Source: Lachnospiraceae bacterium
GTDB lineage: Bacteria > Bacillota > Clostridia > Lachnospirales > Lachnospiraceae
Assembly (NCBI GenBank): GCA_024403275.1
Contig: JAKSSD010000009.1
Span: 1 to 53,824 of the forward strand
DNA length: 53,824 bases
Reading direction: 5' to 3'
Each line of letters begins with the position of its first letter. Within the stretch, counting starts at the first letter, position 1. Below the pieces are notes generated by a model. The model did not search any database. It saw only the letters and a list, made by a program, of their open reading frames with translations, and was not told where the DNA came from. Position numbers and translations under genes: made by a program. This document shows positions 1-53,824 of the stretch, one piece after another.

Positions 1-71
1 TTCTCTATGAAACTGTAGGTTCTCATAGTAAGTCCGAATGGCGATCAATTCTCAACAAGTACACTAACTAA
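1..71 (+). CDS. 3' end of a truncated upstream gene, product unknown
   Basis: An open frame enters from the left edge and ends at a TAA at 69-71. The last residues read LYETVGSHSKSEWRSILNKY followed by Thr-Asn. It is followed 36 bases later by a strong terminator hairpin, which fits the end of a rightward gene. The fragment is too short to assign to a family, so its product is unknown. Confidence 0.5.
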   Translation, partial: LYETVGSHSKSEWRSILNKYTN

Positions 72-106
72 ATATTTAAAATTAAATAATAATTCTTAAT
101 CAATTT

Positions 107-174
107 AAAACCCCGAAGAATCTATGACATGTATCTGATAAAAAGGTTACATATCATCAATCCTTCGGGGTTTT
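107..174. terminator. Bidirectional intrinsic terminator
   Basis: AAAACCCCGAAG (107-118) pairs with CTTCGGGGTTTT (163-174). Inside it, ATGACATGTA can pair with TACATATCAT with one mismatch, giving a long two-part stem. A and T tracts flank it on both sides, so it can end the rightward gene at the window edge and the leftward clostripain-like gene that stops at 241. Confidence 0.85.
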
Positions 175-240
175 CTTATAAAAATTCATTTTCAAAAAAA
201 TCAAATTAACCTAGGAATTAAAAAATCATTATCCATCAGC

Positions 241-2052
241 TTAGTAATCCATTGATGAATCATCTAATATCCAGTCAATCAAATCGTAATATGATTCATC
301 CCAGTCATAGTCAGAATTAGAATAACCATCCCAGTCATAGTCATACCAATCGTAATCATCCCAGTCAGAATCATAATACCAATCATCTGAGTCGTAGGAG
401 TCTTCATCATAATAACTCCATCCTGTAATGGAACCTAAATCCCAATCATATTCGTCATAATCGCTTGATACAAACTGTGCCAGGAACTGAATATAATTCT
501 CATCAAATCCACAAGCCCTAAATTCTGTTTGAAGAAGGTCGAAGAATTCATCATCCCCATATGGCAAGGTTACTGATAAACCTGTCATATAAGAATCTCC
601 ACTCGTTGTTGAACAATAAACAATTGCTCTCTTTAGCGTTGCCTCAAGTGCTTGAGATTCTTCTGTATTCATTTGGCCTGCAATAGCCATCAAATCTACT
701 GCATAGCAATAAGTTTCCATTGTCGAATCATCTGCGAACAGCCAATCCCAGAAATCCTTATCTTCCGATTTCTTATTCTTAAACAAATAATCAGGAGCTC
801 GACTTGAACGCTGCATGCTCATTGTATAATCATACTCAAGAAGCTCATCCTGATTAGCATAAGCAAAATTAGTCCAGGTATTATACAGAAGTCTCGAATA
901 TCTAAGATCTACTACCGCCAAGACTCCCTCTGAATCAGCACCGTTGCTTTCCTTAATGAAATCATCCACCATTACTTTACCAAGTTCAGTCATTGGTGTA
1001 GATGAATTGTATCCAAGAAGTGTAAGCCAGTTCTGATATTCCCAACCATCGCCAGATTCGAAATCTTCCGATACTACAAGATAATCAGCCGAATCACTGA
1101 GAGCACAAACCGATTCAATTCCACCCATTAAGCAAGCGTCAAATCCAATCATTTCAAATTTAACACCGCAATTTCTTGTTGCCTGCTGAATCTCCGACAA
1201 GGTTAAAGCTTCTTCGACATCATCTACAATCTCATCCACTCCAAAGCCATAAACAACTCCGCCACCATGGTCCCAAAGAATTAACATATTTCTATCTGCT
1301 GGGAAATTAGTTGAACAAAATCTTATGAAATCTTCGAGAGTTTCTTCCCTTGTAATATCAAGCTGATCAAGTGTGTCATCAATAAGAACAAGCTGACCAT
1401 TTTTGACTATAAATCTTTGGGAATGCTTGTTTGAAATACCACTTGTTTTCCATTTTTTGGTTCCGCCTGTCTGGACAACCACATTCACATTATCTGAAAG
1501 CTGGGCATTTAGCATTTCTTTTAAATCTGCCGTAGCACAACCATTCTGACTCTCAAGATCAGAACCATTCATGTAAATCATTACTGTTACGGTGTCTTCA
1601 CCATTTCCCTTAATATTTACAAATTGATCTCTTAAAACCTCAGATAATGGATCTTCATCATTAATAAAAAGTTCATTGTTATAAGTAACCGTGTTATTAC
1701 CCAAATCTATATTTTGATTCAGGGAATCAGTGTATGCAGTATTTACTACAACCGGATCTTCATCTGGCAAAAACAGTATAAATCCAAGTAATCCCAAAAT
1801 AATACCTGTCACGAGGACAAAAACGGCAATAGCTCCTATTGCCAAGGTGCTAAGTATAGCAATGACAGAAATAATAATCGCCAAGCCTTTTTTCTTTTTC
1901 TTTTTTACAGGCTTTGCTTTCTGTAAAGGTTTTGGTGACTGGTTGATATAAACAAGTGTGCCGTCATTTTGAACTACCGTAAAATGCAATCCACACTTAT
2001 CACATATATTTTCATCTTTATCTATAATATCTCCACAGCGTACGCAATACAC
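241..2052 (-). CDS. Clostripain-like (C11) cysteine peptidase with zinc ribbon and membrane anchor
   Basis: This 603-residue protein has four parts. Residues 3-20 form a zinc ribbon (CVRC, CDKC). A lysine-rich stretch leads into a membrane segment at about 57-95. The clostripain/C11 peptidase domain spans about 150-530, starting TVTVMIYMNGSDLE. The tail (530-603) is almost only Asp, Tyr, Trp and Ser. The family's catalytic pair is visible as His262 in WDHGGG and Cys307 in FDACLMG. The start is a GTG nine bases after GGAG; the upstream gene stops five bases before it. It is the last gene of a tetR - DUF3592-like - peptidase operon. The domain after the membrane segment should face outside, with the ribbon inside. 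The substrate is unknown, and the tail's role is not evident. Confidence 0.85.
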   Translation of the reverse strand: MYCVRCGDIIDKDENICDKCGLHFTVVQNDGTLVYINQSPKPLQKAKPVKKKKKKGLAIIISVIAILSTLAIGAIAVFVLVTGIILGLLGFILFLPDEDPVVVNTAYTDSLNQNIDLGNNTVTYNNELFINDEDPLSEVLRDQFVNIKGNGEDTVTVMIYMNGSDLESQNGCATADLKEMLNAQLSDNVNVVVQTGGTKKWKTSGISNKHSQRFIVKNGQLVLIDDTLDQLDITREETLEDFIRFCSTNFPADRNMLILWDHGGGVVYGFGVDEIVDDVEEALTLSEIQQATRNCGVKFEMIGFDACLMGGIESVCALSDSADYLVVSEDFESGDGWEYQNWLTLLGYNSSTPMTELGKVMVDDFIKESNGADSEGVLAVVDLRYSRLLYNTWTNFAYANQDELLEYDYTMSMQRSSRAPDYLFKNKKSEDKDFWDWLFADDSTMETYCYAVDLMAIAGQMNTEESQALEATLKRAIVYCSTTSGDSYMTGLSVTLPYGDDEFFDLLQTEFRACGFDENYIQFLAQFVSSDYDEYDWDLGSITGWSYYDEDSYDSDDWYYDSDWDDYDWYDYDWDGYSNSDYDWDESYYDLIDWILDDSSMDY

Positions 2053-2057
2053 TTTTA

Positions 2058-2867
2058 CTATCTCCTCTTTTTGTTGCCTTTAACATTCTTGATTTCAAAT
2101 GTTTCTTCTATTTCCAATCCCTCTTTCTTGCTCTCCTCGATAAGCTTTTTAGCTTTTTCCTCTTTCTCAAATTTCTCGAAATCGTCATCAGTAGTAACAG
2201 CCTTGACTTTTATATTCTTAATATTCTTCAAGGAAGCATATTCCTTACATACAGGAATGAAATCAATAAGAATATAAATAGCAGCTATACCACCAAGAGA
2301 AAGAACAATCCATGGCCAGAAACCATCTACAAGAATTCTTACCACGATGCCAAAAATCAGTAAGCTAATAGCAGCTACAAGCATTATCAAATCGCTCTCA
2401 AATCTATCCTTTACCTTTGCGTAATTAATATCCCATTTTGAATTCTTTTTTGATCTGTTTTTAATTTCCGGTGATCTGACATAATATACACCTACCATCA
2501 GAATCAATGTTCCTATTAACATTATTGCAGCTGGTTCAAAATTCCATCCGCCATCTTCTAACTGTGTAGGATTCTTGATATTGTAGTATATAGTCATTTC
2601 AATCTGATCTTCAGGAATTTCTTCTCTGTAAGTTGAAGCTGATGTAACCAATTCTCCGCCAACTCTGTAAGCAAGTTCTACATACACATAAGGATCATCA
2701 CTCTTAACCTCTGTTCTCGAAAGAATTGTAGCCACAGTTTTTTGAGAATACAGATTTACGGCATTTAAAAGAATAAAAAATGCCAGACCTGCTACTATAA
2801 ACAAAACTCCGATAACTTCACAAATAATACCTGTAATCTTATTGTTTAATTTACCCTTCAACTCCAT
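2058..2867 (-). CDS. DUF3592-like membrane protein
   Basis: This 269-residue membrane protein has hydrophobic segments at roughly residues 13-35 and 110-127, then a pair around 160-205. Between the first two lies a small extracytoplasmic beta domain (TVATILSRTEV, YVYVELAYRVGG, MTIYYNIKNPTQ) with the pattern seen in DUF3592 proteins. The C-terminus is a charged Lys/Glu-rich cytoplasmic tail. The gene sits between tetR and the clostripain-like peptidase with gaps of 17 and 5 bases, so the three are almost certainly one transcript. No biochemical function is known for the family, and none is proposed. Confidence 0.7.
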   Translation of the reverse strand: MELKGKLNNKITGIICEVIGVLFIVAGLAFFILLNAVNLYSQKTVATILSRTEVKSDDPYVYVELAYRVGGELVTSASTYREEIPEDQIEMTIYYNIKNPTQLEDGGWNFEPAAIMLIGTLILMVGVYYVRSPEIKNRSKKNSKWDINYAKVKDRFESDLIMLVAAISLLIFGIVVRILVDGFWPWIVLSLGGIAAIYILIDFIPVCKEYASLKNIKNIKVKAVTTDDDFEKFEKEEKAKKLIEESKKEGLEIEETFEIKNVKGNKKRR

Positions 2868-2884
2868 ACTAATCCCCCGTATCT

Positions 2885-3487
2885 TTACTCGAAAACAACA
2901 CTCTTCATCATATCAAAATATTCTTTAATCTTTTCAAGATATGCAACTGAATCAAATTCATCCTTTTTATATGCCTCTTCACGAATTCCTTTAACGGTAA
3001 ATCCTACAGTCATATCAAGAATGTCTTTAGATACGCCCTCTTTAAGAATAGTCTCATCGACTTTGCTAAGAGCTTCCTCGACCTTATCCTTATATGGTTT
3101 AATCTTGCTTTCAGCTATTTCCTTGATTTCGTCATCATCCTCTTCAAGCATTGACTGAACCATTAAAGGAGCAAATGGATATACTTTTGCTATTGAAGCC
3201 TTGGTCTCCTCAATCTTATAAAGAATATCAAAATACTCAGTTCTCTCTCCCATCAAACTTACTGTAAGTTCCATATTAAGATATTTGATACAATAGTCTG
3301 ATATAAATGTATAAAGTCCCGCTTTATTTCCAAAATAATGGAACCAAAGTCCTTTAGAAACTCCTGCCACCTTTACCATATCATCAGTACTGGCAAGCTT
3401 ATAACCTTTTCTGGCAAATACCTCCATGGCACCGTTTATCATCTTATCTTGTTTCTCTTTTTTTAAGTCAAAAAATTTATCGTTCAT
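2885..3487 (-). CDS. TetR/AcrR family transcriptional regulator
   Basis: This is a 200-residue TetR-type repressor. The N-terminal helix-turn-helix is clear: INGAMEVFARKGYKLASTDD, then MVKVAGVSKGLWFHYFGNKAGLY at residues about 38-60. The C-terminal part is helical and varied, as usual for the ligand-binding domain. It is the first gene of the operon with the DUF3592-like and clostripain-like genes, and diverges from the small gene at 3634. A GAC-N7-GTC imperfect palindrome lies in its leader, so self-regulation is plausible. The ligand is unknown. Confidence 0.88.
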   Translation of the reverse strand: MNDKFFDLKKEKQDKMINGAMEVFARKGYKLASTDDMVKVAGVSKGLWFHYFGNKAGLYTFISDYCIKYLNMELTVSLMGERTEYFDILYKIEETKASIAKVYPFAPLMVQSMLEEDDDEIKEIAESKIKPYKDKVEEALSKVDETILKEGVSKDILDMTVGFTVKGIREEAYKKDEFDSVAYLEKIKEYFDMMKSVVFE

Positions 3488-3507
3488 AGGTCGTCACTCC
3501 TCAATAA

Positions 3508-3525
3508 TTGACCGAATTAGTCGAA
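3508..3525. promoter_or_regulatory. Candidate TetR operator
   Basis: TTGACCGAATTAGTCGAA is an imperfect inverted repeat (GAC-CGAATTA-GTC) just upstream of the tetR start, in the gap shared with the divergent small gene. Its form resembles TTGACTAATTAGTCAA-type TetR sites in Firmicutes. The assignment is inference. Confidence 0.35.
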
Positions 3526-3568
3526 CTTCATAATAACATAATTGATGTACTTCTTCAATGCTTTTCTA

Positions 3569-3597
3569 TTTACTTTTATTGCTTTTAAGAGTAAAAT
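3569..3597 (+). promoter_or_regulatory. Sigma-A type promoter for the YtxH-like gene
   Basis: TTTACT (3569-3574), a 17-base spacer and TAAAAT (3592-3597) lie 36 bases upstream of the start at 3634. The intervening leader holds an AGGAGG ribosome-binding site. Confidence 0.5.
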
Positions 3598-3633
3598 ATC
3601 TTCTTGTAATATATTAATAGGAGGACACTCTAA

Positions 3634-3978
3634 ATGGGAAAGACTACTAAAGGATTTATTCTTGGTTTATCAGTAGCTGCTCTTGGTGTAGGTGCTTACT
3701 GTGTATACAAGAACAAAGATAAGATTTTTAAATCAGAAGAAATCGTTAATGAAGATGGTACAATCACAAAGAAAAGAGCTTATGTTGATTTAGACAATAT
3801 TAAAGAGAAAACTAGTGAAGCTGTTAACAAAGCTAAAGAGACTGCTCAGGATACAATCAAGGCTGCTCAGGACAAGCTTGGAATCAAGAAGGATGACAAG
3901 GAAGATGTGGCTGAAGCTGAAGAAATCATCGAAACAGAAGACGACGTAGTTGTTGAAGTTGTTGATGAAGCAAATTAG
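3634..3978 (+). CDS. Small YtxH-like envelope protein
   Basis: This 114-residue protein has one N-terminal hydrophobic segment (FILGLSVAALGVGAYCVY), then a lysine-rich junction. A helical stretch follows with repeated Ala-Lys-Glu patterns (EKTSEAVNKAKETAQDTIKA), then a highly acidic C-terminus. The layout matches YtxH/gas-vesicle-like stress proteins of Firmicutes. AGGAGG stands about ten bases before the ATG. It is transcribed alone between tetR and a bidirectional terminator. A role in envelope stress would be a guess from the family. Confidence 0.7.
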   Translation: MGKTTKGFILGLSVAALGVGAYCVYKNKDKIFKSEEIVNEDGTITKKRAYVDLDNIKEKTSEAVNKAKETAQDTIKAAQDKLGIKKDDKEDVAEAEEIIETEDDVVVEVVDEAN

Positions 3979-4015
3979 TATTTAGAAATTTCATAAGCGA
4001 TTGCAAAAACGCACT

Positions 4016-4056
4016 AAAAAATCGGAGTTAATGTAGAATTAGCTCCGATTTTTTTA
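4016..4056. terminator. Bidirectional intrinsic terminator between convergent genes
   Basis: AATCGGAGTTAAT pairs with ATTAGCTCCGATT (one G-U pair) around a short TAGA loop, with A and T tracts on both sides. It serves the rightward gene ending at 3978 and the leftward EAL gene ending at 4164. Confidence 0.9.
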
Positions 4057-4163
4057 TAAAGCCATATATGTTCTAAGTTTTTACCATCTACTCTATTTCA
4101 ACATTTTCTATATACTCTTCTTTTTCTTAACAGTAAGTATTTGATAATTTTCTATAATTCAAT

Positions 4164-6062
4164 CTAAGAATAACTTTTCGCTAAAATAAGTTTCTTAAAC
4201 TCTTCACTGTTCACTGGCCTTGAGAAGAAGAATCCCTGAATGAAATCGATTTGCTCATCAAGAAGAGTGTCTAACTGTTCTTTCTCTTCTATGCCTTCAG
4301 CAACAACACGAATTCCTATATCATGCGCCATTCGAACTGTCGCCTCCAATACATATTTAGCTTTAGGTTCAACAAAATACGCCTGAGTCATATCCATATC
4401 CAGTTTAACTATAGAAACTGGCATTTCTACAAGATACATAAGGTTAGATTCACCCTTACCGAAATCATCAAGAGAGAACTTGAATCCATTATCTAAGAAC
4501 TCATTCATATTTTCACTGAGGGTTGACTTAGTATGTATAACGGCTGTCTCTGTAATCTCAAAGTTAATCTTGTTTGAATCTATTCCATAGAATTTCATGA
4601 TTCTTAAGAATTTGTCTGCAAAGCCTTTTTGCTCAAGCTGAGCAACCGACAAATTAATCTCAACATAATCAAGCTTGTCATAGATTTCCTTTTCATTTCT
4701 AAGGAACTGACATACCTTTTCAAATACTCGCTCTCCAAGAGGTACTATCAATCCCGTTTCCTCTGCTATGTAGACAAATTCCCCTGGAGGAATAAGTGTG
4801 CCATCATTTTTCCTGATTCTGACTAAAGCCTCACAGGATGTAAACTGCTTTTTTTCTCGAGAGAAAATAGGCTGATAAAATACTTCAACTCTGTCTTCCT
4901 CCAAAGAAAGCTTAATCTCTCTTACTATTTCATCATACTTGTAATATTTCTCTATATCTTCTTCCTGCGCAAGGATAAATTCGCTACCTTCCTTAAGGAT
5001 AATGGAATTTCTAATTCTCGAGGAAATAATGAAAATATCCTGTGGCTTCTTAACCTTCATACAGTCATCAAAAGCAACTATTTTCATAACAGGAGTTTTA
5101 AGGCCATTCTTCATACGCTCATTGATTAGTTCTGCGTATTCCTGCTGAAGTTCCTTAATGTCATCATAAAGCTTGTCCTTTTTCATAGTGTATACAACAA
5201 ACTCATTCTCAACGTTTTTGTATACTGAAAAATCTTTTTTGTAATCAAAATAATCTACTACACGATTGAAGGCTTCATCATTATTATCAGACAAAAGCTC
5301 ATTATCATTATCTTCAAAATAAATATCCACTAATGCATAATGTTCTCCACGATCATAAACCTGATGTGTAAACAAAAGCAAAGCGTGTGAATTAAAGCAT
5401 CCATATCTTCTATCATGAAGCGCTTCAGGATTCTCAAGCATGATGAATATAATAAGAACGCCCATGGCTACAGCAAATCCAACGATAAGAATGTCATTAT
5501 AAACAAACTGTGTTGACGCAGCCGCAACCCACATAAGCATCCAGATACTCATTGCTATTCTTCTTCGCCTGTTGATTTTTGCAAATCCAAATATAAGAAG
5601 CATAATCGTCGCAATTATAAAAGAAAAAGCACAACCATAAGTTACTGTTGTAGAAAGACCATAGCTATAAACAACTCTTCCCTCTTTGTATGCATGTATA
5701 GGTAAGAGCATTACTATAATCATTTCTATTCCAAGAAACATCATGATGTACTTTATTATCTTCTTATATTTTTTCTCATCAAAAATAATATCTGTAAGAA
5801 CATAATCCATACCTGCGAAAGCCATAAATACAAGCGAAATCAAATATAGCTTACAGCTTATATGAACCCATATTGAATCTATATTTGGGATTTTCATTAT
5901 CGCTACTATGGACAGAATGTCCAAAGAAAGGCAGATTATGCCACTAATAAGCGTACGAACAAATACTTTTTCTGTATAAAGACCTATACGTCTATTACCA
6001 AAAAAGAATATTGCTAACATTATTAACATTATAAGTCCACAAATCTGAACCTGAATGTTCAT
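4164..6062 (-). CDS. Membrane-bound EAL-domain c-di-GMP phosphodiesterase
   Basis: This 632-residue protein hydrolyses cyclic di-GMP by family assignment. Residues 1-210 hold about seven membrane helices, a sensor layout. Residues about 215-375 look like a degenerate GGDEF domain without the signature motif. The EAL domain runs from about 385 to 625. Its catalytic set is complete: E411 of EALVR, N470 of EINLS, E502 of FEITE, D532-D533 of DDFG, K553 of VKLD, E589 of AEGIE and Q609 of IQGF. It should therefore be active. GGGAGGG precedes the ATG. The gene begins 33 bases after atpC with no terminator between, so it probably shares the ATP synthase transcript. The signal it senses is unknown. 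Confidence 0.9.
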   Translation of the reverse strand: MNIQVQICGLIMLIMLAIFFFGNRRIGLYTEKVFVRTLISGIICLSLDILSIVAIMKIPNIDSIWVHISCKLYLISLVFMAFAGMDYVLTDIIFDEKKYKKIIKYIMMFLGIEMIIVMLLPIHAYKEGRVVYSYGLSTTVTYGCAFSFIIATIMLLIFGFAKINRRRRIAMSIWMLMWVAAASTQFVYNDILIVGFAVAMGVLIIFIMLENPEALHDRRYGCFNSHALLLFTHQVYDRGEHYALVDIYFEDNDNELLSDNNDEAFNRVVDYFDYKKDFSVYKNVENEFVVYTMKKDKLYDDIKELQQEYAELINERMKNGLKTPVMKIVAFDDCMKVKKPQDIFIISSRIRNSIILKEGSEFILAQEEDIEKYYKYDEIVREIKLSLEEDRVEVFYQPIFSREKKQFTSCEALVRIRKNDGTLIPPGEFVYIAEETGLIVPLGERVFEKVCQFLRNEKEIYDKLDYVEINLSVAQLEQKGFADKFLRIMKFYGIDSNKINFEITETAVIHTKSTLSENMNEFLDNGFKFSLDDFGKGESNLMYLVEMPVSIVKLDMDMTQAYFVEPKAKYVLEATVRMAHDIGIRVVAEGIEEKEQLDTLLDEQIDFIQGFFFSRPVNSEEFKKLILAKSYS

Positions 6063-6095
6063 GTAACCCTCCCGCGATTACAGCGAATTCAAACC

Positions 6096-6518
6096 TTATA
6101 TTCTATCGTTGTATCGCTTGCTACGATTTCTTTTAAGTGCACTATTTTCTCTGGCAAGCCAAATCTGTGCACTCTTAAATTCCTGAACGCTTCTCTTTTG
6201 AAGCAATGCCTCTTTGGCATCCTCTTCTTCACGTTTCTTTCTATTTATTTCCTTTTCGTCTTCTGTTTCTACCACATCAACCAGAATTGTTACTGTATTA
6301 TCTGCTACAATAAGAATTCCCTGAGAAACCATCGCTTCTATCTTATCTCCATCCCCTGTTGTGAATTTAATGGGGCCTGGAACTACAGCAGCAACAGTAT
6401 TATTATGATGAGCCTGAATTCCTAAGAAACCATCGGTAATTGGAACCACCAGACTCTGGCATTCGCCTTCATAAAAACTTCTCTCTGCGGCAAGTATACC
6501 CAGGTTAAATTTATTCAT
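6096..6518 (-). CDS. atpC: ATP synthase F1 subunit epsilon
   Basis: This 140-residue protein is the epsilon subunit, which sits on the rotor with gamma and can restrain ATP hydrolysis. The N-terminal beta sandwich is recognisable (FNLGILAAERSFYEGECQSL, VPITDGFLGIQAHHNNTVAAV, VSQGILIVADNTVTILVD). The C-terminal helical part is charged and ends in a basic Lys-Arg-rich tail. It lies 15 bases after atpD. Length and position are normal for the family. Confidence 0.95.
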   Translation of the reverse strand: MNKFNLGILAAERSFYEGECQSLVVPITDGFLGIQAHHNNTVAAVVPGPIKFTTGDGDKIEAMVSQGILIVADNTVTILVDVVETEDEKEINRKKREEEDAKEALLQKRSVQEFKSAQIWLARENSALKRNRSKRYNDRI

Positions 6519-6533
6519 TATACCCTCCGGATA

Positions 6534-8896
<2,363 letters not shown>

Positions 8897-8927
8897 AAGC
8901 TCACCTCACGACTGTTAAACAGTCTGA

Positions 8928-10655
8928 TTACTGATTCTTGTACTTAATGGAAATATTGATAATTTCCTGTTTATCTTCTGGTGTAATCATCTTAGTTGAT
9001 TCAATCTTAGCGATTACATCTGGTCTTGAATTCTTGAAATATGTAAGTACCTTGCCTATCTCTTCATTTATCTTCTTATATGGAACATCCTGGAAGAAAT
9101 GATTAAGAGCAATTATAAGCAAAATAACCTGTTCTGCCTGTGAATATGGCTTGTACTGAGGCTGTCTTAAAACATACATAAGTCCCTGGCCATAAACTAA
9201 CTGCTTTTGTGTTGCCTCATCAAGGTCTGATGAGAACTGGTTAAATACTTCCATTTCTCTATACTGAGCCAAATCAAGTCTTAAGGAACCTGTAGCCTTC
9301 TTAACCGCCTTAGTCTGTGCATCACCACCTACACGTGATACCGAAAGACCTACATTAACCGCTGGTCTTTGACCTTCGAAGAAAAGATTACTCTCAAGGA
9401 AAATCTGTCCATCAGTAATAGAAATTATATTTGTAGGAATATATGCTGAAACATCTCCAGCCTGAGTCTCAACTACAGGAAGTGCTGTAATTGAACCGCC
9501 TCCTAATTCATCACTTAAATGTGCTGCTCTCTCAAGCAATCTTGAATGAAGATAGAATACGTCTCCAGGATAAGCCTCACGTCCAGGTGAACGATCTAGT
9601 AAAAGACTTAAGGATCGGTATGCAATAGCATGCTTTGACAAATCATCATAGATAATAAGTACATCCTTGCCCTGGTGCATGAAAAATTCTGCCAAAGCAC
9701 ATCCTGAATATGGTGCAATATACTGAATTGGTGCAGCATCTGAAGCAGAAGCAGTAACAATAATTGTATATTCCATAGCACCATGCTTCTTAAGGTTTGT
9801 AACAAGCTGTGAAATCAAGCTTGCCTTCTGACCTATAGCAACATATATACAGATAACATCTTTGCCTCTCTGATTAACAATAGTATCAATTGCAATTGAA
9901 GTCTTACCTGTCTGTCTGTCACCGATAATAAGTTCTCTTTGTCCTCTTCCGATTGGGAACATAGAATCAATACATAAGATTCCTGTTTCCATTGGCTGAT
10001 TTACAGGCTGTCTCTCGATAATAGAAGGTGCAGGACTTTCAATTGCTCTATATCCTTCTTCCTGAATATCTCCGAGTCCATCAATAGGTTCGCCAAGCGG
10101 ATTAACTACTCTTCCAAGGAATTCATAACCTACCGGTATACCGGCACTTCTTCCTGTTCTCTTTACTTTACTTCCTTCATAGATTTCATCTGTATCATCA
10201 AAGAGAATACATCCAATCTCATCTTCTCTTAAATCAAGTACCATACCTCTGATACCGCCCTCGAAGATAAGGATTTCTCCGTATGTAGCATTATCGAGTC
10301 CTTCAACACTGGCAATACCATCACCTATGCTGATAACTTTTCCATATTCTACAGGTACTCCCTTTGGTGTCCAGTCCTTAAGGTTTTCCTTAATAAGAGG
10401 AATGATATTGTCATTATTTTTACGACCTTTTACGCTTTGAAGCATTTCCTTGAACTGTTCAAGCCTTCCAAGCTTTGTCCAGTCATAAACCTCCTGACCT
10501 ACCTCAAGTCTGAAACCACTCTCAATATCTGCGGTCTCACACCATTCCATTGATATATTGCCATACTTCTTAACAAGGAACTCTTTTAATTTCTGTTCCT
10601 GGCTCTCAGTAGGCTTTACTTTTGAATATAATATAGCCTTAAGCTCATTATCCAT
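8928..10655 (-). CDS. atpA: ATP synthase F1 subunit alpha with N-terminal delta (OSCP) C-terminal domain
   Basis: This 575-residue protein is about 75 residues longer than a usual alpha subunit. From about residue 100 it is a complete alpha: VEYGKVISIGDGIASVEGLD, then Walker A GDRQTGKT at 245-252 (169-176 in E. coli). Residues about 5-73 are not alpha sequence. They match the C-terminal domain of delta/OSCP: a strand-helix start (AILYSKVKPTESQEQKLKEF), then a Gly-Phe and the hallmark VGQEVYDWTKLGRLEQFKEM. No atpH gene lies in its usual place: b ends at 10659 and this ATG is at 10655, preceded by GAAAGGA. The fusion probably replaces the delta link between F1 and the b stalk; the delta N-terminal domain is absent. 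The fused reading frame is intact. Confidence 0.95.
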   Translation of the reverse strand: MDNELKAILYSKVKPTESQEQKLKEFLVKKYGNISMEWCETADIESGFRLEVGQEVYDWTKLGRLEQFKEMLQSVKGRKNNDNIIPLIKENLKDWTPKGVPVEYGKVISIGDGIASVEGLDNATYGEILIFEGGIRGMVLDLREDEIGCILFDDTDEIYEGSKVKRTGRSAGIPVGYEFLGRVVNPLGEPIDGLGDIQEEGYRAIESPAPSIIERQPVNQPMETGILCIDSMFPIGRGQRELIIGDRQTGKTSIAIDTIVNQRGKDVICIYVAIGQKASLISQLVTNLKKHGAMEYTIIVTASASDAAPIQYIAPYSGCALAEFFMHQGKDVLIIYDDLSKHAIAYRSLSLLLDRSPGREAYPGDVFYLHSRLLERAAHLSDELGGGSITALPVVETQAGDVSAYIPTNIISITDGQIFLESNLFFEGQRPAVNVGLSVSRVGGDAQTKAVKKATGSLRLDLAQYREMEVFNQFSSDLDEATQKQLVYGQGLMYVLRQPQYKPYSQAEQVILLIIALNHFFQDVPYKKINEEIGKVLTYFKNSRPDVIAKIESTKMITPEDKQEIINISIKYKNQ

Positions 10656-10658
10656 TTT

Positions 10659-11141
10659 TTAGTTCCTTTCAACAGCATTTAAGAACTCATCGTAAGAATC
10701 AACATTTGAATCCATAACAATCTTTGCAGTTGCTTCGTCAACAATCTGAGCAATGTCTTTTTGTGCATCAGCAATAATTCTGTCATGCTCTTCCAAAGCC
10801 TTCTCTCTTGACTTCTTAACAATAGCCTCTGCTTCTTCCTTGGCCTGGTTAAGAATCTTATCTCTTTCAGCCACTGTATCTTTTCTTGAAGCCTCAAGCT
10901 TCTCGCTAATCTGTGCATCAACATTGCCAAGTTTTTCTTCAACTTCAGCTTTTTTAGTTTTAGCCTCTTCATTTGCCATCTTGGCTTCTTCATCCATTTT
11001 CTTATAGTATTCTGCTCTCTGATCCATAAATTTACGAACTGGCTTATAGAGAATGAAATACATAAGACCGAAAAGGATAACAAAGTTCAGCAAATGTAAT
11101 AAAATCTGTTGAATATCAATATTTAATGGTAAATTTCCCAT
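10659..11141 (-). CDS. atpF: ATP synthase Fo subunit b
   Basis: This 160-residue protein is the peripheral-stalk b subunit. One membrane helix near the N-terminus (LLNFVILFGLMYFILYKPV) leads into FMDQRAEYY and a long charged coiled coil rich in Ala, Glu and Lys. It ends VDSYDEFLNAVERN, with no delta domain attached, so this is not a b-delta fusion of the mycobacterial kind. It lies 27 bases after atpE and four bases before the start of the delta-alpha fusion. Confidence 0.95.
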   Translation of the reverse strand: MGNLPLNIDIQQILLHLLNFVILFGLMYFILYKPVRKFMDQRAEYYKKMDEEAKMANEEAKTKKAEVEEKLGNVDAQISEKLEASRKDTVAERDKILNQAKEEAEAIVKKSREKALEEHDRIIADAQKDIAQIVDEATAKIVMDSNVDSYDEFLNAVERN

Positions 11142-11168
11142 CCTTAAACCTCTTCTCTACAAATACAT

Positions 11169-11528
11169 TTACAATACAAATACTACTAAGATAGCTACGA
11201 TCAATGCGTAAATAATAGCCGTTTCAATAAATACAAGACCAAGCATCAGAAGTGTCTGAATCTTACCAGATGCTTCTGGCTGACGTGAAACGCCTTCTGC
11301 AGATCTTCCTACTGCAAGACCCATACCAAGAGCACCACCCATAGCTGCAAGACCAACTGCGATTGCAGCACCAAGTGCCTTATACATAATTACGTCATTC
11401 TCATTAGAACCAACTACTGTAACTGCTACATCATCAGCTGCAGCCATAGCCTTTACTGGTGTAAATGCAATTCCTAATGCAACTGTTAATAATAAAAGAG
11501 CTGCAACTATTTTAAATAAATTTTTCAT
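11169..11528 (-). CDS. atpE: ATP synthase Fo subunit c with signal-like N-terminal extension
   Basis: This 119-residue protein is a two-helix c subunit carrying about 40 extra N-terminal residues. Residues 1-29 look like a signal peptide: a Lys-containing start, the core VAALLLLTVALGIAFTP, and a possible cleavage site after AMA at 29. The c hairpin follows, with helix 1 (ALGAAIAVGLAAMGGALGMG), the loop SRQPEA, and helix 2 with the ion carboxylate Glu102 in FIETAIIYALIV. Compared with sodium-type c rings, the helix-1 Gln position is Met here, while Thr and Tyr near Glu102 are kept. Proton coupling is somewhat more likely, but not settled. Its start overlaps the atpB stop by one base. Confidence 0.93.
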   Translation of the reverse strand: MKNLFKIVAALLLLTVALGIAFTPVKAMAAADDVAVTVVGSNENDVIMYKALGAAIAVGLAAMGGALGMGLAVGRSAEGVSRQPEASGKIQTLLMLGLVFIETAIIYALIVAILVVFVL

Positions 11529-12382
11529 TATTGAACCTCCGGATTTATCTCTTCTTTAATTTTCTTTTTCTTTTCTTTCTTAGGCTTCTTTTCTGTAACC
11601 TCTCCGTAGAATACACTGCAAAGCATTGTAAGTACGTAGGCCTGAATTAGTGCATGTAAAAGCGTAAACATTACACCAACCAGTACTGGAAGTACAAATC
11701 TTGTAGCCTTGAAATAATAAACAAGTTCAGTTACTAAGGCACCTGAAAGCAAGGCACCAAACAAACGGAAACTCATTGATATAGGGAGTGAAAACTCTTT
11801 AATAGTTTTAAGAACGCCCTTGATACCATTCTGTGTCAAACCACCCACCATTATGAAAAGGTAAGTTGTACAGCCCATCATTATTGCACCATTTATATCT
11901 GATAAAGGAGCAGACAATGTAATCGGTCTTCCCGTTGTCGTAATAACCTGTATTCCCAATAACTCGAATATTGTACTTACAAATATGTAGGCACCTGCCA
12001 CAAACATATAAGCCTTTAAAAATCCGTTCTTATGTGGACAGTTGGAATCTGCTGTACCATCAAAAATACTTACAGCCATCTCCAAAACCATCTGGAATTT
12101 TCCTGGAACCATTTTAAATCTTGGAATCACGAATATTCTTACAATAATCGCAAATACCGTCATGATGCAGGTAACCATAAAGGCTGATATCAGTCCTGGA
12201 TTAACATCCTTTAATCCAAACAGACTGACCTTTGCTGATTCGTGAAGTACCGCATCTCGCATAACTTCCTGAATCGCTTCCTCCTCACCATGAGAGCCAC
12301 CAGTCAAAATAATTCCAACAAGCAAACAAACTATCAGGACACCAAAAACAATGCCGCTGACAATTTTTCTCTTCTTACTCAT
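11528..12382 (-). CDS. atpB: ATP synthase Fo subunit a
   Basis: This 284-residue membrane protein is subunit a, which carries ions to and from the c ring. The essential arginine is in FRLFGALLSG, where most families read RLFGNM. The last helix region (VMFTLLHALIQAYVLTMLCS) is typical. The C-terminus has a basic tail (KKPKKEKKKKIKEE). It is the first gene of the operon, behind the promoter at 12439-12467. No atpI gene precedes it. Confidence 0.95.
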   Translation of the reverse strand: MSKKRKIVSGIVFGVLIVCLLVGIILTGGSHGEEEAIQEVMRDAVLHESAKVSLFGLKDVNPGLISAFMVTCIMTVFAIIVRIFVIPRFKMVPGKFQMVLEMAVSIFDGTADSNCPHKNGFLKAYMFVAGAYIFVSTIFELLGIQVITTTGRPITLSAPLSDINGAIMMGCTTYLFIMVGGLTQNGIKGVLKTIKEFSLPISMSFRLFGALLSGALVTELVYYFKATRFVLPVLVGVMFTLLHALIQAYVLTMLCSVFYGEVTEKKPKKEKKKKIKEEINPEVQ

Positions 12383-12438
12383 TGTCCTTCCTTCTTTCTG
12401 TTTTTTATTTAAATTTTTTATATTTTCGAACTAATAAA

Positions 12439-12467
12439 ATGATATTATTTTGAGTATTTTTAGTCAA
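12439..12467 (-). promoter_or_regulatory. Promoter of the ATP synthase operon
   Basis: On the leftward strand TTGACT (12467-12462), a 17-base spacer and TATCAT (12444-12439) lie about 57 bases before the atpB start. This is the only good sigma-A match in the gap, so the whole atp operon and the EAL gene likely start here. Confidence 0.6.
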
Positions 12468-12522
12468 TATTTTAAAGCCTATTTAGTCCCTGTTTATCAG
12501 GTCAAAAACAAAGAATTTTGCC

Positions 12523-13548
12523 CTATACATCATCCCTTGTTGGCTTTAGTCTGGTATGTATTGAAATCTCATATAAAGCAAAGCATACAAATATCGTTCC
12601 TGCCGCTATTATGCAAATCATCATCCATACGGCTACAGGAGCAAGTCTTTCCTCCTGATATCTGGCAATCTTCTCCCAATACGGGAAAATAATATCTCTG
12701 TTTTGCATCGAACGATATTTCTTTTCTTTGTTAATCTTCCAGAGTTTTTCAACTGTAAATCTTGTAGAATTCTCAACCATTTCAAAGCTATTTGTATCCA
12801 CCTTGAAAACATCTGTCACAATTTTACTTGCGAAATTCTCTACTGGATTTGGCATACATATCTCAATGCAAACGATTGACGGACTATAATCTTCGGAACA
12901 AAGAAGCTCATATGGCACAAATATTTCTGGCTCATCCCCTCTTGCATATTCAGTGATATGATCACCGCCCCTTTCATACACTCCTCTTACATAAAGAAGC
13001 TTGCCTTCCCAATAAATCTGCTGGTCAGCTACATCGCTTGAACCAAAGAGTTCCCAGGCAGTTTCCTCATCCAGAATCACTCCATCGTGCATAAGATCAT
13101 TGCCACTGAAGTACTGTCCAGAAAGCAGCTTAACTGGGTGAAAATCAAAGAAATCTCCGCCTACAGCCATGCATTTTACATTTACACTCTTTCTGTCGCT
13201 TTCAAGATTCATCTGATCTTTGGCCATGTAACTGTCAATAAATTTTCTGCCATTCTCATTTTCATTATCAACATTATTAATCTCTAACTGCTTATTAATG
13301 TTGTATTCAAGTTCAGAAATCGAATTGCCATCTACATTTGCACTATCCTTAATAAATAGCGAAATGTGAGAATATTTATTGTTCGAATCCCATCTAGATG
13401 CCATAGTCTGGTCAGTATATCTTGCAGTTTGTATTCCAAGAATAATCTTCAATACAAGGCTTATAAGAGCAAGTACTAGCACCAGGGAAATGCATATAAC
13501 TCTGTAATATTTAATTTTGGAAAGAATCTTTTTTAATTTTTCCATCAA
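12523..13548 (-). CDS. MacB-like extracytoplasmic protein with two membrane helices
   Basis: This 341-residue protein has one membrane helix near the N-terminus (VICISLVLVLALISLVLKII) and one near the C-terminus (VWMMICIIAAGTIFVCFALY). Between them is an extracytoplasmic region with features of the MacB periplasmic core domain: GGDFFDFHPVKLLSGQYF, DGVILDEETAWELFGSSDV and VRGVYERGG. Unlike MacB or FtsX permeases, it lacks the four-helix permease unit. It starts eight bases after the HlyD-like gene ends, so the two should work together. No matching ATPase is in the window. A structural or tethering part of an export complex is possible but unproven. Confidence 0.65.
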   Translation of the reverse strand: MMEKLKKILSKIKYYRVICISLVLVLALISLVLKIILGIQTARYTDQTMASRWDSNNKYSHISLFIKDSANVDGNSISELEYNINKQLEINNVDNENENGRKFIDSYMAKDQMNLESDRKSVNVKCMAVGGDFFDFHPVKLLSGQYFSGNDLMHDGVILDEETAWELFGSSDVADQQIYWEGKLLYVRGVYERGGDHITEYARGDEPEIFVPYELLCSEDYSPSIVCIEICMPNPVENFASKIVTDVFKVDTNSFEMVENSTRFTVEKLWKINKEKKYRSMQNRDIIFPYWEKIARYQEERLAPVAVWMMICIIAAGTIFVCFALYEISIHTRLKPTRDDV

Positions 13549-13555
13549 TAAATCC

Positions 13556-15313
13556 TTACTCAGCTAATTTAACCTGATCCTTATTCTGTAAAGGCTTTGA
13601 TGAGTTGGTAATAACATATTCCCAACCTGTTAATTCAGCTTTAATTGCAACATTTTTATCATCTTTTGCAAGAACCTCAACATCCACTCTCTTGGCAACA
13701 TATCTTGAACCAAATGGAGTTGATTTAGTATCCATAATGAGTACGAAGGTACCCTTGTTGTCTTCTCTTATAGCATTTACAGGTACTATAAGGTCATAAT
13801 TAGAGCTTCTCTCTCCTACTGATAGAGTGAGTCTTTGTCCTGGCTGAACGCCATCACCTGAAATAGAAAATACAAGTAATTTTCCATCTCTCTGACTATT
13901 TTTATCCGGCTGAATAGCTACAAGATTAACTGATATATCTGAATAAAACCATGAATCAACTACTGATACCTCATCGCCAACCTTAACTGCTTTAGCCTGC
14001 TTATCAGATACAGGGAATGATAATGAGTAGCCTTTACCATCAATCTGAACTATTGCAACTGTTGAGCCAGCCTCAATCTTCTCTCCTGCTGTATACATAA
14101 CGCTTGACAAAGTTCCTGCAACTGGAGAAGTAACTGTACCACCAATCGCCTTAGCTTCTAAGTCCTTAATATCATTAGCTTTCTTAACAAGCTCCTGATA
14201 CTGCTTTTCAACCTCAAGCTTTGTTTTCTCTTTGTTGTAATAATCCTCTCTGTCCAATTTAAGCTTCTCAAGTTCTGCTTCTTTGTTTGCAAGATCACTC
14301 TTTGCCTCAATAATCTGATTGTTGATATTCTTTGAATTAGAATCACCTGAATTGCCCTTGTTTTCAAGATTCTTTTGTGCCTGTGCAAGGTTAGCTTCCT
14401 TTGCCTTAACATCAGCCACCTGCTTATCATAATCTTCCTGAGAAGGAAGCTTACTTAAGGCTTCATTCTTCTCTCTTTCAAGTTCATTTAATTTAATAGC
14501 AAGCTCATTTGCCTTATCAAGATAATATTCATAATTCGCATCATAAATAGGATCTCCTGGCTGATTCTTTGAAGGATCCGCATATTGCGGGTCATTTGTT
14601 CTTCCTTCAATAAGACCTAAATAATAATTTCTGTCATCTACCAATTGGTTATATTCTTTTACTATTGCTCTGTTCTTATCATGTTCATCAAGTATAGCCT
14701 TTGAAGCATCATATGCAGCCTGAGCATCTGCAACAGCCTTTTCTTCCTTTGATGTATCTACTGAAGCATCTGCTGATAATTCTTTTTGTTTCTCAAGGTC
14801 ATCTACCTTCTTCTTAACTTCCTCAACCTTTTTCTCCTGAGCAACAATTGCATTATCCTTCGCCTCTAACTGCTGTAATATTGCACTGGTTGTAGGAGTA
14901 ACTCCAGCTTCAATTGTTGAGATTTCCGCCTGTGTTAAGCCAAGCCCTAAAAGATTAATCTCATATGTACTCTTCAATGTTTCATACTCATTTTTAGCAT
15001 TAGTAAGCTCGTCACTAGTCTCGCCCTCAAGCTTATAAATAACATCGCCAATTTCTACTCTGTCACCTTCATGTTTAAGGACCCCTGCAACTTTTCTTGT
15101 TTCTTCAACAACTACCTTATAAGGATCGTCAGCCTCGATAACACCGTCGCCTCTTACCTGTGTTACAACCGAACCACTAGTAATGCCCTGAGTAGAAACC
15201 TCAGGAAGTGATTTATTCATAATAGTCTTTGAGAAAAAAGTAAGTATAAGCATGATAACAAGAAAGACTATTGTTATATTTTTAATTATTTCTCTTTTTG
15301 TTAATTTAGTCAT
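13556..15313 (-). CDS. HlyD/RND-type membrane fusion (adaptor) protein
   Basis: This 585-residue protein is an adaptor anchored by one N-terminal membrane helix (ITIVFLVIMLILTFF). A lipoyl-like half motif follows (VEETRKVAGVLKHEGDRVEI), then a very long coiled coil from about residue 95 to 385. The second lipoyl half is IGGTVTSPVAGTLSSVMYTA, and beta-barrel domains complete the C-terminus. This is the HlyD/MacA layout. The ATG at 15313 is chosen because GGAGG lies five bases upstream; a TTG 12 bases earlier overlaps that site. In Gram-positives such adaptors usually partner MacB-type ABC transporters. The downstream MacB-like gene fits, but the two upstream sugar-type permeases do not. Confidence 0.8.
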   Translation of the reverse strand: MTKLTKREIIKNITIVFLVIMLILTFFSKTIMNKSLPEVSTQGITSGSVVTQVRGDGVIEADDPYKVVVEETRKVAGVLKHEGDRVEIGDVIYKLEGETSDELTNAKNEYETLKSTYEINLLGLGLTQAEISTIEAGVTPTTSAILQQLEAKDNAIVAQEKKVEEVKKKVDDLEKQKELSADASVDTSKEEKAVADAQAAYDASKAILDEHDKNRAIVKEYNQLVDDRNYYLGLIEGRTNDPQYADPSKNQPGDPIYDANYEYYLDKANELAIKLNELEREKNEALSKLPSQEDYDKQVADVKAKEANLAQAQKNLENKGNSGDSNSKNINNQIIEAKSDLANKEAELEKLKLDREDYYNKEKTKLEVEKQYQELVKKANDIKDLEAKAIGGTVTSPVAGTLSSVMYTAGEKIEAGSTVAIVQIDGKGYSLSFPVSDKQAKAVKVGDEVSVVDSWFYSDISVNLVAIQPDKNSQRDGKLLVFSISGDGVQPGQRLTLSVGERSSNYDLIVPVNAIREDNKGTFVLIMDTKSTPFGSRYVAKRVDVEVLAKDDKNVAIKAELTGWEYVITNSSKPLQNKDQVKLAE

Positions 15314-15326
15314 TTTAACCTCCAAA

Positions 15327-16250
15327 CTATCCTTTTACGCCACCCTGGTAGGATATTCCTTCGACCAGGTAATCCTCACCATAGAGGAATACTAAAAGGC
15401 TCGGTACCATATAAATACAAGCGACCGCAAATGCAAGTCCTATTTCTCCAACATTTATCTTACTAAGGAAAATACTCAATGGATGCAGATATTCGTCTGC
15501 AAGAAGTATAAGCGGCTGTTCAACCATGTTCCAGTAATCAATAAATATAAGTATAGCTACTGAATAAATCGCACCCTTGCAAAGTGGAAGACATATTTTC
15601 ATAAAAATCTTCCATTCTCCAGCTCCGTCCACCTTAGCTGCCTCAATAATTGATTTCGGAATTCTCCTCATATACTTAGTCAAAAGATATACTGCAAAAG
15701 GAGAAAACATTCCCGGCAACCATATAGCCCATCTCGTATCCAGAATTCCTATCCACTTTGATACTAAGAAGTTAGGAACTAAAGTTACCTGATAAGGCAT
15801 AAGGCAGATAATTATATAAACGAAGAAAAGTATTTCCTTTAGTCTTCCCTTTAATCTCATAAATCCATAGGAGGCCAAAAGAGCAATTACTAATTGGAAA
15901 ATCATAATCGGTACTGTATAAAGAACTGAATTCCAGAATTTATACAAGTAGTCAGGACTCATGAAAAGTACCGATTTGTACTGCTCGAAGCTAACCTTGT
16001 CAGGAATTACCTTAAGCTGTATTGTCTCATTTACGAAAACCTTGCCACCATTTTCATTAGTTGCAAATACTTTTCCGTAATTAGCATTTATTTCTGTTTC
16101 ATTCATAAATGAATTAGTTACCGTCAATACTGTGGGTAAAAGGAAAATCACCGCAAAGAATAAAGCAATAATGAAAAGTATTGATATTCTTGTGAATTTT
16201 CCACCCTTCTTCAGAACATGTCGGATTTTATCTTTTCTTTCCTCTTTCAC
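15327..16250 (-). CDS. Carbohydrate ABC transporter permease (MalG/UgpE type)
   Basis: This 307-residue inner-membrane permease belongs to the MalG side of sugar importers. It has about six membrane helices, an extended first outer loop (ETEINANYGKVFATNENGGK) and a full EAA loop, EAAKVDGAGEWKIF, for docking an ATPase. The GTG at 16250 is chosen because GGAGG lies six bases upstream and the preceding gene stops two bases before it; a longer frame would overlap that gene by 35 bases. No ATPase is encoded nearby, which is common where a shared MsmX-type ATPase serves many importers. The HlyD-like gene follows within 14 bases. Confidence 0.85.
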   Translation of the reverse strand: MKEERKDKIRHVLKKGGKFTRISILFIIALFFAVIFLLPTVLTVTNSFMNETEINANYGKVFATNENGGKVFVNETIQLKVIPDKVSFEQYKSVLFMSPDYLYKFWNSVLYTVPIMIFQLVIALLASYGFMRLKGRLKEILFFVYIIICLMPYQVTLVPNFLVSKWIGILDTRWAIWLPGMFSPFAVYLLTKYMRRIPKSIIEAAKVDGAGEWKIFMKICLPLCKGAIYSVAILIFIDYWNMVEQPLILLADEYLHPLSIFLSKINVGEIGLAFAVACIYMVPSLLVFLYGEDYLVEGISYQGGVKG

Positions 16251-16251
16251 G

Positions 16252-17178
16252 TCAATCCTCCATATCTTTTCCGAAACGATTCTCAAGTATATACAGAATC
16301 AGAATAATCACTATCATGACAATACTCATAAGAATTGCCGCTGATGAAAGCTTCTGATAATCAAGCGAGTTAAACATATTATTCATAAAATGCTGAAGGG
16401 TATACATTGACCCATGTGGATAATTGCCCGATAAAAGGTATACTTCACGGAATATTTTAAATGAGTTAATCAGTGAAAGTATAGTTACGAAAAGAATCGT
16501 TGGTGACAAATATCTAATCTTGACTATAAAGAACAATTTCAGTGCATTATTGCTGTCAAGTGCCGCAACCTCCATCATTTCACGTGGAATTGTTCCAAGA
16601 GCTGCCAAAAACATAATCATGTTGTAGCCAAGGTTTTTCCAAAGAAACAAAAGAATTATAACAAATGGTGCGTACTCACTTTTTATCCAGTCAATATTGC
16701 TAGCTCCGAAGAATCTAATAATGATATTAAAAGCTCCGTTATAATCAAATAAAACTCTAAACACCAAAATAACAGATGCTATAGGCACCATCATAGGAGA
16801 TAAAAATATAGTTCTGAACTTGGATGCAAATGGAATACTCTGGTCAAGAAGAATAGCCATAAGCAGGGATATTATAACTGCAAGTGGAACTGCTACTAGT
16901 GAGAATTTTAAAGTATTCCCTGCTGCAAGTCTGAAGGCCTCATTCTTAAATATTGCTATAAAATTAGATAATCCTACATAATTCTTAGTTACCGGATTAT
17001 CCTGAAAAGCATATACTAGCACAACGAAAAAAGGAATCAGATAAAAAACTGACACCCCTGAAATGGATGGAAGTAGAAAGAGAGTACCCTTTACCCTCTC
17101 TTTTCTCTCCATTTTTCTCCCGTATGAAGAAAGCTTTACTTTCTTTTTCTTAACTTTCTCTTCTTTATCTTTATTCAT
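16252..17178 (-). CDS. Sugar ABC transporter permease (MalF/UgpA type)
   Basis: This 308-residue permease has a basic cytoplasmic N-terminus and about six membrane helices. It begins its hydrophobic part with LFLLPSISGVSVFYLIPFFV, the usual MalF/UgpA opening. Its EAA loop is degenerate: MEVAALDSNNALKLF has Ser-Asn-Asn where the motif normally has Asp-Gly-Ala. This may weaken or alter ATPase contact. It pairs with the MalG-type gene one base downstream, and follows the lipoprotein gene by ten bases. No extracellular sugar-binding protein gene is present, so the substrate cannot be guessed. Confidence 0.85.
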   Translation of the reverse strand: MNKDKEEKVKKKKVKLSSYGRKMERKERVKGTLFLLPSISGVSVFYLIPFFVVLVYAFQDNPVTKNYVGLSNFIAIFKNEAFRLAAGNTLKFSLVAVPLAVIISLLMAILLDQSIPFASKFRTIFLSPMMVPIASVILVFRVLFDYNGAFNIIIRFFGASNIDWIKSEYAPFVIILLFLWKNLGYNMIMFLAALGTIPREMMEVAALDSNNALKLFFIVKIRYLSPTILFVTILSLINSFKIFREVYLLSGNYPHGSMYTLQHFMNNMFNSLDYQKLSSAAILMSIVMIVIILILYILENRFGKDMED

Positions 17179-17188
17179 TACCTTAATT

Positions 17189-17899
17189 CTATAATGCTTC
17201 GTGAGTCAAATTATATTCAGAAGCATTCTTAGCTCTTCCTTCTGCCTGACCATAATACAAATAATGTCTGTACAAAGCTTCTGCTGAATTACCATATACA
17301 TTAACTACATCAGGATATGTTGTTGCATAAAATTCTGCGTCAAAGTCATCTGGTATCAAAAGAGGCTCTTCTTCGTTACCATCACCTTCCTGATTCTCTG
17401 ATTCTTCATCCTGTCCTTCAGTTTCTTCGCTTTCCTTTGAATCTTCCTCAGTCTGCTTATCTTCTTCAGAATTTTCTTCTACATCTTCTTCCTTCGAATC
17501 ATCTGTCTCATCTTCAGCAGTTTCATCATTATTTGTTGTATCAGATTCTTGTGTTTTTTGTGTATCCTCAGATTCTTTTTCTGTATCTTCTTTATCTGTC
17601 TGCTCTTTGGAGTCCTTTGTTTCTTCTTTAGTTGTCTTAATCTCGTCTGCTTCCTTAACTTCCTCGTCTGCAGATGCTAACTGTCTCTCTTCTTCAACGT
17701 CTGTTTCAGCATTGCCAGCTTCTGACGCCTGAGCCACATATATCGTCTCAGATGTATCTACAATTGTTCCTGTTAACTCTTCACTTCTTTGTGCGCTAAC
17801 CATTGATGTAACATCTGTAACTACTGTTTCACAGCCAGCAAAACTAATCATCATACCTGCTGCTGCCATTATAACTGCAAACTTTTTAAGATTTCTCAT
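17189..17899 (-). CDS. Acidic lipoprotein with C-terminal YPDV/EGR repeat domain
   Basis: This 236-residue protein has a lipoprotein signal (ISFAGC, lipid Cys at residue 23). A long low-complexity stretch of Glu, Asp, Ser, Thr and Lys spans about 75-175. The C-terminal part reads FDAEFYATTYPDVV, then ALYRHYLYYGQAEGR, a motif found in cell-surface proteins of several phyla. It occupies the slot where a sugar importer operon would have its solute-binding protein, but it is far too short and too disordered to be one. It may be a surface anchor or spacer for the complex encoded downstream. Function unknown. Confidence 0.65.
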   Translation of the reverse strand: MRNLKKFAVIMAAAGMMISFAGCETVVTDVTSMVSAQRSEELTGTIVDTSETIYVAQASEAGNAETDVEEERQLASADEEVKEADEIKTTKEETKDSKEQTDKEDTEKESEDTQKTQESDTTNNDETAEDETDDSKEEDVEENSEEDKQTEEDSKESEETEGQDEESENQEGDGNEEEPLLIPDDFDAEFYATTYPDVVNVYGNSAEALYRHYLYYGQAEGRAKNASEYNLTHEAL

Positions 17900-17922
17900 T
17901 TCCTACCAGTCTCCTAACTCAA

Positions 17923-17969
17923 ATCACTATATATTGTATCACATTGTTATAAATATATCACTATATATT
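17923..17969. repeat. 13-base direct repeats in the promoter region of the lipoprotein/permease operon
   Basis: ATCACTATATATT occurs at 17923-17935 and 17957-17969, 34 bases apart. On the leftward strand the first copy overlaps a TGATACAAT extended -10 at 17941-17933. They could be regulator sites for the operon starting at 17899; no regulator is nearby. Confidence 0.45.
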
Positions 17970-17983
17970 TTGACAGACTTATG

Positions 17984-18015
17984 TATAAAAAAAGCAACCC
18001 AATTTCTTGAGTTGC
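17984..18015 (-). terminator. Intrinsic terminator of the 18026-18688 gene
   Basis: On the leftward strand GCAACTCAA, a GAAA loop and TTGGGTTGC form a nine-pair stem (18015-17994), followed directly by seven T. Confidence 0.92.
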
Positions 18016-18025
18016 CATTAATCCT

Positions 18026-18688
18026 TTAATCAAAATAATTATAATCGTATACGATAATATGAATAACCTTACTATTCCACTCTTCAAATACGCTCGATAC
18101 ATCGCCTCTTGTATAAGGATCAATTTTCCATCCATCTACAATAAATTCTGTTGCACATCCACAGCTTAATGAATATACATTACTCTCATCTGTATCTACA
18201 TCTGATTTAATATCACCAACGATACATGGAATAATAACTCCATTTTCAAGTTCAACATCAATATACTGTCCTACTGGAGCTCCAAAATATGTTCCAACTG
18301 CTATCAGGTATCTGTTATCGTAGATTCTGAAGCCATAGTCATCTGTCCAGGCATTTACCCCTAACTGATACTGTTTGCTATATCGGTTAGTAATCGCCGA
18401 ATAATTCTCGTATGCTTTCTGTCCATAATATGGATAGTAGTAAGGTAAATCATAAACTGTGAAATCCACATTAAAAAGCTTACTCTTCTCTACTTCTTCA
18501 GATTCCATACTATAGCCTACACCACCAACAATAGTATCTGTGTACTTACGGTCTCTTGCTTTTTCAATCTCAGCCTTATTCTTATAATCACTGATTGTTG
18601 AACTAAGCATATAAATGTAAGTAAGTGTTAAAACACAGATACCAAGGATTGCTGTTGCGGCCACAAATTTCATGGTTTTCTTGAACAT
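18026..18688 (-). CDS. Secreted or membrane-anchored protein of unknown function
   Basis: This 220-residue protein begins with a hydrophobic segment (FVAATAILGICVLTLTYIYM) that is either a signal peptide or an anchor. The outer part contains VYDLPYYYPYYGQKAY and a beta-rich stretch (LIAVGTYFGAPVGQYIDVEL, ENGVIIPCIVGDIKSD) that loosely resembles a double-psi barrel such as the 3D domain. This resemblance is weak. The ATG at 18688 is preferred over one 63 bases upstream because AAAGGAAAG precedes it. The gene has its own promoter with a palindrome, and its own terminator. Confidence 0.6.
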   Translation of the reverse strand: MFKKTMKFVAATAILGICVLTLTYIYMLSSTISDYKNKAEIEKARDRKYTDTIVGGVGYSMESEEVEKSKLFNVDFTVYDLPYYYPYYGQKAYENYSAITNRYSKQYQLGVNAWTDDYGFRIYDNRYLIAVGTYFGAPVGQYIDVELENGVIIPCIVGDIKSDVDTDESNVYSLSCGCATEFIVDGWKIDPYTRGDVSSVFEEWNSKVIHIIVYDYNYFD

Positions 18689-18717
18689 AAACTTTCCTTT
18701 TTCTGCATAAATAAAAT

Positions 18718-18749
18718 GTACTATTCCCAAGTTTCCCCGAGAATAGTAC
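18718..18749. promoter_or_regulatory. Inverted repeat at the transcription start
   Basis: GTACTATTCCC (18718-18728) pairs with GAGAATAGTAC (18739-18749) with one G-U-type pair. It begins three bases after the -10 box at 18752, so it spans the expected transcription start. That placement suits an operator, though an RNA hairpin at the 5' end is also possible. Confidence 0.5.
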
Positions 18750-18751
18750 AC

Positions 18752-18781
18752 ATAATATCATATTTTAACGTTTTATGTCAA
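18752..18781 (-). promoter_or_regulatory. Promoter of the 18026-18688 gene
   Basis: TTGACA (18781-18776), an 18-base spacer and TATTAT (18757-18752) form a near-consensus sigma-A promoter on the leftward strand, starting nine bases after the ABC exporter gene ends. Confidence 0.75.
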
Positions 18782-18789
18782 CCTTTGAG

Positions 18790-20586
18790 TTATTTTTGAT
18801 ATCTGGAAGCCTGTACATTCCACATTTCTGCGTATTTTCCATTCTTCTTTAATAACTCCTCATGAGTGCCTTCTTCTATGATTCTGCCCTTCTCAAGCAT
18901 CACTATTCTGTCCGCATCTCTCGTCGTTGAAAGTCTGTGTGAAATATAGAATACAGTCTTGTTCTCTGCTGCCTTTTGCATCGCCATATTAAGATTGTAT
19001 TCTGCTATTGGATCAAGAGCACTGGATGGTTCGTCCATGATAAGAATATCCGCATTCTTGTAAAATGCTCTTGAAATAGCTACTTTCTGGCTTTCACCGC
19101 CAGAAAAATCTACACCTTCATCATCAAATTCAGTAGTAAGCTGTGTATCCAAGCCATTACTTAATGCATCAAGTCTCTCTTCAAAACCACTTTGCTTAAG
19201 TGCATTGATTACCTTAATCTCAAATCCTTCATCATTTACTAAATGTTCATCATCTAGGCAAACATTTTCTTTGAGCGAAGCTCCATACATATTGAAATCC
19301 TGGAATACAACTCCCATTCTCTTATGATACTCTTCAAGATTATAATCCTTAATATTCTTTCCATGATAGCTAATTGAGCCTTCACTTGGATCATATAATC
19401 TCATAAGAAGCTTAATAAGAGTAGTCTTACCTGAACCATTATAACCAACTATGGCAATCTTTTCTCCTGGCTTAACTCTTAATGAAATATTATGAAGTGT
19501 CTCCTCAGCTTCTGGTGTATATTTAAATGACAAATTATCTATAATTAATTCGCCACATCCCTCTGGTACTTCTTCACCCGAATGTTTCTCTATCTCAGGT
19601 TCATACTCAAGGAAGCTTTTTATCTTATCAATGTAGAGACTGTTTTCATGAGCTTTAGCTGGAATATCTGTCATATATCCAAGGCTTCGTCTCAAATCTC
19701 CAGTCTGTCCCACAAGGATAATCGCATTTGAATAATCCAAACCTCCAAGAATAACTACTCTAAACATAAGATAGAGAATATATAGACTCTCTGTTAAGAA
19801 ATCTGTAAATACATATCTTATTAAGAACATAAATAGTAATCTCTTTGCAGATACCTGTCTTTGTTCCTTTTCGATTTCATCATTTGCCTCTTTGAATTCT
19901 TCCAAAAGCTTATCACGCATTCCATGGTGAAGTCTTAATTCCTTGGCAAAATCTCTAATGTAAAATACTCTGTTTACGTAGTTTCTCTTTCTTTCAAAAG
20001 GATTAATCTTAAGTCTTAGTTTGTAATTAAGCTTATTCAGTGCCTTTGAAATAAGAAGTGTGAATATAAATGATACAAAGGCAAATCCAATACCTGCAGC
20101 ATCAGTAAATATAAAGAATATACCACTGGTAACAATAACTGTTACGCACTGAGATATAAGATCTATCAGTTCAAGGAAACGATCCACCGTCTTCTCTGAT
20201 TCTGACACAGCCAAAACGAAATCATTATAATAATCAGGATTATCATAGCAGGCCAAATCAAGATCTGCTGCCTTAACATACATTTTATCCTTCAATGTTT
20301 TGTAGAGTCTTGGCTTAACCTTCTGCATCCAGCCCTGTTGGAAGAAGCCATCAGGAGTAAATGTAATCATCGTCAATATAAGAACAATAAGCATTGCTAT
20401 CAATGCCTTGTAAAATGGCTCGTGATACTCTACACAATGCAAAACATATCTGATACCAAGTGTATGCTCCACAAAAATCATAAACTGATATCTGAAACCA
20501 TTATATATTACGTATAACATATAAAATGGCGCTTCTTTAAATAATAGTTTCCAGAGAAACATGTGGTTCTTAAATGTGTTTTTCAT
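18790..20586 (-). CDS. ABC exporter half-transporter, permease fused to ATPase (second subunit)
   Basis: This 598-residue protein has an N-terminal six-helix transmembrane domain (about 1-320) and a C-terminal ATPase. Walker A GYNGSGKTT, the signature FSGGESQK, Walker B ILIMDEPSSALD and the switch His in YISHRLSTTRDAD are all present. It overlaps the related upstream gene by 17 bases, so the two likely form a heterodimer. Each has a Glu after Walker B (MDEPSS here, FDEPSS in the partner), so both sites may be active. Peptide or drug export are both common for this family; the cargo is unknown. Confidence 0.9.
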   Translation of the reverse strand: MKNTFKNHMFLWKLLFKEAPFYMLYVIYNGFRYQFMIFVEHTLGIRYVLHCVEYHEPFYKALIAMLIVLILTMITFTPDGFFQQGWMQKVKPRLYKTLKDKMYVKAADLDLACYDNPDYYNDFVLAVSESEKTVDRFLELIDLISQCVTVIVTSGIFFIFTDAAGIGFAFVSFIFTLLISKALNKLNYKLRLKINPFERKRNYVNRVFYIRDFAKELRLHHGMRDKLLEEFKEANDEIEKEQRQVSAKRLLFMFLIRYVFTDFLTESLYILYLMFRVVILGGLDYSNAIILVGQTGDLRRSLGYMTDIPAKAHENSLYIDKIKSFLEYEPEIEKHSGEEVPEGCGELIIDNLSFKYTPEAEETLHNISLRVKPGEKIAIVGYNGSGKTTLIKLLMRLYDPSEGSISYHGKNIKDYNLEEYHKRMGVVFQDFNMYGASLKENVCLDDEHLVNDEGFEIKVINALKQSGFEERLDALSNGLDTQLTTEFDDEGVDFSGGESQKVAISRAFYKNADILIMDEPSSALDPIAEYNLNMAMQKAAENKTVFYISHRLSTTRDADRIVMLEKGRIIEEGTHEELLKKNGKYAEMWNVQASRYQK

Positions 20587-22399
20587 CTTTATTCCTCCAT
20601 GTTTCTTTAGTTACTGCAAGATAATTAACTGCCTGCTTCTCATACATATCTGCATAGAGGCCCTCTAATGCCATAAGCTCTTCATGAGTACCCTCTTCTT
20701 TAACCTTGCCATCCGCAAGCAATAATACCTTATCCGCATCTTTAACCGATGATAATCTATGGGAAATAAATATCATCGTTTTGTTCTGACCATTTTTAAT
20801 AATATTGTCAAACAGTTCATACTCTGCAATTGGATCAAGTGCACTTGATGGCTCATCAAAGATATGAAATGGTGCAGCATCCGCAAATGCTCTTGCCACA
20901 ACTACCTTCTGGGACTCACCACCTGAAAGTAATGCTCCATTTTCATCAAATTCTTTGGTCATAATAGTATCTATTCCCTTTGGAAGGGTCATGATTTTAT
21001 CATAAACTCCACCCTTCTTAAGTGCCTCAACTACTATCTCATCATCTTCTGATGTACATTTTCTCATCATTACATTTTCTTTAATAGAAGCTGAGAATAG
21101 CATATGATCCTGAAATGCTGTAGCAAACAATTTTCTATAGGATTCCAAATTATAATCCTTAATATTTCTTCCATTTAGAAGAATCTCACCCTCTGTTGGA
21201 TCATAGAATCTCAAAAGAAGCTTAATAATTGTAGATTTACCCGCACCATTATATCCCACAAGTGCATAAGTTTTCTGTCCTTCAAGTGTAAAGGAAAGAT
21301 TCTCTACAACTGGCTTCTCCTCATATTTAAACATTACATTTCTAAATTCTATGGATTCAATTCTATCTCCTGCATCAATTCCATCATAATCCTCAGGAAT
21401 CTTCTCCTTATATTCAAGGAAATCTCTAAGATTATCCATATAGAGACCATTCTTAAATGAAGCCATACAAGAGTCTGCGAATCCAATTAAAATCCAGGTT
21501 GACGCAACCATCATTCCTGCAATAACTGCAAGTTCAGCCATTCCCATTGTCTTACTTACAAGTGTTCTGTAAGCACCGTAGATAAGCATGCCTTCAAAAA
21601 TAAAACTGAAGGTAAAGCTACATCTCCATAAATGATTAATGGCACCCTTAAGCTGGTATTTATTAGCCACCTTGGTAATTCCTGCCAATGACTCTTTATA
21701 CCTTTCAAGCATCAATCTTAATGCGTTTGTAAGTCTCATTTCCTTTGAATACTCACGCATATATATAACTCTGTTTACGTAGGCACTTTTTCTGTTGTGA
21801 TATGCCATCTCCTTGTTTCTTTCGAACTCAATCTTGCCTAGAGCCCTATTGAAAACGAAATTTCCGATAATCGGAAATATTACAAACAAAACTGCAAACT
21901 TATCTATCTGAAACAAAAGATAGAATGCAGCAAGCGATGCTATTGCGCCAAATATCACGCCCCAAATAACTTCAACTGTTTCTATAAGACGTGTGTCAGC
22001 ATTTTCCATAGCAAGTGTATACTTGTTATAAAATTCTGTATCTTCGAAGCATCTCAATTCAACATTCTGAGCCTTCTTAAATAGAATTGTATTGAGACCA
22101 TTATTAACTCTCGCTATCTGAACTGGCTTGACAAAGCCATTTATAAATACAGTATAGAATTCAACGATTCCAAAGAATAAGCTTACAAATATTACAAATA
22201 ATACAAAGTAATAAAATGGTGCTCCTTCATCTAAGAATTTAATAATAAGTCTCATAAATAGTGCACTATAGAATAACCACTCCACATATCCAAGGATTTT
22301 TCCTCCTGCACCATGTATTACAATCTGAGGACTCAGTTTGAATAAGAGTTTCAAAGCATATAAATTATTTTTAATTACATGATTTTTTTCTTTCTTCAT
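20570..22399 (-). CDS. ABC exporter half-transporter, permease fused to ATPase (first subunit)
   Basis: This 609-residue protein has the same plan as its neighbour: a transmembrane domain (about 1-340), then an ATPase with GYNGAGKST, LLSGGESQK, a Walker B reading HIFDEPSSALD and the His loop FISHRLSSVKDAD. The start is an ATG after GAGGAAA. It lies 52 bases after the MATE gene, with no strong terminator between, only an AGACC/GGTCT short hairpin. MATE and both ABC genes may share the promoter at 23828-23856. No immunity, precursor or maturation gene is adjacent. Confidence 0.9.
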   Translation of the reverse strand: MKKEKNHVIKNNLYALKLLFKLSPQIVIHGAGGKILGYVEWLFYSALFMRLIIKFLDEGAPFYYFVLFVIFVSLFFGIVEFYTVFINGFVKPVQIARVNNGLNTILFKKAQNVELRCFEDTEFYNKYTLAMENADTRLIETVEVIWGVIFGAIASLAAFYLLFQIDKFAVLFVIFPIIGNFVFNRALGKIEFERNKEMAYHNRKSAYVNRVIYMREYSKEMRLTNALRLMLERYKESLAGITKVANKYQLKGAINHLWRCSFTFSFIFEGMLIYGAYRTLVSKTMGMAELAVIAGMMVASTWILIGFADSCMASFKNGLYMDNLRDFLEYKEKIPEDYDGIDAGDRIESIEFRNVMFKYEEKPVVENLSFTLEGQKTYALVGYNGAGKSTIIKLLLRFYDPTEGEILLNGRNIKDYNLESYRKLFATAFQDHMLFSASIKENVMMRKCTSEDDEIVVEALKKGGVYDKIMTLPKGIDTIMTKEFDENGALLSGGESQKVVVARAFADAAPFHIFDEPSSALDPIAEYELFDNIIKNGQNKTMIFISHRLSSVKDADKVLLLADGKVKEEGTHEELMALEGLYADMYEKQAVNYLAVTKETWRNKDEKHI

Positions 22400-22451
22400 T
22401 TTCCTCTGTAAGACCTAAACGGTCTCCCCTTCTAGCAACGTCTAATTAGCA

Positions 22452-23798
22452 TTAATAAGTCTTCTCTATCAGATTTATCTTCTTCCATTTACCCTTGGCA
22501 AATCTCGTAGTCAACGTAATACCACGAAGAATTTCATCTGTAGCCATAGCGATCCATATACCTGTAATTCCCCAATTTAAAACCACACCAAAAATGTAGC
22601 CAAAGGTTACTGAGACACACCATGTGAAGGCTACACTCATAAGAATTGGGAAATTAACATCACCTGCTGTCTGTAAGGCTCTTACCATGATCATATTAGT
22701 AACACGGCCTAGTTCAAGGAAGAGTTCTATAAACAGCATTACCTTGGCAATCTTTAGTACATCAGCATCTGCACTTGGAAATATACCAATTATCTGATTT
22801 GAGAATATAAAAAGCAACAAAGTTACTATTTCAACAATAATAAGTCCGACTCTTTGAGTTTTAAACACCTCTCTTGCCGCCACATCCTTTTTGCCAGCAC
22901 CAATAAGCTGACCTTCTACTAACTGCATAGCTTCAGAGGCCGCCATACCCGCAAGATATGCGAACTGCACTACAATACACACGTACACCTTAGCATTAAC
23001 AGTTGCCAAACCCATTGGATTGATAAATGACATAATAAGGAGCTGAGAACCATCATAAGAAATATTCTCACCAATAGATGGCGCCCCGATTTTAAGCATC
23101 TTCCATAAAATCTTAAATGGATGGCAGGATTTAAGAATACTAAACTGAATCTTGCCAACCTTCACAAGGAATATAACAATTGCAAGCAACATACCAAGAG
23201 TTCTACTTATTGCAGATGAAAATGCAACACCTGGCACACCCCAGTCAAATACATATAACGCAAGAGAGTTACCTGCCACATTAAATATATTTACAATTAT
23301 GGATATAACCAATGCTTCTTTAACCAATGCATTGCTCTTTAAGAACGCTGCAAAACAGTTTTCTATAGCCTGGAAAACAATCATTCCACCCACAATCTGA
23401 AGGTATATATGGGCATATTCAAAGGTCAATCCTTCCTCCACCTTAAGAAGTCTAAGGATCGGTTCCATACAGAATACACACACAAGGCTTATTATAATAC
23501 CCAGCACAACATTAAAAATAAGCGCTACTGGATAAATCGCCTTCTCCATCTCCTCATCCTTGGCACCCTTATACTGAGAGATAAGTACTGTAGATGCAAT
23601 AGACACAACACCAAAGAACAATGTCATAACCCAGCTTACCTGGCCCGCATTACCAATGGCTGCAACTGCTTCCTGTGAGTAAGAGCTAAGCATAAATTGG
23701 TCAACATTACTTACCAATATATATAAAAGAAACTCAAAAAAGAGTGGAATTGTAAGCTTAAATATTAAGTTTTTCTCCTCTGGATTAGTTATCTTCAT
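22452..23798 (-). CDS. MATE family multidrug or metabolite efflux transporter
   Basis: This 448-residue protein has about twelve membrane helices in two similar halves. It begins FKLTIPLFFEFLLYILVSNV, then DQFMLSSYSQEAVAAIGNAG, which is typical of MATE antiporters. A GAGGTGATTAA ribosome-binding site and a strong promoter precede it. The substrate cannot be read from sequence. It differs clearly from the second MATE gene at 39772, so the two are not a recent duplicate. Confidence 0.9.
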   Translation of the reverse strand: MKITNPEEKNLIFKLTIPLFFEFLLYILVSNVDQFMLSSYSQEAVAAIGNAGQVSWVMTLFFGVVSIASTVLISQYKGAKDEEMEKAIYPVALIFNVVLGIIISLVCVFCMEPILRLLKVEEGLTFEYAHIYLQIVGGMIVFQAIENCFAAFLKSNALVKEALVISIIVNIFNVAGNSLALYVFDWGVPGVAFSSAISRTLGMLLAIVIFLVKVGKIQFSILKSCHPFKILWKMLKIGAPSIGENISYDGSQLLIMSFINPMGLATVNAKVYVCIVVQFAYLAGMAASEAMQLVEGQLIGAGKKDVAAREVFKTQRVGLIIVEIVTLLLFIFSNQIIGIFPSADADVLKIAKVMLFIELFLELGRVTNMIMVRALQTAGDVNFPILMSVAFTWCVSVTFGYIFGVVLNWGITGIWIAMATDEILRGITLTTRFAKGKWKKINLIEKTY

Positions 23799-23827
23799 TT
23801 AATCACCTCAAAATAGTATTAGTCGCC

Positions 23828-23856
23828 ATTATATGCTTTTATACCATACTGGTCAA
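23828..23856 (-). promoter_or_regulatory. Promoter of the MATE (and possibly ABC exporter) genes
   Basis: TTGACC (23856-23851), 17 bases and TATAAT (23833-23828) lie about 30 bases before the MATE start. It is one of the best promoter matches in the window. Confidence 0.8.
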
Positions 23857-23871
23857 TAGGTAAAATATATC

Positions 23872-23904
23872 AAAAAGCATCTGTCCACTTTCGTGAACAG
23901 ATGC
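23872..23904 (-). terminator. Intrinsic terminator of the large xylanase gene
   Basis: On the leftward strand GCATCTGTTCAC, a GAAA loop and GTGGACAGATGC form a twelve-pair stem (23904-23877, one wobble), followed by TTTTTG. It lies 34 bases after the xylanase stop. Confidence 0.95.
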
Positions 23905-23937
23905 CCTAACCATAGATTAATCCAGTTTATTACTTTA

Positions 23938-26900
23938 TTAATCCTCTTTCTTTTCTTCTGTTTCTGCCTTTGGAGCTTCTTCCTTAGCTTCTTCATCTTC
24001 TGGCTTCTTCTTTGTAGATACTACAAATGCTGCCCCTGCAAGTACTGCTGCAGCGCCAATTCCAATGAATGCACCAATTTTGCTCTTCTTATCAGTCTTG
24101 CCTTCTGTTGATGCATCACCTGTTGCAACTGGAGCATCAATCTTTTCAACAAGCATAGCTGAACCGTAGCATGCTGGAGATGACCAACACTGGTTTGTGA
24201 TATCATTCCATGTAACTGTACCAATTCTCATTGTTGAAGAATCAGCATCGTTAATCTGGAGTTCAATACCAATGTTTGCACCAACTGCAGGAGTAACTTC
24301 TGTCCACTTGAATGCACCTTCTACAATGTATCCAGTTTCTGTTGTCTTAGCAACTGTAGTTAAGTTTTCCTCAACACATGTTTCGCCATTGAATGAATGA
24401 TCATTGTTATAGTTGATTCTATACTGCTTTGTAGCATTGTTGTACTCTGCAGCCTTTGAATTAGTCTCATCAATGAATACTTCTAATGAATCCTGCTGAT
24501 GTACTTCTTCATTATCCTTATTTAAATCTGAATCTGTAACCTCTGCATATACATAAAGATTCTGCTCATCCCAGAGAACCTTAACCTTAGCTGTTGCCTG
24601 TGGGTTATCAGTCTTATTTCCAAGTGTAACTTCTACTGCATCTTTCCATGCATCATCAAGTTCACCATCTACTGTGATTGTTCCCTTAGGAATAAACATA
24701 AATGGCTTTAATGCACCTTCTGCATAGAACTTACTTGATGTTGACTGTGAAAGTGATGAATCGTTAAATGCAACCTGCTTGTCGCCATTAGTAACTACTA
24801 CATCAAAGCCTACAACCTTATTAGCTTCAGCTTCATCTACTGCTACATTAACAACTGCCTTATATCCTTCATCTGTTGCCTCTGCATCAGCTCTTGTAAC
24901 CATAACACTCTTAGTCTTAATACCATTAGACTTACTGTTATATTTATCTAAGTATACTGTTACACCATCTGTACCATCATCTGTTGCATCTTTAACCTCA
25001 ACAAGGAACTGAACCTGACCAGGATTCCAGATTGGTTTAACTGTAACTTCTGTTCCTTCGCCTGAGAAATTAATTTCATCAGCTGCATCAAAATCATCTG
25101 CAAGTGCCTGCTTAATATCTACAGACTTAGCTTCTGGATCAAGCTTAGTTGGATCTACCATTGCCCAGAATGCTGGCTTAACCTTATAGTCATCATCGAA
25201 AATCAATGGACACTGTGGGCTACCATCAGTTACGCCACCACCAACACCTGTGAATGCCTGAAGCCATGAATTACCATCAAGAACACCCCAGATAATCCAT
25301 GCGCCTACTTCTACTGAACCTTCATCATGAAGCTTCTTTAATGAATCATAAAGTCCCTTATAACGATATGCCTGTCTTGAATACTCTCCCTGAAGAGTAG
25401 CAGCTGTACCATCATAAGCACTACTTGACTTGAAATCAAGCTCTGTAATCTGAATCTTACCAACTACTTCGCCATACTTTTTAGCTGATGCTTCGAACTG
25501 ATCCCAGTTAGGATACTCATTGTCATAGTGAGCCTGCATACCCATACCATCAATTCTTGCACCCTCTGTTGCCTTTACATCTTTAAGTAACTGAACAATG
25601 CCTTCTACCTTACCTGGTGTACAGTCATTGTAATCATTGTAATAAAGCTCTACGCTTGCTGGAGCATACTTGTTAGCAAATACGAATGCATTTGTAATGA
25701 ATTCGTTGCTCTGGTATACCTTCCACCACATTGAACCCTCAGAATCTTTTCTGTAAGTTCCTGAACCATCACTAACTGCTTCATTAACTACATCCCAGCC
25801 ATAGAATAAATCTTTATATTTGCTGTCCTCACCAACATAGTGTTCAAGAACAGTCTTAATATACCACTCATGACGAAGGTTCATTACCTCTGGTGTTACA
25901 AGTGGCTTGCTTACATCATAATCCTCGTGGAAGAACCACTCTGGAGTCTGTGAATGCCATGTAAGTACATGACCACGAATCTTAAACTGAGCATTTGGAT
26001 TCTCTTCATTCCACTGAAGGAAATAATCAAGATATTTCTCTGCCTGTGAGAAGCTAAGTACTGGAACATCGATTTCCTGTCCATTAATTGTAGCCTTCTC
26101 TGTTCCTCTAATTGCATTGCCAAGATGTGCATCTGGCTTAAGCTCATTACCAAGTGTAACTGCATTAAAATGCTTTGTTACAAGCTGCATAAGAACCTTA
26201 TCGTTAATTTCACCACCAGAAAGTGATGTACCAACGATCATATCGTTACCGAAATCTTCAGTGAATTTATCTTTAAGATTTGGAACACCTGCTTCAATTG
26301 AAGCTGTTTCAAGATTCATATCTACAAATGAAGCACCTGCAATGTAATATCTACCTTTAACGCAGTCACCTTCACCATAATTTTCACCCTGCTCAAGGAA
26401 ACGAAGAACAAGCTTCTCAATGTTTCCACCAGCCTGAACCTTATATGTACCTTCAAACTTTGTCCACTCACCTGGTGTAAGCTGCTGGCTTGAATTACCA
26501 GTTACATTAGGTGAATATGAACCCTGATATTCTGTGCTTCCACCAACAGTGATATATGGAGCAAAATCTACCTGTCTCTGAGTTGCAGGAGCACCCTCAT
26601 AATCCTCTGAAAGCATAATATAGAAGCAGTAAGCATATGTCTTACCATCTTCTACAATATCTGTTACATCATAAGCGAAACAGTCATAAGGTCTCTGTCT
26701 GTCGCTAATAACAGCATATGTTGTTACATCACCAAAGATTGGTGTGTCGCTTGTAGCTGTAGAAATCTTTGCTGTTTCAGCCTCTACTGTCCACTTTGAT
26801 ACGTCTGCATCTGTAAAGTAACCATTCTCAAGAAGGTTTTCTCCTTCAACTGAAGGGCCAGCATCTGGCTCAGCTTCCTTGTTTGCATCAGGATTTCCTT

Positions 26901-27375
26901 CACCTGATACTGTAAATGTTACGCTTGCGATAACAGCGTCTGTTGTACCTTCATTTAAAGACATGATAGAGAAATACTCTACACCTTCTGTATCAGGAAT
27001 AATAGTTGGGTTACCATATGATACTGGTGTACCGCCCTTATTATCTGACTCATAGTCTGCCTTTGTGTGAAGTTTGAATGCAAGATCACCTGCATTACCA
27101 CTCTTAACATCAAATGTTACCTTTGTGATTGTTGAAGGATCAATATCACTTGGGATTGCATAGAACTGTGACTTGTACTGTCCCTTAAATGTAATCTCGA
27201 GTTCATTGTCCCCATTGACCTCAGAAGTTAAATCATACTCCATAGTAGATTTAAGCATTGAGAAGTCGTAAGTTTTCTCTGCTGGTGCTGCCTTAGCCTT
27301 CATTGGTACCATTGGTACAACAAGCGCAAGAAGCATAAGAGCACTCATCAGAAATGCCATGATTCTCTTTGACAT
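23938..27375 (-). CDS. Surface-anchored multidomain GH10 endo-1,4-beta-xylanase
   Basis: This 1145-residue protein cuts xylan chains outside the cell. Domains in order: signal peptide (1-30); a beta-sandwich, probably carbohydrate-binding (32-157); a CBM22/CBM4_9-type module (178-360, ENLLENGYFTDADVSKWTVE); the GH10 barrel (367-742); two CBM9-like modules (about 752-887 and 892-1079). A membrane helix (1100-1120, IGAFIGIGAAAVLAGAAFVV) then leads to a short acidic tail. The acid/base Glu532 (DVVNEA) and nucleophile Glu645 (QITELD) are present, as are TWHSQTPEW and WGVLDGNSW. The ATG at 27375 is chosen: GGAGAG precedes it and the signal peptide starts there. Anchoring by a membrane helix, without an LPXTG motif, differs from sortase-linked enzymes. 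Confidence 0.96.
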   Translation of the reverse strand: MSKRIMAFLMSALMLLALVVPMVPMKAKAAPAEKTYDFSMLKSTMEYDLTSEVNGDNELEITFKGQYKSQFYAIPSDIDPSTITKVTFDVKSGNAGDLAFKLHTKADYESDNKGGTPVSYGNPTIIPDTEGVEYFSIMSLNEGTTDAVIASVTFTVSGEGNPDANKEAEPDAGPSVEGENLLENGYFTDADVSKWTVEAETAKISTATSDTPIFGDVTTYAVISDRQRPYDCFAYDVTDIVEDGKTYAYCFYIMLSEDYEGAPATQRQVDFAPYITVGGSTEYQGSYSPNVTGNSSQQLTPGEWTKFEGTYKVQAGGNIEKLVLRFLEQGENYGEGDCVKGRYYIAGASFVDMNLETASIEAGVPNLKDKFTEDFGNDMIVGTSLSGGEINDKVLMQLVTKHFNAVTLGNELKPDAHLGNAIRGTEKATINGQEIDVPVLSFSQAEKYLDYFLQWNEENPNAQFKIRGHVLTWHSQTPEWFFHEDYDVSKPLVTPEVMNLRHEWYIKTVLEHYVGEDSKYKDLFYGWDVVNEAVSDGSGTYRKDSEGSMWWKVYQSNEFITNAFVFANKYAPASVELYYNDYNDCTPGKVEGIVQLLKDVKATEGARIDGMGMQAHYDNEYPNWDQFEASAKKYGEVVGKIQITELDFKSSSAYDGTAATLQGEYSRQAYRYKGLYDSLKKLHDEGSVEVGAWIIWGVLDGNSWLQAFTGVGGGVTDGSPQCPLIFDDDYKVKPAFWAMVDPTKLDPEAKSVDIKQALADDFDAADEINFSGEGTEVTVKPIWNPGQVQFLVEVKDATDDGTDGVTVYLDKYNSKSNGIKTKSVMVTRADAEATDEGYKAVVNVAVDEAEANKVVGFDVVVTNGDKQVAFNDSSLSQSTSSKFYAEGALKPFMFIPKGTITVDGELDDAWKDAVEVTLGNKTDNPQATAKVKVLWDEQNLYVYAEVTDSDLNKDNEEVHQQDSLEVFIDETNSKAAEYNNATKQYRINYNNDHSFNGETCVEENLTTVAKTTETGYIVEGAFKWTEVTPAVGANIGIELQINDADSSTMRIGTVTWNDITNQCWSSPACYGSAMLVEKIDAPVATGDASTEGKTDKKSKIGAFIGIGAAAVLAGAAFVVSTKKKPEDEEAKEEAPKAETEEKKED

Positions 27376-27419
27376 TGTTTCTCTCCTCCTTCTAAAGAAT
27401 ACCTTCTCAAGCATTCTTT

Positions 27420-27435
27420 TGTGCCTTTTGGCACA
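27420..27435 (-). promoter_or_regulatory. Stem-loop at the 5' end of the xylanase mRNA
   Basis: TGTGCC and GGCACA pair around four bases, about ten bases downstream of the -10 box. It should therefore be at the extreme 5' end of the transcript. Such hairpins can protect mRNA from decay; a protein-binding site is also possible. Confidence 0.45.
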
Positions 27436-27444
27436 TTTAAAAAA

Positions 27445-27474
27445 ATTATAGCAAACCAACATTATTAAAATCAA
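27445..27474 (-). promoter_or_regulatory. Promoter of the large xylanase gene
   Basis: TTGATT (27474-27469), an 18-base spacer and a consensus TATAAT (27450-27445) lie 70 bases before the start codon at 27375. Confidence 0.7.
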
Positions 27475-27533
27475 TGCCAGTCTGCTATATTATATTTTTT
27501 GTCCCCATATTATCAATAATTTTTCGGGTATTT

Positions 27534-28277
27534 TTACTTATTTCTTGCAAGAACCGAGCAAGTTTTATCAAAACAAAGTTCTCCGCCTTCAACTGTAGTT
27601 ACAATTCCACCCGCTTCTTCTACTATAAGTGAGCCTGCCGCATAGTCCCATGGAGACAGCCTTAATTCAAAATAAACCTCCGCTCTGCCTGCCGCTATAG
27701 AGCACAAATCAATCGCAGCAGAACCACTTCTTCTTATATCCAAAGCCTTCTTGAAATAATCAAAAGCCATCTCAAAAGATTTCTCATTAAGTTCTTCATA
27801 ATAAGGAGAGGTTCCAAACAAAACAATACCATTACTTAATGGTTCGTCTGAAACATGAATTCTTTTATCATTAAGATAGGCTCCCTCACCCTTTATCGCA
27901 TAATACATTTCATTCAGATACGGATTATATACTACGCCTGCCGCCTTAATTCCATCATTAATAATTCCAACAGATATACAGCTTGTATGATAGTCCTTAA
28001 TAAAATTAGTAGTACCATCAATTGGATCGACTATTAAATACATTCCCTTATTTGAAAATGTATTTTCAATCCCTTCTTCTCCCAAGAACACTGCCTCTGG
28101 TAAAATCTGCTTCAAACCTTTCTTAAGAGCATCCTGAACCTTCTTATCATATTCAGTTACAAAATTAGCGCTTCCTGCCTTCGAATCAATAAGAATGCTT
28201 TCACGATTGGCATTTAACATTATCTGTCCACAATCCCTTACAAGTGATTGAATTTCTAACATTTTGTTCTTATCCAT
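27534..28277 (-). CDS. Inositol monophosphatase family protein
   Basis: This 247-residue protein is a metal-dependent phosphatase of the IMPase/SuhB/CysQ family. The metal-binding motifs are complete: GEEGIE near residue 67, DPIDGTTNF near 84 and SPWDYAAGSLIVEEAGG near 205. The substrate could be inositol phosphate, a sugar phosphate or PAP; sequence alone does not decide. It is the last gene of a leftward run with the AlkD-like, cytoplasmic GH10 and serine hydrolase genes, 20 bases after the first of these. Confidence 0.9.
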   Translation of the reverse strand: MDKNKMLEIQSLVRDCGQIMLNANRESILIDSKAGSANFVTEYDKKVQDALKKGLKQILPEAVFLGEEGIENTFSNKGMYLIVDPIDGTTNFIKDYHTSCISVGIINDGIKAAGVVYNPYLNEMYYAIKGEGAYLNDKRIHVSDEPLSNGIVLFGTSPYYEELNEKSFEMAFDYFKKALDIRRSGSAAIDLCSIAAGRAEVYFELRLSPWDYAAGSLIVEEAGGIVTTVEGGELCFDKTCSVLARNK

Positions 28278-28297
28278 ACTAACCTCATTCCACTCAA

Positions 28298-28984
28298 TTA
28301 TTTCTTAATCCTTAGAGTACGCAAATAATCTTTATGCTCATTTGTAACTCTAAAGCTTTCTACTGATTTCTGAATAGTTTTGTTATGTACCCACACACTA
28401 AGCTTCTTTTCTTCAATATATGGAATAGTTGCCTCCCACTGTTTTGCCAAAGCTGTCGCAAAATACCATGCCACCATCATATTCACATAGTACTCATCAG
28501 ATACAATTTTCGAAACAATTTCATTATATTCCGCTTTAAAATAATCATTTAAATAATAGGACATAATAAAATCAACGCCTACTCTGCAGGTATAGGTTTT
28601 GTCTGATTTAGCCCATCTTATTGCATCCTTTATTAGAAGCTCAGGATTTTTCTTTGCTGACTTGCAGGCAATGGTATCTGATACTGCCCAGTTATCAATA
28701 TAAGGGAAGAAAGCCTCTAATTTTTCTACAAACCTGTCATAGTCGCTTTCCATAGAAATAAGAACTGCATGAAGCATATTCTCATCAAAATATTCATGTG
28801 GCAGTTCTTTAAGAAATTCTTCTACTAGTTCCTTATCTGTATAAATCTCTTTTGCAATCTTTCTTACTACTGGAACCCTTACACCCATGAATTTGTCTTC
28901 ATCTACTCCTGGAGTAAGAGAAGCCTGAAATTTGGCATTTTTTTCATCTCTATTACTGTATAATATCTTTTGAATTTCTGTCAT
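28298..28984 (-). CDS. AlkD-like DNA alkylation repair protein
   Basis: This 228-residue, all-helical protein matches the HEAT-repeat DNA glycosylase family of AlkC/AlkD. Landmarks are GVRVPVVRKIAKEI, FYPYIDNWAVSDTIACKS-like spacing (here FFPYIDNWAVSDTIACKS) and the C-terminal KTIQKSVESFRVTNEHKDYL. Such enzymes remove N3- and N7-alkylated purines; many genome copies are untested. GGGGAAG stands before the ATG. A GGCAGG/CCTGCC hairpin separates it from the GH10 gene upstream, so it may be transcribed at a lower level than that gene. Confidence 0.82.
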   Translation of the reverse strand: MTEIQKILYSNRDEKNAKFQASLTPGVDEDKFMGVRVPVVRKIAKEIYTDKELVEEFLKELPHEYFDENMLHAVLISMESDYDRFVEKLEAFFPYIDNWAVSDTIACKSAKKNPELLIKDAIRWAKSDKTYTCRVGVDFIMSYYLNDYFKAEYNEIVSKIVSDEYYVNMMVAWYFATALAKQWEATIPYIEEKKLSVWVHNKTIQKSVESFRVTNEHKDYLRTLRIKK

Positions 28985-29006
28985 ATTCTTCCCCTTTCAT
29001 AGTTAA

Positions 29007-29031
29007 GGCAGGATGATTTAATCACCCTGCC
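29007..29031 (-). terminator. Weak terminator or attenuator after the cytoplasmic xylanase gene
   Basis: GGCAGG (29007-29012) pairs with CCTGCC (29026-29031), with further pairing TGATT/AATCA inside. The following leftward sequence has only a poor T tract, so read-through into the AlkD-like gene is likely. Confidence 0.5.
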
Positions 29032-29055
29032 AGCAAGCTGTATGCTTTTAATTAA

Positions 29056-30270
29056 TTATTTAAGGCAGATATCAGCCTGATCATCATTTACAAATTTAGC
29101 TGTTGCTACTTTGCCATCAACTGAAATCTTGTAATCTCCCTTAAATCCTTCTACTGTTGCAAAACCATTTTCATCTGTTGTTACAGTAGTATTAGTCCAC
29201 CACTCTTCTTTAACCATCTTTTTAAGTCTTTCAAATGAAGGCTTTCTTGATCCATCCTTTCTTACGAATCCACTAGGAGCACCAAGCCAAGCGCCATCTG
29301 AAAAATCCCATGTTGTAATAGCTTCAACAAGTGGATGTGCAAACAATTCTCTGTACATTGTCTCTATCTCATTAGCCTGTCTCTCTTCTCCCTCTGGAGT
29401 AGATGGCCATTCTTCAACCTGCCAATCATTTAAGTCCTCAATATACTCAGGAATTAATGTTCCTGAAACAAGTGTATTCTCTGTAAAATGAATTGGAAGT
29501 CCGAAATGATCAAATCTCTCAAGTACTTCATGAAGCTTATCAACTCCCCAGAAGCCCTGATGCTGATGTGACTGAATACCAATCGCTGTAATTGGAACTC
29601 CTGCATTAAGACATCCATCAATAAGGATTTCATAGTTTGTTGAAGTATTGAAATCATTGATAAGAAATGTACCATCTGGATTACATTCTTTAGCCTTAGC
29701 AAAGACTTCCTTTACAAGTCCTACTCGACCCTTATCCTTACAAATTCTTGTGATACCATTATCATATTTATCAAATATAGGCATAATAACTACTTCATTT
29801 ATAACATCCCACATATCGATAGTACCCTTAAACTGAGTAACATCTCTGTCAATTCTCTCAAGCTGTTTCTTAAGAATTGTTTCATTATCATACTGCATGA
29901 GCCAGTCTGCGCACACTGTATGCCAGCAAAGTGGATGACCTTTCACTGCAACATTTTTACTCTTTAAAAACTCTGCTGCCTTCATTCTGCTTTCCCACTT
30001 AACATCACCCTCTGTTGGTTCATACTGTCCCCAGTAAAATGGAAGTGTTCCATAATTGAAAACTTCAAGCCAGCTTTCTACATTCTTAGCCACATGCTCA
30101 TGCCATGGCTCATTTTGTGCCATTACATATGGTATTGTTTCAAATGCACCACAACCAAACAGGAACTCATGGTTTGTCATATCAACCTTTACCTGAGTAT
30201 TAGCAAGTGGCTGTCCATTTGCATCTGTAATTCTTAATGTTTTGTTAAATTTTCTGTGTGAAATATTCAT
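29056..30270 (-). CDS. Cytoplasmic GH10 endo-xylanase
   Basis: This 404-residue GH10 enzyme has no signal peptide, so it should act on imported xylo-oligosaccharides. The acid/base Glu159 (WDVINEV) and nucleophile Glu264 (HFTENT) are present, with VKGHPLCWHTVCADWL and ITTWDFSDGAWLGAPSGFVR. The N-terminus (LRITDANGQPLANTQVKV) and C-terminus (VTTDENGFATVEGFKGDY) resemble small beta domains of the carboxypeptidase-regulatory type. The subsite loop differs from the large xylanase, so specificities may differ. AAGGAGG precedes the ATG. It follows the serine hydrolase gene by 40 bases. Confidence 0.93.
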   Translation of the reverse strand: MNISHRKFNKTLRITDANGQPLANTQVKVDMTNHEFLFGCGAFETIPYVMAQNEPWHEHVAKNVESWLEVFNYGTLPFYWGQYEPTEGDVKWESRMKAAEFLKSKNVAVKGHPLCWHTVCADWLMQYDNETILKKQLERIDRDVTQFKGTIDMWDVINEVVIMPIFDKYDNGITRICKDKGRVGLVKEVFAKAKECNPDGTFLINDFNTSTNYEILIDGCLNAGVPITAIGIQSHQHQGFWGVDKLHEVLERFDHFGLPIHFTENTLVSGTLIPEYIEDLNDWQVEEWPSTPEGEERQANEIETMYRELFAHPLVEAITTWDFSDGAWLGAPSGFVRKDGSRKPSFERLKKMVKEEWWTNTTVTTDENGFATVEGFKGDYKISVDGKVATAKFVNDDQADICLK

Positions 30271-30310
30271 ATTCCCTCCTTGGTAAATAGTCTTCTACTG
30301 TAAAGAGCAT

Positions 30311-31444
30311 CTATTCTTCAAACAATAAATCTCTAAGTTTTGGATGCACCTCAAAATACAACCAGCCACAATTTCTTACATGTGTCATAAGCACAAGACA
30401 CACTCTGTTTGCTGTATCCATGATAGTACAGCTTCCCGCTGCACCATCCCATCCAAACACTCCGACTGGTGCTGGAGAATTGAATCGTTCTGGCTCCATA
30501 AATACCTGCATACCATAACTATATCCATAACCAGCTCGACCCATAGTATTGGCAATGTCTTCTCGACCTACAGCAGTTAACTGATTATCCTTAAACATCT
30601 CAACGGTCTCAGACTTAAGGATTCTGACCCCTGACTTGGCCATACCACCATTTGCCAGAGCATCTGCAAGAAGTCCATAATCATCTGTACAACTTACCAA
30701 GCCTGCTCCTCCACTCTCATAGGAATCTGATAACTGGTAATTACAGCTTGCTTCCATTGGTTCAATCGTTTCTAAGCAAATATACTGTTGTGCTAATCTT
30801 TCAAGACCTGTATTATCACCCTTGGCAAAAAAAGTATCCTTCATGCCAACAGGCTCCCATATATTCTTCTTAAGATATTCTCCAAAGCTCATGCCCGAAA
30901 CAACTTCAACAATGGCTGCTGCCACATCATGGCTTAGGCTATAACAGAAATGCTCGCCTGGCTCGAAATTAAGAGGAGTTTCCACAAATGCATTAACCAA
31001 TTCCAAAGTTGTTGCATTCTTGCCCTTCTCTTTCAAAACTCTTTTAATACCAGCTCTGTCAAGATCATAATCAAGTCCTGACTGCATAGATATAAGTTTA
31101 GCGATAGTAAGTGGCTTACTTACCTCCTCAATCACTTCAACTCCATCAACAATTTTCTTGACCTTAAGCTTCTTATATGCAGGAAGATATTTACCTACCT
31201 CATCTTCAAGGGAAATCTTTCCCTGCTCCACAAGCTGCATAATAGAAACCATAGTCTGAATCTTAGTCATCGAGAAAATAAGGTATCTCTGATCACTTTG
31301 TATTTTCTTAGTTTTATCTTTATCTGAATAACCATTCATATGTCTGTAAACCATTTCATGATCTTTATAAACAATACAGTCATATGATGGAATGCCTCTA
31401 TCAAGAATTGAATCTAAATACTCTGTAATCTTGTCAAAATTCAT
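30311..31444 (-). CDS. Beta-lactamase family serine hydrolase
   Basis: This 377-residue protein has the class C beta-lactamase/esterase fold. The nucleophile motif SMTK lies in YLIFSMTKIQTMVSIMQL, and the second motif (YSL) in HFCYSLSHDVAAAIVEVV. GAAGSCTIMDTANRV fits the third element of the family. No signal peptide is seen, so it is cytoplasmic and more likely an esterase or peptidase than an antibiotic-resistance enzyme. The ATG at 31444 is chosen because GGAGG lies just upstream; a TTG 12 bases before overlaps that site. As first gene of the run with the cytoplasmic GH10, it could remove acyl groups from xylo-oligosaccharides. That is inference. Confidence 0.85.
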   Translation of the reverse strand: MNFDKITEYLDSILDRGIPSYDCIVYKDHEMVYRHMNGYSDKDKTKKIQSDQRYLIFSMTKIQTMVSIMQLVEQGKISLEDEVGKYLPAYKKLKVKKIVDGVEVIEEVSKPLTIAKLISMQSGLDYDLDRAGIKRVLKEKGKNATTLELVNAFVETPLNFEPGEHFCYSLSHDVAAAIVEVVSGMSFGEYLKKNIWEPVGMKDTFFAKGDNTGLERLAQQYICLETIEPMEASCNYQLSDSYESGGAGLVSCTDDYGLLADALANGGMAKSGVRILKSETVEMFKDNQLTAVGREDIANTMGRAGYGYSYGMQVFMEPERFNSPAPVGVFGWDGAAGSCTIMDTANRVCLVLMTHVRNCGWLYFEVHPKLRDLLFEE

Positions 31445-31794
31445 GTCTGCCTCCAATTCGTTATTTCCTTGAAATTATACGTGCCCAATAATCAAATTAA
31501 TTATATCATAAACTATTTTGTCGATACACATAAATCTAAACGTCACGATATCCATTTTGTTAAGACTTTAATTGTGCTTTTCCTTTATCTTGTATTAAAA
31601 ACTATACTTTACATTTTTACTCATATTTTAATTATTTTGTCTATATCAGAATAATGTTTTTACTATACAACTAAATCTAAATTATTTATATCTATTATAT
31701 GAAAAGAAGAGAGTTTTGAATTTTCAAAACTCTCTTTCTAAATTACTCAAAACTATACACTGAAAATCAACCACAAATTATAGTTAGTCTCCTT
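31445..31794. other. Intergenic stretch with promoter and terminator only
   Basis: This 350-base AT-rich stretch contains a ribosome-binding site and a TATAAT-like -10 (31479-31474, leftward) for the serine hydrolase. At its other end is the terminator at 31708-31735. No convincing gene or RNA was seen in between. A short rightward open frame at 31469-31654 has no ribosome-binding site and a composition like its non-coding surroundings. Confidence 0.6.
31708..31735. terminator. Intrinsic terminator of the FtsW-like gene
   Basis: AGAGAGTTTTGAA (31708-31720) pairs perfectly with TTCAAAACTCTCT (31723-31735). On the leftward strand TTCTTTTC follows. It lies 60 bases after the gene that stops at 31795. 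Confidence 0.85.
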
Positions 31795-33183
31795 TCATGA
31801 TTTTTCTGGTGTATAATCTTTTAAGTAATTACTTTCTTTTCTGATTTCTTTATATCTATAAACGGACATTACTGTCCCAAACATAATATAATCAACTATC
31901 AAGAAACTACTATCAAAAGAAAGAATTGGCAATGTGAATCCCGTACTTGGTAATAGTCCTAACATAATTAATAAATAAAATACTATTTGACCACCTATTG
32001 ATAATGAACACGCAGTTCCTATAATAAATCCTAATTCATTCCTCATATGTGCAACTATATTAAACATATAAAAAATAACTAACAAACAGCATGCAAGGGC
32101 TGCAAACATTGCTAATATGCCATAATATGCCATAATCGCTTCTAGTATTTTATTATTTCCATAGCCATCATATTCCTGCAAACTTTCAATGGCTTTCTCA
32201 CTTCTACTTATCCAGTTGCTATTTGTTATTATCTTCCCCAAAAATGAATATACCGTTTTTGAATTCTCGCTGGCTGTCATTGCAAAATGAGAAATCCAAT
32301 TTTTTACACGTTCCATCTGGTTAATATTTCTTATTGACTGATATTTTCCTCTGGTTATATACCAAACAAAACTAATAATCAAAGAAGTTAGCGGAATTGC
32401 AATTAACAAAAGTATTTTTTCTTTTATATCTATGACATACCATTTTCTATATATTGCCGTAAGCAATAACACAATTTCTATAAGAAGTAAAAGACCTATA
32501 TATGGTAATGAGATTGTCTCCATTACAGAAACTATTAATATAGGCATAAACATCCATATCAGGAGTTTAGTCATTATACACTTCCTTTTTCTTCTGTTTT
32601 CATATAGAACACCTGCATATAATGGAATATATAAAAGCATATATGCATTCATTGATAATCTGATAAATTTAAATCCTAATTTTAACCAAATCGCTCCATC
32701 AACTGGACTTCTTAATGGACCTGACATTAATGGTAAAACAATTAATAGTAGCAAATGTATTATTGCTATTATTTTGCTTCGTCTTAGAAAAAAGGTATAA
32801 TCCAGCCTATACGCTATAAGCATACCGCAAAGGCCAATTATCATTGGAAATAAATATGAACTAATATACCCTTTAACATCCCCTATATACTTGGCTATAA
32901 AAAACTGTAATATCATTCCTCCCATACTCATAATAATAACCATAATAAAGAATTTCCATTCAAACTGCGGTCTATGAATCCGATCTAATTCTACCCCTAC
33001 CTTTACCGGATCGCCCATGTCTTTTACAGCACTAGAAATCGCTTCATCCTCACCTATTCCAATTTCTATGTTATCTCGTATCTGATCCTCTATATGGCCC
33101 CTTATTTCATCAGCTACAAACTTCCTAGCACATTTGTCACGTATCTGATTTTGAAGTATTTCCAAATACTCTTCTATCCCCAT
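31795..33183 (-). CDS. HAAS-domain protein fused to a degenerate FtsW/RodA-like membrane domain
   Basis: This 462-residue protein starts with a HAAS/permease-prefix domain of about 75 residues (EYLEILQNQI, DEAISSAVKDMGDPVKVG), which commonly accompanies PadR regulators. The rest has about ten membrane helices. The last part, LGLLPSTGFTLPILSFDSSF, matches the FtsW/RodA/SpoVE signature, as does GAIWLKLGFKFIRLS. Two sites needed for glycan polymerisation look lost: the catalytic Asp before the ninth helix is aligned with Asn344 (GNNKILEAI), and the PSE-x-x-K motif reads LSMNAY. Glycosyltransferase activity is thus unlikely. The ATG at 33183 follows AGGGGGA; the longer frame starts at GTG. It is cotranscribed with padR. 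Confidence 0.8.
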   Translation of the reverse strand: MGIEEYLEILQNQIRDKCARKFVADEIRGHIEDQIRDNIEIGIGEDEAISSAVKDMGDPVKVGVELDRIHRPQFEWKFFIMVIIMSMGGMILQFFIAKYIGDVKGYISSYLFPMIIGLCGMLIAYRLDYTFFLRRSKIIAIIHLLLLIVLPLMSGPLRSPVDGAIWLKLGFKFIRLSMNAYMLLYIPLYAGVLYENRRKRKCIMTKLLIWMFMPILIVSVMETISLPYIGLLLLIEIVLLLTAIYRKWYVIDIKEKILLLIAIPLTSLIISFVWYITRGKYQSIRNINQMERVKNWISHFAMTASENSKTVYSFLGKIITNSNWISRSEKAIESLQEYDGYGNNKILEAIMAYYGILAMFAALACCLLVIFYMFNIVAHMRNELGFIIGTACSLSIGGQIVFYLLIMLGLLPSTGFTLPILSFDSSFLIVDYIMFGTVMSVYRYKEIRKESNYLKDYTPEKS

Positions 33184-33200
33184 ATTACATCCCCCTGTCA

Positions 33201-33533
33201 CTACACTCCATATAACAGCACGCTGTCAACTGCCTTCGAATATACATCCCATTCGTTTAGTTTAGAATCTAAATACTTTTTTCCTTCTTTTGTAATTGAG
33301 TAATATTTTCTCACCTTTCCTAACGACTCCAACTCGTATGATTTCAAATAATTTTTGGACTCCAATGTATGAAGCAAAGGATATAATGTACCCGCTTTTA
33401 ATTCAAAAATATTCTCAGATCTTACTCTGAGTGTTTCTATCATTTCATAACCATACATATCCTTTTCAGATAGTAATTTTAATAGCATAGTTCCCATGCT
33501 TCCTGAAATCAAAGTTTTGTCTATAGTATTCAT
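33201..33533 (-). CDS. PadR family transcriptional regulator
   Basis: This 110-residue winged-helix protein matches PadR: YGYEMIETLRVRSENIFELK, AGTLYPLLHTLESKNYLKSY and GKVRKYYSITKEGKKYLDSK. It is the short type with a single C-terminal dimerisation helix. It lies 17 bases before the HAAS/FtsW-like gene, the usual partner type. Direct repeats overlap its promoter and are probably its own binding sites. AAGGAGG precedes the ATG. Confidence 0.92.
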   Translation of the reverse strand: MNTIDKTLISGSMGTMLLKLLSEKDMYGYEMIETLRVRSENIFELKAGTLYPLLHTLESKNYLKSYELESLGKVRKYYSITKEGKKYLDSKLNEWDVYSKAVDSVLLYGV

Positions 33534-33547
33534 TTCTGCCTCCTTGT

Positions 33548-33585
33548 ATATCGATTATCTATATAATATATCGATATTCTATATA
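33548..33585. promoter_or_regulatory. Direct repeats over the padR promoter
   Basis: ATATCGATTATCTATATA (33548-33565) and ATATCGATATTCTATATA (33568-33585) differ at two positions and start 20 bases apart, close to two helical turns. They cover the -10 box and the spacer of the padR promoter, so self-repression is likely. Confidence 0.6.
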
Positions 33586-33591
33586 TGTCAA
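33563..33591 (-). promoter_or_regulatory. Promoter of the padR operon
   Basis: TTGACA (33591-33586), 17 bases and TATTAT (33568-33563) form a near-consensus promoter on the leftward strand, about 30 bases before the padR start. Confidence 0.75.
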
Positions 33592-33631
33592 CACGTTATT
33601 TTTTTAACTTTAGTTTCCCTTATTTCTTTAT

Positions 33632-33655
33632 AAAAAAAGAACGCATATCATGCGT
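33632..33655 (-). terminator. Intrinsic terminator of the coiled-coil gene
   Basis: ACGCAT (33655-33650, leftward) and ATGCGT (33646-33641) form a short stem with a GAT loop, followed by TCTTTTTTT. It lies 14 bases after the stop at 33669. Confidence 0.8.
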
Positions 33656-33668
33656 CCTTTAATAATTC

Positions 33669-34259
33669 TTATTCAGCGGATGTGGATGCTTCCACATCTA
33701 CATCTGCAACCTCCAAATCAAGAGATGGTCCACCTGCCGGAGCCTCCTGACTATCCGCATACTCTAGTGGATCCATTCTTTCTTCAGGATCTTCCTCATC
33801 CTCCCATAAAGAATCATCTTCCTCATGCTCCTTGGCAAGCATACCCATCTGTTTAGCTGCCATATAAAGCTTATAATTATATTTCATAAGCTTCTCTTCA
33901 TCCTGAGGTGGTACTGTGTCACCCTTCATAATTCTTCTGGCAGTCTCAATACACTTTAATTCTTCCTCTCCTGCCTTTTGGATATCCTCGGCCTGATATT
34001 GTGAATTAAGCATATTAGCATAAGACACTTCCATCTCGATTATCTTGCTCTGCTGATCAAGATACTCCTCGCTTGTTTCATTTAATTTATTATATTTTAA
34101 TTCCAGCGTAGCCGCTTCCTTTTCATACTCTTCCTTCAATGATGGATACAGTCTTGAATTCTTTTCTGCCTCTTCCTTTTGTTTATATAATTCCGATGCC
34201 GCAGCACTGAATTTCTGATACTGGGCATAATAAGCTGTCCTTGCTTCTCCTATTTTCAT
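33669..34259 (-). CDS. Coiled-coil protein of unknown function
   Basis: This 196-residue protein is not recognised. Residues about 1-140 are helical with heptad-like Lys/Glu/Leu patterns (LYKQKEEAEKNSRLYPSLKE, LELKYNKLNETSEEYLDQQS). The C-terminal 50 residues are acidic and probably disordered (EEDDSLWEDEEDPEER, DLEVADVDVEAS). There is no signal peptide or membrane helix, so it is cytoplasmic. A good ribosome-binding site (GGGAGG) and a terminator frame it. It stands 67 bases after the thiamine gene, probably as a separate unit. Confidence 0.75.
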   Translation of the reverse strand: MKIGEARTAYYAQYQKFSAAASELYKQKEEAEKNSRLYPSLKEEYEKEAATLELKYNKLNETSEEYLDQQSKIIEMEVSYANMLNSQYQAEDIQKAGEEELKCIETARRIMKGDTVPPQDEEKLMKYNYKLYMAAKQMGMLAKEHEEDDSLWEDEEDPEERMDPLEYADSQEAPAGGPSLDLEVADVDVEASTSAE

Positions 34260-34325
34260 AATACCGCCTCCCTGCGCTATCTATATTATTGTTATCGGTT
34301 TATTTATACAATCCTTGATAGTTCA

Positions 34326-35774
34326 TCAATTATTATCTATATTCTTATAATTGCCTTCAATTGCAAATCCATGATTCATAGGTCCTGAACCCTTGCCCAA
34401 ATCAAGCATTGCAGCAAGTGCTCCAGAAATATAATTCTTAGCATATTGTACTGCATCCTCAAGAGTTTCACCCTTTGCCAAATTCGATGCTATAGCACTT
34501 GACAGAGTGCATCCTGTTCCATGTGTATTTGGATTATCAATTCTTTTTCCCTTGAACCACTTATATTCACTATCTGTACAGAGTAAATCATTGGCATCAT
34601 TAATGCTGTGGCCACCCTTTAAAAGAACTGCACAACCATACTTCTCATTAATGAATCTGGCTGCTTCTATCATTTCCACTTCATTTTCAATCATCATTCC
34701 TGACAATTCTTCAGCCTCTGGAATATTAGGTGTAATCAAGGTTGCCAAAGGAAATAACTCCTTCTTAAGAGTTTCCTTTGCATCTTCCGAAATAAGACTT
34801 GCACCACTGGTTGATACCATAACTGGATCAATAACAATATTTCTCGCCTTGTATTCCTTGAGTTTCTTAGCTATCACACGGATAAGCTCTGACGAAGCTA
34901 CCATCCCTGTCTTAACAGCATCTGGATAAATATCTGTAAATATACTATCTAATTCTTTCTCTAAGAATTCTGGAGTCACTTCCATTATCCCAGTCACACC
35001 AGTGGTATTCTGCGCTGTAAGCGCTGTGATTGCACTCATTGCATAGACACCATTAGCCATCATAGTTTTAATATCAGCCTGAACGCCTGCTCCACCACTT
35101 GAGTCGCTTCCTGCGATAGAAAGTGCTGTTGGAAGTTTTTGCCCTCTTGTAATACTGTCTGAAATAGCTAGGAGTTCTTTAGCTGCTTTAGTAATATCAT
35201 CCTTTGCAAAAATACCACTTACAACAGCCATTCCCGCTATGCCTGTACCTGCAAGCTTCTTGGCATTAGAAGAATCAATTCCACCAATCGCAACAACAGG
35301 AATATTTACGGAATCAACTATCTCCTTAAGTAATTGCATATCCATAGGCTTAGCATCCTTTTTGGTTGTCGTTCCAAATACTGCACCACTTCCTAGATAG
35401 TCTGCCCCTGCTGCCTCAGCCGCCTTAGCCTGTTGTACGGTTTTAGCTGTTACGCCAACAATCTTATCCTTACCAAGAATAGCTCTTACATTTCCAGCCT
35501 CAAGGTCTGATTGTCCTACATGAACACCATCAGCATCTACTTCCCTGGCAAGTTCAACATTATCATTGATAATGAATATTACATTATTTTTTTTACAAAT
35601 ATTTTTAATAACATAAGCTTCCTTCAGGAATTCATCATATGATAAATCCTTCTCTCTAAGCTGCACCATTGTAACTCCGCCTGCAATGGCCAGTTCTACC
35701 TGATGTGAAAGAGTGTCACCCTTAAGCCAGCTTCTGTCTGTAACTGCATATAATTTCAATGAATCCTTATTCAT
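34326..35774 (-). CDS. thiED: ThiE-ThiD fusion: thiamine phosphate synthase and HMP(-P) kinase
   Basis: This 482-residue protein joins two thiamine enzymes. Residues about 5-205 are ThiE, which couples HMP-PP to THZ-P: VTMVQLREKDL, VDGVHVGQSDLEA, VGVTAKTVQQ and VVAIGGIDSSN. Residues about 215-475 are ThiD, which phosphorylates HMP twice: ALSIAGSDSSGGAGVQADIK, DAVKTGMVAS, VLLKGGHS and HGTGCTLSSAIASNLAKGE. Both active sites look complete. The ATG at 35774 is chosen over an upstream GTG because TTGGAGA precedes it. No thiM or thiC neighbour and no TPP riboswitch are visible; the upstream gap is only 37 bases. Confidence 0.94.
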   Translation of the reverse strand: MNKDSLKLYAVTDRSWLKGDTLSHQVELAIAGGVTMVQLREKDLSYDEFLKEAYVIKNICKKNNVIFIINDNVELAREVDADGVHVGQSDLEAGNVRAILGKDKIVGVTAKTVQQAKAAEAAGADYLGSGAVFGTTTKKDAKPMDMQLLKEIVDSVNIPVVAIGGIDSSNAKKLAGTGIAGMAVVSGIFAKDDITKAAKELLAISDSITRGQKLPTALSIAGSDSSGGAGVQADIKTMMANGVYAMSAITALTAQNTTGVTGIMEVTPEFLEKELDSIFTDIYPDAVKTGMVASSELIRVIAKKLKEYKARNIVIDPVMVSTSGASLISEDAKETLKKELFPLATLITPNIPEAEELSGMMIENEVEMIEAARFINEKYGCAVLLKGGHSINDANDLLCTDSEYKWFKGKRIDNPNTHGTGCTLSSAIASNLAKGETLEDAVQYAKNYISGALAAMLDLGKGSGPMNHGFAIEGNYKNIDNN

Positions 35775-35811
35775 TTCGTCTCCAATCACTATTAAGTAAA
35801 CTTATACGAAT

Positions 35812-36585
35812 TTAATAAAATCCATATTCTTTTTCTTCTTCGATATCATAAGCAATATTACATTCATCAAGAATTCTCTTAAATGAATAGAAATCGATTA
35901 TTGTTTCTTCCTTTGTATCATCCTCATCTTCCCTAAAAGAAGGCGTTTTATAAAGCATTACAGCCACTCTGAAAACATAATTACCTTTTATAGTATATAC
36001 CCTGTATCCGAAGCTGCCACTCTCATTTGGATTCTCCTTAAATGAAATGCTAATTCCGTCTTCAATTTCTTCATCAAATTCACCTACAGCACCTAACAAT
36101 CCAGGAAATTCTTCCAAAGCTTTCTCAGCAGATTCATATTCTTCAATAGATACCGAGATTAAATTCTTATCTCCTGCTTCTTCATCTCTTGCAGTTTGAA
36201 CATAGTATCTTTCAAACTCCATATCCTCAGGCGCAATATCTCCCAAAACCTCTGACAATCTTTCAAACTGACTATCTTCATATCCCTCTTCTTCAAGAAT
36301 TGCTGTTACTGTTTCCATAGCAGAATCTCTGTCAAATTCTAACTCTGTATTCATTGTAATTGTTACATTGCCAAAAGGTGGTAAATCTTCAGGCTTATTG
36401 ATTACCGAATCCTCTGGAATTGTTTCCTCTTCCTTTTCCTCTACCTGTAATGTTGGATAATCTATCACTTCATCGATAATCTCTGTATCCTTACCTGCGC
36501 ACGCAAATGATGTACCTATAAACATCGTTGCCAATAATATTGTAAAAAATCTTGATAATATATACTTGTTTAAATTCTTATTCAT
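35812..36585 (-). CDS. Acidic lipoprotein of unknown function
   Basis: This 257-residue protein has a lipoprotein-type signal (FTILLATMFIGTSFACAG, probable lipid Cys at residue 29). A disordered acidic linker follows (EEKEEETIPEDSVINKPEDL), then a compact alpha-beta part of about 170 residues (AMETVTAILEEEGYEDSQFE, ISVSIEEYESAEKALEEFPG, GYRVYTIKGNYVFRVAVMLY). No known family was recognised. It has its own promoter diverging from the DUF2156 gene, and may be cotranscribed with the thiamine gene 37 bases downstream. Confidence 0.65.
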   Translation of the reverse strand: MNKNLNKYILSRFFTILLATMFIGTSFACAGKDTEIIDEVIDYPTLQVEEKEEETIPEDSVINKPEDLPPFGNVTITMNTELEFDRDSAMETVTAILEEEGYEDSQFERLSEVLGDIAPEDMEFERYYVQTARDEEAGDKNLISVSIEEYESAEKALEEFPGLLGAVGEFDEEIEDGISISFKENPNESGSFGYRVYTIKGNYVFRVAVMLYKTPSFREDEDDTKEETIIDFYSFKRILDECNIAYDIEEEKEYGFY

Positions 36586-36628
36586 TTTATATCCCCTTCA
36601 TTCCCTGAAAATTTCGTATACGTTTGTT

Positions 36629-36634
36629 ATTATA
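36629..36634 (-). promoter_or_regulatory. -10 box of the lipoprotein gene
   Basis: A consensus TATAAT (36634-36629, leftward, preceded by TGTGT) lies 44 bases before the lipoprotein start. No clear -35 box stands at the right distance. CGTATACG at 36615-36622, just downstream, is an eight-base palindrome. Confidence 0.4.
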
Positions 36635-36705
36635 ACACATTTTACCTGCAAACATAAATCAAAGAGACAATGTTCACATCTTCTTAACCAAAAATATTTA
36701 TACTT

Positions 36706-36735
36706 TAGACATTAAGCGCTTATTAGTGCTATAAT
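36706..36735 (+). promoter_or_regulatory. Promoter of the DUF2156 and Cys-cluster genes
   Basis: TAGACA (36706-36711), an 18-base spacer and TATAAT (36730-36735) lie 29 bases before the start at 36765. Confidence 0.65.
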
Positions 36736-36764
36736 TATACAAATCAACTAAGGACTATACATAC

Positions 36765-37679
36765 ATGCTTGAATTCAAACCAATTACAATAGATGACCTT
36801 AAATTACTGAATCCTTTTTTGAAAGAATTCAGTTCTTCTTCATGTCAGCACTCTTTTGCAGCAATGCTTGGGCTGACTGATAAATACGGCGATGAATACT
36901 GCTTTATCGACGATGTATTATTTATTCACAGAAGCCATCAGGATCACGATGGCTACAGAGTTTATTTAGCACCTCTTGGCAACCTATCCACATCTATAAG
37001 CAAATATGTTCAAATGATTTTCGATGATGCTCATGACTACGGTTTAAAGGCATCCTTCGAAACAGTTACTGAAGAATTCAAAAACCTTCTGATAGATAAT
37101 TTTGATTCTAATCTTTTTGACATCGAATATAACAGAGATTATTCAGAATACATTTATACTGTTGAAGGTCTGTCAGTCCTTCCTGGCAGGGACCTGGCTA
37201 CAAAGAGGAATCGAGTGCATGCCTTCTATTCTGCTTACGAAGGTCATATAGAGATCAAAGACATCACTCCTTCTAATATTTCAGATGTTAAAGAATTCAC
37301 CAAAGTCTGGATTAAAGAACGCATGGAATCCTTAGACGATCCCGGCTTAGAGAGTGAATCCAAAGCTATTTCCATATATCTTAATAATTTCGAAGCTTTG
37401 AACTTTAGAGGAATTGTAGTCTATCTATATGGCAAGGTCGCAGGCTATGCAGCAGGAGTTCCAATCTCATCAGACACAATGGATGAAGTTATCGAAAAGG
37501 GACTTAGAGATGTAACTGGAATTTATCAGCTTCTATGCAATGAATTTGCCAACATATGCTGTAAGGATTTCGCTTACATTAATCGTGAAGAAGATGTAGG
37601 ACTTGAAGGATTACGACGTGCCAAAGAATCTTACAAGCCGTATAAATTATTAAATAAATACATGATTAAGGAAAAATAA
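36765..37679 (+). CDS. DUF2156 (GNAT-fold) protein
   Basis: This 304-residue protein matches DUF2156, the GNAT-like fold also found at the C-terminus of lysylphosphatidylglycerol synthases. It opens FKPITIDDLKLLNPFLKEF, followed by SSSCQHSFAAMLGLTDKYGD. The second half holds RNRVHAFYSAYEG, LNFRGIVVYLYGKVAGYAAG and an ending FAYINREEDVGLEGLRRAKE typical of the family. It has no membrane helices. The transferred group is unknown. The Cys-cluster gene follows directly: TAA and the next ATG are adjacent, so their translation is coupled. Confidence 0.85.
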   Translation: MLEFKPITIDDLKLLNPFLKEFSSSSCQHSFAAMLGLTDKYGDEYCFIDDVLFIHRSHQDHDGYRVYLAPLGNLSTSISKYVQMIFDDAHDYGLKASFETVTEEFKNLLIDNFDSNLFDIEYNRDYSEYIYTVEGLSVLPGRDLATKRNRVHAFYSAYEGHIEIKDITPSNISDVKEFTKVWIKERMESLDDPGLESESKAISIYLNNFEALNFRGIVVYLYGKVAGYAAGVPISSDTMDEVIEKGLRDVTGIYQLLCNEFANICCKDFAYINREEDVGLEGLRRAKESYKPYKLLNKYMIKEK

Positions 37680-38189
37680 ATGTTATCACCAATTCTTAGC
37701 AAAAGCGATTGCGCTGCCTGCAGATTCTGCTGCAGTTTCAGACGTGTTTCTATGTGGGAAACACCAGTATTTACAAATGAAAATATTGAAGCTATCAAAG
37801 CAAATCATCCTGAACTTCTAAGTGAATTGAATACTTTCACCAAGGATGGTTCTATTTATGCTACCTATGATTTATCTGATAAATACACCACTGACAATCC
37901 TGATGAAGAAGCTTTATGTCCTTTTCTTGACCCTGACTCAGGCTGTATTCTTAATGCTTACGAGAAGCCCTGGGATTGTAAAATCTGGCCACTTCGTGTA
38001 GTTAAATTAGAGAATAGTGATCCTTACATTTCTCTTACTCCAACATGTCCATCAATCAATAAACTAAATATAAATGATGTGAAAGCCTTCGTCGAATCAG
38101 ACTTATCTGAGGATTTACTTGAATATGCAAAAAAACACCCCTGCCTTTATAAAACAGACAGGGATGATTTCCTTAAACCTTTATTCTAA
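37680..38189 (+). CDS. YkgJ-type cysteine cluster protein
   Basis: This 169-residue protein belongs to the YkgJ/CxxCxxCC family that binds zinc or an iron-sulphur cluster. The N-terminal cluster is CAACRFCCSF; further cysteines occur in LCPFLDPDSGC and KPWDCKIWPLR, then TPTC and CLY near the end. All usual ligand positions are filled. The ATG directly follows the stop of the DUF2156 gene. Function of the family is not established; a modification or metal-carrier role is often suggested. Confidence 0.88.
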   Translation: MLSPILSKSDCAACRFCCSFRRVSMWETPVFTNENIEAIKANHPELLSELNTFTKDGSIYATYDLSDKYTTDNPDEEALCPFLDPDSGCILNAYEKPWDCKIWPLRVVKLENSDPYISLTPTCPSINKLNINDVKAFVESDLSEDLLEYAKKHPCLYKTDRDDFLKPLF

Positions 38190-38198
38190 TATTTCTTA

Positions 38199-38870
38199 TT
38201 ATCCTAAAACCTTACACTCAACAAATGCATTGATCTTTTTAATGACTGCAAAAACTCCGATTGCTGCACCTGGTATAGCAAATGCCAATGTAAGCAATGC
38301 GTTATCAAAGAAAACACCAGCAATAGCACCTATTGTTGAAACTGCATATGAAATAACCCAGATTACAAATACTGTATTCCACTCATTTGAAAGTTCTTCG
38401 CTATATGGTCTGACAATATCTGCAAAACCGCTTGTTTCTAATCTTATCGCAATCGCCTGTAATACAAATACTACAATTTCAAGTACTGCAGCTGATATCA
38501 ATGCTCCACTTATAACCATATTCTCATTAGTACCAGCTACTATCAATACAATTACTACTGCTGCAATCACTCCTACAAATGAAGCTACAACAGATAGAAT
38601 ATAAAACACTACAGACTTCACAAGCTTACTACTATACATGCTACCTAACTGGTAAACTCTGACTTCATAAATAATAGTAGTCACGAGCACCGCAAGAGCT
38701 ATAAGAGTTGACAGGCAACCCTTTCCAAAAAAGCGTGAGACAAGTGCAACAATCGCCATTGGAATATAAATAGCTGCAATACCAGTAAAAGCACTTTCTA
38801 TATTTTTTCTTTTTGCTGTCTTATCATAACTATATTCAAATTCGTTATTATTAATTTCGTTATTATCCAT
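38199..38870 (-). CDS. Membrane protein of unknown function (paralogue of the next)
   Basis: This 223-residue protein has about six membrane helices and a short polar N-terminus (NNEINNNEFEYSYDK). It resembles the neighbouring 225-residue protein in length, helix spacing and matching segments such as AIRLETSGFADIVRPYSEEL against ALRKETDGFYFLIRKYNPSV. The pair arose by tandem duplication. No family was recognised. It ends ten bases from the convergent Cys-cluster gene, with no clear terminator in the gap; GGGGGGAAAT precedes its ATG. Confidence 0.7.
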   Translation of the reverse strand: MDNNEINNNEFEYSYDKTAKRKNIESAFTGIAAIYIPMAIVALVSRFFGKGCLSTLIALAVLVTTIIYEVRVYQLGSMYSSKLVKSVVFYILSVVASFVGVIAAVVIVLIVAGTNENMVISGALISAAVLEIVVFVLQAIAIRLETSGFADIVRPYSEELSNEWNTVFVIWVISYAVSTIGAIAGVFFDNALLTLAFAIPGAAIGVFAVIKKINAFVECKVLG

Positions 38871-38888
38871 TTATTTCCCCCCATTTAA

Positions 38889-39566
38889 TTATTCACCCAT
38901 AACATCACTAAAATAGCTGCCATATGAATATGCTTTAAATTTATTAACATAAGCAATGATTGCAAATACTATAGCAACCAGCATAATTACCAATCCCAAA
39001 AGTGGTATTACAATTGCAATGAATGTTCCAATTATTAAAATAATCATTGCAATGAGGTAATTAGTAAATACTTTGTTGAAATATTCTGCAACACTTGGAT
39101 TATACTTTCTTATTAAGAAATAAAAACCATCTGTCTCTTTTCTCAATGCAATAATATCTAAAATATATGAAATTACGAGTACTACTATTTCAAGTATAGC
39201 AATTAATACATATGTATCATTTGAAAGATATGGATTAATGCTTAATACTACAATTGAAATCATACTTGATACAAATGGAAGCCCCATCGCTACAAAAGTA
39301 ATATATGCTGCAACCTTAAGATCGCTGCTTAACTTATTTCCAGCCTTAAGAAGCTTTGCTGCATAAATAATACAGATAACAATTGATGCAATATCCAATA
39401 ATAGTCCAACAACTGGAACATTATTAAGCAATGTTGAAGCAATCGAAATAATTAACTGTGGAATCAAAAGACTGTAAATATCAGCACATGCACTCTGAAT
39501 CTGTCTTCTATTTGTGTCTCTCTCCTCTTGTGTTTCCTTTGTAATAACGTCATCAAAATATCCCAT
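38889..39566 (-). CDS. Membrane protein of unknown function (paralogue of the previous)
   Basis: This 225-residue protein has a polar start (GYFDDVITKETQEERDTNRR) and about six membrane helices. The ATG at 39566 is preferred because AAAGGAG lies eight bases before it; two upstream ATGs in frame are too close to that site or ahead of it. It precedes its paralogue by 18 bases in one transcript. Function unknown. The divergent MATE gene begins 205 bases away. Confidence 0.7.
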   Translation of the reverse strand: MGYFDDVITKETQEERDTNRRQIQSACADIYSLLIPQLIISIASTLLNNVPVVGLLLDIASIVICIIYAAKLLKAGNKLSSDLKVAAYITFVAMGLPFVSSMISIVVLSINPYLSNDTYVLIAILEIVVLVISYILDIIALRKETDGFYFLIRKYNPSVAEYFNKVFTNYLIAMIILIIGTFIAIVIPLLGLVIMLVAIVFAIIAYVNKFKAYSYGSYFSDVMGE

Positions 39567-39707
39567 TTTCATTCTCCTTTTAAAAAACCGATTCATCTCC
39601 CCGAATCATGTATCAATGATACCATATATTTATTTAACTTAAAACCTACTCTTTAGAGCATTACCCATTTCTAATTTTATTTTAAAGCAAATAATAATAT
39701 CTTTTTC

Positions 39708-39735
39708 TTCCATTATCTGAATTAGATACTATAAT
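39708..39735 (+). promoter_or_regulatory. Promoter of the second MATE gene
   Basis: TTCCAT (39708-39713), a 16-base spacer and TATAAT (39730-39735) lie 36 bases before the start. The -10 is consensus, the -35 weak. Confidence 0.45.
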
Positions 39736-39771
39736 TATCTTTGTTGGTTATTTAAATGAAGGAGAAATTAT

Positions 39772-41136
39772 ATGTCTGATCAGAATAATAATATTTCTAC
39801 ACAATTTATCAAAATGACTAAAACACCTGTTCCAAAGCTTTTGATTTCATTATCAATTCCTACAGTCTGCTCAATGTTAATATCAAGCGCCTATAATATG
39901 GCTGACTCTGCCTTTGTTGGACTTCTTGGAACATCTCAATCAGCTGCAATTAGCATCGTACTTGGATTCATGTCCGTTTTACAGGCTATTGGTTTCTTCT
40001 TTGGTCAGGGAAGCGGAAGCATTATGTCAAGAGAGTTAGGTGCAAGAGATCCTGAAGCTGCAAGTCATACTGCATCAACTGGATTTTTTATGTCCTTATT
40101 CTTATCCACCTTTATTGCTATTCTTTCTATTATTTTTATCAATCCGCTGGTTCATATTTTAGGTAGCACTCCAACAATTGCTCCATACGCAAAGCAGTAT
40201 CTGATATTTATTATTGTCTCAGCTCCTTTTACTGTAACTTCTTTTACCATGAACAATCTACTAAGATACGAAGGAAAAGCTAAGCTTGGTGCTATAGCTA
40301 TGATGACTGGTGCTTTATTAAATATCGCAGGCGACCCATTATTTATGTTTGTCTTCAAAATGGATATTTATGGTGCAGGTCTTTCTACAGCCATTGCACA
40401 AACCATCAGTTTTGCAATTTTGCTTAGCATGTATTTAAGAAAGAAAACTCAGACTACCCTGTCTATTAAATATTTTACTAATGATTTGCATAAGATTTTT
40501 AACATAATGGGAACTGGTCTTCCAAGCCTTATCCGTCAATGCTTAAATGGAATCAGTATAATATCACTCACCTTTGTTTCAAAGCCATACGACGATGCCG
40601 CAATAGCAGCTATGGGAATTGTTTCGAAGATTTCTTTCTTCGTTATTTCAGTAGGCTTAGGTATTGGTCAGGGCTTCCAGCCAATCAGTAGCTTCAACTT
40701 CGGTTCCAAGAACTATAAGCGAGTAAGAGAAGCCTATAAAGATGCTCTGATTCTTTCTGAAATCCTTATGGCAGTCTTTTCACTTGTAACCTTTATATTT
40801 GCTCCACAAATCATCAAAATATTCAGAGATGATCCAGCCGTATGGGATGTTGGAACAAGAGCCTTAAGACTTCAGGTTGCTTCACTTTTATTTATGCCTT
40901 TATGTATGATTTCTGAAATGCTTCTTCAGACTACTGGCAATAAGTTTGGTGCAAGTATCCTATCCTCAGTAAGAAGTGGTATTTTTTTCATTCCTCTTCT
41001 TTTCATTATGTCATTTTTAAGAGGAATTAACGGCATTCAGGAAGCACAACCTTTAGCTTACATTTTATCTGTTATTCCTGCCATGCTATTTATGTATCCC
41101 TTCTTTCGAAAACTACCTAAAGAAGACGCTCAATAA
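39772..41136 (+). CDS. MATE family efflux transporter
   Basis: This 454-residue protein has about twelve membrane helices in two halves, opening LLISLSIPTVCSMLISSAYN, then MADSAFVGLLGTSQSAAISI. The middle stretch SLTFVSKPYDDAAIAAMGIV and GLGIGQGFQPISSFNFGSKN match the MepA-type branch of MATE proteins. GAAGGAG precedes the ATG. It is a single-gene unit with its own promoter and terminator. The substrate is unknown. Confidence 0.92.
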   Translation: MSDQNNNISTQFIKMTKTPVPKLLISLSIPTVCSMLISSAYNMADSAFVGLLGTSQSAAISIVLGFMSVLQAIGFFFGQGSGSIMSRELGARDPEAASHTASTGFFMSLFLSTFIAILSIIFINPLVHILGSTPTIAPYAKQYLIFIIVSAPFTVTSFTMNNLLRYEGKAKLGAIAMMTGALLNIAGDPLFMFVFKMDIYGAGLSTAIAQTISFAILLSMYLRKKTQTTLSIKYFTNDLHKIFNIMGTGLPSLIRQCLNGISIISLTFVSKPYDDAAIAAMGIVSKISFFVISVGLGIGQGFQPISSFNFGSKNYKRVREAYKDALILSEILMAVFSLVTFIFAPQIIKIFRDDPAVWDVGTRALRLQVASLLFMPLCMISEMLLQTTGNKFGASILSSVRSGIFFIPLLFIMSFLRGINGIQEAQPLAYILSVIPAMLFMYPFFRKLPKEDAQ

Positions 41137-41148
41137 TATATATATATT

Positions 41149-41204
41149 AAAAACTTCACCAACTGATTACATATCTAATGTTTATCAGTTAGTGAAGTTT
41201 TATT
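41149..41204. terminator. Bidirectional terminator between MATE and peptidase-like genes
   Basis: AAAACTTCAC-C-AACTGAT (41150-41167) pairs with ATCAGTT-A-GTGAAGTTTT (41184-41201), with one mismatch. A and T tracts flank both sides. It ends the rightward MATE gene and the long leftward operon whose last gene stops at 41205. Confidence 0.93.
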
Positions 41205-42248
41205 TTATTTTCCTATAAGTACATTTTCAATTGCTTGGCTTGCTTTAGAAGCTTTCTTTCCATTTAAGTAAATGTCTGCTAAAGCTTCTGCCACTGTTTC
41301 ACTATAAGATATTCCGCCGTCCTCTTTAATGCCTTGCGCATATCCTGAGATTGATTTGCAAAAATCCTCATAAGATTTACCAGGGTTATCCTTTTCCCAT
41401 TGATTATATGCTTCATCAACAACCATTTTGGCAACAGTCTGATTCATTTTTAATCCATCAGTAATATAGTAAGAAAATCCGTCTCTGTTATCATCTGTTA
41501 CATAATAGACATCTTCATAGCCAAAATAATTCATCATATAGGCATTTAACACCTGATGAGAAAGCTCATGTACTACAAGAGTTGAAATATCCATTCCTTC
41601 TGGCCAGTAATTAGTTTCAGCTCCTTCAGCGCATTTTTTAAGAAGTTCTTCCCTGTTAAGAAACATTGATGCACTAAGCAAAATCTCAAATTTCATCACA
41701 TAAGGAGTTTGTGAAAAATCACCATTTACTATATATTCTCTATACTGAGTAAGAGCTATGTGACCATTCTTAAATGAATTAATATTCGAAAGCGTAATGT
41801 TCGTTAACTTTCCCTTTAGCATAGGGTATCTCTTGTACATATACTTAACAGCTTTTTCCACATCCTTTGCAGTCTCTACATCCATTTCACCAAGATTAAC
41901 TGCAAATATACCATATTTTTTCTCTATTCTTTTTTCTATCTTTTCAACCTTTGGATTGTCATATTTTTCTCTCTGCTCAACTCCATAGGCTCTAAGTTCC
42001 GCTTCTGCTTCCTCGATACTTCCTATGTAGGCTGAATACTGAATATCACTATCAATGGCTGTTACTCTGCCGACCTTTAGATTATCCAGACTCCACTCAC
42101 CATTATCCGCAGAAATAGTAGCATTCTCTGGTGTCTTTTGTTGTGGAGCTAAAACGAAAAGTCCTATCACAAGACCTCCTGCTACAAGAAGTAAAACAAC
42201 AATTACAGCCAGCAAAGCAATAATAATTTTTAACTGTTTTTTGTTCAA
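41205..42248 (-). CDS. Membrane-anchored HExxH zinc peptidase-like protein
   Basis: This 347-residue protein has one N-terminal membrane helix (residues 8-33, LALP-type run IIIALLAVIVVLLLVAGGLV) and an outer domain. HELSH at 227-231 is an HExxH zinc motif, and ETVAEALAD (Glu317 and Glu321) about 86 residues later could supply the third ligand, the gluzincin pattern. The family is not recognised, so catalysis is inferred from the motif only. It is the last gene of the leftward run that begins with the SCIFF precursor; only 11 bases separate it from the gene before. A role in processing an exported peptide is possible. Confidence 0.7.
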   Translation of the reverse strand: MNKKQLKIIIALLAVIVVLLLVAGGLVIGLFVLAPQQKTPENATISADNGEWSLDNLKVGRVTAIDSDIQYSAYIGSIEEAEAELRAYGVEQREKYDNPKVEKIEKRIEKKYGIFAVNLGEMDVETAKDVEKAVKYMYKRYPMLKGKLTNITLSNINSFKNGHIALTQYREYIVNGDFSQTPYVMKFEILLSASMFLNREELLKKCAEGAETNYWPEGMDISTLVVHELSHQVLNAYMMNYFGYEDVYYVTDDNRDGFSYYITDGLKMNQTVAKMVVDEAYNQWEKDNPGKSYEDFCKSISGYAQGIKEDGGISYSETVAEALADIYLNGKKASKASQAIENVLIGK

Positions 42249-42259
42249 ATCATTACCCT

Positions 42260-43450
42260 CTATTTAATTTTGATATCAAAGAATTCTTCAACATCTCCAA
42301 TTTGCATATTTCTTGCTGTATCAAGATCTACAATATAAAGCATTCCATTACCAGCATCTGTAGCAGCGATAATTCTTGTCGCATCGTAATCCGCTGTCTT
42401 TTCATGCTCTTCATTGTAGTAATATGTACGGCCATTCTTTTCGAAGGTATTTAACTTACCATTGAATAAATAATGTTCTTCTGTATAAGCTTTTGCATCA
42501 CCATCATACTCAATAAGGAAAAGATAAACCTGATCATACACATTATTCATATAAATATCATAGACTCTATTTTCATCACTTTCATTTCCTCTGAAGGTGA
42601 AGCCTTCAGTAACCTGATAAGTAACCGCTGTCTTATCTGATTCAATAGTTCCTTCAGTCACTACTTCACCTGTTGTGTCATCGATTATGGCTCCGATATA
42701 TTCTTCTTTTGTAGTATCTGGCTTATCTGTTTTTACAGCTGATGAAGCAAGTGTTGTAATTACATTAAGTAAGTCATTCTCTGAAACTGTCTTACTAAGA
42801 ACAATGATATTACCTGCAAAGCTATATTTATCATTTAATCTTGTTCTGAATACGAAGCAGTCATCACCCTCTAAATCTGCTCTAAAATGAAGAATCTTAT
42901 AACCATTTACTAAGTCTTCTGTAGCTGGATTTACAATGATTCCGCCTGCTGCCTCTGCCTTTTTCTGAAGAAGGCTTGGATCCTCTTCATACTTTGCAAA
43001 TTCTTCCTCTGATTCCTCAACCACTGCGAATCTGGTTTGGAAAATATCATTCATATAAATATATGCACCAAGATCTTCCAAAAATCCTACACCAAATTCT
43101 TCTGGAATAGTAAATTCAAATCCCTGGAAAACTAAAGTTCCTGGCTTAGTATCATAATTTTCTCTTTCAATTACTACCTTTCCACCATCAGCATCATTTG
43201 AAGGAGTATCTGGATTAGTAACTCCACCATCAACGATTTCTGGATCCTTATCTGCTGTAGGAGTATCAGCATCTGGAACATTATTAACAATTGTTGCATT
43301 ACTACCAGTTGTATTAACTACATTGTTATTTCCATTGTTGCCTCTAACAATTAAAGCTACTCCAATAATTCCACCGATACCAACAATCAGTAAAAGAATA
43401 ATTGCCACGAGAATTCCGATAATAACATATAAACCTTTGTTGCTCTTCAT
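42260..43450 (-). CDS. Membrane-anchored outer protein of unknown function
   Basis: This 396-residue protein starts with a membrane helix (LYVIIGILVAIILLLIVGIG), an Asn-rich and Asp/Pro-rich linker (DTPTADKDPEIVDGG), and two similar alpha-beta parts. The first begins FQGFEFTIPEEFGVGFL and the second VTYQVTEGFTFRGNESD; both contain a YMN motif (IYMNDIFQTR and IYMNNVYDQV). An internal duplication is therefore likely. No family was recognised. It lies 11 bases after the GNAT gene and before the peptidase-like gene, within one transcript. Confidence 0.7.
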   Translation of the reverse strand: MKSNKGLYVIIGILVAIILLLIVGIGGIIGVALIVRGNNGNNNVVNTTGSNATIVNNVPDADTPTADKDPEIVDGGVTNPDTPSNDADGGKVVIERENYDTKPGTLVFQGFEFTIPEEFGVGFLEDLGAYIYMNDIFQTRFAVVEESEEEFAKYEEDPSLLQKKAEAAGGIIVNPATEDLVNGYKILHFRADLEGDDCFVFRTRLNDKYSFAGNIIVLSKTVSENDLLNVITTLASSAVKTDKPDTTKEEYIGAIIDDTTGEVVTEGTIESDKTAVTYQVTEGFTFRGNESDENRVYDIYMNNVYDQVYLFLIEYDGDAKAYTEEHYLFNGKLNTFEKNGRTYYYNEEHEKTADYDATRIIAATDAGNGMLYIVDLDTARNMQIGDVEEFFDIKIK

Positions 43451-43461
43451 TTTTATCCCCT

Positions 43462-43935
43462 TTATTTTAATATTTCTTCCATTGTGTACTGTTGTATTTC
43501 AAGACCTAAATGCTTGTAGAAACCAACTGCATTTGGATTACATTCCCATGCGTGTAAGGTTATATTGTAATAACCATTCTTCATTGCATAATCTTTAACA
43601 TAATCATACAAAGCTTTGCCTACGTGCTTGCCTCTTGCATTTTCATCAACGCACAAATCGTCAATGTAGAGAGTCTTATAAGCGTAACAAGCTGGTTTGT
43701 CTGGTCTGTCTATAGTCTGACAAAAGCAATGTCCTAAAACCTTTTCATCCTCTACAAATACAAACACTGGATTAACATCATCTGCTATTATATCCAGTAA
43801 CTCTTCATCCGTATATTTCTGACCGATTTCCTTGAATAAATCAGGTCTTCCTACATGATGAACTCCAAGAACCTGAACTAACAGTGCTTTAATTCCTGCC
43901 AAATCCTGTTTCTCTGCCCTTCTTATTGCACTCAT
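43462..43935 (-). CDS. GNAT family N-acetyltransferase
   Basis: This 157-residue protein has the GNAT fold. The acetyl-CoA-binding region is LCVDENARGKHVGKALYDYV, with the R/Q-x-x-G-x-G/A motif read here as ARGKHVGKA; the C-terminal GYYNITLHAWECNPNAVGFY follows. The substrate is unknown. It starts four bases after the decarboxylase gene, which suggests a linked expression with the radical SAM and decarboxylase genes. Confidence 0.9.
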   Translation of the reverse strand: MSAIRRAEKQDLAGIKALLVQVLGVHHVGRPDLFKEIGQKYTDEELLDIIADDVNPVFVFVEDEKVLGHCFCQTIDRPDKPACYAYKTLYIDDLCVDENARGKHVGKALYDYVKDYAMKNGYYNITLHAWECNPNAVGFYKHLGLEIQQYTMEEILK

Positions 43936-43939
43936 TTTT

Positions 43940-45304
43940 TCACACTTTCTGTTTTACAACTTCTATTTTTTCTATATTGTATTTCTGAAATAAATCAATT
44001 TCTTTATCAGTAATAATCTGTCCTGATATTGCAATTGGAATAGCTGGCGGACAAGATACTGTTGGAGATGCGCAAATCCTTCCTTTAGCTTCTTTAATAT
44101 CTATTATTTCATGCGCACTCATTATGGCTTCTCTTATTGTCATAGCCATTTGAATATCTTTTTTACTAATAGTCAAGCTATCATTTAACAAGTTATCATC
44201 AAGCTTGCCTATAAGACCTAAGGCTTCATCTAATCTCTCAAAATCCGTATAGGTATTATCAGGTGTAATCATAAATACTATATAATCATAATCCATATAC
44301 TCAGGCTCTATTTTACATTCCTTAAGTACATTTTCAAGCTTATCCTTGTCTCTTCCATCAAGTTTTACTGTAATTTTCAAGCCTTCTGTATTATCAAGAA
44401 GCAATTCCTTATATTTATTTTTTATCGCACCTATCCTTTTTAATGTGTCCGTTAATTCGGACTGATAATCCTTGGCAAGATACTCGTTACATTTATCAAG
44501 AGATATAAGGGTCAGGTAGGATGGACTGGTTGAGCCAAACAAACTCATCGCTTCCTTCACTGCTTCATCATCAACCTCTTTATAGGAATCCGCTAAATGA
44601 AGATACGCTCCACCAGTAAGAACTGGTAAAGTCTTATGAGCTGAGTCACAACACATATCCGCTCCAAGATCCATCGGATGAATTTTGTCTTCAAGGAAAT
44701 GTAAATATGCCCCGTGTGCATTATCTACTATCAATGGAACATTAAACTTATGACAAGCCTTTGCAAGAGCTTTAACATCACTTAGTTTTCCTAAATAATC
44801 AGGACTTGTAATATATACAGCCGCTGGTAAATAATCCGCCTTAGATAAAATATCTTCAAGGACTTTTGAATCAATCACATCTGAACAAAATGATGAGCCT
44901 TCTTCATATATGAATCTAACATCCATATCCAGTAAAGCTACTCCGTATATGAATGCTTTATGTACGTTTCTAGCTGCGATAATATATGGCTTTTTGTCAC
45001 CTTTATATTCATCCATTACTATTTTCAGCATTGCCTTTATGCACTGACTGCTGCCTTCTGTTGAATAAAAGCTTCTGTCACTGCCAAAAAGCTTTGAAGC
45101 AATTGCTTCGCTCTTTGCAATAATTCCCTCTGCATGATAAAGATTATCTGCACCATTTATTTCTGTAATATCATATTCTTCAAATCCCAGGTGGGCTTTA
45201 CCCTTATGTCCAGGCATATGAAAACGGGAATTACCTTTTTCTGAGTAATTCCCTATAAAATCCATAATGGGAGTATTCACTTTTAATTCATTCCCTATTT
45301 CCAT
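43940..45304 (-). CDS. PLP-dependent Orn/Lys/Arg decarboxylase family protein
   Basis: This 454-residue protein is a fold-type I PLP enzyme of the lysine/arginine/ornithine decarboxylase group, short form without the N-terminal wing. RFHMPGHKG opens it; the PLP lysine is in DSAHKTLPVLTGGAYLHL, and the C-terminal part ends AKGRICASPTVSCPPAIPIA, a family feature. It likely makes a polyamine precursor, but the amino acid cannot be read. The ATG at 45304 overlaps the stop of the radical SAM gene by ten bases and has GAGG five bases upstream. Confidence 0.9.
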   Translation of the reverse strand: MEIGNELKVNTPIMDFIGNYSEKGNSRFHMPGHKGKAHLGFEEYDITEINGADNLYHAEGIIAKSEAIASKLFGSDRSFYSTEGSSQCIKAMLKIVMDEYKGDKKPYIIAARNVHKAFIYGVALLDMDVRFIYEEGSSFCSDVIDSKVLEDILSKADYLPAAVYITSPDYLGKLSDVKALAKACHKFNVPLIVDNAHGAYLHFLEDKIHPMDLGADMCCDSAHKTLPVLTGGAYLHLADSYKEVDDEAVKEAMSLFGSTSPSYLTLISLDKCNEYLAKDYQSELTDTLKRIGAIKNKYKELLLDNTEGLKITVKLDGRDKDKLENVLKECKIEPEYMDYDYIVFMITPDNTYTDFERLDEALGLIGKLDDNLLNDSLTISKKDIQMAMTIREAIMSAHEIIDIKEAKGRICASPTVSCPPAIPIAISGQIITDKEIDLFQKYNIEKIEVVKQKV

Positions 45305-46674
45305 GAATCCTCGCATACCCTCATCATTATTGCACATTCTATTCTCTTTTTGAAAAGCTCGCAGCCTGGCTCATATATACCTCTGATAGAGCCAGATGCA
45401 TGGAAGGCATTGGCTGCACATCCACCTGAACAGTAAAGCTTAGCCCAGCAATCCTTACACTCTTCTCTCGCATAAGCATTGCAGCTTCTGAATTCTTCAC
45501 GTTTCTCATTATTAGTAACACCATCCCAGATATTACCAAGCTTATATTCCTCTTCACCAACAAACTGATGGCAAGGATATAAATCACCCCATGGTGTCAC
45601 TGCCATATATTCAGTTCCTGAACCACAACCTGAGATTCTCTTATAAATACAAGGACCACTGGTTAAATCAAGCATGTAATGATAGAAAGTAATAGGCTTA
45701 CCTTCTTGTTCTCTTCTAAGCATATCCTTAGCAAGAATCTCGTACTGTTCTTTGACAATTTCTATATCTTCAGGAGTAAGAGAAGATGGATCTGTCGGCT
45801 TGCCAACTACTGGTTCCATACTAAGTTCTGTAAATCCAAGATCTGCCATATGGAATACATCCTTAGTAAAATCAGGGTTTGCATGTGTAAATGTTCCTCT
45901 CATGTAGTAGCCCTTATCTCCACGAGCCTCAACGAATTTCTGGAATTTAGGAACTATTGTGTCATAGCTTCCCTTGCCCTGATAATCTACTCTTAATCTG
46001 TCATGAATTTCTTTTCTTCCATCAAGTGAAAGAACTACATTACTAACTTCTCTATTGCAAAAATCTATTACATCATCATCAATAAGCATTCCGTTTGTTG
46101 TAACTGTGAATCTGAAATTCTTATGTTTTTCTTTCTCAACACTTCTTCCATACTCAATCAGTTTTTTGACAACATCCCAGTTCATAAGTGGTTCTCCTCC
46201 AAAGAAGTCCACTTCAAGATTTGTTCTTGTTCCTGAATTTTCAATAAGGAAATCAAGTGCTCTCTTACCTGTTTCGAATGACATTAATGCTCTGTCACCA
46301 TGGTATTTACCCTGGCTTGCAAAACAATATGAGCAATTAAGATTACAGGTATGTGCAACATGAAGACAAAGAGCCTTAATAACGTTGCCGCTTCTTTCCT
46401 TAAATGTTCCAGCAATATCTTCAAATGTATCTGGTGTAAATAACTTGCCTGCCTTTTTCAAAGACTCAACATCATCTATGCAAAGATTCAAATCTTCTCT
46501 TGTAACATCTTCTCTGTCTGCATACTTTTCAAGCATTGCGTTAACAATTTCCTCTCTCGTATGAGACTGATACATTTCTATAATGTCATAAGCAACTTCA
46601 TCCACTGAATGAACTGCTCCAGAGCATGTATCAAGAACAATATTGAAACCATTTAATTTATACTGATGTAACAT
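45295..46674 (-). CDS. scfB: SCIFF peptide maturase, radical SAM/SPASM thioether-forming enzyme
   Basis: This 459-residue enzyme joins cysteine sulphurs of the SCIFF peptide to backbone carbons, by family knowledge. The peptide-binding N-terminus (HQYKLNGFNIVLDTCSGAVH) is typical. The radical SAM cluster motif is CNLNCSYC (Cys110, 114, 117). The SPASM region supplies two further clusters with ISGCGSGTEYM, LYPCHQF, FRSCNAYAREECKDCWAKLY and CSGGCAANAF. The ATG at 46674 gives the usual family start; an in-frame ATG at 46695 lies in the T tract of the terminator hairpin. It follows the precursor gene by 71 bases. Confidence 0.95.
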   Translation of the reverse strand: MLHQYKLNGFNIVLDTCSGAVHSVDEVAYDIIEMYQSHTREEIVNAMLEKYADREDVTREDLNLCIDDVESLKKAGKLFTPDTFEDIAGTFKERSGNVIKALCLHVAHTCNLNCSYCFASQGKYHGDRALMSFETGKRALDFLIENSGTRTNLEVDFFGGEPLMNWDVVKKLIEYGRSVEKEKHKNFRFTVTTNGMLIDDDVIDFCNREVSNVVLSLDGRKEIHDRLRVDYQGKGSYDTIVPKFQKFVEARGDKGYYMRGTFTHANPDFTKDVFHMADLGFTELSMEPVVGKPTDPSSLTPEDIEIVKEQYEILAKDMLRREQEGKPITFYHYMLDLTSGPCIYKRISGCGSGTEYMAVTPWGDLYPCHQFVGEEEYKLGNIWDGVTNNEKREEFRSCNAYAREECKDCWAKLYCSGGCAANAFHASGSIRGIYEPGCELFKKRIECAIMMRVCEDSWK

Positions 46675-46694
46675 AATAACAATTCTCTTTCTCA

Positions 46695-46724
46695 TAAAAA
46701 GAAAGTGCCGATATTTCGACACTT
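46695..46724 (-). terminator. Hairpin between SCIFF precursor and maturase genes
   Basis: On the leftward strand AAGTGTCG and CGGCACTT form an eight-pair stem (46724-46703, one wobble) followed by TCTTTTT. It lies 21 bases after the precursor stop, so it should end most transcripts there and let a minority read into the maturase. Confidence 0.82.
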
Positions 46725-46745
46725 CCCTGTTTGCTTAAATACAAA

Positions 46746-46892
46746 TTATTCAGCCTTGTTCTCGCACTGCTGATTAGCAACACCACAACTTGTCTTGCAA
46801 GCTGACTGGCAAGATGTCTGGCATTCACCACATCCACCCTTTTTAGCGCTTTCGCAAAGGTCACGTGTTTCAAGAGTCTTAATTCTCTCCAT
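46746..46892 (-). CDS. scfA: SCIFF ranthipeptide precursor (six cysteines in forty-five residues)
   Basis: This 48-residue peptide begins MERIKTLETRDLCESAKKGG and continues CGECQTSCQSACKTSCGVAN, ending QQCENKAE. It has seven cysteines, at 13, 21, 24, 28, 32, 36 and 43. The last six form the CxxC-x3-C-x3-C-x3-C-x6-C core typical of SCIFF. Its neighbour is the matching radical SAM maturase. AGGAGATAAG precedes the ATG. It has its own promoter upstream and a terminator hairpin downstream, the arrangement expected for a highly made substrate and a little-made enzyme. It is too short for most automated gene callers. Confidence 0.95.
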   Translation of the reverse strand: MERIKTLETRDLCESAKKGGCGECQTSCQSACKTSCGVANQQCENKAE

Positions 46893-46943
46893 AGTTCTTA
46901 TCTCCTATAAATATAAAATTTTAAAGTCATAGTATATTGAAAT

Positions 46944-46972
46944 TTAACCATATAAACGACTTAAAGTCAAGA
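46944..46972 (-). promoter_or_regulatory. Promoter of the SCIFF operon
   Basis: TTGACT (46972-46967), 17 bases and TTAAAT (46949-46944) lie about 52 bases before the precursor start. GACTTTAAGTC at 46960-46970, overlapping the -35, is an 11-base palindrome. Confidence 0.6.
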
Positions 46973-46985
46973 TATACCTATATTT

Positions 46986-47900
46986 CTATCCTAGTTCAAT
47001 CATTCTGTTAATACAGCGGCTGGCGCCTTCCATTACTTTCTCATCAAGATTTATCTCTTCTCCACCTACACCTTTAAGAACATTAAGTACATCTACAAGA
47101 GTAGTTACCTTCATATTCATACATGTAAGATTAATTGATAATGGATAGAATAATTTATCAGGACAATCAAACTGAAGATGTTCAACAATACTGTTTTCTG
47201 TTCCTATAATGAATTCCTTAGCATCTGATTTCTTAGCATAAGCCATAATACCTGTTGTTGAACCAACATAGTCTGCCATAGCTACAACCTCAGGTCTGCA
47301 CTCTGGATGAACTAAGAATAATGCATCTGGATGAAGTTCCTTTGCCTTTTTGACATCATTTACGGTCATTACAGCATGACGTGGACATCCACCGCGGAAA
47401 AATACAAATTCCTTCTCTGGAATCTGCTTTGAAACATAATCTCCAAGATTAGGATCCGGAATAAATAGAATCTTATCATTATCCAAAGCCTTACAAATCT
47501 TAACTGCCGAAGCTGATGTAACACAAACATCACATCCTGTCTTAAGTTCTGATGTTGTATTAATGTAAGCTACTACTGCGTGATCAGGATACATTTCCTT
47601 AAATGCTTCCAAAGCCTCAAGATCCATCTGTTCTGCCATAGGGCAGCCTGCTACTGGATTTGCAAGATATACCTTTTTCTCAGGTGATAAAATCTTGCAG
47701 GTTTCTGCCATAAATCTTACACCACACATTATTACATTCTTATGCTCATCTTTGCTTGCTTCCACGCTAAGTCCAAATGAGTCGCCGATATAATCAGCCA
47801 CCTCAAGAATCTCCTGACCAACATATGCATGTGCAAGTACACAAAAATCTTTCTCCTTTTTAAGTTTAATAATCTCTTCCTGAATCTCTTTTATTGTCAT
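46986..47900 (-). CDS. nadA: Quinolinate synthase NadA
   Basis: This 304-residue enzyme condenses iminoaspartate with dihydroxyacetone phosphate to quinolinate, using a 4Fe-4S cluster. Family motifs are visible: CVLAHAYVGQEI, VEVADYIGDSFGLS, VIMCGVRFMAETCKILSPEK (a cluster Cys), CDVCVTSASAVKI and LVHPECRPEVVAMADYVGST. It is the last gene of the nadB-nadC-niaR-nadA operon, 21 bases after niaR. The SCIFF unit begins 93 bases later. Confidence 0.97.
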   Translation of the reverse strand: MTIKEIQEEIIKLKKEKDFCVLAHAYVGQEILEVADYIGDSFGLSVEASKDEHKNVIMCGVRFMAETCKILSPEKKVYLANPVAGCPMAEQMDLEALEAFKEMYPDHAVVAYINTTSELKTGCDVCVTSASAVKICKALDNDKILFIPDPNLGDYVSKQIPEKEFVFFRGGCPRHAVMTVNDVKKAKELHPDALFLVHPECRPEVVAMADYVGSTTGIMAYAKKSDAKEFIIGTENSIVEHLQFDCPDKLFYPLSINLTCMNMKVTTLVDVLNVLKGVGGEEINLDEKVMEGASRCINRMIELG

Positions 47901-47921
47901 AATAAAACCTCATTAATCAAA

Positions 47922-48452
47922 TTAATCATTCTTCTCCCATGGCTGCCATGGTACAAGGAAACCACTATCTTCAAGTTTCTTTTCTATCAAATCAAGTCTC
48001 TCTTTAGATGTAGCCTGCACCAAATGATAATGATAACCAGATGTTGCATTTCCAAGGAGTGAAGATTTACTCTTTCCTATCTTCTCCATGAATTCAGATA
48101 CATCCTGTCTTGATCTGATATCCATATCTGCTGAAACTCTGTTATAAACTGTATGACTTATACTTACGTTTTTGATAATACCGCCACAATCAACGATAAG
48201 ATTCAATTCTTCCTCTGTACGCTCGAGTCCATGCTGAACCTTAACCTCTCTTGTAAAGGAATCATCCGCCTGAAGCAAATATCCTCTGTTAGTAACAATT
48301 ATCCCCTGCATTCCATTCTTAATAACCGCAAGATCCTGAACAATTATTTGTCTACTAACACCAAACTTCTCAGCTAGTTCCTTAGCTGGTACCGGCCTGT
48401 CAGCGTTCTTAAGTATAGCTATTATCTTTTCTCTTCTTTCAGCTGTTTTCAA
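47922..48452 (-). CDS. niaR: NiaR-type niacin-responsive transcriptional repressor
   Basis: This 176-residue repressor has an N-terminal HTH_11 winged helix (REKIIAILKNADRPVPAKEL, AEKFGVSRQIIVQDLAVIKN) and a C-terminal 3H domain with conserved histidines (VQHGLE, ISHTVYNR, GYHYHLVQA). In Firmicutes this family shuts down NAD genes when niacin is present. It starts at TTG, with GGGAGA six bases upstream. Lying inside the operon it would control, it likely acts at the repeats upstream of nadB. Confidence 0.9.
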   Translation of the reverse strand: MKTAERREKIIAILKNADRPVPAKELAEKFGVSRQIIVQDLAVIKNGMQGIIVTNRGYLLQADDSFTREVKVQHGLERTEEELNLIVDCGGIIKNVSISHTVYNRVSADMDIRSRQDVSEFMEKIGKSKSSLLGNATSGYHYHLVQATSKERLDLIEKKLEDSGFLVPWQPWEKND

Positions 48453-48494
48453 TGAAAATCTCCCATAATTAATACTGCTTATATCTCAAATACT

Positions 48495-49346
48495 TTAGAT
48501 GGCATGAAGGTTCTTCATAGAAATATCCATGATTGGTGATGAGTGTGTCAAAGCACCGCTTGAAATGTAATCAACACCAAGAGCAGTAAGTCTTGCGATA
48601 TTTTCTTTTGTTACATTTCCCGAACATTCTGTTTCTGCACGATGATCAATCCATGCAATTGCTTCCTGCATCTGTTCTGTAGTCATGTTATCAAGCATAA
48701 TGATATCTGCGCCTGCTTCTACCGCTTCCTTAACCTGCTCAATTGTCTCAACTTCAATTTCAATCTTTCTTACAAATGGAGCATATTCCTTAGCCATTTT
48801 AACTGCATTAGTAATACTTCCTGCTGCACCAATGTGATTATCCTTAAGGAGTACACCATCTGATAAATTATAACGATGGTTGCAACCGCCTCCTACTCTT
48901 ACTGCATATTTCTCAAAGATTCTGCAATTAGGAGTAGTTTTTCTTGTATCAAGTAATGTAGTTTTGCTGCCCTCAAGAAGTTTTGCAACCTCATTAGTAT
49001 ATGTAGCAATTCCACTCATTCTTTGAAGATAATTAAGCGCAACTCTTTCACCTGAAAGAAGAACTCTGATATCACCATTTACAACTGCAAGCAACTGGCC
49101 TTTCTTAACGAAATCTCCGTCCTTGCTCTTCATAATTACTTCTGTTTCTGGATCAAGAAGTGTAAATACTCTTGCATACACATCAAGACCGGCAATAATA
49201 CCATCCTGCTTACATATAAGATCAACTGTACCCATTTTCTTTTCTGGCATAACTGCATTTGTAGATACATCTTCACTAGTAATATCTTCCTGAAGAGCCA
49301 TCATAATAAGCTTATCTGCATTTAACTTCATCGTAATATCATTCAT
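48495..49346 (-). CDS. nadC: Nicotinate-nucleotide pyrophosphorylase NadC
   Basis: This 283-residue enzyme turns quinolinate and PRPP into nicotinate mononucleotide. Motifs include ALNYLQRMSGIATYTNEVAK, LLDTRKTTPNCRIFEKYAVR, VGGGCNHRYNLSDGVLLKDN and ADIIMLDNMTTEQM. The ATG at 49346 is chosen: GAAGG lies seven bases upstream and the nadB stop is four bases before it. An earlier start would overlap nadB. Confidence 0.97.
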   Translation of the reverse strand: MNDITMKLNADKLIMMALQEDITSEDVSTNAVMPEKKMGTVDLICKQDGIIAGLDVYARVFTLLDPETEVIMKSKDGDFVKKGQLLAVVNGDIRVLLSGERVALNYLQRMSGIATYTNEVAKLLEGSKTTLLDTRKTTPNCRIFEKYAVRVGGGCNHRYNLSDGVLLKDNHIGAAGSITNAVKMAKEYAPFVRKIEIEVETIEQVKEAVEAGADIIMLDNMTTEQMQEAIAWIDHRAETECSGNVTKENIARLTALGVDYISSGALTHSSPIMDISMKNLHAI

Positions 49347-49350
49347 ATAT

Positions 49351-50625
49351 TTACCTTCTTTCTGCTTCATTCATAACTATTTCTTTATATTCCTTAAATA
49401 GTGCATCTATGTCCGAATAAATGGACATATCAACATTATTTACATCGCAGCCAGTATGTTTGCTGCCATATACAATATCATCTGCTGCTCTTTGCGCAAA
49501 CACTAACGATTCAAGCAAAGAATTACTAGCCAGTCTATTCTTTCCATGTACTCCGTTGCATCCTGCTTCGCCTACTGCATAGAGACCTTGCATTGATGTT
49601 CTTCCAGCTAAGTCAGCCTTAACTCCACCCATATGATAGTGTTGTGCTGGTACTACTGGAATTGGCTCCTTCAATACATCATAACCCTCTTCAAGACAAT
49701 GCATATAAATATTTGGAAAATGCTGTAAAATAACTTCCTTTCCAAGAGGTCTCAAATCTTCCCAAACATGCTCTGTACCATCTTTGTTCATCTGATCCCA
49801 GATAGCCTGACTTACGACATCTCGAGGCTTAAGTTCATCTGTAAATCTTTCTCCCTGCTCATTAAGAAGTAAAGCACCTTCACCTCTTACTGATTCAGAA
49901 ATCAGGAATCTTCTTCCCTTCTTTCTTGTGAAAAGAGTTGTTGGATGAATCTGTACATAATTAAGATTCTCAACCTCAACACCCTTTCTTATAGCAATCG
50001 CTATAGCATCACCAGTTATATGAGCAAAATTAGTTGAGTTCTTATAGATACCGCCAATTCCTCCACATGCCCATACAACATCATTGGCCTTTATTGTAAA
50101 TACATTTCTTTCGCTATCAGCTACGACAATTCCACCGCAGACATTATTTTCACAAATAATATCAAGCATTGTCACGTACTCATGAATCTCTATATTTTCT
50201 TTTTCTTTTGCTCTGGCTAATAAAGTGGAAGTAATCTCTCTTCCTGTTATATCCTCATGAAAAAGAATTCTTGGCTGGCTATGAGCGCCTTCCTTAGTAA
50301 AGGCAAGACTTCCATCCTTTTCTTTCTCAAATCTTACTCCCATTTTAATAAGTTCTCGAATGACACTATTAGAAGATCTAATCATCAGATCAACTGTTTT
50401 CTCATTATTCTCATAATGACCAGCTCTCATAGTATCTTCAAAATAATCACCGTAATCCTCTTCACCTCGAAGCATACAGATTCCACCTTGTGCAAGGAAT
50501 GAGTCAGACTCATCTGCCGCAGTTTTAGTGATAATACATATCTTCTTGTTCTCAGGAAAATTTAAAGCACAGAAAAGCCCTGCTGCTCCAGTTCCGACAA
50601 TTACAACATCGTACTCGCGATTCAT
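49351..50625 (-). CDS. nadB: L-aspartate oxidase NadB, short form
   Basis: This 424-residue flavoprotein oxidises aspartate to iminoaspartate, the substrate of NadA. The FAD site (VVIVGTGAAGLFCALNF), the substrate stretch (EGAHSQPRILFHEDITGREI) and AQHYHMGGVKADLAGRTSMQ are present, then GLYAVGEAGCNGVHGKNRLA. It is about 100 residues shorter than E. coli NadB: the C-terminal helical domain is nearly absent, with only about 50 residues after the flavin domain. The catalytic part is complete, so it is likely active. It opens the NAD operon. Confidence 0.95.
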   Translation of the reverse strand: MNREYDVVIVGTGAAGLFCALNFPENKKICIITKTAADESDSFLAQGGICMLRGEEDYGDYFEDTMRAGHYENNEKTVDLMIRSSNSVIRELIKMGVRFEKEKDGSLAFTKEGAHSQPRILFHEDITGREITSTLLARAKEKENIEIHEYVTMLDIICENNVCGGIVVADSERNVFTIKANDVVWACGGIGGIYKNSTNFAHITGDAIAIAIRKGVEVENLNYVQIHPTTLFTRKKGRRFLISESVRGEGALLLNEQGERFTDELKPRDVVSQAIWDQMNKDGTEHVWEDLRPLGKEVILQHFPNIYMHCLEEGYDVLKEPIPVVPAQHYHMGGVKADLAGRTSMQGLYAVGEAGCNGVHGKNRLASNSLLESLVFAQRAADDIVYGSKHTGCDVNNVDMSIYSDIDALFKEYKEIVMNEAERR

Positions 50626-50696
50626 ATCATATCTCCTCTCAAAAGAGTTAATGAATTCAAACTCAAAAAGACCAGAAATTTGAATATCCTGATATG

Positions 50697-50725
50697 ATTT
50701 TATTTCTGTATGTTGTCATTGTCAA
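50697..50725 (-). promoter_or_regulatory. Promoter of the NAD operon
   Basis: TTGACA (50725-50720), 17 bases and TAAAAT (50702-50697) lie about 72 bases before the nadB start. Two further TTGACA copies lie 12 and 24 bases upstream but have no partner -10 box at the proper distance. Confidence 0.7.
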
Positions 50726-50754
50726 TATATATGTCAAGTTATGTGTCAAGACAC
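50714..50754. promoter_or_regulatory. Repeated TGTCA boxes, candidate NiaR operator
   Basis: TGTCA occurs at 50714, 50720, 50732 and 50744, spaced 6, 12 and 12 bases. The last is part of an inverted repeat GTGTC-AA-GACAC (50743-50754). They overlap the -35 box of the nadB promoter. The operon contains niaR, so NiaR binding is the simplest reading, though the site is not proven. Confidence 0.5.
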
Positions 50755-50768
50755 TAACTGTAAATCCT

Positions 50769-51599
50769 TTATTTATGGGCTTTTTTTTTCAAATTTTCAT
50801 TAAGACTTCCGGTTCTGTAACCTTTTAAGTCTAATGCAGTGTACTCAAAGCCTATTTTCTTAAACTCTTCATACACACCTTCTCTTATTTTTACATCCAT
50901 AAATCTATCCATGTCTTCTGCTAACAATTCAATTCTTGCAATCTTGTCATGAATTCTTACTCTTACCTGTCTAAATCCAAGATCCATTATGTACTGTTCT
51001 GCTTTATCGACCATATCAAGCTTTTCAGCAGTTATTTTTTCTCCATAAGGAAATCTGCTTGCTAAACAGGCATAGGATGGTTTGTCCCAAGTTGGTATAT
51101 TAAAATAATTAGATAATTCTCTGATTTCTGCCTTGGTAAATCCGCAATCTCTCAAAGGACTCTTTACTCCTAACTCCTTGATTGCCTGATGTCCGGGACG
51201 ATAATCTCCATTATCATCCAGATTTGAGCCTTCCACTACAATGCCAGTATTATATTCTTTCGCCAGTTTTATTATCTGAGTAAATATTTCCTTCTTACAT
51301 ATATAGCAACGATTAACTGGATTATTAACAAACTCTTCTATCTGCAATTCTTCAGGATGACATATAAGTTGTTTAACCCCAAGCTCCTTACAATAGTCTC
51401 TGGCTTCCATTGATTCTCTCTTTGGAAATGAGTTGGATTCAGCTGTTATTGCTAAAGCATTATCCCCTAACGCCTCATGTGCAGCATACAAAAGGAAAGT
51501 AGAATCCACTCCACTAGAAAAAGCCACTGAAACCCCTTTGTATTTTATTAAATCTTCTTTTAACTTTTCGTATTTTTCAAGTAATAATGGACTTATCAC
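50769..51599 (-). CDS. larE: LarE-type ATP-dependent sacrificial sulphur transferase
   Basis: This 276-residue protein is a PP-loop enzyme of the LarE family, which adds sulphur to the nickel-pincer cofactor of lactate racemase. The PP-loop reads FSSGVDSTFLL. Three cysteines fit the iron-sulphur version of the family: CYIC in NRCYICKKEIF, and one in SYACLASRFPYG. The LarE ending LDLKGYRTGSLNE is present. No larA, larB or larC gene is in the window. The GTG at 51599 is chosen; AGAGGAATAAG lies upstream. A TTG 18 bases earlier is possible. Confidence 0.88.
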   Translation of the reverse strand: MISPLLLEKYEKLKEDLIKYKGVSVAFSSGVDSTFLLYAAHEALGDNALAITAESNSFPKRESMEARDYCKELGVKQLICHPEELQIEEFVNNPVNRCYICKKEIFTQIIKLAKEYNTGIVVEGSNLDDNGDYRPGHQAIKELGVKSPLRDCGFTKAEIRELSNYFNIPTWDKPSYACLASRFPYGEKITAEKLDMVDKAEQYIMDLGFRQVRVRIHDKIARIELLAEDMDRFMDVKIREGVYEEFKKIGFEYTALDLKGYRTGSLNENLKKKAHK

Positions 51600-51674
51600 A
51601 ATTCTTATTCCTCTCAACCGATAAATAGTATAATTTTTATCTTATTCGATATTTAGTAATGAGATTTCCTAATT

Positions 51675-52700
51675 CTATGTAATATCTATCTGTATATTTC
51701 TTGCACACCAGGGAGACTCATAGAGTTTATTATGAACGAAATAATTATAGGATCTGCATCCTCCACCACAGTATCCGCCAAGCCCACACTCGGCGCATTT
51801 TCCTGTCAGCATATCCTCTGTAAAATGTCTGTTATAAGCAAAATTATCAGGATTGTTCCAAATCTTTTCCAAGGATTCATCTCTGATATTTCCCTCTATA
51901 AAGAAATCATCATACATAGATTCGCATCCTCTTATATTACCTATGCTGTCAATTCCTATAGATGATATTCCCGCTGCGCAGCCTGTGAAATACGCTTTTC
52001 CATTTTTATCTCCTCTGATTCTTCCGTCAGATGGAGTAAAATAACCAATATTGTCAGCTACTCCTAGTGCAAAAGAATAATTATCCAGATTATCTTCTAC
52101 GAATTTAATAACTTTATTAAAGTCATATTTATAATCGATATTATTTTTTGAAGCATTTCCCATTGGTGAACAGGACTGTAGCTGCCATGCGAAGACAGGA
52201 TATTGTTTAATAATCTCGCCAAGTATTTCAAGACTATCTGAATTTTCCCTGTTTAATGTAGAAATAACACTGACTGGTATTTCTTCTTCACATAGAATCT
52301 CTATCGCTCTTATTGCTCTGTCAAAGCTTCCTTCCTGTCTATATTTATCATGAATTTCCTTAGGACCATCAAGCGATACAGCTATTGATTCTATCCTAAG
52401 CTTCTTCAAATCATTTATTATTTCCTCAGTAAACAAAAATCCATTAGTGATTATATTTACATTTATATTATTTATTCTTAATCTCTCTATTATCTGTCTC
52501 CAGTCCTTACGCATGAAGACTTCACCACCTATAAGTGAGACTCTCTCACAACCAAGCCGCCCTAGTTCATCAGCAAGATTCATACATTCAGATGTACTAA
52601 GTTCCTTCTCTCTTGCCTTTCCTCCCCCTGAGCCACAGTACTTGCAGGAGAAACAACAAGCAAGTGTGATTTCCCATACACATCTTGTAAGTTTATACAT
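51675..52700 (-). CDS. Radical SAM/SPASM peptide-modifying enzyme
   Basis: This 341-residue enzyme opens with YKLTRCVWEITLACCFSCKY and Cys; the radical SAM cluster motif is C-x3-C-x2-C (CCFSCKYC). The barrel follows (VSLIGGEVFMRKDW, NVNIITNGFLF, AVSLDGPKEIHDKYR). The SPASM C-terminus has FTGCAAGISSIGIDSIGNIR, GCESMYDD and GKCAECGLGGYCGGGC. Such enzymes usually modify peptides or small proteins. The ATG at 52700 has GGAGG six bases upstream and overlaps the stop of the YAGP-repeat gene by eight bases. That gene is the natural candidate substrate. There is no separate RRE domain. Confidence 0.9.
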   Translation of the reverse strand: MYKLTRCVWEITLACCFSCKYCGSGGGKAREKELSTSECMNLADELGRLGCERVSLIGGEVFMRKDWRQIIERLRINNINVNIITNGFLFTEEIINDLKKLRIESIAVSLDGPKEIHDKYRQEGSFDRAIRAIEILCEEEIPVSVISTLNRENSDSLEILGEIIKQYPVFAWQLQSCSPMGNASKNNIDYKYDFNKVIKFVEDNLDNYSFALGVADNIGYFTPSDGRIRGDKNGKAYFTGCAAGISSIGIDSIGNIRGCESMYDDFFIEGNIRDESLEKIWNNPDNFAYNRHFTEDMLTGKCAECGLGGYCGGGCRSYNYFVHNKLYESPWCARNIQIDIT

Positions 52701-53034
52701 AACTTCCTCCAGAAGTATTATCATCCCTTTTTAAAAGTGATCCACAAGAAGGGCAGAATTTTGAATTATCAGGAACTGGATTGCCACATTCTCTGCAAAA
52801 CTTCTTTGCTGTTTGTTCGTCATCTGGAGCCTCTGTATTATCAAGCACATTCACCATGCCATTCATCATAGTTTCAGGGCCGGCATATACACCTGCCATT
52901 ATTACGGAATTATTATTAATACTAACTGGACCTGCATACACAAATCTCATCTCAATTGGTCCCTTTAATTCTAATCCCTTTGCTCTATTTGGATATTTAG
53001 GTTCATTATCGTCAAATGGCATATTCTCTGTCAT
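52693..53034 (-). CDS. YAGP-repeat protein with C-terminal zinc ribbon, candidate radical SAM substrate
   Basis: This 113-residue protein has two parts. The N-terminal 70 residues contain two YAGP copies, FVYAGPVSINNNSV and GVYAGPETMMNGMV, after a polar leader-like stretch (PFDDNEPKYPNRAKG). The last part is a zinc ribbon, CRECGNPVPDNSKFCPSCGS at 79-98. GGAGGGG precedes the ATG. The stop overlaps the start of the radical SAM/SPASM gene by eight bases, so translation is coupled. I do not recognise a named family. The repeats suggest sites of modification; the ribbon may serve for recognition. A plain zinc-ribbon protein without modification is the alternative. Confidence 0.7.
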   Translation of the reverse strand: MTENMPFDDNEPKYPNRAKGLELKGPIEMRFVYAGPVSINNNSVIMAGVYAGPETMMNGMVNVLDNTEAPDDEQTAKKFCRECGNPVPDNSKFCPSCGSLLKRDDNTSGGSYV

Positions 53035-53065
53035 ATAATCCCCTCCGGTTTTGATACACTTTTGA

Positions 53066-53088
53066 AAAATAAAACATTTTCCAATGTT
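53066..53088 (-). terminator. Weak terminator of the histidine phosphatase gene
   Basis: AACATT and AATGTT form a six-pair stem (53073-53088), followed on the leftward strand by TTATTTTT. It separates the phosphatase gene from the YAGP-repeat gene. Confidence 0.55.
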
Positions 53089-53121
53089 AAGAATTATCTT
53101 TCTTTACAAAATACATATAAT

Positions 53122-53670
53122 TTATTTTAACTTAATTAATTTGCAGTTTGGAATACCTTCCTTCCATAATTCGGATACGGGATTATTTCTGATCTGTGTA
53201 ACTATAGTGGAATTCATTGCACCATGTCCGACAATCAAAACATCTTTTCCTTCTGCCAAATCAGGTTCAACCACTTCTTTTAAGAACTCTCCTGTTCTTT
53301 TAAATACATCATCGAGTGTTTCCCCACCTTCAACTCCTTTATAATTCTGTGGTTCAAAAAAGAGAACATTTACGGGACAATCTGGAATATCAAATGAGTT
53401 CTCTATTCCCTCGTATATACCAAACCCCATTTCTCTTAATCTATCATCAATAATTATTGGAATATTTCTGCCTTTTAAGACAAGTTCAGCAGTTTCTCTT
53501 GCACGAATAAGAGGTGAACAATAGCAAACATCAAAATGAATGTCTTTGTATTCTTCACTGGCAGCAATTGCCATTTCTCTTCCTTCATCATTAATTGGAA
53601 TATCTGTGCAACCTTGAAGTTTTCTTTTCGCATTCCAGTCTGTTTTTCCATGACGCATTATATATAACAT
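53122..53670 (-). CDS. Histidine phosphatase (phosphoglycerate mutase-like) family protein
   Basis: This 182-residue protein belongs to the two-step histidine phosphatases. The phosphohistidine motif is MRHGKTDWN; YCSPLIRARETAELVLKG, REMGFGIYEGIEN and VGHGAMNSTIV complete the active site. The length is that of CobC or broad-specificity phosphatases rather than of full phosphoglycerate mutase. No cobalamin gene is nearby, so the substrate is open. Confidence 0.9.
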   Translation of the reverse strand: MLYIMRHGKTDWNAKRKLQGCTDIPINDEGREMAIAASEEYKDIHFDVCYCSPLIRARETAELVLKGRNIPIIIDDRLREMGFGIYEGIENSFDIPDCPVNVLFFEPQNYKGVEGGETLDDVFKRTGEFLKEVVEPDLAEGKDVLIVGHGAMNSTIVTQIRNNPVSELWKEGIPNCKLIKLK

Positions 53671-53706
53671 CTCTTTATCTCCTTGGTTAATTTATTTCGC
53701 GGATTC

Positions 53707-53748
53707 TCTCCGTACTCCACCACCTACTTAAAACAAGTTGTACGGAGA
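53707..53748. repeat. Inverted repeat element, copy 1
   Basis: TCTCCGTAC (53707-53715) pairs perfectly with GTACGGAGA (53740-53748) around a 24-base loop rich in CCACCACC. It lies upstream of the phosphatase gene. Confidence 0.75.
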
Positions 53749-53767
53749 TTTTGGCTTTTCTCTCATT

Positions 53768-53811
53768 TCCTCCGTACCAGCACCTTACTGGCGTCCACCA
53801 CGTACGGAGGA
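53768..53811. repeat. Inverted repeat element, copy 2
   Basis: TCCTCCGTAC (53768-53777) pairs perfectly with GTACGGAGGA (53802-53811), again with a CCACCAC loop segment and an inner CCAG/CTGG stem. Its stem shares the CTCCGTAC core with copy 1, 61-62 bases away. More copies may follow beyond the window. Confidence 0.75.
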
Positions 53812-53824
53812 ATATTGGATTTCC

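Follow-up and report, generated by a model that had tools for sequence, protein, structure and literature searches.

The DNA analyzed here (the window, a stretch of 53,824 nucleotides from a Lachnospiraceae bacterium) encodes on its minus strand a complete F-ATPase operon in the order a-c-b-[deltaCTD-alpha]-gamma-beta-epsilon. The delta subunit contributes its C-terminal domain (CTD) as the N-terminus of alpha, and the delta N-terminal domain (NTD) is absent. The best explanation, and one we regard as reasonably probable, is that these genes specify a second F-ATP synthase in which delta would be replaced by a CTD on every alpha, a stalk anchor that would permit several stalks. The window protein is a natural counterpart of an architecture engineered in Bacillus PS3, and a multi-stalk enzyme is predicted, with its stalk number and ion ratio extrapolated from that engineered homologue. 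The finding is largely anticipated by the one 2025 paper describing the construct (Ueno et al. 2025, PMC12229609); what is added here is a wider distribution, repeated origin, intermediates, and coexistence with the canonical enzyme.

The fusion gene and its operon

A preliminary description of this DNA, made from its letters alone, had read the N-terminus of alpha as a delta CTD, and a profile search with residues 1-75 bears this out. Residues 3-72 correspond to positions 101-172 of the 172 in the PF00213 (OSCP) profile, with E=3.7e-7 for residues 1-75 alone and 1.1e-5 for the whole protein, both over the Pfam cut-off of 22.3 bits. NCBIfam delta models match the same stretch (E=1.7e-6 and weaker), all below their own cut-offs. 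A profile of 40 canonical deltas from the genomes analyzed gave E=3.8e-3 for the window CTD and 8e-9 to 0.08 for other CTD fusions, a weak score which indicates that the window CTD is divergent. The remainder of the protein is a full alpha (TIGR00962, residues 80-567, 737 bits against a cut-off of 484), and the alpha N-terminal helix region (DNIIPLIKENLKDW) is kept behind a short variable linker. When residues 1-110 were searched against the PDB, two sequences were found at E<=0.01, the better being the engineered deltaDeltaN-alpha chain 9jc1_I, which aligns across the junction (6-108 to 5-110, E=5.1e-4), and the other 6n2y_I, the wild-type PS3 delta CTD. At full length, residues 6-561 of the fusion align with 5-563 of 9jc1_I in one stretch, at rank 4 after plain alphas. 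An internal start at Met71, which would give a CTD-free alpha of normal size, was rejected because Met71 is not conserved.

The preliminary description was also correct that the delta NTD is nowhere in the operon and that no delta gene is hidden between atpF and alpha. Neither the ORFs nor a Pfam scan revealed an NTD in the fusion chain or elsewhere in the operon, and the b stop codon (TAA, 10661-10659) is separated by a single AAA from the alpha ATG, which begins at 10655, leaving no space for a further gene (TAA-AAA-ATG, 10661 to 10655; Table 1). With no separate delta gene among its ORFs or in the Pfam scan, the operon departs from the canonical eight-gene form. Membership in the F-type ATP synthases is clear for alpha, beta, gamma, and epsilon, all of which score over the NCBI equivalog cut-offs. 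Subunits a, b, and c pass the Pfam cut-offs and fall below those of NCBIfam (for atpB, best E=1.8e-17 and TIGR01131 47.1 of 102.6 bits; for atpE, TIGR01260 41.9 of 43.95 bits; for atpF, TIGR01144 34.6 of 65.5 bits), indicating that the membrane part is divergent. Alignments show that the essential Arg of subunit a (residue 206, in the motif SFRLFG), the ion-binding Glu of subunit c (in VFIETAIIYAL), and the C-terminal segment of b are all kept. Elsewhere, the window encodes a large xylanase-type protein (23938-27474; GH10 with CBM9 and CBM4_9 domains) and a peptidase of the clostripain family (C11; 241-2052).

Table 1. Features of the F-ATPase operon in the window
Feature	Positions	Strand	Basis
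atpB, subunit a, 284 aa	11528..12382	-	Pfam ATP-synt_A E=1.3e-18, over cut-off
atpE, subunit c, 119 aa	11169..11528	-	Pfam ATP-synt_C E=4.4e-15, over cut-off
atpF, subunit b, 160 aa, single copy	10659..11141	-	Pfam ATP-synt_B E=2e-14, over cut-off
b stop TAA and AAA, then alpha ATG in same frame	10656..10661	-	sequence
CTD-alpha fusion gene, 575 aa, ATG start	8928..10655	-	ORF and Pfam/NCBIfam/PDB matches
delta/OSCP CTD, fusion residues 3-72	10440..10649	-	PF00213; PDB 9jc1_I, 6n2y_I
alpha N-terminal helix region, fusion residues 80-98	10362..10418	-	TIGR00962 start at 80; N-terminal comparison
atpG, gamma, 314 aa	7952..8896	-	Pfam ATP-synt E=1.3e-92; TIGR01146 276 of 194 bits
atpD, beta, 465 aa	6534..7931	-	TIGR01039 799 of 463 bits
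atpC, epsilon, 140 aa	6096..6518	-	Pfam ATP-synt_DE_N E=6.5e-19; TIGR01216 72.5 of 67.25 bits

Two known departures from the canonical form bear comparison with this operon. Mycobacteria possess a b-delta fusion, in which delta is joined to a b-type subunit; the window gene likewise fuses a delta domain to another stator subunit, but it is the CTD alone that is joined, and to alpha, while b ends at its own stop codon (10661-10659), so that membership in the b-delta type was rejected. The N-ATPases, according to PMC5706428, also lack a delta gene and are additional to the main ATP synthase, two features shared with the window operon, and have a longer b instead. An N-ATPase identity was rejected, as all seven window subunits score below the cut-offs of the alternate-F1F0 models (TIGR03324 605 < 750.5; TIGR03321 54.9 < 224.7; TIGR03323 105 < 282; TIGR03305 595 < 752).

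Stalk anchoring and the engineered homologue

The preliminary description reasoned that a CTD on alpha would make the NTD dispensable, which we judge to be right, and rightly saw a puzzle in three CTDs for a single stalk, to which Ueno et al. 2025 (PMC12229609) offers a published answer. There, residues 2-104 of Bacillus PS3 delta were removed and the remainder fused to alpha. The resulting enzyme, solved by cryo-EM, carried as many as three b2 stalks, with three a subunits (by gel the average was about two stalks), and showed canonical docking of b2, an H+/ATP ratio of 5.8 +/- 0.4 versus 3.0 +/- 0.2, and ATP synthesis from a weaker membrane voltage. Stalks had been lost from some molecules, three-stalk particles made up a very small share, and pumping was below that of the wild type. 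The epsilon C-terminal domain was absent from both PS3 enzymes compared, the delta/alpha part being the only change, and the authors concluded that the number of stalks is set by the delta NTD.

The architecture is not without precedent: in addition to the engineered case, the same paper reports natural ones from Acidaminococcus fermentans and under UniProt G4Q3K6 and A0A1I2C5T3. A search of the open-access literature for other delta-alpha fusions, including those of Lachnospiraceae and Oscillospiraceae, found no report beyond PMC12229609; PMC4478896, on butyrivibrios, gives a count of F0F1-ATP synthase subunits, and the portion available mentions no second enzyme or fusion. Like the engineered enzyme (PDB 9jc1), the window protein consists of a delta CTD, a short linker, and an alpha with its N-terminal helix, with no delta NTD and no separate delta in the operon. 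It differs in being natural, in being far from PS3 in sequence here (E=5.1e-4 over residues 1-110), and in that the PS3 construct is without the epsilon C-terminal domain. The A. fermentans enzyme, G4Q3K6, and A0A1I2C5T3 are similar by the published description, with delta and alpha fused, the NTD missing, and multiple stalks predicted (PMC12229609). Compared by description only, the A. fermentans case differs from the window clade in that the latter comprises Lachnospiraceae, Oscillospiraceae, and other Bacillota, and in that its fusion stands beside a canonical F-ATPase in many genomes.

In the mechanism that we propose, delta would be replaced by the stalk-binding CTD fused to the N-terminus of every alpha, and each CTD would bind a single b2 dimer in the canonical manner, by analogy with the PS3 construct. 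The NTD, which lies on the threefold axis, would otherwise limit the count to one, so that in its absence up to three b2 stalks could dock. As each stalk would bring its own a subunit, the ion-to-ATP ratio could rise two- to threefold, which may permit ATP synthesis at low driving force and, in reverse mode, the movement of more ions per ATP against a small gradient. The parts that such a mechanism needs are all kept, namely the CTD, the linker, the alpha helix, the b C-terminal segment, Arg206 of a, and the Glu of c. Among the observations that weigh against this explanation are the lost stalks, rare three-stalk particles, and reduced pumping of the engineered enzyme, a CTD more variable in sequence than the alpha barrel and core, the absence of the fused operon from 7/30 genomes of the same genus, and one relative (L017:5998-8025) whose alpha has two tandem CTD-plus-helix units, the copies 66% identical; the resulting six CTDs per hexamer do not follow from a simple three-stalk reading.

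The last of these observations also fits a different arrangement, which we consider less probable, in which the CTD on alpha anchors b2 while the assembled enzyme takes up a single b2 and a single a and leaves the other two CTDs empty, whether through normal levels of a and b production or through obstruction of further stalks by the first. The extra CTDs of L017 would then show that surplus CTDs are tolerated, and the window operon has a single gene each for a and b in the normal arrangement, as do the related operons within the extent of their loci. Even the engineered enzyme averaged only about two stalks, with three-stalk particles rare (PMC12229609), but that same homologue formed multiple stalks with nothing other than delta/alpha changed. 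The repeated loss of the NTD described below fits release of a one-stalk limit, but it is compatible with simple redundancy as well.

Distribution, dependence on delta, and origins

The claim that atpH is missing holds for the window operon but not for the genome. A whole-genome OSCP search detected one full delta of 181 aa (G000:C103:68031, E=2.2e-50) within a complete operon of atpI-like, a, c, b, delta, alpha, gamma, beta, and epsilon genes, the ORFs of which were read by eye, with delta and alpha also identified by profile. The presence of this full canonical operon together with that of the window indicates that the organism has two F-ATPases. In NTD and OSCP searches of the same genome, an NTD was found only in this canonical operon, apart from one weak NTD-profile match (E=0.002, in a 682-aa frame) that was set aside, and a delta NTD hidden elsewhere was rejected on this basis. 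A full atpH elsewhere in the genome had been named as evidence against the fusion; one is indeed present, and the idea nonetheless stands, since no full delta was seen in relatives that carry this fusion.

The N-terminal 85 residues are encoded in 26/61 genomes of a kinship sample, comprising the organism itself, 23/30 genomes of the same genus, 2/6 of the same family, and 0/24 of the same order; the open frame spans 576-603 aa in 25 of the 26 and 493 aa in the remaining one, which is on a short contig. The seven same-genus genomes without the fusion have a full delta, and in four of the 30 (81-86% complete) the fusion was found and a full delta was not. The preliminary description wished to see the spread within Lachnospiraceae checked; the fusion is not restricted to this family, as the clade also holds Oscillospiraceae and other Bacillota. 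A scan of species genomes yielded 32 loci with related alphas, cultured Faecalibacterium among them, including three named isolates with the fusion (L015, L019, and L035). An OSCP search in the genomes of 28 of these loci (L013, L029, L031, and L033 were left out) found 11 with the CTD form only, 9 with both CTD and full delta, 3 with a full delta-alpha fusion (683-aa frames), and 5 with no fusion; most of the 11 are metagenome-assembled genomes of unstated completeness, in some of which the absence of delta may be a gap, and the counts overlap with the kinship sample by at least two genomes (G061 ~ G016, G062 ~ G029). An alpha search in the 11 detected one F-alpha in each of 10, and in G088 two fragments at contig ends. 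In the cultured Faecalibacterium sp. An121, CTD-alpha is the sole F-alpha detected and OSCP occurs in the CTD form only.

A phylum survey covered 398 genomes, 338 of which had an OSCP match among the matches listed. Thirty-six, chosen for weak or several OSCP matches, were re-opened, and 15 of these encode a fusion (14 CTD-alpha, with G304 below the Pfam cut-off, and 1 full delta-alpha); loci were fetched for 14 of the 15, G262 being left out. In 8/15 the single alpha is the fused one and there is no full delta. These eight include two genomes that are 100% complete, G349 from the window's clade and G108 on one contig; in each, the sole alpha is the fusion and the sole OSCP match is its CTD. 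The NTD profile at E<=0.1 matched nothing in 9/10 of the fusion-only genomes tested (G088 left out), nor in G108; the remaining one, G061, gave two weak matches (6.5e-4 and 0.07) in 687- and 293-aa frames. The sensitivity of these searches depends on the profile used, as our in-house OSCP profile at E 0.05 missed the CTDs of L128 and L138, both of which Pfam detects (L128, E=2.3e-6; L138, E=6.9e-5 on its N-terminal piece, just over the cut-off, with the whole protein below it at 18.4 of 22.3 bits). From the genomes with neither a full delta nor an NTD, the fusion can apparently do without delta.

These data bear directly on whether the canonical delta might serve the window enzyme as well, with the fused CTD as a mere accessory. 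A full delta is encoded in the genome and could in principle interact, and the fused alpha retains the N-terminal helix that is normally part of delta binding. Such sharing is nevertheless very improbable, given that 11/28 of the related-locus genomes have the fused alpha only (as fragments in G088) and no full delta, that the same is true of 8/15 re-opened fusion genomes with one alpha, and that a free NTD was not found in 9/10 of the fusion-only genomes tested.

The history of the fusion was examined with an alpha tree of 89 rows inferred by a quick method. The window falls in clade A (22 rows, support 96), the sister of which is a small clade in which four rows have a separate delta, three a full delta-alpha fusion, and two CTD-alpha; CTD-alpha likewise occurs in the distant clade B (9 rows, support 85, unstarred) and in L123. 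A single clade of all 34 CTD rows was rejected (p-AU 1e-44), as were clades A and B as one (p-AU 2e-43) and A with L123 (p-AU 0.001), whereas a single origin was not rejected for A with L137/L140 (p 0.556) or for B with L123 (p 0.607). These rejections indicate that CTD-alpha arose at least twice, and we claim two origins rather than four from these trees; the window clade arose separately from B and from L123, which also carry CTD-alpha. The limits of clades A and B were set after inspection of the tree. The first tree left out L037, L038, and L043 (same contigs as the window, L005, and L006), the fragments L029, L033, and L036, and the duplicates L001, L074, and L109; the second left out L144, L147, L163, and L167 (canonical loci with no recognized alpha), dropped L027, and thinned clade A to 22 rows. 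The forms found were separate delta, full delta-alpha fusion, CTD-alpha, and, in L017, an alpha bearing two CTDs. The simplest path is a fusion that later lost its NTD, and the full fusions of Choladousia and kin and of G470 are likely its intermediate.

The membrane subunits also vary among these clades. The 119-aa window subunit c (11169-11528) has a signal-peptide-like N-terminal extension, as does c in nearly every clade A operon whose c ORF is complete (~114-159 aa), whereas c of the sister clade is without one (72-75 aa in most); subunit a is likewise longer in most of clade A.

Several other arrangements of delta domains were encountered. L131:4192-5064 encodes an unfused delta of 290 aa between b and alpha, with one NTD and two CTDs (33% identical), which could bind two b2 dimers. 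Small free-standing proteins with little beyond a delta CTD are encoded in L130 (3572-4054, 4177-4599, and 8013-8348) and L141 (4814-5722), with no ATP synthase genes in the stretches fetched around them; those of L130 lie near ORFs that by eye resemble an AAA ATPase and a VWA protein. A free-standing delta NTD of 127 aa (L125:4204-4587) has no ATP synthase gene in the 10 kb fetched, and NTD-only matches occur in three more genomes of its genus. In L142:3107-7644, a 214-aa frame that weakly matches the OSCP CTD adjoins ORFs with only a distant resemblance to F-ATPase beta (scores 114 and 118), and this locus may encode a V/A-type ATPase together with an E subunit.

Constraint on the fused protein was estimated from 23 sequences of the genus. 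The CTD (mean identity 0.53, median dN/dS 0.25, pN/pS 0.44) and alpha helix (0.61, dN/dS 0.25) are more variable than the alpha barrel (0.75, dN/dS 0.11), core (0.90, dN/dS 0.05), and C-terminal part (0.68, dN/dS 0.13); synonymous sites are saturated, and dN/dS is safe in sense only. The values point to purifying selection on the CTD, weaker than on most of alpha. The faster evolution of the CTD relative to the barrel and core is all that would favor a degenerating pseudogene or an artifact in which a remnant of delta became attached to alpha through misassembly or the loss of a stop codon, and the chance of this is negligible, since the same N-terminal domain occurs in independent genomes (26/61 and the named Faecalibacterium isolates), is under purifying selection, and is part of the sole F-alpha detected in several genomes. 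The sequencing error that the preliminary description asked about is excluded by the same recurrence, and the delta CTD-alpha fusion is, on this genomic evidence, real.

Two enzymes in one cell

The two operons of the organism differ in the ion-binding site of subunit c. By alignment, the canonical c has Gln, Glu-Thr-Thr, and Tyr at what we take to be the ligand positions of Na+-binding c rings, and the window c has Met where canonical c has the ligand Gln. Applying this rule to both subunits, the canonical enzyme is probably Na+-coupled and the fused enzyme probably H+-coupled. We tentatively suggest, at slightly less than even odds, that a probably H+-coupled CTD-alpha enzyme beside a probably Na+-coupled canonical one could act as a second gear, with a high ion-per-ATP ratio suited to low driving force or to cheap acid export. 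Two ion circuits could be connected to Rnf (Na+) and Ech (H+). An Rnf subunit is present in the genome of the organism; a PF00146 (Ech/complex-I type) protein was found in G034 and G074 and in none of the organism's own genome, G004, G015, and G012. As its own genome has no PF00146 protein, Ech does not account for the second enzyme here and was rejected as its explanation.

A working rule for F-ATPases is one stator stalk and one a subunit, with the ion/ATP ratio determined by the c-ring alone. On the basis of A. fermentans and two other sequences, Ueno et al. suggested that natural enzymes may depart from this rule (PMC12229609). The survey presented here makes the suggestion of natural multi-stalk enzymes testable on many enzymes of gut Clostridia, for which sister operons with a separate or fully fused delta serve as controls, and some of these cells hold both types of enzyme.
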